From contig JAJEJD010000010.1 in assembly GCA_022828125.1 (NCBI GenBank), positions 1 through 44,472 of the forward strand: a stretch of 44,472 nt of DNA, written 5' to 3'. Positions 1 to 44,472 of the stretch are shown piece after piece. This DNA is from a bacterium (GTDB lineage: Bacteria; UBA8248). The first letter of the stretch is position 1, and every line of letters begins with the position of its first letter. The position numbers and the translations under genes are program-made. The notes under the pieces are model-generated. The model worked only from the letters and a program-made list of their open reading frames with translations. It made no database searches and had not been told where the DNA came from.

Positions 1-292
1 CCCCCTTCCATTTGTCTCGTACGTGCGTTCTCGGCAAAGCTCCTTGAGCGAACCTGTCAGGTGAGGAACCGAGTGCGTCAGTCGCGCACGCTCGGCTCTG
101 TGGGGGGCGGGGCGCAGCAATGCCCCCGCCTACCCGGCCAAATCCCTGAAGCATTCGGTCGTGGGGTGATGACGGTTAGAAAAGCGTCAGTCCGAACCGA
201 CCAAGCCGCACAAAATCAACAAATGCCGCTGGCGCCAGCGATAATCTCACCGCGCGCCCGAATGGTTACAAATCCCTCCTCGCCAAGCGGCC
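1..292. other. Left edge, no gene recognised
   Basis: I see no convincing gene here. The only structure of note is a perfect 14-bp palindrome (CGCTGGCGCCAGCG, 228-241). It lies just past the stop of the minus-strand recombinase, and on that strand it is followed by a T-rich stretch. It could be a weak terminator for that gene, but the hairpin stem is only about 5 bp once a loop is allowed. Confidence 0.4.
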
Positions 293-1318
293 TCACTTGC
301 CGTATCGCAGCCTCGCCACGGCGCCCTGCTGCGCGATCTGTCCCTGCGCGTAGCGTCCCGGCATGACCGGAGACTCCCAGCGGCCCGCGAGCTGCATCTC
401 GACCAGGGACGCCCCCGCGGAGGCCAGGCTCTGCGCGCCGCCCACCCGCAGGCTGTGGCCGCTCACCCGGCCCCCCACGCCGGCGGCCTTCCCCCACCGG
501 ATGATGATGCACCGGATGCTCTTGTCCACCAGGCGCCCGCACCGCAGCCGCCCCGCCTTGTTGACGCCCCGGAAGAGCGGTCCCTCCGTGAGGCCGGCGC
601 CCGCCACCCAGGCCCGGACGCGCTCGACCGTCGATTCTCCCAGGTACTGCGTGACCCCCACACCCTCTTGGTCGGTCTTCGAGCGGCGGATCAGCACCGT
701 CTGTTCGTCCAAGTCCACGTCGGCGACGTCCAAAGCCGCGATCTCCGACACCCTCAGCAGCGCGTCGCTCGCCACCGACACGATGGCCGCGTCCCGGAGC
801 CCGGCCAGCTTCCCCGTCCCCTCGGCCATCGCCGCCGCGCGGTCCGCCTCCTCCCAGCGGACGCCGGCCACCTTGCCCCGGCCGCGTTCCGATGCCAGGC
901 GCCGGAAGCCGGCCAGCACCCGCAGCGCCGCCTCGCCCACCGGAGAGGGACGCCCGCCCAGCTTCGCGCGGAAGCGCAGGGCAGCGACCGCCATCGTGGC
1001 GGTGGCCGCCGAGCGGCCGCTCTCATACAAACCGATGAGGTAGGCCGCCACCCCGGCGTCGGTCTCGGGGTGGCCCGAGCCCTCGAAGCCCCGCAGCGCC
1101 GCCTCGTAGGCGCGGCGCGTGTTCTCCGCTATCGAGGCGCGCATCAGATCAGCCGCCGCCCGGAACGAACCGAAGAGCAGTGAAAGGTTTTCGCGGGGTT
1201 TTGCCGGGAGGACGAATCTCCCCGGCGTCGCAGCTCTCGCGCATGGTTCTCCACGGTCCATCGGTTGCCTGGCGCCTCGAAGTTCCGGCGGCGATTCCCT
1301 CCGCGGGGTTGCCTTCAC
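293..1318 (-). CDS. Tyrosine recombinase (phage integrase family)
   Basis: Site-specific recombinase of about 341 residues that cuts and rejoins DNA through a covalent 3'-phosphotyrosine. The C-terminal catalytic residues are visible: R189 (ALLRVSEI), K214, H288-x-x-R291 (GHSLR), W314 in the place often held by His, and Y323 as nucleophile. The region around residues 45-140 fits the SAM-like core-binding domain. The start is uncertain: GTG at 1318 gives the longest form, while an ATG at 1261 would remove 19 poorly conserved-looking residues. An AT-rich -10-like stretch (TATATATTATG on the minus strand) lies just upstream near 1328-1345. It is divergent from the autotransporter, with paired inverted repeats in the gap, so it may act as a local DNA-inversion enzyme rather than a prophage integrase. 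No phage genes are nearby. Confidence 0.85.
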   Translation of the reverse strand: MKATPRRESPPELRGARQPMDRGEPCARAATPGRFVLPAKPRENLSLLFGSFRAAADLMRASIAENTRRAYEAALRGFEGSGHPETDAGVAAYLIGLYESGRSAATATMAVAALRFRAKLGGRPSPVGEAALRVLAGFRRLASERGRGKVAGVRWEEADRAAAMAEGTGKLAGLRDAAIVSVASDALLRVSEIAALDVADVDLDEQTVLIRRSKTDQEGVGVTQYLGESTVERVRAWVAGAGLTEGPLFRGVNKAGRLRCGRLVDKSIRCIIIRWGKAAGVGGRVSGHSLRVGGAQSLASAGASLVEMQLAGRWESPVMPGRYAQGQIAQQGAVARLRYGK

Positions 1319-1386
1319 GGCCCCGCGTCATAATATATATAGGCCCGCAGGCAGGAATTGCACGCAAAAAACATCATTTTCAACCC

Positions 1387-1403
1387 GATAAAATGCTTTA
1401 TCG
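1387..1403. repeat. Inverted repeat, left copy (GATAAA-ATGC-TTTATC)
   Basis: The 17-bp sequence GATAAAATGCTTTATCG is matched exactly on the opposite strand at 1565-1581. Each copy is itself a dyad: arms GATAAA and TTTATC separated by four bases, ATGC here and GCAT in the other copy. With the preceding C the arms extend to 7 bp. The size and asymmetric centre fit either a tyrosine-recombinase core site or a regulator operator. The direct-orientation left flank AACCC is also shared by both copies. Confidence 0.75.
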
Positions 1404-1564
1404 TACTCTATCATGGCCTTCACCGCCGGATCAAGCGAAATTCGAACGAAAATTCGCGGCCCCGGGCGGGGTCCTGCGCCCCGTTCGGGGGCATTTCCCC
1501 CGGATCCGCCCCGAAAATGCGGCTTCCCGCACCCCCCGGGAGCGGTTTTCGGCTGACTGGAACC

Positions 1565-1581
1565 CGATAAAGCATTTTATC
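1565..1581. repeat. Inverted repeat, right copy
   Basis: CGATAAAGCATTTTATC is the exact reverse complement of 1387-1403. The two copies bracket a 161-bp GC-rich segment (1404-1564) with several potential hairpins. They lie between the recombinase gene and the autotransporter gene, which is the geometry of an invertible segment. I see no strong promoter inside the segment in the orientation given. Confidence 0.75.
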
Positions 1582-1640
1582 AGGGAGCGGGCCGCTTCCG
1601 GTGGCAGGAGCATCCACCGCCGGGGGCGAGGAGGGGGAAA

Positions 1641-1856
1641 ATGTGGGGAACGACGCAGGCCATGACCACTCCCCGGACGCGCCCCTCCTGTTTACCGTGG
1701 CGCGCGGCGCCTGCCATACTGAGACCCGCAGACCCGCAGACCCGCAGACCCGCAGACCCGCAGACCCGCAGACCCGCAGACCCGCAGACCCGCAGACCCG
1801 CAGACCCGCAGACCCGCAGACCCGCAGACCCGCAGACCCGCAGACCCGCAGATTAG
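1641..1856 (+). CDS. Possible leader ORF through the octanucleotide repeat
   Basis: A 71-codon reading frame starts at ATG 1641 behind an unusually strong ribosome-binding site (GAGGAGGGGG, about 1629-1637). It runs through the octamer tract, giving a repeating R-P-A-D-P-Q-T-R octapeptide, and stops at TAG 1854-1856. The octamer contains no stop in any frame, so a change in copy number moves the exit frame. In the frame that begins at base 1853 the ORF would run to TGA 1910-1912, which overlaps the autotransporter GTG start. Whether the peptide is made is unknown. The candidate promoter at 1691-1720 would start transcription downstream of this ATG and would exclude it. Confidence 0.3.
   Translation: MWGTTQAMTTPRTRPSCLPWRAAPAILRPADPQTRRPADPQTRRPADPQTRRPADPQTRRPADPQTRRPAD
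1691..1720 (+). promoter_or_regulatory. Candidate promoter for the autotransporter
   Basis: TTTACC (1691-1696), an 18-bp spacer, and CATACT (1715-1720) carrying an extended -10 TG one base upstream. Transcription would begin within the octamer tract, putting nearly all repeats in the 5' untranslated region. The match is moderate and unsupported by anything else. Confidence 0.3.
1723..1850. repeat. Octanucleotide tandem repeat, 16 perfect copies of GACCCGCA
   Basis: Exactly 128 bp: sixteen uninterrupted units of GACCCGCA, with a partial unit (GA) at each edge. Perfect short tandem repeats of this length mutate by slipped-strand mispairing. In Gram-negative pathogens, tetra- to octanucleotide tracts beside surface-protein genes are known contingency loci. 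The tract ends 58 bp before the GTG start of the autotransporter. Its assembled copy number may vary among cells or be misassembled. Confidence 0.95.
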
Positions 1857-1908
1857 ATCCGGTGCGGATCGTCGCCGGAGATCCCATTACAGCTGAAAGG
1901 AGAGCGCC

Positions 1909-4900
1909 GTGAAGGTATTCCGTAAATTCAAGCTCATGTCTATGGCAGGATTCCTTCCGGAGCGATTCCCGCGCTTGGGCGCAGCGGCGTGCCTGCTCGC
2001 CCTCGGCTTCGTCCTGGTGTTCGGCGCGGAGACGGCGCAGGCGCAGGCGGATACCGCGCCGGCCATGGTGAGGACGGGGTCGGTCAGCGGGTCGACGCTG
2101 ACGCTCACGTTCTTCGCGTCGCTGGACGAGCACTCGATGACGCCGGGCAGCGCGTTCCAGGTGTCGACCACCCACCGCCCGCCCAGGACGTTCAGGGGGA
2201 CCGGCACGGCGCGGATTTCGGGCAACACGGTGAAGGTGATGCTGAACGGGGCGGTCCCCGGGGGCCCGGGCGTGCACATGGCGTACTCGATACCGTCCAA
2301 GAACCCGCTGGCGTACGCGAGCGGCCATCCCATCGCGAGCTTCACCGACAGCGGCCCGACCCCGGGCCGGGCGTTCCTGCTGCACAACCGCGGGGACAGG
2401 ACGCCGCCGACCCTGCTGGACGTGACGGTGTGGGACGGCGGGAGTCCGGTGAGCGGGAGCCATCTCAGGCTCGACTTCAACGAACGCCTGAACGCGGGGA
2501 GCGTGCCCGACGGCCGGAGCTTCCACATTACCGTGAACGGGGAGCGGCGCCATCTCTTCTCAGGCGCCCCCGCCCACATCCAGGGCGCGATCTTAAGGCT
2601 CTGGCTCAATGCCGTGGTCAGGGCCAGCGACCGGGTCGAGGTGAGCTACACCAGGGCCCCATACCGGTGGTGGGACCACCACGGCCCGCTGATGGACCTC
2701 ACCGGCAACTTTGTCGAGGACTTCTCCGCCCGGACGGCGAGCAACGCCGAGGGGCCGCCGGTGCTCTCGGAGGCCGAGGTGGACGGGACGAAGCTGACCG
2801 TGACCCTGAACGAGGAAATCGACCCCTGCTGCAAGGGGACGTGGCGCGTCAGGGCGGATGGGGTGTCCCGATCCGTACTGAACGCCGCGACGACCGTCGC
2901 CGGCAATACCCTGACCCTGACCCTCGGCGCGCCGGTCGCTGCCGGCCAGCGGGTCCGGGTCTCCTATATCGGCGACGACGTGCGGGACGTGCAGGGCAAC
3001 CGCCTGGCGCCGTTCTCCACGTACATGGACGTGACCAACAACACGGCGTCGCCGGAGTTCGTGAGCGCGAAGGTGAACGGGGCCAAGCTGACCCTCGCCT
3101 TCGACGAGCTACTGGATGCGGGCTCGGCGCCCGCGCCCGGCGACTTTCACGTGACCGCGGGCGGCGCCGGGCACGACGTAGCCGGCGTCGCCATCGACGG
3201 CGCGAGCGTGACGCTCACGCTGGAATCGGCGGTCGCCTGGGGCGAGAGCGCGGTCAGGGTGGGCTACACCAGGGGCGCGAATCCGCTCAGAGACCTCGGC
3301 GGCAACGAGGTCGCGGGCTTCACCGACCGGACGGTGGCCAACGTCAGGCCGCCGGCCTTCCAGAGCGCGCAGGTGACCGGGAAGACCCTCACCGTGCTCT
3401 TCGATGAGGCCCTGGACCCGAACTCGGTGCCCGCGCGCAGCCGCTTCTACGTCCTCGTGAACGGTCGCTGGTACCAGGTCGTCGGCCCCTGCGACGACGG
3501 CGACTGCGCCGGCGGCGTCGTCATCGAGGGTGCCAAGGTGACGCTCACTCTGGAAAAGCCGGTGGCCGAGACCGACACCGTCACGGTGAGCTACGGCAAG
3601 CGCGAGAATCCGCTGCGCGACCGCGCCGGCAACGAGGTCGCGGACTTCTCCAAGCGGCCGGTGACCTGGGTGGAGGGGCCGCCCGTGTTCGTGAGCGCCG
3701 AGGCGAACGGGGCGGTGCTCGCCCTGACCTTCGACCAGGACCTGGACGGGGGTTCGGTGCCCGCGCCCGGCGACTTCCACGTCACCGTGGGCAGCGCCCG
3801 CCGCAACGTCGCGTCCGGCGGCGTCGCCATCGACGGCAAGACCGTGACGCTGACGCTGAGCACGGCGGTGGTGCGCGACGAGACGGTCACCGTGGGCTAC
3901 AGCAAGGGCGCGAACCCGCTGCGGAACGCCGCCGGCTTCGCGGTCGCGAGCTTCGGCGACCAGGAGGTGGACAACGCCACGCCGGACCCGAATATATGGT
4001 CGGCGACGCTGACGGTCGGCAGTACTGCTGTAGACGGCGCTGTTGGTTGTGACAATGCCACCGATAACCCATGCTCCAGTGCGCTAACCGACGGGGTGTT
4101 CGAGTTTGAGGAAGGGGAATATCACGTCAATATCATCACCTATAGCGGTGGCGCCATCGCCATCACGCTACACGCTGCGTGGCCCGAGACACTTCGGAAC
4201 AATGGGTCGGTGGACGTCGGCGGAGTCCCGCTTTCCCTTGCCGAGGCAAGTTACCTTGCGACAAATAGAACAGCAGCGTGGACTGGTACCTCTGTCAGTT
4301 TTTCCACTGGCGACAAGGTCTCGTTCAGCCTGACGACTTCCGGCTCCGACGCCGGCGGTACCTCGGCCAACTCCGGCCCGTCGTTCCACAGCGCGTCCGT
4401 GAACGGAAATCGACTGACTGTCATCTTCGACGAGGCGCTGGACGAGGACTCGGCGCCCGACGGGGGCGCCTTCAGGGTGAGGACGCTGCCCGACGGCGGC
4501 GGAACGGGGAAGCGCTCGGCGCAGGGACAGGGCGGCACGTCCTCCGGGACGGGCGCGACGAGCGTCGCGGGCCGGACGGTGACGGTGACGCTGGACCGGC
4601 CGGTGGCGCCCGGCGACCGGGTGGTGGTGTCCTACGACCGGCCGGACGAGAACGCGGTCCGCGATCGGGAGGGCGGCGAGGCGGAGGGCTTCTCCGGGCG
4701 CCCGGCGGCGAACGTCCCTCCGGCGCCGCCGGTAACCGCCGTGGCGGTGGTCTCGGACGCAGGGAGCGACGACACCTACGCGCTCGGCGACACGATCCGG
4801 GTGCGCGTCACCTTCGCCGAGAAGGTGAACGTGGACACCGCGGGCGGCACGCCGCGGCTGACGATCAAGATGGACCCGACCTGGGGCGAGTTCCGGGCAT

Positions 4901-7524
4901 CCTACGCGGGCGGCTCCGGCACGGCGAATCTGGTCTTCACCCACACGGTGGTGGAGCCGAACACCTCGCCGCGCGGCATCGCGGTGCTGGCCAACACGCT
5001 GCAAGCCAATGGCGGCGCGATCCGGCTGGCGGCGACGAACGCGAATGCGCGGCTCGGGCACACAGGGCTCGGCCACGACGCGAAGCACAAGGTGAACTGG
5101 CGGATCTCGCCGCCTGTGGCGAGCGCGCCGCCCGGCGCCCCGACCGGGGTGACCGTGCAGGGCGCGTCGAACACGAGCGTTACGGTGAGCTGGACGGCGC
5201 CGTCGGAGGCCGGTTCTGCGGCCATCGCAGGCTACGAGCTCCGCTGGTACGCCGGCGCGTCGGACCCGGCGAATGCGTCCGACTGGACGGAGACCGGCGA
5301 CGTGGGCTCCGGAACGAGCGCCACGATCGGGGACCTTGCGGCGGACACGGCGTACCGGGTGCAGGTGCGCGCGCGGGGCGCCGGCAAGGGGCCGTGGTCT
5401 TCGAGCGGCGCGGGCCGCACGCAGGCGGCGGGCGACACGACGCCGCCGGAGCCTGTGAGCGCGACGGTGAACTGGCGCGCGGTGACGGTCACCTTCGACG
5501 AGGACCTGGTGGCGGTCGGCGCGGGTGCGAGCCTCAACTTCTGGTTCACGGTCACGGGCGGCGGGACGCAGCAGCACCCGGTGCGGGCCACGGCGTCGGG
5601 CCGGACGGTGACGATGGAGCTCGGCGAGGGCAGGCCGGCGCGGGCCGGGCGGTCCTACACGATCGGCTATTTCGGCAACGGGCCGATCAAGGACGCGGCG
5701 GGCAACGCGGTGGTGCGGTTCGGCGGGCTGGCGGCGGAGAACCTGACGCAGCCCCGGCTCTCGGTGGCCGATGCCAGGGCGAAAGAGGGCACGGACGCGT
5801 CGATCAACTTCGCGGTGACGCTGGACGCGGCCGCGGACGAGGTTGTGACGGTGGACTACGCGACCGCCGACGGCACGGCGACGGCGGGCGAGGACTACAC
5901 CGCGGCCTCGGGCACGCTGACCTTCGCCGCGGGCGAGCGGAGGAAGACGGTGAGCGTGGCGATCCTCGACGACGCCATCGACGAGGGGGAGGAGACGTTC
6001 GCCTTAAGGCTCTCGAACGCCGAGGGCGCGGTGATCGGGGACGGCGAGGCGACCGGCACGATAATCAACTCGGACGCGATGCCCCGCGCCTGGCTGGCGC
6101 GGTTCGGGCGGGCGGCGGCCGAGCACGTCGCCGACGCGATAGGCGAACGCCTGCGCGGGTCGCCTGCGACGCGGGTGACGCTGGGCGGACAGGAACTGGA
6201 CTTGAGCTCCGATCCGGACGCCCTCCCCTTGCGGGGGAACGCCTCCCTCACCGGGACGGATCCGGGCCTCACCGGGGGCGCTCCGCTCCTGGCGAGCGCG
6301 AACGGGTTCGGACGCGGCCTGGACGAGCGGACGGGGGAGGACGCGGCGGCGACGGTGCGCGAGCTCTCGATGCCCGACCTCCTGCTCGCGAGCTCGTTTC
6401 ATATGGCCTCCGCGGACGGCGGGGACGCGAGCGCTTCCGGGCGCTGGTCGGTCTGGGGCCGGGCGGCGCGGTCGAGCTTCGAGGGCGCGGAAGGGGCGCT
6501 GACGCTCAAGGGCGACGTGACGACGGCGACGCTGGGCTTCGACTACGAGCGCGGGTCCTGGCTCGCGGGCGTGGCGCTCTCGCGCAGTTCCGGCGAGGGA
6601 TCGTATGAGCAGACGGGCATGAAGGGCGAGGTCGAATCGGGCCTCACGGGCGTCTACCCCTACGCGCGCTACCGGGTGAGCGAGAGCCTCTCGCTCTGGG
6701 GCGTCGTGGGCTTCGGGGCGGGCGACATGACGCTCGAACCCGAGGGGACGTCCTCCATCGAGACGGACATCGAGACGGGCATGGCGGCGGCGGGGGCGCG
6801 CGGCGTCCTGCTCCCGGCTCGTGCGGCGGGCGGTTTCGAGCTCGCCCTGCGGGCGGACTTGATGGCCACCGCGACGGCTTCGGACGCGGCAAGCAACCTG
6901 GCGGAGACCGAGGTCGAGACGAGTAGGCTCCGGCTGCTGATAGAGGCCTCGCGCGAGTTCCGGACGGGGGACGGGAGCGCCCTCGCCGCCTCGGTCGAGG
7001 CGGGCCTTCGCTACGACGGGGGCGACGCGGAGACGGGGAGCGGCCTGGAAGCGGGCGGCTCCCTGCGCTGGACCTCGGGAAGCCTCGCGGTGGAGGTCGC
7101 CGCGCGCGGCCTCATGGCCCATTCCGAGGACGACTACGAGGAATGGGGCGTGAGCGGCTCGGTGCGCTACGCGCAGTACCCTGACGGGCGCGGGTTCTCG
7201 ATGCGGGCCGGCTCGGCCTTTGGCGCGGCCGCCGGCGGTGCGGAGCGGCTCTGGTCGCAGCGGGCGGCGGGCCTCGCGGGAGGCGAGTTCGCACCCGGGG
7301 CGGGCTTCGACGCCGAGGCGGCCTACGGGTTCGGCTTCCGGGGCGGTCTCCTGACGCCCTACACGGGCGTGGCGCTCTCGGACTCCGGCGACGTCTGGCG
7401 CGCGGGCGCCCGCTGGAAGCTCGGCGCAGCCACCGAGGTGAGCCTAGAGGCGAGCCTGCGCGAGAACGCCGCCGGCGACGACCCCGAGAGCGGGGTGCTG
7501 CTCAAGGGTTCGAGGCGCTGGTAG
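1909..7524 (+). CDS. Modular autotransporter adhesin (SwmB-like/FN3/Calx-beta repeats, C-terminal beta-barrel)
   Basis: Surface protein of 1,871 residues predicted to be exported by Sec and anchored by its own outer-membrane barrel (type V secretion). It starts at GTG 1909 behind GAAAGGAGA. The N-terminus has a long basic segment and a hydrophobic core ending near ETAQAQA (about residue 46). There follow about six roughly 95-residue Ig-like SwmB-type repeats, recognisable by xLTVTFDExLDxxSxPxxxxFxV. Then come a compositionally distinct domain (about residues 695-805), another SwmB repeat, an FN3 domain (about 1072-1174), a further SwmB-like repeat, a Calx-beta domain (about 1282-1387) and the barrel (about 1510-1871), ending GVLLKGSRRW. 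It is probably a binding protein, with no enzyme motif seen. Upstream repeats suggest phase-variable expression. A decayed barrel related to this one lies at 12,490-13,000. Confidence 0.88.
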   Translation: MKVFRKFKLMSMAGFLPERFPRLGAAACLLALGFVLVFGAETAQAQADTAPAMVRTGSVSGSTLTLTFFASLDEHSMTPGSAFQVSTTHRPPRTFRGTGTARISGNTVKVMLNGAVPGGPGVHMAYSIPSKNPLAYASGHPIASFTDSGPTPGRAFLLHNRGDRTPPTLLDVTVWDGGSPVSGSHLRLDFNERLNAGSVPDGRSFHITVNGERRHLFSGAPAHIQGAILRLWLNAVVRASDRVEVSYTRAPYRWWDHHGPLMDLTGNFVEDFSARTASNAEGPPVLSEAEVDGTKLTVTLNEEIDPCCKGTWRVRADGVSRSVLNAATTVAGNTLTLTLGAPVAAGQRVRVSYIGDDVRDVQGNRLAPFSTYMDVTNNTASPEFVSAKVNGAKLTLAFDELLDAGSAPAPGDFHVTAGGAGHDVAGVAIDGASVTLTLESAVAWGESAVRVGYTRGANPLRDLGGNEVAGFTDRTVANVRPPAFQSAQVTGKTLTVLFDEALDPNSVPARSRFYVLVNGRWYQVVGPCDDGDCAGGVVIEGAKVTLTLEKPVAETDTVTVSYGKRENPLRDRAGNEVADFSKRPVTWVEGPPVFVSAEANGAVLALTFDQDLDGGSVPAPGDFHVTVGSARRNVASGGVAIDGKTVTLTLSTAVVRDETVTVGYSKGANPLRNAAGFAVASFGDQEVDNATPDPNIWSATLTVGSTAVDGAVGCDNATDNPCSSALTDGVFEFEEGEYHVNIITYSGGAIAITLHAAWPETLRNNGSVDVGGVPLSLAEASYLATNRTAAWTGTSVSFSTGDKVSFSLTTSGSDAGGTSANSGPSFHSASVNGNRLTVIFDEALDEDSAPDGGAFRVRTLPDGGGTGKRSAQGQGGTSSGTGATSVAGRTVTVTLDRPVAPGDRVVVSYDRPDENAVRDREGGEAEGFSGRPAANVPPAPPVTAVAVVSDAGSDDTYALGDTIRVRVTFAEKVNVDTAGGTPRLTIKMDPTWGEFRASYAGGSGTANLVFTHTVVEPNTSPRGIAVLANTLQANGGAIRLAATNANARLGHTGLGHDAKHKVNWRISPPVASAPPGAPTGVTVQGASNTSVTVSWTAPSEAGSAAIAGYELRWYAGASDPANASDWTETGDVGSGTSATIGDLAADTAYRVQVRARGAGKGPWSSSGAGRTQAAGDTTPPEPVSATVNWRAVTVTFDEDLVAVGAGASLNFWFTVTGGGTQQHPVRATASGRTVTMELGEGRPARAGRSYTIGYFGNGPIKDAAGNAVVRFGGLAAENLTQPRLSVADARAKEGTDASINFAVTLDAAADEVVTVDYATADGTATAGEDYTAASGTLTFAAGERRKTVSVAILDDAIDEGEETFALRLSNAEGAVIGDGEATGTIINSDAMPRAWLARFGRAAAEHVADAIGERLRGSPATRVTLGGQELDLSSDPDALPLRGNASLTGTDPGLTGGAPLLASANGFGRGLDERTGEDAAATVRELSMPDLLLASSFHMASADGGDASASGRWSVWGRAARSSFEGAEGALTLKGDVTTATLGFDYERGSWLAGVALSRSSGEGSYEQTGMKGEVESGLTGVYPYARYRVSESLSLWGVVGFGAGDMTLEPEGTSSIETDIETGMAAAGARGVLLPARAAGGFELALRADLMATATASDAASNLAETEVETSRLRLLIEASREFRTGDGSALAASVEAGLRYDGGDAETGSGLEAGGSLRWTSGSLAVEVAARGLMAHSEDDYEEWGVSGSVRYAQYPDGRGFSMRAGSAFGAAAGGAERLWSQRAAGLAGGEFAPGAGFDAEAAYGFGFRGGLLTPYTGVALSDSGDVWRAGARWKLGAATEVSLEASLRENAAGDDPESGVLLKGSRRW

Positions 7525-7535
7525 CACACATCCCT

Positions 7536-7577
7536 CCCCCGGCGCGGGCCTCCGCGCCGGGGGGTTTCTATTCTTCA
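7536..7577 (+). terminator. Rho-independent terminator of the autotransporter gene
   Basis: A perfect 12-bp GC-rich stem (CCCCCGGCGCGG, 7536-7547, pairing with 7552-7563) with a GCCT loop is followed by a T-rich tail (GTTTCTATTCTTC). It begins 12 bp after the stop codon. This is the clearest intrinsic terminator in the window. Confidence 0.9.
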
Positions 7578-7633
7578 ATTGAAAATATCGTAGACACGGG
7601 TTTTCAGGAACATTGCCAGGGAGATGATCCATC

Positions 7634-8353
7634 ATGAAATTTCGTCTTTTGTTTGCTCAGATGACCACAATCGACACCGAAGTGACGCTGGACGAGCGCC
7701 TCAGGCGGGCGATCACCGCCTGGTGCTGGCGGCGCGGGATGAGCGGGCGCCGCTTCGGCGCGGACGCGCTGGGGGACCGCGGCTTCGCATACAGGCAGGC
7801 GCGGGGCCGCACGCTGCAGCTCGCGACGGCCGACCGGGTGCTGGCCTTCATCGGGTACCCGCCGCTGGGTCCCGCCTTCCGGCTGGAGCTCGATACCTAC
7901 CTGGCGGTGAGCGGGACCAAGCTCTCGATCCTGGGCGAGTTGGCCCTGGGCGACCCCTCCTTCGTGGGGCGGTTCCGCCGGGGCGTATCGCCGCATCTCG
8001 CCACGGTCGACCGCGTGCGCGCCTGGACGGCGGCCAATGCGAGCGCAGAAGAAGTCCGGGCCATCCGGGCGCGGCTGGCGGAGGCGGCGCCCGGGATACA
8101 TCCCCTCGCCAGGCCCGGTAGGGAAGGCATGAACGGGCATGACGGGGACTCGCTGAGCGAGCGGGAGGCGGCCGCCCGGCTGGGCATCTCGCCGGGGGTG
8201 CTGGGAAGCTGCCGCTTGCGCGGCGAGGGGCCCGCCTTCCGCCGCATGGGCAACCGGTTGCGCTACCGGCCCGCGGATATCGATGCGTGGGCGCGGGCGC
8301 AGCGGTGGACCTCCATATCCGAGGAGAGAAACGCGCGGGGGAAGCGCTCATGA
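7634..8353 (+). CDS. HTH regulator: duplicated Xre-like module fused to an AlpA/excisionase-type HTH
   Basis: A putative DNA-binding protein of 239 residues. Residues about 17-75 and 83-142 are two copies of one module that align around ALGDxxFxxxxxxGxxxxLATxDRVxA, a pattern of small Xre-like HTH proteins. Residues 172-225 form a MerR/AlpA-like winged HTH (LSEREAAARLGIS, RxMGNRLRYRPADIDAWA), as in excisionases. Starts are ATG 7634 (GGGAGA upstream) or ATG 7661. An internal ATG at 8129, preceded by AGGGAAGG, would release a 74-residue HTH alone, matching the size of the free-standing paralogue at 8810. Probable role: local control of the recombinase or adhesin; this is inferred from position only. 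Confidence 0.7.
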   Translation: MKFRLLFAQMTTIDTEVTLDERLRRAITAWCWRRGMSGRRFGADALGDRGFAYRQARGRTLQLATADRVLAFIGYPPLGPAFRLELDTYLAVSGTKLSILGELALGDPSFVGRFRRGVSPHLATVDRVRAWTAANASAEEVRAIRARLAEAAPGIHPLARPGREGMNGHDGDSLSEREAAARLGISPGVLGSCRLRGEGPAFRRMGNRLRYRPADIDAWARAQRWTSISEERNARGKRS

Positions 8354-8561
8354 CATCGAGCGGACCGGCGGGATCGGGGGGTCCCGTCGCAGCGGTCTGA
8401 CCACTCCCGTACCGGAGGATGGCAGGTTCGCGGACGCGGCGCCACCCTCGGGGCGGACCGTGTTCACAGGCCGGATCAGGTTTCTCCCGCATCCCCGCGC
8501 AGCACACCGCAGAGGCGGCGACGGTCAAGATTTAAGGCTGGCCGCGGCCTATTCTGATTTG

Positions 8562-8590
8562 TTGATCGGCGATAAATTTTCGTTTTATAT
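8562..8590 (+). promoter_or_regulatory. Candidate promoter of the second HTH locus
   Basis: TTGATC (8562-8567), a 17-bp spacer, and TTATAT (8585-8590). The overlapping GATAAATTTTCGTTTTAT resembles the GATAAA...TTTATC dyads at 1387 and 1565 with a longer centre, a possible shared operator. The expected start of transcription nearly coincides with ATG 8599. Confidence 0.4.
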
Positions 8591-8598
8591 TCGCTCAC

Positions 8599-8716
8599 AT
8601 GAAGACGCTCGATACCGACATGACGCTTGTTGATCGACTGCGCGGGGCGGATACCGACCGGCGCGAACGAAGACGAACTCCGCGCCATCCGCGAGAGGCT
8701 CACGTACACGAACGAC
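8599..8716 (+). pseudogene. Internally deleted remnant of the duplicated HTH module
   Basis: The first 14 or so codons (MKTLDTDMTLVDRLR) match the start of the protein at 7661 (MTTIDTEVTLDERLR). About 40 bp later, in another frame, ANEDELRAIRERL matches ANASAEEVRAIRARL at that protein's residues ~135-149. Roughly 120-130 codons between them are gone and the frame is shifted. This shows that the 7634 locus and the 8599-9037 locus derive from a tandem duplication, the second having lost its Xre-like half. The stretch 8354-8598 before it holds no gene I can recognise. Confidence 0.7.
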
Positions 8717-8809
8717 ATGAAAATTCATGCCGGGACAAGGCGCCCGGCGCATTCACCGCAAGGGCCCCGGCTGCCGGGGCCGCTCACGAGGAACAGAGGA
8801 GAGATACGC

Positions 8810-9037
8810 ATGAACGAGAACGCCAGGAACTACCTGAGCACGCGGCAGGCGGCGGAGTGGCTCGGCCTCTCGCCGAGGACGCTGGACCGCTACCGCGTGA
8901 CCGGCGAGGGACCCGTATTCCACCGCTTCGGCTCCCGGGTGCGCTATCTGCTCGCAGACCTGGAGACGTGGGCCAAGTCGCGGCGGCGGGCGTCGACGTC
9001 CGATGAGGGAGGTGCCAGTGAGAGGAAGGAGCGCTAA
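8810..9037 (+). CDS. AlpA/excisionase-like helix-turn-helix protein
   Basis: A 75-residue single-domain DNA-binding protein. It starts at ATG 8810 behind AGAGGAGAG. The motif order LSTRQAAEWLGLSPRTLDRYR, then FHRFGSRVRYLLADLETWAK, is the winged HTH of the MerR-like excisionase/AlpA group. These proteins bend DNA for recombinases or switch on prophage or integrative-element genes. It is closely similar to the C-terminal domain of the protein at 7634. The short basic C-terminal tail has no other domain. With a tyrosine recombinase 7.5 kb away, a role as recombination directionality factor is possible but unproven. Confidence 0.8.
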   Translation: MNENARNYLSTRQAAEWLGLSPRTLDRYRVTGEGPVFHRFGSRVRYLLADLETWAKSRRRASTSDEGGASERKER

Positions 9038-9329
9038 AAGATCGCGCCGGGGAAAAGCCTCCGCGTATCCTGGGGCGTGCCTGCCAGAGCATCGTGCCAT
9101 CATCCTCTTCGGGCCGGCCCGGACAGTCTGCTCGCGGCCATACCCCTATCTCCGCAACGATGATGACCTTCTGAACGGCGCGCTCCGCTTGGGGCGTGAT
9201 CGAACAACTACCGGCGTTCTTGTTCATCGTGCGCCTCCCCCAAACCCCGCGCCCCCGAGAGGCGGAGTCCGGCTGGGAGGAAAATCGGAGTCATTATCTC
9301 GACAAGTTCCGAAATAGCACAGACGGAAG
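9038..9329. other. Gap with no recognised gene
   Basis: No supported gene. It contains CCGCGTATCCTGG at 9061-9073, which recurs exactly at 10698-10710 inside one of the dispersed repeats. The base composition changes from GC-rich to AT-rich near 9,290, suggesting a junction between DNA of different origins. Confidence 0.4.
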
Positions 9330-9947
9330 CTAGATTTCCACCCTCTCGAATTTGTACATGTGAACTTGTCCATCTTGTTCACCTTGCATATGGACTAGAT
9401 GGAACCCATCTTGACCCACCAGCCTGATCGTGTGGGAATTTAGGAGTTCCATAATTCGTTTCTTCCACACTGGCCTTTTTCGCCAAAGTACCTCGTAGTT
9501 TGTTTGATTTCCAAATGGGTTGTCTGCGTGTAGAAGAGAACCGCAGCAACGGTTGTATAATTCAGAAAAATGATCCCTAGTCAAAAATCCTGTTGCCTTG
9601 TTTGTTAGTTTCTTTTTCACCCGCGGATCTTGGGATTCATTTTCGGCTATAGGGGTCGGATAAAAATCGGGATTGATTTCCTCAACTAGCCTCAATATCT
9701 CATGGCCATTCCACCGGCTTCCGAGCTTCTTGAAACTTCGACCCATTTTTTCCATTGCTTCTCTGTTCGCAACTAGAGACGACATCGCAATAAGTTCCAA
9801 TATTTTCCTGAATTGAAGATAAACGCTTTCTGTTACGACCGGCAGATATAGTTGACCTTTCGATACCTCCACTATTTTCTCGATTGATTCTACCCGGCGC
9901 TTGATTTCTTCCATTTGTACTATGTATTTCCGTTCCATATTCTCCAT
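9330..9947 (-). CDS. Hypothetical protein with coiled coil and HEPN-like RX6H motif
   Basis: A 205-residue cytoplasmic protein I cannot assign to a named family. It starts at ATG 9947 behind CAGGAGTC on the minus strand. Residues 1-30 are charged and heptad-like (coiled coil). Residues 40-95 form a helical block, with NRE and WNGHEILRLVEEINPDFYP as recognisable features. R133-x6-H140 within YNRCCGSLLHADNP resembles the catalytic RX4-6H motif of HEPN RNases. The stand-alone position in an island of abortive-infection-type genes supports, but does not prove, a defence RNase role. No partner antitoxin is evident beside it. Confidence 0.55.
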   Translation of the reverse strand: MENMERKYIVQMEEIKRRVESIEKIVEVSKGQLYLPVVTESVYLQFRKILELIAMSSLVANREAMEKMGRSFKKLGSRWNGHEILRLVEEINPDFYPTPIAENESQDPRVKKKLTNKATGFLTRDHFSELYNRCCGSLLHADNPFGNQTNYEVLWRKRPVWKKRIMELLNSHTIRLVGQDGFHLVHMQGEQDGQVHMYKFERVEI

Positions 9948-10133
9948 CGATTGACTCCTGGAAGACAGTTTTCGTTGATACTATCCATTGCTTAGCCTTG
10001 ATGCTTCTACGATTCGCAGCAAGTGAGTTACCCTCAGATCTTGTGTACGGGCTGAATTGAAGAAGGCGGCGCATTCCTGCTGAAGTAGGGTTGTCAGAAG
10101 CCCGGTCATTCAGCACATAGGAGATGCGCCACC

Positions 10134-10415
10134 ATGCATAAAGATACGACGATTCCCTTTATGAATCCAGCCTTTCGCGACGAGTTGAGCGAACTGGTGC
10201 GTGAGAACGCGCAGCGAATCATTCAGCAATTCGTGGAAGCGGAATTGCATGCTTTTGCGGAGGAGCATGCAGTCGCGCGGTGACGCGTGGTTGTTCTGGG
10301 TGGCTACTTGTCCTCGCGGGAGCTGTTGACGAGTATCGGGCTGGTCAAGATGCAGGTTCCCCGGAAGCAGAGGTGGGCTACGGCGTGGACACGCCGGGCA
10401 GACTTGGGCTGGTGA
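10134..10415 (+). pseudogene. Decayed IS256-family transposase, N-terminal remnant
   Basis: The reading frame from ATG 10134 gives a typical IS256-type N-terminus (PAFRDELSELVRENAQRII, then VEAELHAFAEEHA). An in-frame TGA follows at 10281. The same frame then continues with YLSSRELLTSIGLVKMQVPR, the match to the conserved region preceding the catalytic domain, and ends at TGA 10413. Nothing of the DDE catalytic domain remains. It is unlike the intact element at 40,922 at the N-terminus, so it is a separate insertion history. Confidence 0.75.
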
Positions 10416-10561
10416 CGCTCTACGGGGGGCGAGGCACCCGTCGCGAGACCGCGAACTAGGTGGAGGAACCCGCCCACGGCGTCAAGGCGACCTGGACATG
10501 ACCCGGAGCGAACCGTCGGGACAACGGGCCCGACGATGCCGTCGTTCGCGTGTTTTCAGAC

Positions 10562-10732
10562 GGCGGGGGGATTTTCAGTGGGAATGAAATTCCGTTAACT
10601 TATTGAAGTCATTAAGGAATATCCATCGCTCACGGTTTCACTCAGAACTTCCCTTCGGCGGTTTGTAATCAACTCGGAAGCGAACGAATTATAACTCCCG
10701 CGTATCCTGGAGAGTCTGTGTCGGACCGATTT
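10562..10732. repeat. Dispersed diverged repeat, copy A
   Basis: About 170 bp colinear with 14772-14942 at a constant offset of 4,210-4,211. The best-conserved blocks are GATTTTCAGTGGGAATGAAATT (10569-10590; compare GATTTCCAGTGGCGGTGAAATT at 14781) and the stretch from GTAATCAA (10665) through CGCGTATCCTGGAGA to CCGATTT (10732). The blocks between are only weakly similar. It probably represents an old insertion-sequence end or inter-gene element; the family was not recognised. Confidence 0.6.
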
Positions 10733-10944
10733 GAAGGGGAAAGATCATTACTCGATCACATGGTCTTGAAAACTTCTACATTTGATTGCCATGGGCAATG
10801 TGCTGGGTTACGTTTCGAAAACTCGTTGGAACCAAGTGATGGTGGCTTCACCCTCTTTCAAGGTGATATCGTCGACCGATTTTTGCTCATTGGCCATTCC
10901 GTACGGTCTGTTCATGGGGTACTTCCTTTATTGAAATTCATTTG

Positions 10945-11820
10945 TCACGTCGTTTTTGTAGCCGCATCCGACTTAGAGACGCGCCCTTTCTGGTACTCGC
11001 GGCTGTCGACCAGAAATTCACACAGGGCGAAGGCCGAGTTTACGGCGAGTTTCGCGTGATGCGCTGCCGGGCTGTATTTGCGCGCATGCCGATCGCTGGC
11101 CTTGTTGGCGACCTCATAGAGACCGGCAACGAGCTTCTGAAATCCGCCCAGGATCGGTTTCAAAAGAGCATCGATACCCGGCTCCGAGGGATCGAGGTGC
11201 AAGGGTCCTCTGACAGCCATATAGAGCGCCCGGATGTCCCCCTCACTATCCTTGTGAGGTGTACCAGTCTCGGTGAGGAGATGCTTCAGTAGCTCCTCTA
11301 CGAGCGTGTATGTGCTAGCAATTGCGCCCGCGAAGTCGCCGCTGTGGATCTTGTCGTTGGCCTTTCTGACTTGTTCCAGAATCGCTTCGTGACTCGTCCC
11401 CACAAGGCTCTCGGCTGCGATCACATTCTCTACGATTGGACGGAGCTCAAAATAGGGCTCGCCCCTGATGTACTCGTCCCCCTGCATCCAGCCGTAGCGG
11501 TGCTCGATAATGAGCCGAAAACCGTCCCGTGCCAGAATCTTGTTGAACTGTAAAGCGACATCCTCGGGGTCGTAATCCGGTTCGTCCCAGAAGTCGAATG
11601 CGGCACATACGACTTTCGCCACCGTCTCAGTACCGTTGAGCTTCTTTAGTTTGTCGAGCACATAGACTGCGCGCGCGGGGAATCCCTGTCCATAGAGGTC
11701 GCGTTCGCCGAAGTCATAAAAGAAGTCGATCAGCTGTCGGCCAGTGCGGTAGGGGCTCAATTGAGAATCGCCCGCGATAATCTCGGTCAAGCGTTCAAGG
11801 GTTTTCGCTGACAGGTTCAT
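10945..11820 (-). CDS. AbiJ/Abi_C-type abortive infection protein
   Basis: A 291-residue cytoplasmic protein. The C-terminal half (about 150-275) matches the pattern of the abortive-infection C-terminal (Abi_C, HEPN-like) domain: helices around YTLVEELLKHLL, a loop with ASDRHARKY (R244, H245), then HHAKLAVNSAFALCEFLVDS. The N-terminal ~110 residues resemble the AbiJ N-terminal type of domain (YRTGRQLIDFFYDFGERD). Such proteins are thought to arrest infected cells, probably by RNA damage. It starts at ATG 11820, which overlaps the stop of a 91-codon ORF upstream (ATGA). No strong Shine-Dalgarno is visible, so translational coupling is plausible. Confidence 0.75.
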   Translation of the reverse strand: MNLSAKTLERLTEIIAGDSQLSPYRTGRQLIDFFYDFGERDLYGQGFPARAVYVLDKLKKLNGTETVAKVVCAAFDFWDEPDYDPEDVALQFNKILARDGFRLIIEHRYGWMQGDEYIRGEPYFELRPIVENVIAAESLVGTSHEAILEQVRKANDKIHSGDFAGAIASTYTLVEELLKHLLTETGTPHKDSEGDIRALYMAVRGPLHLDPSEPGIDALLKPILGGFQKLVAGLYEVANKASDRHARKYSPAAHHAKLAVNSAFALCEFLVDSREYQKGRVSKSDAATKTT

Positions 11821-12092
11821 CGTATGTATCGGGTGAAGGGTTTCGACTGTTGATCTGCCCTCATTGACTGAGCGCGGATTAAGTTCATGGGCTGCTCGAA
11901 GTTCAGAGATTGTTGAGTTGAGGCAATACCTGAGATTCCCCCCGATCCCGAATTCAATGCCAACAACATAGTAAACGGATCAATAGTGGCCACATACCGC
12001 TGGTTAAGCAGACGCTCCGCCACCTGACTAACCTTCAACGCCCATGACATCGTACGCACACTCGTTCCGGGTTGGATGACACGCCAATTCAT
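11817..12092 (-). CDS. Small hypothetical ORF overlapping the Abi gene start
   Basis: A 91-codon frame from ATG 12092, ending in a TGA that overlaps the ATG of the Abi gene (ATGA, 11817-11820). I do not recognise the sequence. It begins NWRVIQPGTSVRTMSWAL and has no membrane segment or clear motif. The ribosome-binding site is weak. The overlap suggests coupling, but it may be a non-coding leader or the remnant of an older gene. Confidence 0.35.
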   Translation of the reverse strand: MNWRVIQPGTSVRTMSWALKVSQVAERLLNQRYVATIDPFTMLLALNSGSGGISGIASTQQSLNFEQPMNLIRAQSMRADQQSKPFTRYIR

Positions 12093-12489
12093 GATCGCAC
12101 CATTCTTGTGTCTCTTTCCTCAATTATCTCGCAGCAGGATCAGTCGTAACGCATTATTTTTATTTAATATCATTGCTATATCCGAAAACCGCCTGAATCC
12201 CTCTTTCGCGACCCGTAATCATCCCGAAACCGGATTCGTTCTAATCCTTGACCGAACAAGTTCGCGTTTGTCAACAATCGTTCACCAGACGCTGATTCCA
12301 CCACCAGCACACACTCCATGAGGGTGCCCGATCAGCTCCCACAGCGCAATCGAGCACAGCGGCGATGAGCGTCTGAGCGGAGTGGTCCGTTTCCTCGTGG
12401 GTGGTCCCCCCCGTGAAACCTGAACGGCCATCCACCGATCATATCTTTTAAACCTCGCCTGTCGTCACCGGGAGGCGGAGCCGGTGGTA
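12093..12489. other. Gap without a recognised gene
   Basis: AT-rich to about 12,300, then GC-rich, so another composition junction lies here. A TTGACA on the minus strand (about 12,270-12,275) could serve the Abi operon, but no matching -10 is at the right distance. A short dyad CGAACAAGTTCG is nearby. Nothing else is supported. Confidence 0.35.
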
Positions 12490-13000
12490 GGCAGGGCGAA
12501 AAGGGCGTGTTCACGCCTTCAGTGGAACAGGGTCTGCGCTACGAGGCGGGGGGTCTCACGATAGAGGGGGACGCGCGTGGTATTTTGGCGCACAGATAGC
12601 GCGGCTATGAGGAATGGGTGTTGAGCGGCTCGGTGCGTTTCGCTCCGGGCGGGGACGGACGCTGTCTTTCGATGCGGCTGGTCTCGGCCTAGGAGTGGAA
12701 TCGAGAAGTGCGGAGAGTCTGTGGACGTAAGGATACGGAGGCTTCTGCACGGGACATTCGACGACCCCCTAGTGCGCTTCGACGCCGTGGTGCCTATGGG
12801 CTGAACTCCTACAGCAGTCTTCTAAGGCCCTATGCAGGGCATGGCGCTCACAGTGAGCGGCGGAGAGATCTGGCGCGCGGAGGCGCGCGGGCGGTCAGAG
12901 CCCCAGATTCGACGTGAACCTCGAAACCACTCTTAAGGAACCTTCAGGCAACGAGAAAACCGGGCGTGGTGTCCTCCTACAAGGCTTAAAACGGTGGTAG
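12490..13000 (+). pseudogene. Decayed C-terminal barrel of a second autotransporter
   Basis: Frame-broken but colinear with the end of the adhesin at 1909-7524. VEQGLRYEAGGLTIEGDARG matches its VEAGLRYDGG and VEVAARG segments. EEWVLSGSVRFAP matches EEWGVSGSVRYAQ. PYAGMALTVSGGEIWRAEAR (around 12,830) matches PYTGVALSDSGDVWRAGAR. FDVNLETTLKEPSGN through GVLLQGLKRW, stop at 12,998, matches the very C-terminus. At least two in-frame stops and one frameshift separate the blocks. The passenger and most of the barrel are missing upstream, so this is a dead relic of a related gene. Confidence 0.85.
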
Positions 13001-13714
13001 GGATCCATGCACCCTGAATCGGACACAAGACGTGCGCTGATGCGCCTATTTCGAGTCTGCAGGAGTCCATCTCGTCCACATACGCCATATTAACCGCTAG
13101 GGTCGTCTCCGGATGATGCTTCCATCTTCCACCATCGTTCATGGTGTATCGATATTGAACGGACCATGCCGGGCAGGCCGCCCAGTGATCGTTCGGGTTC
13201 TATCCCTTCGCTGAGAGGTATCAGTGAAGGCAGGCAGTGCCGCCGGATCTTGGGCAGGCGCTTTCTCGATGGGAAATGGATGTTTGCGCCATGGCGGCGC
13301 AAATGTAGAAGCCCGCATAGGAGGCAGCGACCGTGTCGGAACCGAAATGGAAGTTGGGGCAAGCCAGTGCGATATCGGATGGTTTTGAGTTTCCGGTTGA
13401 TACACAGCGACAGGAAACGTTTCGGTTTCGTTGGCAGGTCTTTTTCGCGGGTCCGGAACTCTAAGTCGGGGGTGCCGAATGGCAGCATTTGCACAGATAG
13501 GAACACTCACCCAACAGTCTTAGAGGCCTCTCACCCATCGACTGCGAGTATAACCTCCTCATTCAGGCTCCCAGCGGTGAAGAGGTCGCCAATAACTACA
13601 AAGCGGATCAAGAGTTCATTCTGCCGCGGGACGTTTTGGCCCCTTCATTCTGAGCCTCATTGAAACGATGTCGGAAGACCGCACAGCTAAGAGGCACTTA
13701 GCAAGCAACGGTGC
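13001..13714. other. Gap without a recognised gene
   Basis: Several open frames exist on both strands (for example 13,090-13,510 minus and 13,166-13,663 plus), but none has a good start, a motif or balanced amino-acid composition. Fragments of two frames on the minus strand alternate in plausibility, which suggests decayed coding sequence of unknown kind. Confidence 0.35.
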
Positions 13715-14557
13715 TCAAAATATACGATGAGATACTTGCTTGGTCAGATGCTCGATCTCTCGTTCGACTATGTGAAAATCTGACTGGGATGGCAACTCAA
13801 CCTGAGCACTGGCGTCGTACCTTGCAGGGGACCGCGCATTTGACATCTGATTATACAGCTTCACAAATTCCTCATTGACGTTTCCAAGGTGCCCCCAAGC
13901 GTTAATCGCACTGTGTACAGGTCCATGAGACTTTGCTCTTATTGCAGGACTACGGTGGAGGATCAGATGGGCTTTCGACACAAGTTCGCATGCGCTAAAA
14001 AGATTGTCCACACTTGGCCTCGCATGCCTCCTAGTTGCCGAGAATTTTGCGACATCCAAGAACTGACTTGCAACTTTAAGCATACCAGCCGATTTGGCTC
14101 GGCCAGCTCTAAAGTCAAAACTTGCAATCCATCCTTCTCCGTCCCAGAGCAGAGTGAAGTGTGCGGCATCGAGTTCATCCTCTTCAAGATCAAAACTCAC
14201 GAAATTCCGCATATCGGAAACGAGTACTTGTTCTCCCTTATGAACGGGGCGGTTAACACGGACGCGTGCCATTCCGCGAACTTCTTCATTGAGACGAACT
14301 ATATTTTTACCCTCTTCCGGTTGAATTAGCTGGGCCGCATGGAGAAAGAAATTTTGATTAAGTTGTCCAGTGGATAATCGGTGTCGGATTTCAGGCGCAA
14401 ACGCAATTTGAAACATATGAAGAAGGGTTATTTCCCATCCTACGAACTCAGCAGGAATTTCGTCTGTCTCGGCAACATCTATCCAGTTGCCCGGCATTTG
14501 GCGCTGTTGCAGCCAGCCAGGAGTCTCCAACGACTTTGCATGTTCGTGATCTTTCAT
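13715..14557 (-). CDS. Hypothetical protein with C-terminal HEPN-like domain
   Basis: About 280 residues. I use ATG 14557 as start; a TTG at 14572 would add five residues, and the only Shine-Dalgarno-like bases (GGAAGG) abut the ATG, so initiation is uncertain. The first ~130 residues are a mixed fold of unknown type. Residues ~165-250 are helical, with ACELVSKAHLILHRSP and a late LYNQMSNARSPARYD, reminiscent of HEPN proteins that end in LxxxRxxADY. There is no clear RX4-6H catalytic motif. It stands alone on the minus strand between the autotransporter relic and the four-gene operon. An RNase or nucleic-acid-binding role is a guess from the HEPN-like pattern. Confidence 0.55.
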   Translation of the reverse strand: MKDHEHAKSLETPGWLQQRQMPGNWIDVAETDEIPAEFVGWEITLLHMFQIAFAPEIRHRLSTGQLNQNFFLHAAQLIQPEEGKNIVRLNEEVRGMARVRVNRPVHKGEQVLVSDMRNFVSFDLEEDELDAAHFTLLWDGEGWIASFDFRAGRAKSAGMLKVASQFLDVAKFSATRRHARPSVDNLFSACELVSKAHLILHRSPAIRAKSHGPVHSAINAWGHLGNVNEEFVKLYNQMSNARSPARYDASAQVELPSQSDFHIVEREIEHLTKQVSHRIF

Positions 14558-14572
14558 CCTTCCAGCTACCAA

Positions 14573-15291
14573 CGGGCTTTGTTCTAAGTTTGCACGGGCC
14601 TTTGTTTACTCGACGACTACCGAGAAGCCTAACATACATCGCTTCAAGTCTCACATCCCTGCCCAAACCTTGTCCGATCGGTAATCATGCCGAGGATTCG
14701 GCAGTTCATTCACTTGCGGAAGCGGAGCAGGTTTCTCCATATCGGCCCTGATGCTCTCCCCCCGTATACAGGCGGTGGAAGATTTCCAGTGGCGGTGAAA
14801 TTTTTGTAGCTTGTCGAAAGTATTGCTGGTATTTGTTTCGGGGAGCTTCGTTGGGGATTAGTTTTCAGTAAAATGTAATCAAAAGGAAGTGGGCAAATTC
14901 TAACTCTCGCGTACTCTGGAGAACTCGTGTTGGAGTGATTTCCTGCAAGCACTTTCTCATTCCCTTCATAAGTCTCTTGTTTGTTTTTCACCGAGGGTGT
15001 GTTGACTTTGTCTCCGTGCCCTCGTCAAAGGGTGTTACGGTTTGGGAATTTGCAAGGACCAGGGGTTCCAGTCCACCCCCCAGCCTCTCTACTTTGCATC
15101 CTTGGACGCCGTTAGCTGTCTTGGTGCCTGTGTCAGTTTCAGCGTCTATACCACAGATTTCTACCTACCCGACTTCATCAGTCTTATATATTGCAACCTC
15201 TTCAGAACACGTTCCTGGAGTCGAGGACGGTAATGTTTGTAATCAGATATTCAAGTGGAAAAGGCAATTCCAGTGTGATTCAGAATTGTAC
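14573..15291. other. Gap upstream of the defence operon
   Basis: No gene supported. It contains dispersed repeat copy B (14772-14942). An open frame 14,935-15,354 has unlikely composition and overlaps the operon promoter, so I do not call it. The final 150 bp are AT-rich and lead into the promoter at 15,292. Confidence 0.4.
14772..14942. repeat. Dispersed diverged repeat, copy B
   Basis: Direct-orientation partner of 10562-10732, conserved at both edges (GATTTCCAGTGGCGGTGAAATT at 14781; GTAATCAA at 14875 to GTGATTT at 14942). The two copies bracket the 4.2-kb segment holding the Abi gene, the autotransporter relic and the HEPN-like gene. Confidence 0.6.
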
Positions 15292-15320
15292 TTGACAAGC
15301 ACCATTGATTCCAACATTAT
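15292..15320 (+). promoter_or_regulatory. Sigma-70-like promoter of the four-gene operon
   Basis: Consensus TTGACA at 15292-15297, a 17-bp spacer, and CATTAT at 15315-15320. The expected start of transcription is about 15,327, giving a leader of about 25 nt with GGGGGA at 15340-15345 before ATG 15351. This is the best promoter match in the window. Confidence 0.75.
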
Positions 15321-15340
15321 TGTTGCCAACATTATTGTTG
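15311..15340 (+). promoter_or_regulatory. Tandem palindromic operators over the -10 and start site
   Basis: Two exact, abutting copies of the 15-mer CCAACATTATTGTTG (15311-15325 and 15326-15340). Each holds a dyad, CAACA-TTAT-TGTTG. The first covers the -10 hexamer, the second the transcript start up to the ribosome-binding site. Occupancy by a dimeric repressor would block RNA polymerase. No dedicated regulator gene is adjacent, so the binding protein is unknown. Confidence 0.65.
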
Positions 15341-15350
15341 GGGGATTTTT

Positions 15351-16604
15351 ATGACGCTTAAGAAGGCAGGAGCAAATTGGGTAGAGGGGGAGCGGTTCTA
15401 TAACCGACAGGTTGAACTTGAGGCGCTTGCAGAGCGGGTTCAAGACGGAACACACACTCTACTGACTGCACAACGGCGAATGGGTAAAACAAGCCTGGTT
15501 CGTGAACTGTTGCGCCGTTTAGCTGAGAAAGGCCAATTCGAGACAATTTTTGTCGATTTAGAGGCCGCTAACACTCCAGAAGACGCTGTCGCCGAAATCG
15601 CGGTCCAAGCAATGTCCGCGCGTGCTGCCTGGGACCGGATCAAGACCCGGTTTGTCAATGTGTTGCGAGAGGTAAGCGACCGTGTCGACACGCTGAGCGT
15701 TTTAGACCTTCAGGTGAAGCTCCGCGCGGGAATTGACAATGGAAACTGGCACCAAAAAGGCGATGAGATATTCTCAGCTCTGGCCGGGAATGATCGGCCG
15801 ATAGTGCTCGCAATCGACGAACTTCCGATTCTGGTCAATCGTCTACTCAAGGGACAGGACTACCACATTACGCCGGAGCGAAAACAGGCGGCGGACGGAC
15901 TCATGAGCTGGCTTCGCAAGAACGGCCAGGCGCATCGGGGTCGGATCAGCATGATCCTTTCCGGCAGTGTGGGGCTGGAACCGATCCTCCAGCAAGCTGG
16001 GCTCAGCGCACATGCGAACATTTTCTCTCCATTCGATCTCAAGCCTTGGGATGAGGTAACCGCTTCGAACTGTTTCGCCGCATTGGCGGAAACATATTCT
16101 CTCGATCTTTCGCCTGAAGTTCGGCAAGACATGTGCCGCCGACTCCGATGGATGGTTCCCCACCACGTTCAGCAATTTTTCGACTGCCTTCACGAACATC
16201 TGCGCCGAGCCAACCGGCATGAAGCTTCGCTGGAGGATGTGGAACTCGTGTATTCCACCGACATGCTGGGAACACGTGGACAGGCCGATCTGGATCACTA
16301 TGAGGGTCGCCTGAAAACGGTTCTCGGCACGGATATCTACAGAATCGCACTCGAACTGCTGACCGAGGCCGCAGTGCAGGATGGTAAACTGAGAACCGAT
16401 GCCATTGACCTGTATCGCGAACATTTTCCGGCTCCAAGCGATACCGATCGGCCCTTGATCGATAACGTGCTCTATGTGCTTGAGCATGACGGATATCTGG
16501 AGAAGCAAGTTGATGACTACCGTTTTCTCTCCGGTCTGCTCCAGGATTGGTGGCGCGTTCGGCACGGGGGAAACTTCATTCCCATTGAGCGACGCCGAGG
16601 ATAA
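15351..16604 (+). CDS. Archaeal-type AAA ATPase (STAND/MNS-like), operon gene 1
   Basis: A 417-residue P-loop ATPase. Walker A is AQRRMGKTS (residues 40-48); the first glycine is replaced by alanine, as is common in archaeal-type ATPases. Walker B is IVLAIDELP (151-159), and a sensor-like strand SMILSGSVG follows at 200-208. A winged-helix-like region follows (about 290-400, including YLEKQVDDYRFLSGLLQDWW). No effector domain is visible, so it probably acts as an NTP-driven switch or a partner of the next protein. It starts at ATG 15351 behind GGGGGA, directly after the tandem operators. Gene 2 follows after 15 bp, so the two are almost certainly co-transcribed and their products may interact. 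Confidence 0.8.
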   Translation: MTLKKAGANWVEGERFYNRQVELEALAERVQDGTHTLLTAQRRMGKTSLVRELLRRLAEKGQFETIFVDLEAANTPEDAVAEIAVQAMSARAAWDRIKTRFVNVLREVSDRVDTLSVLDLQVKLRAGIDNGNWHQKGDEIFSALAGNDRPIVLAIDELPILVNRLLKGQDYHITPERKQAADGLMSWLRKNGQAHRGRISMILSGSVGLEPILQQAGLSAHANIFSPFDLKPWDEVTASNCFAALAETYSLDLSPEVRQDMCRRLRWMVPHHVQQFFDCLHEHLRRANRHEASLEDVELVYSTDMLGTRGQADLDHYEGRLKTVLGTDIYRIALELLTEAAVQDGKLRTDAIDLYREHFPAPSDTDRPLIDNVLYVLEHDGYLEKQVDDYRFLSGLLQDWWRVRHGGNFIPIERRRG

Positions 16605-16619
16605 TTAGAGAGCGAAGCA

Positions 16620-19600
16620 ATGAATGTTACTGCTAAAAAATATAATCCGGGCTTTCTTTCCGATGAAGAGTTAGTGGTGTCATTCTGCGTTCGAGCGAGC
16701 GAGTTCGAATCGATCATCGAGATGCTGCGCGACTGCCGGGGAAGTTCGAATCCGCATCAAATCGTGCTCGGTCCGCGTGGCAGCGGCAAGACTAGTCTGC
16801 TCCTTCGCGTTGCGGCCGAGATACGACGAGATGTGGCGTTATCATCTGGATTTTTCCCGGTCGTCTTCGCTGAGGAGAGTTACGAGGTTTCCACCGCCGG
16901 GGAGTTCTGGCTGGAATGCTTGTCCCGTTTGGCCATTCAGGCTCCGTTCAGGGAAGGAGACGCTGATCTCCACCGCACCTACGATGAGTTGCGCACCATT
17001 GCCGACGACAGGATGCTAGAAGAACGTTGCCTTGCCGCTCTGCTCGATTTTTCGGATCGTGAGGGCAAGAGGCTCGTGCTGTTTGTAGAAAATTTGAACA
17101 CGATGTTCCGGGACATGACAGACCCGGATGCGGGATGGCGGCTTCGAAAGATCCTCCAGACCGAGCCGCGGATCGTCCTGCTTGCTAGCGCTACCAGCAG
17201 ATTCGATCAAATTGATAACCCGGACCAAGCCCTATACGACTTATTCCGGATAACTTCGCTTCGCCCCCTCGAAACGCAGGAATGCGCCGTTCTGTGGGAA
17301 ACAGTGTCTGGTCAGGGTTCCCGGCCGGAGACAATTCGGTCATTACGGATTCTAACGGGTGGCAATCCCAGATTGCTCGTGATCGTGGCCCGCTTTGGAG
17401 CCAAGCTGTCCTTCCGAGAATTGATGGCCGATCTTCTCGATCTGGTCGACGATCACACTGAATATTTCAGAAGTCATCTAGAATTATTGCCAGCACAAGA
17501 AAGGCGGGTTTATCTGGCGCTCGCCGATCTGTGGAAGCCAGCAACCACAAAGGAGATCGCGGACAGGGCTCGTATCGAGACGAGCAAGTGCAGCGCACAA
17601 CTTGCCCGTCTTATCGAACGGGGTAGTGTGGAAGTTGCGGGAGGTACCTCACGGCGCAAGCAGTACTATCTGACCGAACGCATGTACAACATCTACTATC
17701 TGCTGCGGCGTCCCCGAGGGCCGGATCGTTTGGTCGATTCTCTTATCCGCTTCATGGAGTCGTTTTATTCTCCACTTGAATTGCGAAACATCGGAATCGG
17801 AATTGTCCGAGAAGCTTTGAGCCTGAATGGTGAAATGCGGGCTTTGTACGAGACCGCGATTGAGCGATTGCTTATGCTTCCGAAACTTTCCGAGTATCGC
17901 ACGGAACTGCTCGAAGTGTTTCCCGTAGATATTTCTGGGTCGCCTGCCCGAAGATCGCTCCTTCCGGGTGGAACGAAACAAGAGTCGAGTCGCGTGGAAA
18001 CTACGCCCTCACGTAAGCTTCCGGCCCGCATCGAGCCGATCCGTTCCCCGGAGACTGTCGGCCGGAAGCTCCTCGAGAGAGGAGTAGAACTTATAGAGCA
18101 GAAACGACTGGAGGAGGCACTGGAGGTATTTGAGCAAGTGATACGCCAATACGGCGAGAGTCCAAAGCCAGCCCTTCTAGATTTAACTGCAAAAGCTCTT
18201 ATAGGAAAAGGCGGTGTGTTCTGGGAACTGGGACGTATCGAAGAGGAACTGGCTGTTTGCGAAGAGGTGGTGCTCCGTTTTGAGGATAGTGAGGAGCCGG
18301 TTCTTGTCGCCTCGGTCGCATTCGCCATGTTCAAAAAAGGGGTCTCTCTCGATGTGCTGGGCCGCCCGGCGGAAGCATTGGAGACATACGACGATATTGT
18401 GCAACGATACGGCGCGAGCGAGCAATCGAATGTTCTCAGAGAGGTCGGAAAAGCTCTCAGCAACAAAGGGGGTCTACTTGGCACACAGGGTCGTCTGGAA
18501 GAAGCATTGGAGATCTTTGATGAAATTGTGCACCGCTTCGGCTCCAACGAGGATCCCGCGCTTGTCGAAATAGTCACGATTTCCTTCATCGACAAAGGTT
18601 ACACACTCAGTGCGCTGGGTCGGCCGGAGGAGGCGCTGACGGCCTATGAACTAGCGATACTTCATCCTGGAAAGATTGAGAAACCGTTTATTCTTGAAAT
18701 GGTCGCAGGTGCTTTCGTCCTTAGAGGCTCCATTTTCATTAAGTTGGGGAGATCCGAGGAAGCCCTGGCGAGCTATGAGGAAGCCATACGGCGGTTCGAA
18801 ACGCACGGTGAATTCTGGAGGCATGAAGTATTGGCTCAGGCATTCTTGGAAAAGGGGTTAGTCCTTGTCACCCTGAACCGTTTAACGGAAGCGATTGAAT
18901 CCTGCGATGAAGTGGTGCGGCGTTTCGGAGAAAGTGAAGAACCGATTCTGGTGTATATGGCGGCGCATGCGACATATACAAAGGGGAGCGCTTTTTTGGC
19001 GATGAACCTACCAATCGATGCGTTAGCTGCATTTGACGAGGCGTTGCGACGGTCTTCCAAGGCCGAAAAGACAGTCATTCCAATGATCGAAGCGAAAACG
19101 CTCTTATCCAGAGGAATCGCCTTTGACTGGCTGAATCAACCCAAAGAAGCATTGATGGCTTACGACGAAGTTGTGCGCCGATTTGGAGAGAGCAATGACC
19201 CGCGTGTCAGTGGTCCGGTCGCCTCGGCGCTAGAGAGAAAAATACCTATACTCGAAAATGCCAACCAGCTCTCAGATGCTCAGGCTACCTATGAAGAGAT
19301 GACGCGCCGTGTGGGAGACGATGCGCCTGAATACAACGTTTTGATTGAACGGTCCCTTATTGAGCGAGCAGATTGCGAACTCACCTTTAGAAGGCATAGG
19401 TCTGCAATCGCGGCAGCGACTCTGGCGCTTGAAAAATGTCTGCCCGAATCAGTGGAAAACCGATTGCGGGCCCATTTCATTCGCGCAACAGCAGCCCTCT
19501 CCGACGGCGACATCAACGGATGTGAACGGGACATTGAGACGATTCTCATGGTTCTTCCAGATCTCGATGGCCTACCTCAAGAGTTCCTTCATTCATTGAT

Positions 19601-19868
19601 GGAGTTCGGCATCAAGCTTGGACCGACGCGAATGCGAAAGCTTATCGAAGTTTCAGTGTCGGCGGATCTTCTATTGCCGCTTGCAACAGCATTGGCAGAG
19701 GAAGCGGGAGAACAGCCCCGGGTGGCTCGTGAAGTGGAGGAAGTCGCCAGAGACATCCGGAATGAACTGAAACGTCTGAGAAGCTCGGCGAATGCAGAAA
19801 ACCTGCTAACGAATGGTGAGCGCAAAAAACACAGCCAAAAACTAGCAGAACCATCGTCAAGAGACTAA
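16620..19868 (+). CDS. STAND-like ATPase with C-terminal TPR array, operon gene 2
   Basis: 1,082 residues. Walker A is GPRGSGKT (51-58). The Walker B strand reads LVLFVENLN (152-160), with the usual Asp-Glu replaced by Glu-Asn. A sensor-1-like strand is IVLLASATSRF (185-195). A winged-helix region (about 300-365, with ATTKEIADRARIETSKCSAQLARLIERG) precedes about nine TPR-like repeats of ~43 residues from ~480 to ~960 (consensus GRxEEALExYDExVxRFGxSEEP). This is the arrangement of STAND sensors: a P-loop switch followed by a superhelix that binds a trigger. No N-terminal effector domain is present, so an output would have to come from another operon product. The altered Walker B suggests slow or absent hydrolysis. 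Confidence 0.8.
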   Translation: MNVTAKKYNPGFLSDEELVVSFCVRASEFESIIEMLRDCRGSSNPHQIVLGPRGSGKTSLLLRVAAEIRRDVALSSGFFPVVFAEESYEVSTAGEFWLECLSRLAIQAPFREGDADLHRTYDELRTIADDRMLEERCLAALLDFSDREGKRLVLFVENLNTMFRDMTDPDAGWRLRKILQTEPRIVLLASATSRFDQIDNPDQALYDLFRITSLRPLETQECAVLWETVSGQGSRPETIRSLRILTGGNPRLLVIVARFGAKLSFRELMADLLDLVDDHTEYFRSHLELLPAQERRVYLALADLWKPATTKEIADRARIETSKCSAQLARLIERGSVEVAGGTSRRKQYYLTERMYNIYYLLRRPRGPDRLVDSLIRFMESFYSPLELRNIGIGIVREALSLNGEMRALYETAIERLLMLPKLSEYRTELLEVFPVDISGSPARRSLLPGGTKQESSRVETTPSRKLPARIEPIRSPETVGRKLLERGVELIEQKRLEEALEVFEQVIRQYGESPKPALLDLTAKALIGKGGVFWELGRIEEELAVCEEVVLRFEDSEEPVLVASVAFAMFKKGVSLDVLGRPAEALETYDDIVQRYGASEQSNVLREVGKALSNKGGLLGTQGRLEEALEIFDEIVHRFGSNEDPALVEIVTISFIDKGYTLSALGRPEEALTAYELAILHPGKIEKPFILEMVAGAFVLRGSIFIKLGRSEEALASYEEAIRRFETHGEFWRHEVLAQAFLEKGLVLVTLNRLTEAIESCDEVVRRFGESEEPILVYMAAHATYTKGSAFLAMNLPIDALAAFDEALRRSSKAEKTVIPMIEAKTLLSRGIAFDWLNQPKEALMAYDEVVRRFGESNDPRVSGPVASALERKIPILENANQLSDAQATYEEMTRRVGDDAPEYNVLIERSLIERADCELTFRRHRSAIAAATLALEKCLPESVENRLRAHFIRATAALSDGDINGCERDIETILMVLPDLDGLPQEFLHSLMEFGIKLGPTRMRKLIEVSVSADLLLPLATALAEEAGEQPRVAREVEEVARDIRNELKRLRSSANAENLLTNGERKKHSQKLAEPSSRD

Positions 19869-19944
19869 ACATAGGAAACTTTACAAATCCCAAAAGAAAG
19901 GGCCCCATACGGCAAGCGGCAACAGCAAGAGGAATGTTTTATCC

Positions 19945-22900
19945 ATGCTATTTCCCGACCAAAGTCACATCAATCAAGTCCGTGACGCTCTCTGGCGGCG
20001 TTCTGGAGGTGGCGCTTCCGTCATGATTGGGAGCGGTTTCAGTAAGAGCGCTCTGAAAGCCCGACCGGACGCAAAGGCTCTTCCAATATGGAGCGAATTA
20101 ACAAAAAAGATGTCCGAAAAGTTGTACCCACAAGGTGTCAAAGGATCATCGGCAACTGAAAATTCCTTAAAACTCGCACAAGAATATACAACCAGATTTG
20201 GGCAAAGCGAACTGCATCGTTTTTTGCAAGAGTTGGTTCAAGACGATGATTTCAAACCGGGAGACAAGCATACACAGCTGTTAAAACTTCCTTGGCGCGA
20301 TATTTTCACCACAAATTGGGATACCCTTCTTGAGAGGACGAACTCTTCAGTGGTCGAGCGCGCTTACAGCGTAGTCCGAAATATAGATGAAATCCCTCTG
20401 GTGAACAGGCCACGCATCGTCAAACTGCACGGTTCGTTTCCCTCATACTTCCCGCTTATCTTCACGGAAGAGGATTACCAGACGTATCCGACGAAGTTCG
20501 CGCCGTTCGTAAACACAGTGCAACAAGCGATGATGGAATCCGTGTTTTGTCTGATCGGATTCTCTGGGGATGATCCAAATTTTCTGAATTGGTCGGGATG
20601 GGTACGCGACAACCTGGGGACTGCAGCGCCGAAGATTTATCTGGCCGGATGGCTAAACTTATCATCTCATAGACGGCAAGAGTTCGAAAACCGCAATGTC
20701 GTTCCCATCGATCTAGCACGTCATCCGAAGGCTGCCGAGTGGCCGGAAAATCTGTGTCATGATTATGCAACCGAATGGATACTCCACACTCTGGAGCAAG
20801 GACAACCCTATGATGTCACAAATTGGCCATCACCTAAAAAACAATCACCCTCACAAATACTAACAATCCTGGAGCCGATTGAAAAAGTGCAATCCGATGC
20901 GCCTCTTAAAGAGCCTGACCCGCCTTCTGGCGATTCCGATAACATTGAGGCTTCAGTCCGGCAACTCTTGGAAGTTTGGACTCACAATCGGAAAATCTAT
21001 CCTGGCTGGCTCGTAGTTCCTGATAACACACGACCTTTATTGAATTGGAACACTCATGACTGGGAACCATTAATTCTCAATGTGCTTCCTGAATTTACAC
21101 CCTTAGAACGGCTGAACGCTCTTCGCGAACTAGTGTGGCGGCGCGAAATCTTGCTGGAGCCAATCTCATCTGAAATAGAGTCCGCCGCACAAGAAGTCCT
21201 TGAGATGATAGATTGCCAAAATCGTACAATCGAAGGTATCGCAGATCCGAAGGTTAAATGGGCCGAGATTAGAGAGGCTTGGCGTACCATTGCTCAGGCT
21301 CTTGTTACAGTTGCGCGATATAGTCTTAAGCTTGAGGTTTTCAATCAGCGGATTGAGGCTGTGTCTCCCTTTCTCCAAGACAACCCAGATATTGGTCATC
21401 GGATGCGCCATGAACGCTGTCTTTGGGCGATTTCCTCGATGAATTTTGAAGAATTAGAAAACCTGCTTCAGGGTTGGATAGTCGAAAACTGCGATCCAAT
21501 CTGGATGATGCGAAAAGCCGCCTTGCTTACCGAATCAGGTCGGGGCAACGAAGCGATGGAGTTGGCTGAAGAAGCACTCGACATTATTCGAGGTATTCCT
21601 ACCGACGACCGCAGTGTAGCAGGCCCATCACGAGAAGGTTGGGCGCTCTACTTAATGGTGCAAGTTGATAACATGGAAAGGCTATGGAAAAGATGGGATC
21701 AACTTACACCACTGAAGTGCAATGCTTTATTGGAAAGACGATACATTTCTGATGCGATTGAAGGAAATAAAGAAAATAAAAGTGCACCGCATTTTGATCT
21801 TGGAATGCGAATGGACCCAGGGTACCGGGTCTCGAATGATGAATACAATCGATGGGTATCTGCTCGCCGTGCGATTCGTCTCTCCGAAGTAGCTGGGCTG
21901 CCTCCGTCGGTCAACCACACAGGTGTAGCTTCGAGTATTTTGAAACTGGCTGCGGATGAATTATCCAAATCTGAGCCGGAAATGGCTGCTCGTTTAGTGC
22001 TACGAGTTTGCAGATATGACAAAGACAAGACGCTAATGCGTGTTCTTTCACGCTTTCGTATAGCAGCCTTGCCTGAAAAATCGGCGAATGAATTGGCGGA
22101 AATATGCACTAGTATGATCGATCATGCACTCCCTCATATGATTGGCGCAGGTAAGCACCCAATGTTCTGGATCGAGCGAATGCGGGTCGCTATCGAGGCT
22201 CTTTCTCGACTCGTGCTTCGGTTGGATTCGGAGAGAATAGAACCCATTTTTGAAAAGGCAAACGAACTTTATCGCAATGGTCAAATTGCAAGTAAACCAT
22301 GGCTGACTAACTCAATTGGAAGTTTACTGAATCGTTCTTGGGAAGCCATACCAGAAACGCGTAAGACCGACCGTGTTCTTGACCTTTTGAGCGCGCCGAT
22401 AGTCGGCGTGGATAATTTCAAGGCATCCCAACCCCATTACCCGGAACCTGCATATCTTCTAGGAGATAATTCTACCCCACCTCGTCGCACAGGCGTCAAC
22501 GAAGACCAATGGCAGGAAATTGTCAGCATGTTAGTTCGCTGCTTGCACACCGGTGGCGAGGCACGAGAGCGAGCAATCGTTAGAGTTGCGTCTGTGACAT
22601 TTCTAGAAAGTCTAACAAAAACTGAATTGTCGCAAATCGCTCAAGCCATATGGAATGAAGAGCATAAAGGTTCGAAAGATTTGCCTGCTCAGACTCGACT
22701 CTATGATTGGATGTTTTTTTTGATTCCTGAACCGAAACCGGGTTTGGCGGAACAGCGTTTCCGCTATAAATGGCTAACCCCAAAACACGAATCACCTGAA
22801 ATTGCTCAAAAAATCGAGGATATTCTTTGTGAAGTAGGGAGAGCTATTTCAGGTCTAAAAAAACACGGACGCTCGTTGGTTCTATCAACAGAAGAACGTT

Positions 22901-23670
22901 GTTATCTGCTTCAACTCATAGAACAATGGTCGGATACATCGGTGCCAAATCATTTCTTCTCCCCTATGCAGAGCCAACTCCGCGAACCCACGCATCGCGC
23001 ACTTTCTGGTCTACCCACCATCATTTCTAACATCGAGATTCCTGAATCCATCGGCGAGAAACTAATCAAGAAATTACAAAAACTGAACGAAAGCGAAATT
23101 CCAGGGTTTAAGCTCATCACAGGTTTAGTCAAATCCATGCCAAATCATATTTCCGATTTAGCTCTATCAATGAAAACGGGACTGGCTTCAGAGAACGAAA
23201 ACTTGGCTGAGAACGCAACTGCGGGTCTTTATGATTGGTTAACGACATCGGCCGATATTGCTGCGCAAATCCATCACCCTCCAGATGATCTGGTTCGCGA
23301 GATCGGTGTCATGATCGCTACCCGCAGAACAAAGGCTCTTGGACATGCCCTCCAAGTCGCCAAGTGGGTGTTTGATGAGGGAAGTGACGCACAAAAGGAG
23401 ATCATACGCGATTTGGCGTTGCAAGGTCTCGTCTATTTGGCTGAAGAGTTGCGGTACGATAGAGATAAAAATCAGAATGAAATTTTCGATCTGCCATTGA
23501 TACGTTGGCGTAGTGCTCAACTTGCCCAGTCAATGGCAACACACGGACTCAAAGACAATCCAATTGTGGCCCGATGGCAAAAAATTATCGAGGAAGACCC
23601 ATTGCCCGAGGTTCGATTTTTGAAAGAACCTCTATTCACGCGCCAGCCTGAAGAAGGTGACGAAACTTAG
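19945..23670 (+). CDS. SIR2-domain defence protein, DSR1-like (probable DUF4020 C-terminus), operon gene 3
   Basis: 1,241 residues. The N-terminal SIR2-like fold (about 10-290) carries the NAD-binding GSGFS (29-33), TTNWD with N124, and KLHGS with catalytic H162, then GFSGDDPNF (205-213). The SIR2 enzymes of phage-defence systems hydrolyse NAD+ and so stop infected cells. The remaining ~950 residues are helical. The end (LPLIRWRSAQLAQSMATHG, then DPLPEVRF) looks like the DUF4020 type that accompanies SIR2 in the defence-associated sirtuin DSR1; this family call is from memory. No P-loop is visible in the protein. It starts at ATG 19945 with AAGAGGAA upstream, 76 bp after gene 2. Confidence 0.78.
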   Translation: MLFPDQSHINQVRDALWRRSGGGASVMIGSGFSKSALKARPDAKALPIWSELTKKMSEKLYPQGVKGSSATENSLKLAQEYTTRFGQSELHRFLQELVQDDDFKPGDKHTQLLKLPWRDIFTTNWDTLLERTNSSVVERAYSVVRNIDEIPLVNRPRIVKLHGSFPSYFPLIFTEEDYQTYPTKFAPFVNTVQQAMMESVFCLIGFSGDDPNFLNWSGWVRDNLGTAAPKIYLAGWLNLSSHRRQEFENRNVVPIDLARHPKAAEWPENLCHDYATEWILHTLEQGQPYDVTNWPSPKKQSPSQILTILEPIEKVQSDAPLKEPDPPSGDSDNIEASVRQLLEVWTHNRKIYPGWLVVPDNTRPLLNWNTHDWEPLILNVLPEFTPLERLNALRELVWRREILLEPISSEIESAAQEVLEMIDCQNRTIEGIADPKVKWAEIREAWRTIAQALVTVARYSLKLEVFNQRIEAVSPFLQDNPDIGHRMRHERCLWAISSMNFEELENLLQGWIVENCDPIWMMRKAALLTESGRGNEAMELAEEALDIIRGIPTDDRSVAGPSREGWALYLMVQVDNMERLWKRWDQLTPLKCNALLERRYISDAIEGNKENKSAPHFDLGMRMDPGYRVSNDEYNRWVSARRAIRLSEVAGLPPSVNHTGVASSILKLAADELSKSEPEMAARLVLRVCRYDKDKTLMRVLSRFRIAALPEKSANELAEICTSMIDHALPHMIGAGKHPMFWIERMRVAIEALSRLVLRLDSERIEPIFEKANELYRNGQIASKPWLTNSIGSLLNRSWEAIPETRKTDRVLDLLSAPIVGVDNFKASQPHYPEPAYLLGDNSTPPRRTGVNEDQWQEIVSMLVRCLHTGGEARERAIVRVASVTFLESLTKTELSQIAQAIWNEEHKGSKDLPAQTRLYDWMFFLIPEPKPGLAEQRFRYKWLTPKHESPEIAQKIEDILCEVGRAISGLKKHGRSLVLSTEERCYLLQLIEQWSDTSVPNHFFSPMQSQLREPTHRALSGLPTIISNIEIPESIGEKLIKKLQKLNESEIPGFKLITGLVKSMPNHISDLALSMKTGLASENENLAENATAGLYDWLTTSADIAAQIHHPPDDLVREIGVMIATRRTKALGHALQVAKWVFDEGSDAQKEIIRDLALQGLVYLAEELRYDRDKNQNEIFDLPLIRWRSAQLAQSMATHGLKDNPIVARWQKIIEEDPLPEVRFLKEPLFTRQPEEGDET

Positions 23671-23798
23671 GGCGGCTCGCTTTCACTAGTCTTTCCAAAC
23701 TAGACGAGAATATCGACAGAATCATCGAAAATCTGCGAGCTAGTTTCGATAGTTTCTGATGGTATTACCCAGTCGTCAATATGAGACAGGATAGATAA

Positions 23799-26700
23799 AT
23801 GACAAAAAAGAGAAAACCCTCAGTCGACTCAACAAGAGCGTCCCGGGACGGCCACGAATACCATGAGGCGTGGACAGCTAGAACGGCCATGCAACTTCTG
23901 CAGCCGAATAGCGATCTTGTTGCGATAGCAGTGGAAGGCCTTTCTCCGATCGATCAGGCACGTTCTTCTCCAGAAACAGTTCAGGTTGCGGACATTACTC
24001 TCTATTACGGTAATCGACCTACATTCGAACAAGCGTCACAAACGACCATCGCTCAGTTCAAGTATTCAGTGTCTAGCAAAGACAAAGATTTCCGCGCCTA
24101 CCAAGCGAAAGAGACAATAGAAAAGTTTGCAAAAACCTATCGTGATTACAAAAAGAAATACGGTACTGAAGCTGTGCAAAACAGGCTCGATTTCCAACTA
24201 ATCACGAATCAGCCGATTTATGAGCCACTACTCCAAGCAATTAAAGCCATAGCATCTAGTTGTCCGGTTACAGGCAATGTAAAGAAACAAGCGGAGCAGT
24301 TTAAGGCTGCTGCTGGGCTTGATGGGAAACCGCTCGCTTCCTTTGCCGCTAAATGCAGGTTAATCGGTCGTTCTGGAAGTCTTCCGGAGACTAAGAGCGA
24401 GTTGGCAAGCCTGCTTGTTGACTGGTCTGCGACTAGTGATCCTATAGCGACGGCGCGTCTTGGCAAGTTAAGAAATTTGGTACGCGACAAAGCTGGTTCA
24501 AAATATGAAAGCGAGAATCTCATAACTCATACTGACATTCTCGCAGCATTGGAAATCGGCGATCCAAAAGATCTTTTGCCATGCGAGACCGCACTCGCAG
24601 ACATTGGGGAAATTCTTGAGCGTGAACAGCTTGCCGATGCAATTACATGTATCCAATCTAGCTCGGCTCCTCTTCTTGTTCATGCTGCTGGCGGGATAGG
24701 CAAAACCGTCTTCATGGACAGTCTAGCAGCAAAATTATGTGAAGATTACGAGGTTATCTTCTTCGACTGCTTTGGCGGCGGTGCTTACCGCTCACCCGAG
24801 GATGCTCGGCATTTGCCGCGTCGAGGTCTAGTCCACATTGCGAATACACTTGCGTTTCGTGGTTTGTGTGACCCCATGCTACCCGACAGTCCCAGTGTGG
24901 AAGCACTTTTCAATACTTTTAGAAGGCGTCTGACCCAGTGTGTCGAAACGCTTTTCAAAAGAACACATGGCCGAAATCTTTTGCTGTTCTTAGACGCCAT
25001 AGATAATGCGGATATCGCGGCGAGCCAAGGCGGTGATGATGCCTTTCCGGTAAAGCTGATGGAGAGCTTGCATTCCAAATCTATCCCTGGCGTGAAGCTC
25101 GTCGTTTCGTGTCGAACAGAACGAAAACCCGCTACTTATGCCAAGTATGAAGAGTTTAAATTACGTCCATTCAGTAAGGATGAAACTGCATCCTTTTTGC
25201 GCGCCAGATTGAGAGACATCTCACAGATCGAGATCAATGTTGCTCAGTCGCGCTCAGGCGGAAATCCACGCATACTTGAATACCTCCTCATGAGTGGTAG
25301 AGGCCTTCTTGACGAATCGGAGATTGACAAAAACCTGGAACTGGACACGCTTATTCAGGGGAAAATTGATGATGCACTAGCAATCACTATCGAGCGAGGC
25401 TCAGCAAAAAAAGAAATCCATGCATTTCTTGCAGGGCTTGCAGTATTGCCGCCGCCCGTGCCGCTTGATGAGTGCGCAGAAGCTTATGGCATTGAGCAAA
25501 GCGCAATCGAAAGTTTTGCATCGGACTTAATTCCACTTCTGGAACTCACTAATCAAGGTTTGACGTTCAGGGACGAGCCTACTGAGACCTTAGTTCGCAA
25601 TAAGTACGCCTCATCTAGGGGTGCCTTGCGTCGTGTTGCCAAGAATTTGCTCAAACGACAAGATGTCTCCGTTTATGCCGCCCGTGCCCTACCGGACCTC
25701 TTGCATGTTCTGGATGACGGCAACAAACTCTTCTGTCTTGCTTTCGATAACCGTATTCCCTCATCAATAACAAGTTCGGTCGGTAAGCGGAACATCCGAT
25801 ATGCGAGGCTTCGTGTTGCCACTCTTCATGCTGCGATCAACCAAGATTATAATCGTCTCGTCAGGCTTCTCGTAGAACTCTCGACAATCGCCGCCAGCGA
25901 TCAACGAGGGATCGATTACATACTGGATTATCCCGACCTTGTTGTTGCCGCGAAGGATGTTGATTCTTTACGTCGCCTTTTTGAAACCCGAACAGGCTGG
26001 CCTGGCACGCGTCACGCCAGGCTAGCGATAGCTTATACGCTATCAGGCGATTACGAAGAAGCTTCTCGTCATATGTTCACGGCCACTGATTGGATCAACC
26101 ACTTTATACGAAACAGCCATAACAACCACGACAGCAGGCTGGATGAACTTGGTCCGGAAGTTCGCGATGTCGCGGCAATACCTTTTTCTCTTATATCCCA
26201 AGGCCGCATGGAAGATGCGGTTCAGTTCCTGAAAGACTGGCGAGATTGGTATGCCTACGAGGTTTGTGAATATGTGTTCAACTATTCTCACCTTGCAGAA
26301 ACGATAAGTGCTCAACCGCAGAGCAAACTTAGAAGTTTTGTCGACAAGCTGGAAGATATTGCTCCTATAGCCTCGGCTCTTTCTTTTCAGGAACTACCAA
26401 AATCGAAAAGCAAAGAACTTATTGGGAAACTGGCGAAACTGTGTAAAAAAGTGTCAGGACGCCTCACATCAAAATCCTTTCCGCGTGATCATTATTGCTC
26501 GCTTCAAGGCGGATTGCACAAAGCATCGGCAATAGCAATGTCGCTTGGCCTTCACGCCGAAGCGTTGGCGATCTCGCTTCGCGCGCCGCATGAGCGTCCG
26601 GGCTTATGGGATTTTCGCGATCATTTCACGGGCAAAGATGTTTTTCCATTCGTATTTCGAACCGCTCTCGTTGCCGCCGCAAAGAGGAAAATCCTTCACG

Positions 26701-29700
26701 AGAAGGATTTACTACCCAAGGAGCTGGCCGCAATTTGTTCTCGCATCAACAGGAATATGACAGGTGAGGAGTTTCGAGATAAGGCGCAGAAACGGCTATC
26801 TGGATATAAACAGAAAGAACCCAATCAGGACATGGAAGGAAAGCGCTCTCCCACACTGAACTACGAGGCAAAACGGGAAGCCGAGCGTTTCCTCGCGCAT
26901 CGCTTGGAGCCGCTTCTTTCACTTACGCAAGCGTTCTCAGCCGTCCTCTCCGCGTCTTCGCGCAGAGTGGACAAGGCCTATATGGAGTTGCTCAAGATTT
27001 GGGAGGACGCGCGTCAAAATCGTGACCGTTATAGGAGCGGCAAGTTTGATCAATTTTTTTGTGCACTCGGCTTCAATGTGGCAATGTTCGCCCTTGAGAC
27101 TCGCAGTGAGCTAAAACCCGCATCAGTTGAACGTTTCTTGGAAACGACGCATGGCCAGGATGTTTACGCACACCACCTTCTTCACATCGTTCCGGTCTTG
27201 GCAAAAAGACAGCCATTGCAGGCACTTGCAGGTGAACAAGCTCTGAAAACCCGCTCACTCATTGAAGTCGATGATGATGTAAGTCATAGAGCGTCCCAAT
27301 TGGGTGCTCTCGGACGGGCAATTCTTCCAGCAAGCAAGGAAGACGCATCAATATATTTTCGCGAAGGACTCGAACAAATGGATGCTATCGGGTCCGGCGA
27401 CTACCAGTTTACCGAAGAACTCTTGTCATTTGCTTCCAAGTTGAAAGGTGAGGAACTTGACGAATGTGACTTCCACACACTGACTAACATTTGTGAACTC
27501 AATCTGGGCGACCAACCAGAGAAGTTCCCTTGGGGTATGTTTGGAAGTGGTTTTTCCAAAGTGGCTGGCCCAAAAGGCCTGGCGAAACTGAGCCGTTGGG
27601 ATGATCGTGACAAGATTTTCTTAAGCAGCACCTTACTCCCGTATCTTGCGGCTCTTGTCCAAGACGGCAAGCTCGGACCCAAAGATGCGCTGGCTCTTAA
27701 CCACCTCGCAAATCCTGTTGAGTATTTTTCTGCTAGCACAGAAGGATTTGCAAAGGCACTTCGAGAGCAAGCTGGTCCGGAAACTGATGTCATTACTGAA
27801 CTCATTCAACAATTCCAAGACAACAACCCATTTAGTGCTGTGGACAGCACCGTTGCGACACTTGTTTCACTTGCCGAAGAAACCTTGGGCCCATCATCCG
27901 ACACGTTCCGTTATCTTTCCTCCGCTCGTAAAAGCTATGCAAAGGCAAGTGATGCTCGCAATGAGATGTCGAATCATGATCGGGGACAGGATGCACGGAT
28001 GCGTAAGCGTGTAGATGAAGACAACCGTAAGAACCGTGCAAAACTTAAACGTATTGCTGCCGCCACAAATCCTTCGGATGAAGCTTCTCTTATCAAAGCG
28101 ATAAACGATTTCCATGGCTTACAAAGTACTTATGAACTAAAGGGCGGGTTCTTCGCCTCTCTACGCAAAGAAGTGCCCTTTCGCTATAGGGCACAATATG
28201 TTCGGAACATCTGCAAAATGGAGAATTTTTATTTCTACTGGAAGCTTGATGAACTAAATGAATGCAAACAAAGTTGGGCAGGGTCGTCCGCTGCGCTTGA
28301 CCAAGTTTACAGGGAACTAGCCGTTCCCCTCATTCAGTTTCACGCTGACGACCTTGTTACTGACGGCAGATTGTCAGGTTATCTCATAAATGAAATATCG
28401 GACATCACAGGTGTTCCCGTCGCTGAACTTGTTCTTGAACTAATCAAAATCTTTGCTCGCCCCGATAGTTTTGTTTCGGGTGCAATCTGGCTGGCTTTTG
28501 CCTCATTCTTTTGTTCTCAAGTAGATGAGGGGCAGGGTCAATTCGCTCTTAAGCGACTACTTGGCAGTGATGCTGCTAAACTCGCAGATAATGTTGTGGA
28601 TGGAGACTGGAAGAACGGACTCTATCCAGAGAACGATATCACGGCGGTCGCGACGGGTTTCGTGTGGCGAATGCTTGGCGCTCCTGCGGCCGAAAGCAGG
28701 TGGCGTGCAGCTCACAGTGTCCGGTGCTTCGCAAGACTAGGGCGCTGGGAGATAGTCGATTCCCTAGTTAATCATATCAATTCGAAAACGGCCGGGGCAT
28801 TTCAAGCCTCAGAGCTAAAGTTCTATTACTTGCATGCAAGACTTTGGTTGCTCATTGCACTCGCAAGAATAGCCATCGAGTACCCCGAAGAGATTGCGCG
28901 ATATAAAGACAATCTAGTTACAATAGCAACTAACAAGAACGACCCTCATGTCCTTATGCGCCATTTTGCTGCGCGAGCGCTACTCTCATGTATTGACGCT
29001 GGAAAACTTGACTTGCCTACGAGTACTACACAGTGTCTACGCAATGCTGATTTCTCACCCCAGTCACGCTTAAAAGAGAATAGCAGTGATCGTAGGGATT
29101 TCTATCAGGGGCGTCCGGCTTCCGTGCCCAAACCGGAATTTGAGTTTTATTTTGATTACGACTTTCACAAATACGAGGTAGACGGTTTAGGACGCATCTT
29201 TGGGGTATCTTGCTGGGAAGTAGCTGACATGATGTCCGCAATTGTTGAGCAACTCGATCCAACCGTTTCCAACATGTATGAGCCGGGTGGCCGAGAATCC
29301 AGAAGAAATTCCAGCTTGAGTACTCGCTATCACACGTATGGCCAACAGCTTGGTTGGCATGCGCTTTTCATCGCCGCTGGCAAGCTTCTCGCGAAGTTCC
29401 CGGTTACTGACGATTGGTGGTACGAGGACGACCCTTGGGGTGAGTGGCTTGGACGTTATGTGCTCACCCGGGATGATGGGCTGTGGCTTTCTGACGGTAC
29501 AGACAAAACGCCACTTGATACAGTAGACATCCTTCTTAAAAAGAGAAAGAAAGACTTTGCCGTTACTGGTGACCAAGATAAACTGTTGAAGCTTGCTGGG
29601 CTCTCATCTCGTGTCGGTAAAGAATTAGTTATTGAGGGAACGTGGTTTTCTGCTGACGACATCAGAGTCAGCATTTCATCCATGTTGGTTCCTCCCACAA

Positions 29701-30260
29701 AAGCAGCGACTTTGGCTCGTAGACTCACTCGCGAACAACCAATGCTCGTGTGGATTCCCATATTTCATGAGAGAGATGGAAATTTGGAAAACCCAACGAA
29801 AAAGAAAGGGTACACGCCCTGGATTGTCCGTGTAGAGGGTGAACCCGGACTAGATGAACACGACCCCTACGGTGTGACTCGCGCCAATCTCAGACCACGC
29901 ATCGCACCTGATTTTGCTGAATATAGTAATCTTACCAGTGGCGATCCCTTCCGCCGAACCTGGCATGATAAGCGCGGAAAGCAGATGCTTCGTGTACAAG
30001 CTTGGGGGCGTGAGGACAGATTCAGGGAAGAAGGGCCACATTCCGGGCTACGTCTTTTTTGTAACTCCTCCTTACTTAAGAAAATACTTAACAGGTACGA
30101 AAAAGAATTGCTCATACTTATTAAGTTGCAGCGGCACGAAAAAGAATATCGTGGACAGGGCAAATGGTCTCATACTATTGCCGTTGCTCGGATTTCCAAA
30201 ACACTCGAACTCGAATTTTTCAAAGGCCGGATTAACTATCTTCACAAGTCCCTATATTGA
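23799..30260 (+). CDS. Avs-like protein: Cap4-type nuclease + STAND NTPase + large sensor, operon gene 4
   Basis: 2,153 residues. The N-terminus (about 1-200) is a Cap4/DUF4297-type nuclease: DGHEYHEAW (17-25), E46, D65 in VADITLYYG, and Q86-F-K88 in AQFKYS, the PD-(D/E)xK signature. A STAND NTPase follows: Walker A HAAGGIGKT (295-303), FFDCFGGGAY, and Walker B LLLFLDAID (394-402). The remaining ~1,590 residues are mostly helical and would form the sensor. This is the architecture of the Avs (AVAST) proteins that bind conserved phage proteins, tetramerise and degrade DNA. Which Avs type it is cannot be settled by eye. The 128-bp gap from gene 3 holds no strong terminator; AGGATA lies before the ATG. 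Gene 4 may also be transcribed on its own. Confidence 0.8.
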   Translation: MTKKRKPSVDSTRASRDGHEYHEAWTARTAMQLLQPNSDLVAIAVEGLSPIDQARSSPETVQVADITLYYGNRPTFEQASQTTIAQFKYSVSSKDKDFRAYQAKETIEKFAKTYRDYKKKYGTEAVQNRLDFQLITNQPIYEPLLQAIKAIASSCPVTGNVKKQAEQFKAAAGLDGKPLASFAAKCRLIGRSGSLPETKSELASLLVDWSATSDPIATARLGKLRNLVRDKAGSKYESENLITHTDILAALEIGDPKDLLPCETALADIGEILEREQLADAITCIQSSSAPLLVHAAGGIGKTVFMDSLAAKLCEDYEVIFFDCFGGGAYRSPEDARHLPRRGLVHIANTLAFRGLCDPMLPDSPSVEALFNTFRRRLTQCVETLFKRTHGRNLLLFLDAIDNADIAASQGGDDAFPVKLMESLHSKSIPGVKLVVSCRTERKPATYAKYEEFKLRPFSKDETASFLRARLRDISQIEINVAQSRSGGNPRILEYLLMSGRGLLDESEIDKNLELDTLIQGKIDDALAITIERGSAKKEIHAFLAGLAVLPPPVPLDECAEAYGIEQSAIESFASDLIPLLELTNQGLTFRDEPTETLVRNKYASSRGALRRVAKNLLKRQDVSVYAARALPDLLHVLDDGNKLFCLAFDNRIPSSITSSVGKRNIRYARLRVATLHAAINQDYNRLVRLLVELSTIAASDQRGIDYILDYPDLVVAAKDVDSLRRLFETRTGWPGTRHARLAIAYTLSGDYEEASRHMFTATDWINHFIRNSHNNHDSRLDELGPEVRDVAAIPFSLISQGRMEDAVQFLKDWRDWYAYEVCEYVFNYSHLAETISAQPQSKLRSFVDKLEDIAPIASALSFQELPKSKSKELIGKLAKLCKKVSGRLTSKSFPRDHYCSLQGGLHKASAIAMSLGLHAEALAISLRAPHERPGLWDFRDHFTGKDVFPFVFRTALVAAAKRKILHEKDLLPKELAAICSRINRNMTGEEFRDKAQKRLSGYKQKEPNQDMEGKRSPTLNYEAKREAERFLAHRLEPLLSLTQAFSAVLSASSRRVDKAYMELLKIWEDARQNRDRYRSGKFDQFFCALGFNVAMFALETRSELKPASVERFLETTHGQDVYAHHLLHIVPVLAKRQPLQALAGEQALKTRSLIEVDDDVSHRASQLGALGRAILPASKEDASIYFREGLEQMDAIGSGDYQFTEELLSFASKLKGEELDECDFHTLTNICELNLGDQPEKFPWGMFGSGFSKVAGPKGLAKLSRWDDRDKIFLSSTLLPYLAALVQDGKLGPKDALALNHLANPVEYFSASTEGFAKALREQAGPETDVITELIQQFQDNNPFSAVDSTVATLVSLAEETLGPSSDTFRYLSSARKSYAKASDARNEMSNHDRGQDARMRKRVDEDNRKNRAKLKRIAAATNPSDEASLIKAINDFHGLQSTYELKGGFFASLRKEVPFRYRAQYVRNICKMENFYFYWKLDELNECKQSWAGSSAALDQVYRELAVPLIQFHADDLVTDGRLSGYLINEISDITGVPVAELVLELIKIFARPDSFVSGAIWLAFASFFCSQVDEGQGQFALKRLLGSDAAKLADNVVDGDWKNGLYPENDITAVATGFVWRMLGAPAAESRWRAAHSVRCFARLGRWEIVDSLVNHINSKTAGAFQASELKFYYLHARLWLLIALARIAIEYPEEIARYKDNLVTIATNKNDPHVLMRHFAARALLSCIDAGKLDLPTSTTQCLRNADFSPQSRLKENSSDRRDFYQGRPASVPKPEFEFYFDYDFHKYEVDGLGRIFGVSCWEVADMMSAIVEQLDPTVSNMYEPGGRESRRNSSLSTRYHTYGQQLGWHALFIAAGKLLAKFPVTDDWWYEDDPWGEWLGRYVLTRDDGLWLSDGTDKTPLDTVDILLKKRKKDFAVTGDQDKLLKLAGLSSRVGKELVIEGTWFSADDIRVSISSMLVPPTKAATLARRLTREQPMLVWIPIFHERDGNLENPTKKKGYTPWIVRVEGEPGLDEHDPYGVTRANLRPRIAPDFAEYSNLTSGDPFRRTWHDKRGKQMLRVQAWGREDRFREEGPHSGLRLFCNSSLLKKILNRYEKELLILIKLQRHEKEYRGQGKWSHTIAVARISKTLELEFFKGRINYLHKSLY

Positions 30261-30351
30261 TCGCTTACAACCTCCATTGGTGGGTCATTTTCGCCATTGT
30301 GAAGCACACTTGTTGGGCACTTATCAGTGCAAGAAAGCAGCAATCTCACCT

Positions 30352-33456
<3,105 letters not shown>

Positions 33457-33548
33457 TGGGTCCTCTGGGCATAAAACCGGGGGCGCCTCGCGTATCAGCC
33501 CCCTCCGTTCTTTACGCTTTTACCTGGCGCCGGGGTTCCTCGTGGCGT

Positions 33549-33785
33549 TCATTCCCAAGCGCCGAACGTATGACCTGAACCGATGATGAAGCATGAAGGG
33601 TTCGGGTCTTTCTTGCAATCAGCGGGTGATGTTCGTCTGGTGTTTCTCCAAAATTCCGCCTCGCTATGCCGCGTCCGGCGTTTCTGGGGCGGTTTCTGGG
33701 ACGAGAGCGAAGTGCTACCGCCGCTTTCGTCCCAGGAGTAGGCGACGTTTTCGACGATGGATTCAGTAATATGCCTTAGAATCAC
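33549..33785 (-). pseudogene. Possible relic of an hsdR 5' end in the SIR2-hsdR gap
   Basis: The 328-bp gap between the SIR2 stop and hsdR contains a 78-codon frame starting with a GTG that overlaps the SIR2 stop codon (TAGTG). Its first residues, HITESIVENVAYSW, resemble the usual HsdR N-terminus (TESIVEDAALAW). The rest (basic, serine-rich) matches nothing I know. It could be a vestige of an earlier hsdR gene replaced when SIR2 or the present hsdR moved in. The resemblance is only about a dozen residues, so confidence is low. Confidence 0.3.
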
Positions 33786-35554
33786 TATCGAAAATACAAC
33801 CCCAATTCAGAAATATATTGTTCCAATGCTTTCAAAGCTTGTGCACAATGCTCCGCCGTCTCTCCGAAGATTTTGGACATCACGAAAGGCGACTCATTGC
33901 CCATTTCGGCAAGCGACTCTTTGATTTCTTTGGGAATACGAATTCTGTTTTCACCCCGATATACGAAAGCGCCCAGAGGCACCCAATAACTTGCTTGGGA
34001 GGAGATACGACTTTCCTGATAAGCACAACTTAACGCCATGAGAATTTCGAGTTTGTCGAAGACAAGTGTATATCGCTTGTCGGCGGAGATGATTGATTCA
34101 GTATAGGGCCGCAATGTTTCCTGCATCCAGTCATTAAGAGGCGCATAGTGTTTGGCCATGCCTTCTAAAATTTGCATCCTCTGCCCGCCACCGCCATGCG
34201 CAGACCAGCAGAAAGGAGGGAGCATTTGTGCGGCGACTAAATCTTCTTGGTATTCTCTGCCAAGAGTGATAGCCAACATGAGCCCGAGAAACTGAAGCCG
34301 ATTCGCCTCGACCGCACCAAGCCCCAACGCATAAAGCAAAAGCGTCGCTGGATATCGCTGCAAATCTAGCCACAACACATTGCCACTGCTTGATGTGTTT
34401 GAACCAAGGCGTTCCAGAGCTCGTCGCCACACATGATGGTGTTCTTCTTCCGCCCAATAACCTCCGACTGTCGCCATCGCTAACAAAGTCGAACTGGCAG
34501 CTTCGTAACTGCGCACACGCTCCGTAACCGATTCACTGGTCGGCGTCGGCCCTCCTTGAACGAGGAAAGAGTCGCCGGACGTGCTCTCGACAACTCGCTC
34601 AACAGTCTTGTCAACTAAGTCCGATAATTGAATTCGGTATCTAGGATCAGAAATGTATCGTTTCAGGCTAGCGACAGCTGCATCTGTGGAAAGCGGATGC
34701 GGCTTGGAATATTCCTCGATAGATTCGACATATTGATGGATGGTTTGAAAAAATGTGTCAGCATCTTCGATATGCAACGCTTGAGCACTACGGTGGTTTA
34801 TCAGCCGCTGGGCTTCATCGCTAGGTTCGCCACGAACAGCCCAGTAGGTTGTGAATCGCCGCGATGATGCACGGTAAATTGCTTGGCGCAACGCACTATC
34901 CCATTCTGCCGACCAACCACATACGATCAATCCGAATTCATCGAAGACGCGATCCAAAAATTGATTGAACTCATCAGGATATTCATCGAGTTCGTCAGGA
35001 GTATTCCGAATGCGTGTGTCCAAGTAATCCCCGTGCACCTTAAGGACACAGCATTCTGTATGAATCAAAGGAAGCGCACCTTGTACTTGATCGGGAGAAC
35101 TTAAAATCTTTGGAACGATTCCGGCTTCTTCGAGCGCGCGCTCCATCAGACGATCAAAATTCGTTGTTATGATAACTCTGATAAAGCCCTTAGCAGCAAG
35201 CGCCGCTATAGCATGATGCGCCAAAGTTGGCTGTTTCTCACCGTCCTCGCGTTCTTGGTCATTTGGTTCAATATATGGGCGTAATAGTTGTTGTCTCTCG
35301 GAAGGTGTCTTGGTAAGGGCATCAAGAATAATGGAGTAGTTTGCCTCCTCATCATACTTGCCCCGATACCAGCCTTCGGGATCCAGGTCATTTGTCTCCC
35401 CATGGAGCACTGCCAATTTTCGAACCAAGTCGAGAGTTATTTCCCAACCGGTGGGAATCTTCGCTGGTCTGGATACACCCGATCCGAGGATGAGGGCGTA
35501 AACGCCGGGATTTGCCTGAATCGAGAAGGCTAGAGAGTGAACAGGATCGATCAT
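33785..35554 (-). CDS. SIR2-family NADase embedded in the type I RM operon
   Basis: 589 residues. The SIR2 domain (about 1-270) shows GSGVS (24-28), ITTNFD with N132, KVHGDY with H174, and CGWSAEWD (212-219), as in defence-associated SIR2 NADases. The C-terminal ~320 residues are mainly helical and unknown; they may sense or bind partners. The ATG at 35554 overlaps the hsdS stop (ATGA), so translation is likely coupled to hsdS. The gene lies between hsdS and hsdR on the same strand. A reasonable inference is a suicide backup that fires when restriction fails or is inhibited. It shares the SIR2 motif set with the 1,241-residue protein at 19945 but is not a close copy. Confidence 0.82.
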   Translation of the reverse strand: MIDPVHSLAFSIQANPGVYALILGSGVSRPAKIPTGWEITLDLVRKLAVLHGETNDLDPEGWYRGKYDEEANYSIILDALTKTPSERQQLLRPYIEPNDQEREDGEKQPTLAHHAIAALAAKGFIRVIITTNFDRLMERALEEAGIVPKILSSPDQVQGALPLIHTECCVLKVHGDYLDTRIRNTPDELDEYPDEFNQFLDRVFDEFGLIVCGWSAEWDSALRQAIYRASSRRFTTYWAVRGEPSDEAQRLINHRSAQALHIEDADTFFQTIHQYVESIEEYSKPHPLSTDAAVASLKRYISDPRYRIQLSDLVDKTVERVVESTSGDSFLVQGGPTPTSESVTERVRSYEAASSTLLAMATVGGYWAEEEHHHVWRRALERLGSNTSSSGNVLWLDLQRYPATLLLYALGLGAVEANRLQFLGLMLAITLGREYQEDLVAAQMLPPFCWSAHGGGGQRMQILEGMAKHYAPLNDWMQETLRPYTESIISADKRYTLVFDKLEILMALSCAYQESRISSQASYWVPLGAFVYRGENRIRIPKEIKESLAEMGNESPFVMSKIFGETAEHCAQALKALEQYISELGLYFR

Positions 35555-37170
35555 GGTGTTGCCACTTCTATTTTTCTTATTCTTTGCTCCCCAGATATCA
35601 GTTTTGGCAGTAGCGCATCCCGCAGAGCGGCGAGGGCACGAGATTCTGCAATGTTGGCCCTGATTCTCTTATCTAGCGGCGAAGTATACGAATCGAACGC
35701 ATCAATAACATTGGGTTTTGGTTCAATCATTTGTAAAGCTTCAAACTGACCCTTGTTGATCGCGCCGAATACCGTCCCCATATGATCGTGTTCTCGGAGT
35801 TGCTCCTGAATTGCCCAAGCGGAATAGTAGCTAAATGATAGCTTATCTGATTTATGCCTCAGCGCGGCCACGCCTCGACCGACACAACTTCTTTCCCAAG
35901 CCATATTGATGTCTCCTACGGGTGCGCGCACGCTGACGAGAGTATCTCCAGGATGCGCGATACGGGTCGGAGCAGTGCAAAACTTTCGATTTTCAGGATA
36001 ACGGAATCCAAAATCAGTCCGGCCTTGGAAGAAAGGCAAGCCGTCACCATATTTATTGTAAGTGCTGCCTGGCGGAGATTGCCCCATCGTAAGGTTGAAG
36101 CACTCTCCAAGTGCCTTCACCCCCCACCCCTCCGGTATCTCGCCCAACTCCGACTCCACCAGCCGGTCGGGGAAGAGGTCCGCGACATGCCTGGGCAGGC
36201 CGGTGTCTCGTCCTTCCATTTTGGCGCGGACGGGGTCGAAATCGACGAACCACGACTTGAACAGCGCGCGGGCCATCGCCTCCAGCGTCTCGTTCATGCG
36301 GCGGTTGAGTTCGATCTTATCGTCAAGCGTACCGAGGATATGCGCAATGGCGCGTTGTTCGGGTAGGGGGGGGAGCGGGATAGTGATCGTGCGCAAATAA
36401 GTTACAGGTTGTGCAATGGAAGGAACACCTACTTGGGATGCGTTGGCGAGAAGTTGGTGCTGTCCCTCTGGCGATTTGAAATATAAGGCTATGAAATCAG
36501 GAATGACTTTTGAACGATCACAACGCATGTAGAACTGGCGCTGCGAAATAACATAGCGATCATATTTTGAGTTTTCTGAGATGTAGGCGACCTGCCCGAT
36601 ATTGCCTGCGTGCGTAAAAACAACATCTCCACGGTGTACATTGGCATTAGCGAGCTTTTCCGCGTGCTTTTGTGTAATGAAATTGAAACCAGGAGCGTCA
36701 TCGACTCTGGTTCCATGCAAGTGCTGTCCGCTGATTATGGGAATCCCTTCAGGCACGAATGTATTGACTTTGATAGAAGAACCAAATGGCCCCATGGCGA
36801 CTTTATCAGCGACTTGCTCCACACTTACCTTTTGCCACCCATCCACCTCACCCCGCTCTACCTTCTCCACCAACACGACATGCTCCTGCTCGATCCGCTC
36901 GCGGAATTGCTCGGGTATGCTGTCCCAGACGAACAGGTCCACCCGAAAGGGCAGGCTGCTTTCCTCGAAGGCATCCCTGAGGTCGGAAACCCGGCGTTCC
37001 TGCGCATGCGTCGCGAAGACCACCAGGTCAAGGTCGGATTCTGGGCGCGCCGTCCACTTGACGCGGGAGCCGTAGACCCAGGCCGTAGTTCCGGGGAGGT
37101 GTTGTCTGAGCAGCGCCAATAGGGTTTTGCGCTGTTCGGCAGTGATGTCGATGGGTCGGTCTAGTCCCAT
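35551..37170 (-). CDS. hsdS: Type I RM specificity subunit fused to an N-terminal MNT nucleotidyltransferase domain
   Basis: 539 residues from ATG 37170, chosen because GGAG lies 5-6 bases upstream; longer frames begin in poor sequence. Residues 1-105 form a minimal nucleotidyltransferase (MNT) domain: GSR (34-36), D46-x-D48 and D78, the metal-binding set of DNA polymerase beta-like enzymes. Residues ~110-290 are target-recognition domain 1, followed by a conserved helix (LPEQRAIAHILGTLDDKIELNRRMNETLEAMA). Domain 2 (about 370-500) and a second helix (SYTSPLDKRIRANIAESRALAALRDALLPKLISGE) complete HsdS. The fusion appears genuine: one frame with a short linker at ~102-112. In toxin-antitoxin pairs MNT proteins modify partners, so it could regulate HsdS, HsdR or SIR2; its role here is unknown. 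Confidence 0.88.
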   Translation of the reverse strand: MGLDRPIDITAEQRKTLLALLRQHLPGTTAWVYGSRVKWTARPESDLDLVVFATHAQERRVSDLRDAFEESSLPFRVDLFVWDSIPEQFRERIEQEHVVLVEKVERGEVDGWQKVSVEQVADKVAMGPFGSSIKVNTFVPEGIPIISGQHLHGTRVDDAPGFNFITQKHAEKLANANVHRGDVVFTHAGNIGQVAYISENSKYDRYVISQRQFYMRCDRSKVIPDFIALYFKSPEGQHQLLANASQVGVPSIAQPVTYLRTITIPLPPLPEQRAIAHILGTLDDKIELNRRMNETLEAMARALFKSWFVDFDPVRAKMEGRDTGLPRHVADLFPDRLVESELGEIPEGWGVKALGECFNLTMGQSPPGSTYNKYGDGLPFFQGRTDFGFRYPENRKFCTAPTRIAHPGDTLVSVRAPVGDINMAWERSCVGRGVAALRHKSDKLSFSYYSAWAIQEQLREHDHMGTVFGAINKGQFEALQMIEPKPNVIDAFDSYTSPLDKRIRANIAESRALAALRDALLPKLISGEQRIRKIEVATP

Positions 37171-37210
37171 GTTTCTCCGTTCATCGTCTGGTAGAGGCCA
37201 ATGGCGACCA

Positions 37211-37456
37211 TCAATTGGACGTGCGGCGGAGGACCAACGCCTCGACGACCTCGGCCCCGTTCGGTGTCTCTTCCGCCGGATGGGGTGGGTCTCCGTGCCG
37301 CCCCTCCCAGACATGCTTCCCCGTGTTCAGGCTGATCTTCGTAACGGATAGCTGTTGCGGAGAGAGGTCGTCGTAGCCCTCTTCGTAGCCGTTCACCACG
37401 ACGCGCAGTCCGGCGGGATATTCCTGAAGCAGTCCGACCAACTCGTTGACCGCCAT
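37211..37456 (-). CDS. Small conserved-looking protein of the type I RM operon
   Basis: 81 residues, ATG 37456 behind GAGGAGAG, 11 bp after hsdM and 40 bp before hsdS. Recognisable features are VVVNGYEEGYDDL near the start and a C-terminal EVVEALVLRRTSN. I recall similar short proteins beside type I RM genes, but I know no function. There is no membrane segment or catalytic motif. Tight spacing and a strong ribosome-binding site argue that it is real. It could be an accessory modulator of the complex. Confidence 0.7.
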   Translation of the reverse strand: MAVNELVGLLQEYPAGLRVVVNGYEEGYDDLSPQQLSVTKISLNTGKHVWEGRHGDPPHPAEETPNGAEVVEALVLRRTSN

Positions 37457-37467
37457 CTACGCTCTCC

Positions 37468-39033
<1,566 letters not shown>

Positions 39034-39090
39034 GGTTCCTTCGCTCCAGTTGTCAGGCGTCATCGGTGGATATGTCATTCGCCGCCGGGC

Positions 39091-39119
39091 AGTTTACAAA
39101 CCGAGACGATTGTTGTCAT
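39091..39119 (-). promoter_or_regulatory. Candidate promoter of the hsdM operon
   Basis: On the minus strand: ATGACA (39119-39114), a 17-bp spacer, and TAAACT (39096-39091). This would start transcription near 39,084, about 50 bases before the hsdM ATG. The rest of 39,034-39,340 shows no gene. Confidence 0.45.
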
Positions 39120-39340
39120 CCAGAAATCTAACAAATCCATTCGCCGTGCAGCGTGGGATGAATACGATAGTGGAATTTCCTGGTTCATATTTTTATTTCT
39201 GGAGTTTTTTATCGCTCCATGCTTTAAACCTCACAATGCGAAATTCGAAAGGTTACACATCGAAATTTTTCCGGAGGGACGAATTAAAGGTGATCCTGGG
39301 TTGATGTCTTCGATCGGAGATAAAGTGTCGAGTTGCTTTT

Positions 39341-40183
39341 TCAATCGTCGGTATCGCCTGGTGGCTGCGCGGGTTTAGTGACTCCGGTTGAGATTTTCTT
39401 GCCGGAACGGTCCGCTTTGATCCAGTAAGGGTTGTCGGCTTGCTCGAACGAAAAGGCAAGTGTCTTGGCCTCGTGTAGACAGCAATAAGTTAGCTCAGCA
39501 TCGGAGGGATCGAATAGAGCGATGTTGAAGCCATCGTCTCCGAATGCACTCTTGTATGCGATGCCGTCGCAACCATTATTTTTGAACAATTCGGCTATCA
39601 TTTGGGTTGGAGCATAGCCAGCGGTATCATCGCTCGCTGTCAACGGTTTGGAAAACGCCTGATCTATCTGTGTCCAGATCTCCTTTTCTCTCTCCGAGGA
39701 ATCAAGCTCACTGAAATAAAATGCAGAACGGGTGTCATGATAAACGGAAAAGTCAACAATCTTGAGGAGACGAGTTGTCTTGAAATGGGCGCACGATATG
39801 AGCGAGCCCAACCATGGCCGGACCTCGGTCATCGCAGTTTGCTGGGTAGTAGATAGGTACAGAACAGGTATGCCCTTAGGATTAGCGCGCCCTTCGGTTG
39901 CTTGGCCTTCCAGCGGCTTCATTCGTTCGGGTGGATAGGCACATGGAATTTCGCCGACATATCGGTCATGTTCATAAAAGTCGCGCCAACTATGGCCGAG
40001 TTGTGCTCGCCATAGGCCGAAATCCTTCGGTAGCTCCCTATGCCTGGATTCGGAGGTGCGGAGGACCTCAAGGAGAAAATCCTCGTCTTCGGTCGTTCTG
40101 ATAAATCGATTTTCACGCCGAATACGATTGGCAAAGTCTCTATAGCTTTTCCAGGACTTGAATTCGCTCATGAAAATATCCAT
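39341..40183 (-). CDS. RES-domain protein (probable NAD+-degrading toxin)
   Basis: 280 residues. RES toxins phosphorolyse or hydrolyse NAD+ and have an ADP-ribosyltransferase-like fold. Visible motifs are LWRA with R59, the family signature GRANPKGIPVLYLS (98-111), and TAMTEVRP with E120. The C-terminal part includes CDGIAYKSAFGDDGFNIALFDP, matching the usual end of the domain. The ~50-residue N-terminal helical extension is of unknown type. It starts at ATG 40183 or ATG 40171; the latter has a GGA eight bases upstream. An extended -10 (TGCGATAAT, around 40,240-40,248 minus) could drive it separately. The usual Xre/DUF2384 antitoxin is not evident; the two small ORFs upstream are the only candidates. 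Confidence 0.8.
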   Translation of the reverse strand: MDIFMSEFKSWKSYRDFANRIRRENRFIRTTEDEDFLLEVLRTSESRHRELPKDFGLWRAQLGHSWRDFYEHDRYVGEIPCAYPPERMKPLEGQATEGRANPKGIPVLYLSTTQQTAMTEVRPWLGSLISCAHFKTTRLLKIVDFSVYHDTRSAFYFSELDSSEREKEIWTQIDQAFSKPLTASDDTAGYAPTQMIAELFKNNGCDGIAYKSAFGDDGFNIALFDPSDAELTYCCLHEAKTLAFSFEQADNPYWIKADRSGKKISTGVTKPAQPPGDTDD

Positions 40184-40303
40184 GTCCGGGTGTTTTCGAC
40201 ACTTGATTGTACCGATCGGGCCCGGCTCTCCACAAGATTATTATCGCACTCGAAGCGATTGGCCGTATGTGAATAACGGCAAGCCGCTCCAATGATTGGC
40301 AAT

Positions 40304-40624
40304 CTATTTCAGCTTTTCACCCAGACATGAGCGTGCCAAGGCAAGCGAACGCTGCTCCTTGATGAACGCGCCGAAGCTGGTCACCATCGGTAAAGTCACC
40401 GCCGAGACAATGGCGAATACTTGCAAAACAACATGCGCCATAGTGGCTACCACCGGGGACTCAAGCGCTTCCAAGCCCGTCTTCGTTGCGACCCGTTCGT
40501 AGGATTCCGCCAGCAATGTATCGAAGAGACACTCGTGGTCGGGTCTTCCTGCCGCTGGAATCTCCGGCATCTCAGCCATGTATCTCATGACGTTGCGGTA
40601 AAATACAATCCTTAAAAAACTCAT
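40304..40624 (-). CDS. Hypothetical 106-residue protein with a central hydrophobic segment
   Basis: 106 codons from ATG 40624, overlapping the stop of the preceding small ORF (ATGA), so the two would be coupled. A hydrophobic stretch at about residues 59-85 (VVATMAHVVLQVFAIVSAV) may be a membrane helix. No family recognised. It precedes the RES gene by 120 bp on the same strand. It could be an antitoxin or accessory protein for RES, but it does not look like the common Xre partner. Confidence 0.5.
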   Translation of the reverse strand: MSFLRIVFYRNVMRYMAEMPEIPAAGRPDHECLFDTLLAESYERVATKTGLEALESPVVATMAHVVLQVFAIVSAVTLPMVTSFGAFIKEQRSLALARSCLGEKLK

Positions 40625-40899
40625 TCGGAAGCATTTTCCATGATGGAATCTTGTGACTCGCGGGCGGCTTTTATGGTTTGGTCGAGCTCTTCCCGGCGTC
40701 CTTCGCGGAGCATTTCGTCCCGTTTAAGCGTCGAGGGAAGGTATATACCGCGATAGATACGTTCAATCTGCGCTGCAATTTCAAGCGGAAACCCCGGAGA
40801 ATTTTCCGTCAAATTGCTTTTTCGAAACCCACTGCGGCATGGCGGCCGATCTCGGCGGTCTTCATCGGCGCGGATGCGCTAGTTGATCGTGTTTTCCAT
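40621..40899 (-). pseudogene. Small gene with an amber codon at position 7, cut from its upstream DNA by the IS
   Basis: ATG 40899 has an excellent ribosome-binding site (GGGAGAAAACGGC before ATG). The frame reads MENTIN, then TAG (40881-40879), then continues open for 85 codons to TGA 40621 (charged, helical: FPLEIAAQIERIYRGIYLP, later KRDEMLREGRREELDQTIKAARESQ). The stop overlaps the next ORF. Either the gene is broken by a nonsense mutation, or translation starts at TTG 40812, giving 63 residues with no good ribosome-binding site. The IS256 element is inserted 22 bp upstream of the ATG. Confidence 0.55.
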
Positions 40900-40912
40900 G
40901 CCGTTTTCTCCC

Positions 40913-40920
40913 GTTTTGTC
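40913..40920. repeat. Target-site duplication, left copy
   Basis: GTTTTGTC directly repeated at 42336-42343. Extending by the preceding C gives a 9-bp match. Its intactness points to a recent insertion without later rearrangement. Confidence 0.8.
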
Positions 40921-40921
40921 A

Positions 40922-40950
40922 GGTTAAGTCCTAAACTTGCTGGAAACTTT
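40922..40950. repeat. Left terminal inverted repeat of the IS256 element
   Basis: 29 bp, complementary to 42307-42335. The outer part reads GGTTAAGTCC here against GGTCAAGTCC in the right end read inward. The inner TTGCTGGAAACTTT is identical in both. Confidence 0.82.
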
Positions 40951-41025
40951 GGAGGGGTGCATCCTCGGCAGAGGCATCACAAAACCGTGCCGGTAAGCGC
41001 CGGCATCCACCCGAGGAGGCACCCC

Positions 41026-42333
41026 ATGAAGAAGAGAATACAGGCATCGATGCACACTCGCCAATCCCTGTCCGACCTGATCGAAGGCCGTCTGTCGAGT
41101 CCCGATGCGCGAGCCGACCTTGTGAAGCTCGCCACGCGGCTCATTGTCGAAGAGGCGCTGGAGGCGGAGAGCCGCGACGCTCTGGGCCGGGAATACTACG
41201 AGCACGGAGCGAAGCCCGGCCAGGGCTACCGCAACGGCCGCCGCCCGGGTCGTCTCAAGACGGCGGAAGGGTTCGTCGAGTTCGCGGCGCCTCAGATTGC
41301 CGGGCGCGAGGAGGCGTTCCGCTCGGCGATTAGAGACAACCTCAAGGGACGCACCGAGGGGCTCGAGGAGTTGGCGGTGGAGCTTCTGGCGCGCGGTCTG
41401 TCGGTGCGGGATATCGAGGACGTCTTCAGCGACGAGAGCGGCCGTCTGCTGCTCTCTCGCACGGCGGTCTCGGAGCTCGGCGAACGGTTGTGGTCAGAAT
41501 ATCAGGAGTTCGCTTTGCGGGATTTGGGCGAGTACGAGGTCGTCTATCTGTTCATCGACGGGATCGCCGAGCGGATCCGCCCGGGGAGCAAGCGCGAGCC
41601 GGTGCTGGCGGCCTGGGGAATCACGGCGAACGGCGCCAAGGTGCTGCTGCACCTGATGGCGGGTTCGAAAGAAGACGCCGAGACGGTGAGCGCGTTCTTC
41701 CAGGACATGCGCGCCCGGGGCCTGGGCGACCCGCTGGTTGTGGTGAGTGACGGAGCGCCCGGCATCATCAAGGCGATCGAGACGTGCTTCCCGCGCTCGG
41801 AGCGGCAACGCTGTCTGGCGCACCGCATGCGGAACCTCGCAGCGAAGGCGCCCGAGGACCTCTGGCCGGAGTTCAGGGAGCGGGCCGCGGCGGCCTACCA
41901 GGCCCCCTCGCGTGCCATCGCCCGGGAGTTGGCCGAGGGACTCGCCAGGGACTACGAGTCCAAACTGCCCAGCGCCGTGGCTTGCTTCCGCGACGACTTC
42001 GAAGCCTGCATCGCGCACCTGCGTGCGCCGGTCAACCATCGCCGGGCCGTGCGCACCACGAACCAGCTGGAGCGTTTGTTCGTCGAGGAGCGCCGAAGGC
42101 TCAAGATCATCCCAAATGCCTTCGGTGAGAAGCCGGTGCTCAAGCTCATGTTCAGCGCCATGATCCGGGCCGCCGAAAGGTGGCGCGCGCTCAAGATTAC
42201 CGGCTTCGAGCGACGCCAGATGGAAGCCTTGAGACGGGAACTGGACCAGAACTACGAGGAGGAAAACGAACTCAATCGCAGGCCCTCAGCCGATATGCGA
42301 ACCAAAAAAGTTTCCAGCAATTCTCGGACTTGA
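41026..42333 (+). CDS. IS256-family (MULE-like) transposase
   Basis: 435 residues. ATG 41026 has GAGGAGG eight bases upstream; the longer frame to 40678 crosses the left end of the element and is not used. The DDE residues are D178 (FIDGIAE), D242 (VVSDGAPG) and E349 (TTNQLERLF), with CLAHRMRNL after the second Asp as expected in the family. The product makes a circular intermediate by copying out the element. The stop lies within the right terminal repeat, so the C-terminus overlaps the element end. No frameshift or internal stop is seen. Confidence 0.92.
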   Translation: MKKRIQASMHTRQSLSDLIEGRLSSPDARADLVKLATRLIVEEALEAESRDALGREYYEHGAKPGQGYRNGRRPGRLKTAEGFVEFAAPQIAGREEAFRSAIRDNLKGRTEGLEELAVELLARGLSVRDIEDVFSDESGRLLLSRTAVSELGERLWSEYQEFALRDLGEYEVVYLFIDGIAERIRPGSKREPVLAAWGITANGAKVLLHLMAGSKEDAETVSAFFQDMRARGLGDPLVVVSDGAPGIIKAIETCFPRSERQRCLAHRMRNLAAKAPEDLWPEFRERAAAAYQAPSRAIARELAEGLARDYESKLPSAVACFRDDFEACIAHLRAPVNHRRAVRTTNQLERLFVEERRRLKIIPNAFGEKPVLKLMFSAMIRAAERWRALKITGFERRQMEALRRELDQNYEEENELNRRPSADMRTKKVSSNSRT

Positions 42334-42335
42334 CC
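42307..42335. repeat. Right terminal inverted repeat of the IS256 element
   Basis: Complement of 40922-40950 with 25 of 29 positions matching. It contains the end of the transposase gene. Confidence 0.82.
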
Positions 42336-42343
42336 GTTTTGTC
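42336..42343. repeat. Target-site duplication, right copy
   Basis: GTTTTGTC, matching 40913-40920. It lies inside a hairpin-like dyad (GACCGTTT, 42332-42339, with AAACGGTC, 42348-42355). In the uninterrupted site this was CCGTTT...AAACGG upstream of the small gene at 40899. Confidence 0.8.
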
Positions 42344-42344
42344 T

Positions 42345-42969
42345 CCTAAACGGTCGTTCATATGAGATGTTTCCGGTTACCAAAAACGCCTTTCCGAAGC
42401 CGAAACAGCGGGCAGCTCCCGGTTTCCCTGGTAGAATTGCACGGGCCAATCAAGGCCCTGCGCATCCGTGTCTGGCGTCGTTTTAGCGACACCGGCCGGG
42501 AGGAATCATATTTGCGCGCATTCCTGACGTGTAAGCTCATAGCATACGTAACAGAAACCCCCGTGTTACAATGTATTACCGCCGCATTGCATATGACATG
42601 CGCGATCTTTCAAGTGCCTGGATTTCAACAGGATACGCGAGATACCAGATTGGTATTACTTTTCCCGGTGTAAAGGAGGCAGGATTTGGCGTCGTTTGAG
42701 CAAGGCGCTGCCTGACAGGCGCACGCTTGGTTTGCACCAGCAGCCCGCTGCGTTCCGGTGTACTGAACGAAACGCCGACGGGCGGCAAGCGCAGGGATTT
42801 TATGGAACACGAGTCGGGGGAACTTTCGCCGGCGAGAATAACGAGCGGGAGCCGCAGCGGCGATTGAGCGTCGAGACGAGTGGAGTATGCGAGGAAGAGC
42901 GGCGGAACGAACGAGGGGAAAAACGAGCCGCGCCGCCGGGGCGACGACGCGACTCGTCGAGCGTTCACG
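42345..42969. other. Gap between the IS and the DUF2493 gene
   Basis: No gene supported. Open frames on both strands (for example 42,576-42,968 minus and 42,696-43,031 plus) lack motifs and good starts. The part to about 42,660 is AT-richer; from 42,670 on it is GC-rich like the right arm. The segment next to the IS would have held upstream control DNA of the minus-strand genes at 40,304-40,899. Confidence 0.4.
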
Positions 42970-43920
42970 TCAGGCTACTTTCTGGACGGGGATGCCGAGG
43001 CTTCGGGCCTTGTCGACGAGGTTGTCGGTGATGCCCGAACCCGGGAACGCGATCACGCCCTTGGGGAGGAGGGAGAGCAGTTCGTCGTTGCGCCTGAAGG
43101 GAGCGGCCCTGCCGTGGGCGTCCCAGTCGGGCTTGCAGACGATCTGGTGGACGCCGTTCCGCTCGGCCCATCCTGCCGCGACCTTCTCAGCACCGGGACC
43201 GCCGCCGTGGACGAGGACGACGTCGGCGTACTTGGCTTTCAGCTTGTCGAGCTGGCCGATGATTTTTCCCGCGTCGGTGGCTTCCTTACCTCCCGCGACG
43301 GCGACGAGTGTTCCCTGCGGCAAGTGCGCGGTGTTCTCGCGGTCCTTTTTCGCACGCTGGAAGTCGCGCGCCTCGATCACGGCCGATGTGAGCTTGCCGG
43401 TCTGCGAGACGTGCGATCCTCGCCTGGGCCGCCACGCCTCGCCGGTCTCTGAGCGGTAGGCCTCTGCGGCCGTGTCGCGCAGCACCTCGAAGGCGTCGCG
43501 TCGGGCGGTGAGATTCTCGGCCCGGTCGGTCGCGAGTTCGAGTTCGCGGGAGCGGATCTCGGAGCCGTCCTGCTCGCGCTGCAGTTCGCGGATGCCGGGG
43601 ATGAGCTTGTCGGCGGCGCGGTCAAGCCTCTGGGTCTGGGCATCGAGGGTGTTGACGAAGCCCCACAGGAGGTTTCTTCGCTCATCGGCCAGCTGCGTTC
43701 CGTCGGGTGCGGCCTCGGCGAGCAGGTGGAATGCCTTGAGGACGGCGGCGGTGGACTCCGCCTCGCCCCAGACGGGCCGGTTGTCGAACTCGTCCGGTCC
43801 GGGGGTCGCGCCGAACAGGGCGGCCTGTTCGCATACCATGGCGGTGAAGGATTCGTTCTGCGCTTCGATGTTGTCAACCTCGTGCATGATGCTCTCCTTG
43901 TGTGTCGCTGTGGCAGTCAT
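42970..43920 (-). CDS. DUF2493 (SLOG-related) protein
   Basis: 316 residues. The C-terminal ~120 residues are a DUF2493/YAcAr-type Rossmann domain of the SLOG superfamily: VAVAGGKEA, the phosphate-binding-like VLVHGGGPGAEKVAAGWAE, KPDWDAHGRAAPFRRND, and GVIAFPGSGITDNLV. SLOG domains bind nucleotide-like ligands. The N-terminal ~190 residues are acidic and helical and often accompany this domain in plasmid and integrative-element genes. Two starts are plausible: ATG 43920 (AAAGGAG upstream) and ATG 43887 (AAGGAG upstream). It lies just downstream of the DUF4326 gene on the same strand, 21 bp apart, so they form an operon. Confidence 0.82.
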   Translation of the reverse strand: MTATATHKESIMHEVDNIEAQNESFTAMVCEQAALFGATPGPDEFDNRPVWGEAESTAAVLKAFHLLAEAAPDGTQLADERRNLLWGFVNTLDAQTQRLDRAADKLIPGIRELQREQDGSEIRSRELELATDRAENLTARRDAFEVLRDTAAEAYRSETGEAWRPRRGSHVSQTGKLTSAVIEARDFQRAKKDRENTAHLPQGTLVAVAGGKEATDAGKIIGQLDKLKAKYADVVLVHGGGPGAEKVAAGWAERNGVHQIVCKPDWDAHGRAAPFRRNDELLSLLPKGVIAFPGSGITDNLVDKARSLGIPVQKVA

Positions 43921-43941
43921 CGTTCACTCCTTTCGTTGTCC

Positions 43942-44316
43942 TCAAGCGAGGGGATGGTTGAATTCGGGAAGAGCGTAGCCAAGCTCGTTGCGCCCCACTT
44001 CTTTCGGCATCTCGTCGAGATACCTGGCGGCCCACTCGGCGGCGCGCGCGAGTACGTCGCCGTGGCACGGGAGGGGATGGCAGTGGCAGCCGAGTTCGCA
44101 GCCTTGAAGATCGGCGAGTTCGTGGAGGTCCAGCTCCTCGCGCCGGATTCTTTCCCACAGCCATCGCCGGTATTTCTTGATGACGGCGTCGCGGTCGCCG
44201 TCCTGTCCGACCCGGAAGGGGTTTCCCCACTTCGTCGAGCGGTCGATCCTGACCAGCAATCCACCGCCGAACTGGGGCGCAACGTAGTCGTTCAGATTCA
44301 CCACGGTGGTTTCCAT
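43942..44316 (-). CDS. DUF4326 protein
   Basis: 124 residues, ATG 44316 behind AAGGAGA. It matches the DUF4326 pattern: an early RIDRSTKWGNPF, then GDRDAVIKKYRRWLW, and the cysteine/histidine motif LQGCELGCHCHPLPCHGDVLA near residues 70-91, which may bind metal. The function is unknown. The family is common on plasmids, phages and integrative elements, next to DUF2493 genes as here. It is the first gene of the pair. Confidence 0.85.
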   Translation of the reverse strand: METTVVNLNDYVAPQFGGGLLVRIDRSTKWGNPFRVGQDGDRDAVIKKYRRWLWERIRREELDLHELADLQGCELGCHCHPLPCHGDVLARAAEWAARYLDEMPKEVGRNELGYALPEFNHPLA

Positions 44317-44472
44317 GCCTTTCTCCTTCGTAGAGAGTTAACGGATGCGCTTCTTAGCGCCCCATTTTCAGCACGTGCCAGGCGTGGGCGTCAGGGGCGG
44401 TTTTCAGTCTTTTTTCACCCGGAGGGCGCGCAGCGGAAAAAATCCACGCTTCACCGATTTTTTCTGAAAAAA
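44317..44472. other. Right edge, no gene
   Basis: 156 bp upstream of the DUF4326 gene on the minus strand. The runs of T/A near 44,407 and 44,436-44,472 might hold its promoter, but no hexamer pair is convincing. The sequence ends in a short A-run. Confidence 0.35.

Follow-up and report, generated by a model that had tools for sequence, protein, structure and literature searches.

Organization of the locus

The stretch of DNA analyzed here (the window; 44,472 nucleotides) is a whole contig of a genome assembled in 32 contigs, and it starts just past a recombinase gene. This gene and a divergently oriented gene for a large surface protein flank a short region with the 17-mer GATAAAATGCTTTATCG at positions 1387–1403 and its exact reverse complement at 1565–1581. 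Short inverted repeats thereby frame a segment that adjoins a site-specific recombinase gene, the arrangement that characterizes an inverton. The coordinates of all features are compiled in Table 1.

Table 1. Features of the predicted switch and its flanking genes
Feature	Position	Strand	Remarks
Cre-like tyrosine recombinase, 341 aa	293..1318	-	Pfam Phage_integrase, 1.4e-16; alignment with Cre and relatives
Putative left recombination site	1382..1408	+	Core TAA-AATGCT-TTA at 1389–1400; arms CCCGATAA / TTATCG; from sequence and homologous position in other complete loci
Putative left 6-bp crossover spacer, AATGCT	1392..1397	+	Private to the window locus among spacers found in its genome
Predicted invertible segment, spacer to spacer	1398..1570	.	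Site-to-site distance 179 bp
Promoter-like element TTGATC-N18-TAGAGT (weak)	1405..1434	-	Points at recombinase as assembled; weight-matrix scan and alignment
Putative right recombination site	1563..1590	+	Core TAA-AGCATT-TTA at 1568–1579
Putative right 6-bp crossover spacer, AGCATT	1571..1576	+	Exact reverse complement of left spacer
Adhesin leader	1582..1908	+	Homologous to leader of the adhesin orthologue in genome G003
Target gene, 1871-aa surface adhesin	1909..7524	+	SWM/Big_5, fn3, and Calx-beta domains; conserved C-terminal barrel-like region

A first-pass annotation had described the locus as a tyrosine recombinase gene next to inverted repeats and a divergent autotransporter gene. The domain content bears out the recombinase (Phage_integrase) and the surface protein (SWM, Calx-beta, fn3). 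The term "autotransporter" refers to a C-terminal region that is barrel-like in appearance and common to the paralogues; a Pfam scan of the 1909–7524 product reported no autotransporter domain. The genome of the window contains paralogues of the adhesin, and an orthologue in G003 (locus L112, G003:C9) is 84% identical in the C-terminal region.

The adhesin leader contains, at 1722–1849, sixteen tandem head-to-tail copies of the 8-bp unit AGACCCGC, of which the orthologue in G003 has two or three. Slippage may change the length of this repeat, with possible effects on expression that would not depend on inversion. Downstream of the adhesin are two excisionase-like helix-turn-helix (HTH) genes (7634–8353 and 8627–9037), the first of which encodes a Pfam HTH_17 protein. 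The first HTH gene recurs as an 83% identical copy next to an adhesin paralogue (L048) and has a relative near a lipoprotein gene in G004 (L179).

Positions 1–139 of the window are near-identical to G000:C30:615–753 and to positions 10262–10400 of L067, and this repeat recurs elsewhere in the genome. It looks like the tail of a group II intron, although its 34.7 bits fall short of the gathering score of 40. In two genomes it is located downstream of a recombinase. Its presence probably explains why the contig ends at this point.

A Cre-like recombinase

The closest solved structures of the recombinase are nearly all of Cre (E about 4e-15). Alignment with Cre reveals a complete catalytic set (R189, K214, H288, R291, W314, and Y323) that is conserved in the relatives. 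The AlphaFold model of the enzyme is too poor to use (pLDDT 46), and the likeness to Cre is one of sequence similarity. The dN/dS values of 0.27–0.43 against the relatives indicate that the recombinase is under purifying selection.

A paralogue in the window's own genome is 73% identical. Close relatives occur in five of the six other species of the genus, and the genomes searched outside the genus contain only distant ones. Each related recombinase has an inverted site pair upstream. Exceptions are the second enzymes of three tandem pairs (L065, L066, and L067), two of which lack the catalytic lysine and one the histidine. Because of these lost residues the second enzyme may be decaying or a regulatory partner; the second copies nevertheless show dN/dS values of 0.23–0.28. 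Upstream of a distant gammaproteobacterial recombinase (L017, about 45%) the search gave no comparable site pair.

A family of homologous putative switches

The repeats at 1387 and 1565 are the sole inverted pair of at least 14 nucleotides with copies 60–500 bp apart in the 44-kb window, and 40 random sequences of matched dinucleotide composition contained no inverted 17-mer. Likewise, the motif GATAAANNNNTTTATC with at most one mismatch was found twice, against 0.03 expected. The exact inverted 17-mers of the first-pass annotation are present as described. Each repeat is indeed a dyad, as had been noted. The functional center is not the 4-bp one, however, as the 21 other complete loci display the pattern TAA-N6-TTA with a matched 6-bp spacer. 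Because the spacer of the window starts with A and ends with T, its dyad appears longer than its core.

The module is found at 23 loci, 22 of them complete, in six of the seven genomes of the genus (including that of the window, where four switches were found). These genomes are MAGs of uncultured Nitrospinota, and isolate names suggest that they come from sponge projects. A query with one segment recovered further copies without an intact recombinase next to them; the window's own genome has two of these. About half of all switches are orphans of this kind, and they retain both sites, matched spacers, and the promoter upstream of a lipoprotein gene. The enzyme therefore probably works in trans.

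At the complete loci the sites are 168, 169, or 179 bp apart, distance classes that differ by one helical turn. When ∼0.9 Mb of fetched DNA, some of it from overlapping loci, was scanned for site pairs 100–400 bp apart, only members of the TAA-N6-TTA switch family emerged, all with one of these three distances. A site-like match at G002:C10 has no partner site, and an isolated match to GATAAA-N4-TTTATC at G000:C15 (L001) is a single copy.

The recombinase shows weak similarity to integron integrases, and the modules stand upstream of varied genes, as might be expected of a mobile-element or integron-type integrase acting at its attachment sites. However, the sites keep a fixed distance of 168–179 bp around a conserved promoter segment and enclose no cargo, no cassettes were noticed at the orphan copies that were read, and the recombinase scores 13 bits with TIGR02249, far from the cut-off of 265 for an integron integrase. 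An attachment-site function is thus highly improbable.

Spacers match within loci and differ between loci

The left spacer is the reverse complement of the right spacer at all 22 complete loci. Over all loci there are 15 different spacers, namely AATGCT, CTGTTA, TTGCTG, TTATTA, TTGATG, TTGTTG, TTGCGA, TTATTG, TTGTCG, TTTCTA, TTGCTA, TTATCA, TAGTTA, and ATATCA at the complete loci and TTAATA at the truncated locus. The pattern used to find pairs demanded matching spacers, and the homologous site positions were therefore also checked directly by eye. In this way L062 (CTAA-TCGCAA-ATATC), which the pattern had missed, was found to have matching spacers, too. With L062 left out, random re-pairing of the spacers of 21 loci yielded at most eight matches in 20,000 trials.

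The agreement between both sites is confined to the core. The bases just outside TAA-N6-TTA agree between left and right in only 1–2 of 21 loci, and the partly conserved arms differ consistently (GATAA/TTATC on the left versus CGCTAA/TTACGG on the right). Since the matching ends at the edge of the core, only the exchange block appears to be homogenized. By their sequences, matched spacers between unmatched arms are the signature of strand exchange by a tyrosine recombinase, a reaction that both needs and generates such identity. The sites also have the layout of lox-type sites, with inverted arms and a spacer that is identical between partners.

All spacers within each genome differ. This uniqueness is not significant (P = 0.10) and some spacers are one base apart; selection for unique spacers within a genome is unsupported.

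The first-pass annotation had also considered that the dyads could be operators of a nearby HTH protein. Operators of this kind, or ones bound by the recombinase itself, would control the divergent promoter region by a mechanism other than inversion. The sites are dyads, the adhesin is followed by two excisionase-type HTH genes, and the assembled orientation is invariant, all of which would suit an operator. An operator does not need private matched spacers, however, and here 15 spacers match within their loci, flanked by arms that are not the same at the left and right sites. In the loci searched, HTH genes occur only beside one adhesin paralogue and one switchless lipoprotein and at no other switch, so that the other fetched switches have no cognate HTH gene, and autoregulation would have no object at the orphan switches, which lack a neighboring recombinase. 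As it accounts for neither the private matched spacers nor the orphans, the operator model is very unlikely, and recombination between paired sites is the better explanation for the dyads.

The segment carries a predicted outward-facing promoter

At the place homologous to the promoter-like element of the window, the relatives feature TTGACA-N16-TATATT or close variants, which are near consensus, with the -10 element a few bases from the left site. The elements are strong in the segments of 20 relatives and weak in the window (10.1 bits in a weight-matrix scan, compared with 14.6–17.1 bits in other loci). A scan for the consensus found the promoter in L059 and none in the window. At 21 of 21 loci the best predicted promoter of the segment reads away from the surface gene, in the direction of the recombinase at loci that have one. 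The opposite strand of these segments contains nothing comparable that faces the gene.

Inverted sequences with covarying spacers would also be able to pair, and the repeats could be kept as the stem of an RNA or DNA hairpin, such as an attenuator or a cruciform. Pairing ends sharply after 12 bp at nearly every locus, though, and an Rfam scan of the region returned nothing besides the group II intron-like tail. Moreover, because the promoter would fire outward near the left site, the inverted pair would lie outside the transcript of the segment promoter. A conserved hairpin is improbable in the extreme.

Surface genes behind the putative switches, and copies that were lost

The gene beyond the segment codes for a surface protein wherever it is assembled; two loci are cut off by the contig end before reaching it. 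At most loci this is a lipoprotein whose signal peptide and lipobox are conserved (MTFREKSI..YAFALAAVFALTLAGCGGGG). A Pfam scan of three of these lipoproteins gave no matches. One lipoprotein finishes with a run of predicted strands, and its AlphaFold model (pLDDT 44) is too poor to use. Other targets are a PKD and collagen-like protein at some loci (L062, L065, and L066) and the adhesin in the window. In L065, as read by eye, phosphoribosyltransferase-like and lysozyme-like genes follow the collagen-like gene. The adhesin is thus the candidate for control in the window, as had been proposed, whereas an autotransporter switch is not the general picture, the device being multilocus and its targets mostly lipoproteins. 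A role of the adhesin as the conserved partner of the recombinase is ruled out by the other surface genes that take its place in relatives.

Some members of these gene families have no switch. Two lipoprotein paralogues, one of them in the window's genome, are switchless and are preceded by a gene-facing TTGACA promoter-like element instead. In G002 there are only relics of the recombinase, no switch was detected, and the lipoprotein genes are switchless. Judged from these remains, recombinase and switches were lost together in this species.

At the adhesin orthologue of G003 (L112), 28 recombinase codons and the edge of the right site remain. In place of the rest of the switch stands other sequence, whose gene-facing promoter-like element bears a loose resemblance to the fixed element of the unswitched lipoproteins. 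One edge of the replacement lies inside the right recombination site. The replacement is suggestive of a natural locked-ON allele. Because this orthologue retains a relic of the recombinase, the pairing of recombinase and adhesin is older than the split of the species.

The switch family might be real and the copy in the window locked or decaying, its sites remaining while its promoter erodes. This would fit the low promoter score of the window, the loss of related copies in G003 and G002, and the sequence of the segment, which is among the most diverged and is missed by a query with a typical segment. On the other hand, the two sites still agree exactly over 17 bp and in their spacers, the distance between them remains 179 bp, and the recombinase combines a complete catalytic set with purifying selection. 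We therefore consider a locked or decaying copy unlikely.

Orientation and proposed mechanism

The combined evidence points to an invertible-promoter phase switch in the window that is a member of a multilocus set (probability roughly 0.84). The idea of the first-pass annotation, a recombinase that flips a promoter segment beside a surface gene, gains support from the homologous modules, the matched spacers, and the promoter of the segment. The same annotation had named an invariant orientation in relatives as evidence against inversion, and so far all 22 complete loci are OFF, i.e. with the promoter pointing away from the surface gene. When 18 genomes were searched with a pattern for the flipped junction, all hits were OFF copies or matches by chance. 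As all loci are assembled OFF, we infer the inversion itself. We likewise infer that the flipped promoter would drive expression, that the enzyme acts in trans, and that the spacers serve as specific addresses.

The loci were read from consensus MAG contigs, and the invariant orientation for this reason weakens the case without overturning it. In Bacteroides fragilis, the Tsr19 switch was OFF in three of three sequenced genomes, one of which was explained by <1% of the cells being ON (PMC3090145). Since assemblies show the majority state, and given this precedent, the all-OFF pattern could come from a biased switch, though it is no proof of one.

We propose that the recombinase would cut within both inverted TAA-N6-TTA sites and exchange strands over the 6-bp spacer, thereby flipping the segment of roughly 170 bp. 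In the OFF state, as assembled, the segment promoter would drive the recombinase. After inversion to the ON state, transcription from it would pass through the leader to the surface gene and would cease to reach the recombinase. Orphan switches would be served by enzyme supplied in trans, and strand exchange itself would keep both spacers of a locus identical.

As the arms are common to the switches and the spacers locus-specific, one enzyme could serve many switches, with each site recombining for the most part with its own partner. A single Cre-like recombinase, or a few of them, might then act in trans while private spacers confine recombination to the own partner, so that loci could be shuffled independently and without genome rearrangement. 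We give this model slightly less than even odds. The address step is offered tentatively, because spacer uniqueness is not significant and some spacers differ by a single base. At the level of the genus, the sequences suggest that surface proteins are probably flipped on and off one locus at a time.

Relation to known systems

A close parallel to the switch in its layout is ipuS/upaE, with IpuA/IpuB, of uropathogenic Escherichia coli, where a tyrosine recombinase also adjoins an invertible promoter before an autotransporter adhesin, and where several recombinases act on more than one element (PMC6083910). The ipuS system has 7-bp repeats, a 260-bp element, Fim-type enzymes, and three switches (PMC6083910), whereas the enzyme here is Cre-like and the switches are many, with differing spacers. 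Clostridioides difficile (RecV and others) possesses several short elements per genome, e.g. one of 174 bp with 19-bp repeats, and one recombinase acts on more than one invertible element (PMC9286219). It differs in phylum and targets. The invertible promoters of B. fragilis (Mpi/FinA, Tsr19) likewise form a genome-wide set for surface genes with a recombinase that acts at a distance (PMC3090145, PMC6083910). They control polysaccharide loci, in contrast to the lipoproteins and the adhesin found here. Mpi is a serine enzyme.

Cre of the phage P1 Cre-loxP system is the closest solved relative of the enzyme, and both systems have inverted arms around a spacer. The loxP site consists of 13-bp arms and an 8-bp spacer. 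In engineered orthogonal LoxPsym sites, which demonstrate that spacers can work as addresses, spacer identity influences which sites recombine (PMC10850332), although the strictness of this requirement in Cre is disputed, with looser behavior in PMC1479339. In contrast to LoxPsym, the variants described here are natural and frame promoters, with conserved arms of about 7–8 bp and a 6-bp spacer. In Mycoplasma agalactiae, site-specific recombination at the Vpma locus varies multiple surface lipoproteins (PMC2268961), as proposed here. The present switches belong to dispersed genes, each with its own switch, rather than to a cluster. The Vpma genes are clustered and have one common promoter.

The proposed mechanism is that of known invertible promoters. 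What sets the present switches apart is their Cre-like enzyme, their spread over many loci with matched but differing spacers, and their host lineage. A search of the open-access literature turned up no description of phase switches in sponge-associated Nitrospinota.

Our findings point to phase-variable surface proteins at multiple loci of uncultured bacteria. If the proposed mechanism is true, a single Cre-like enzyme would in nature serve many loci that are told apart by their spacer only. This has a bearing on how strict the requirement of tyrosine recombinases for identical spacers is. New recombination tools could be derived from the sites and enzymes. For the bacteria themselves, phase-variable adhesins and lipoproteins would suggest a variable interaction with the host, phages, or neighbors.
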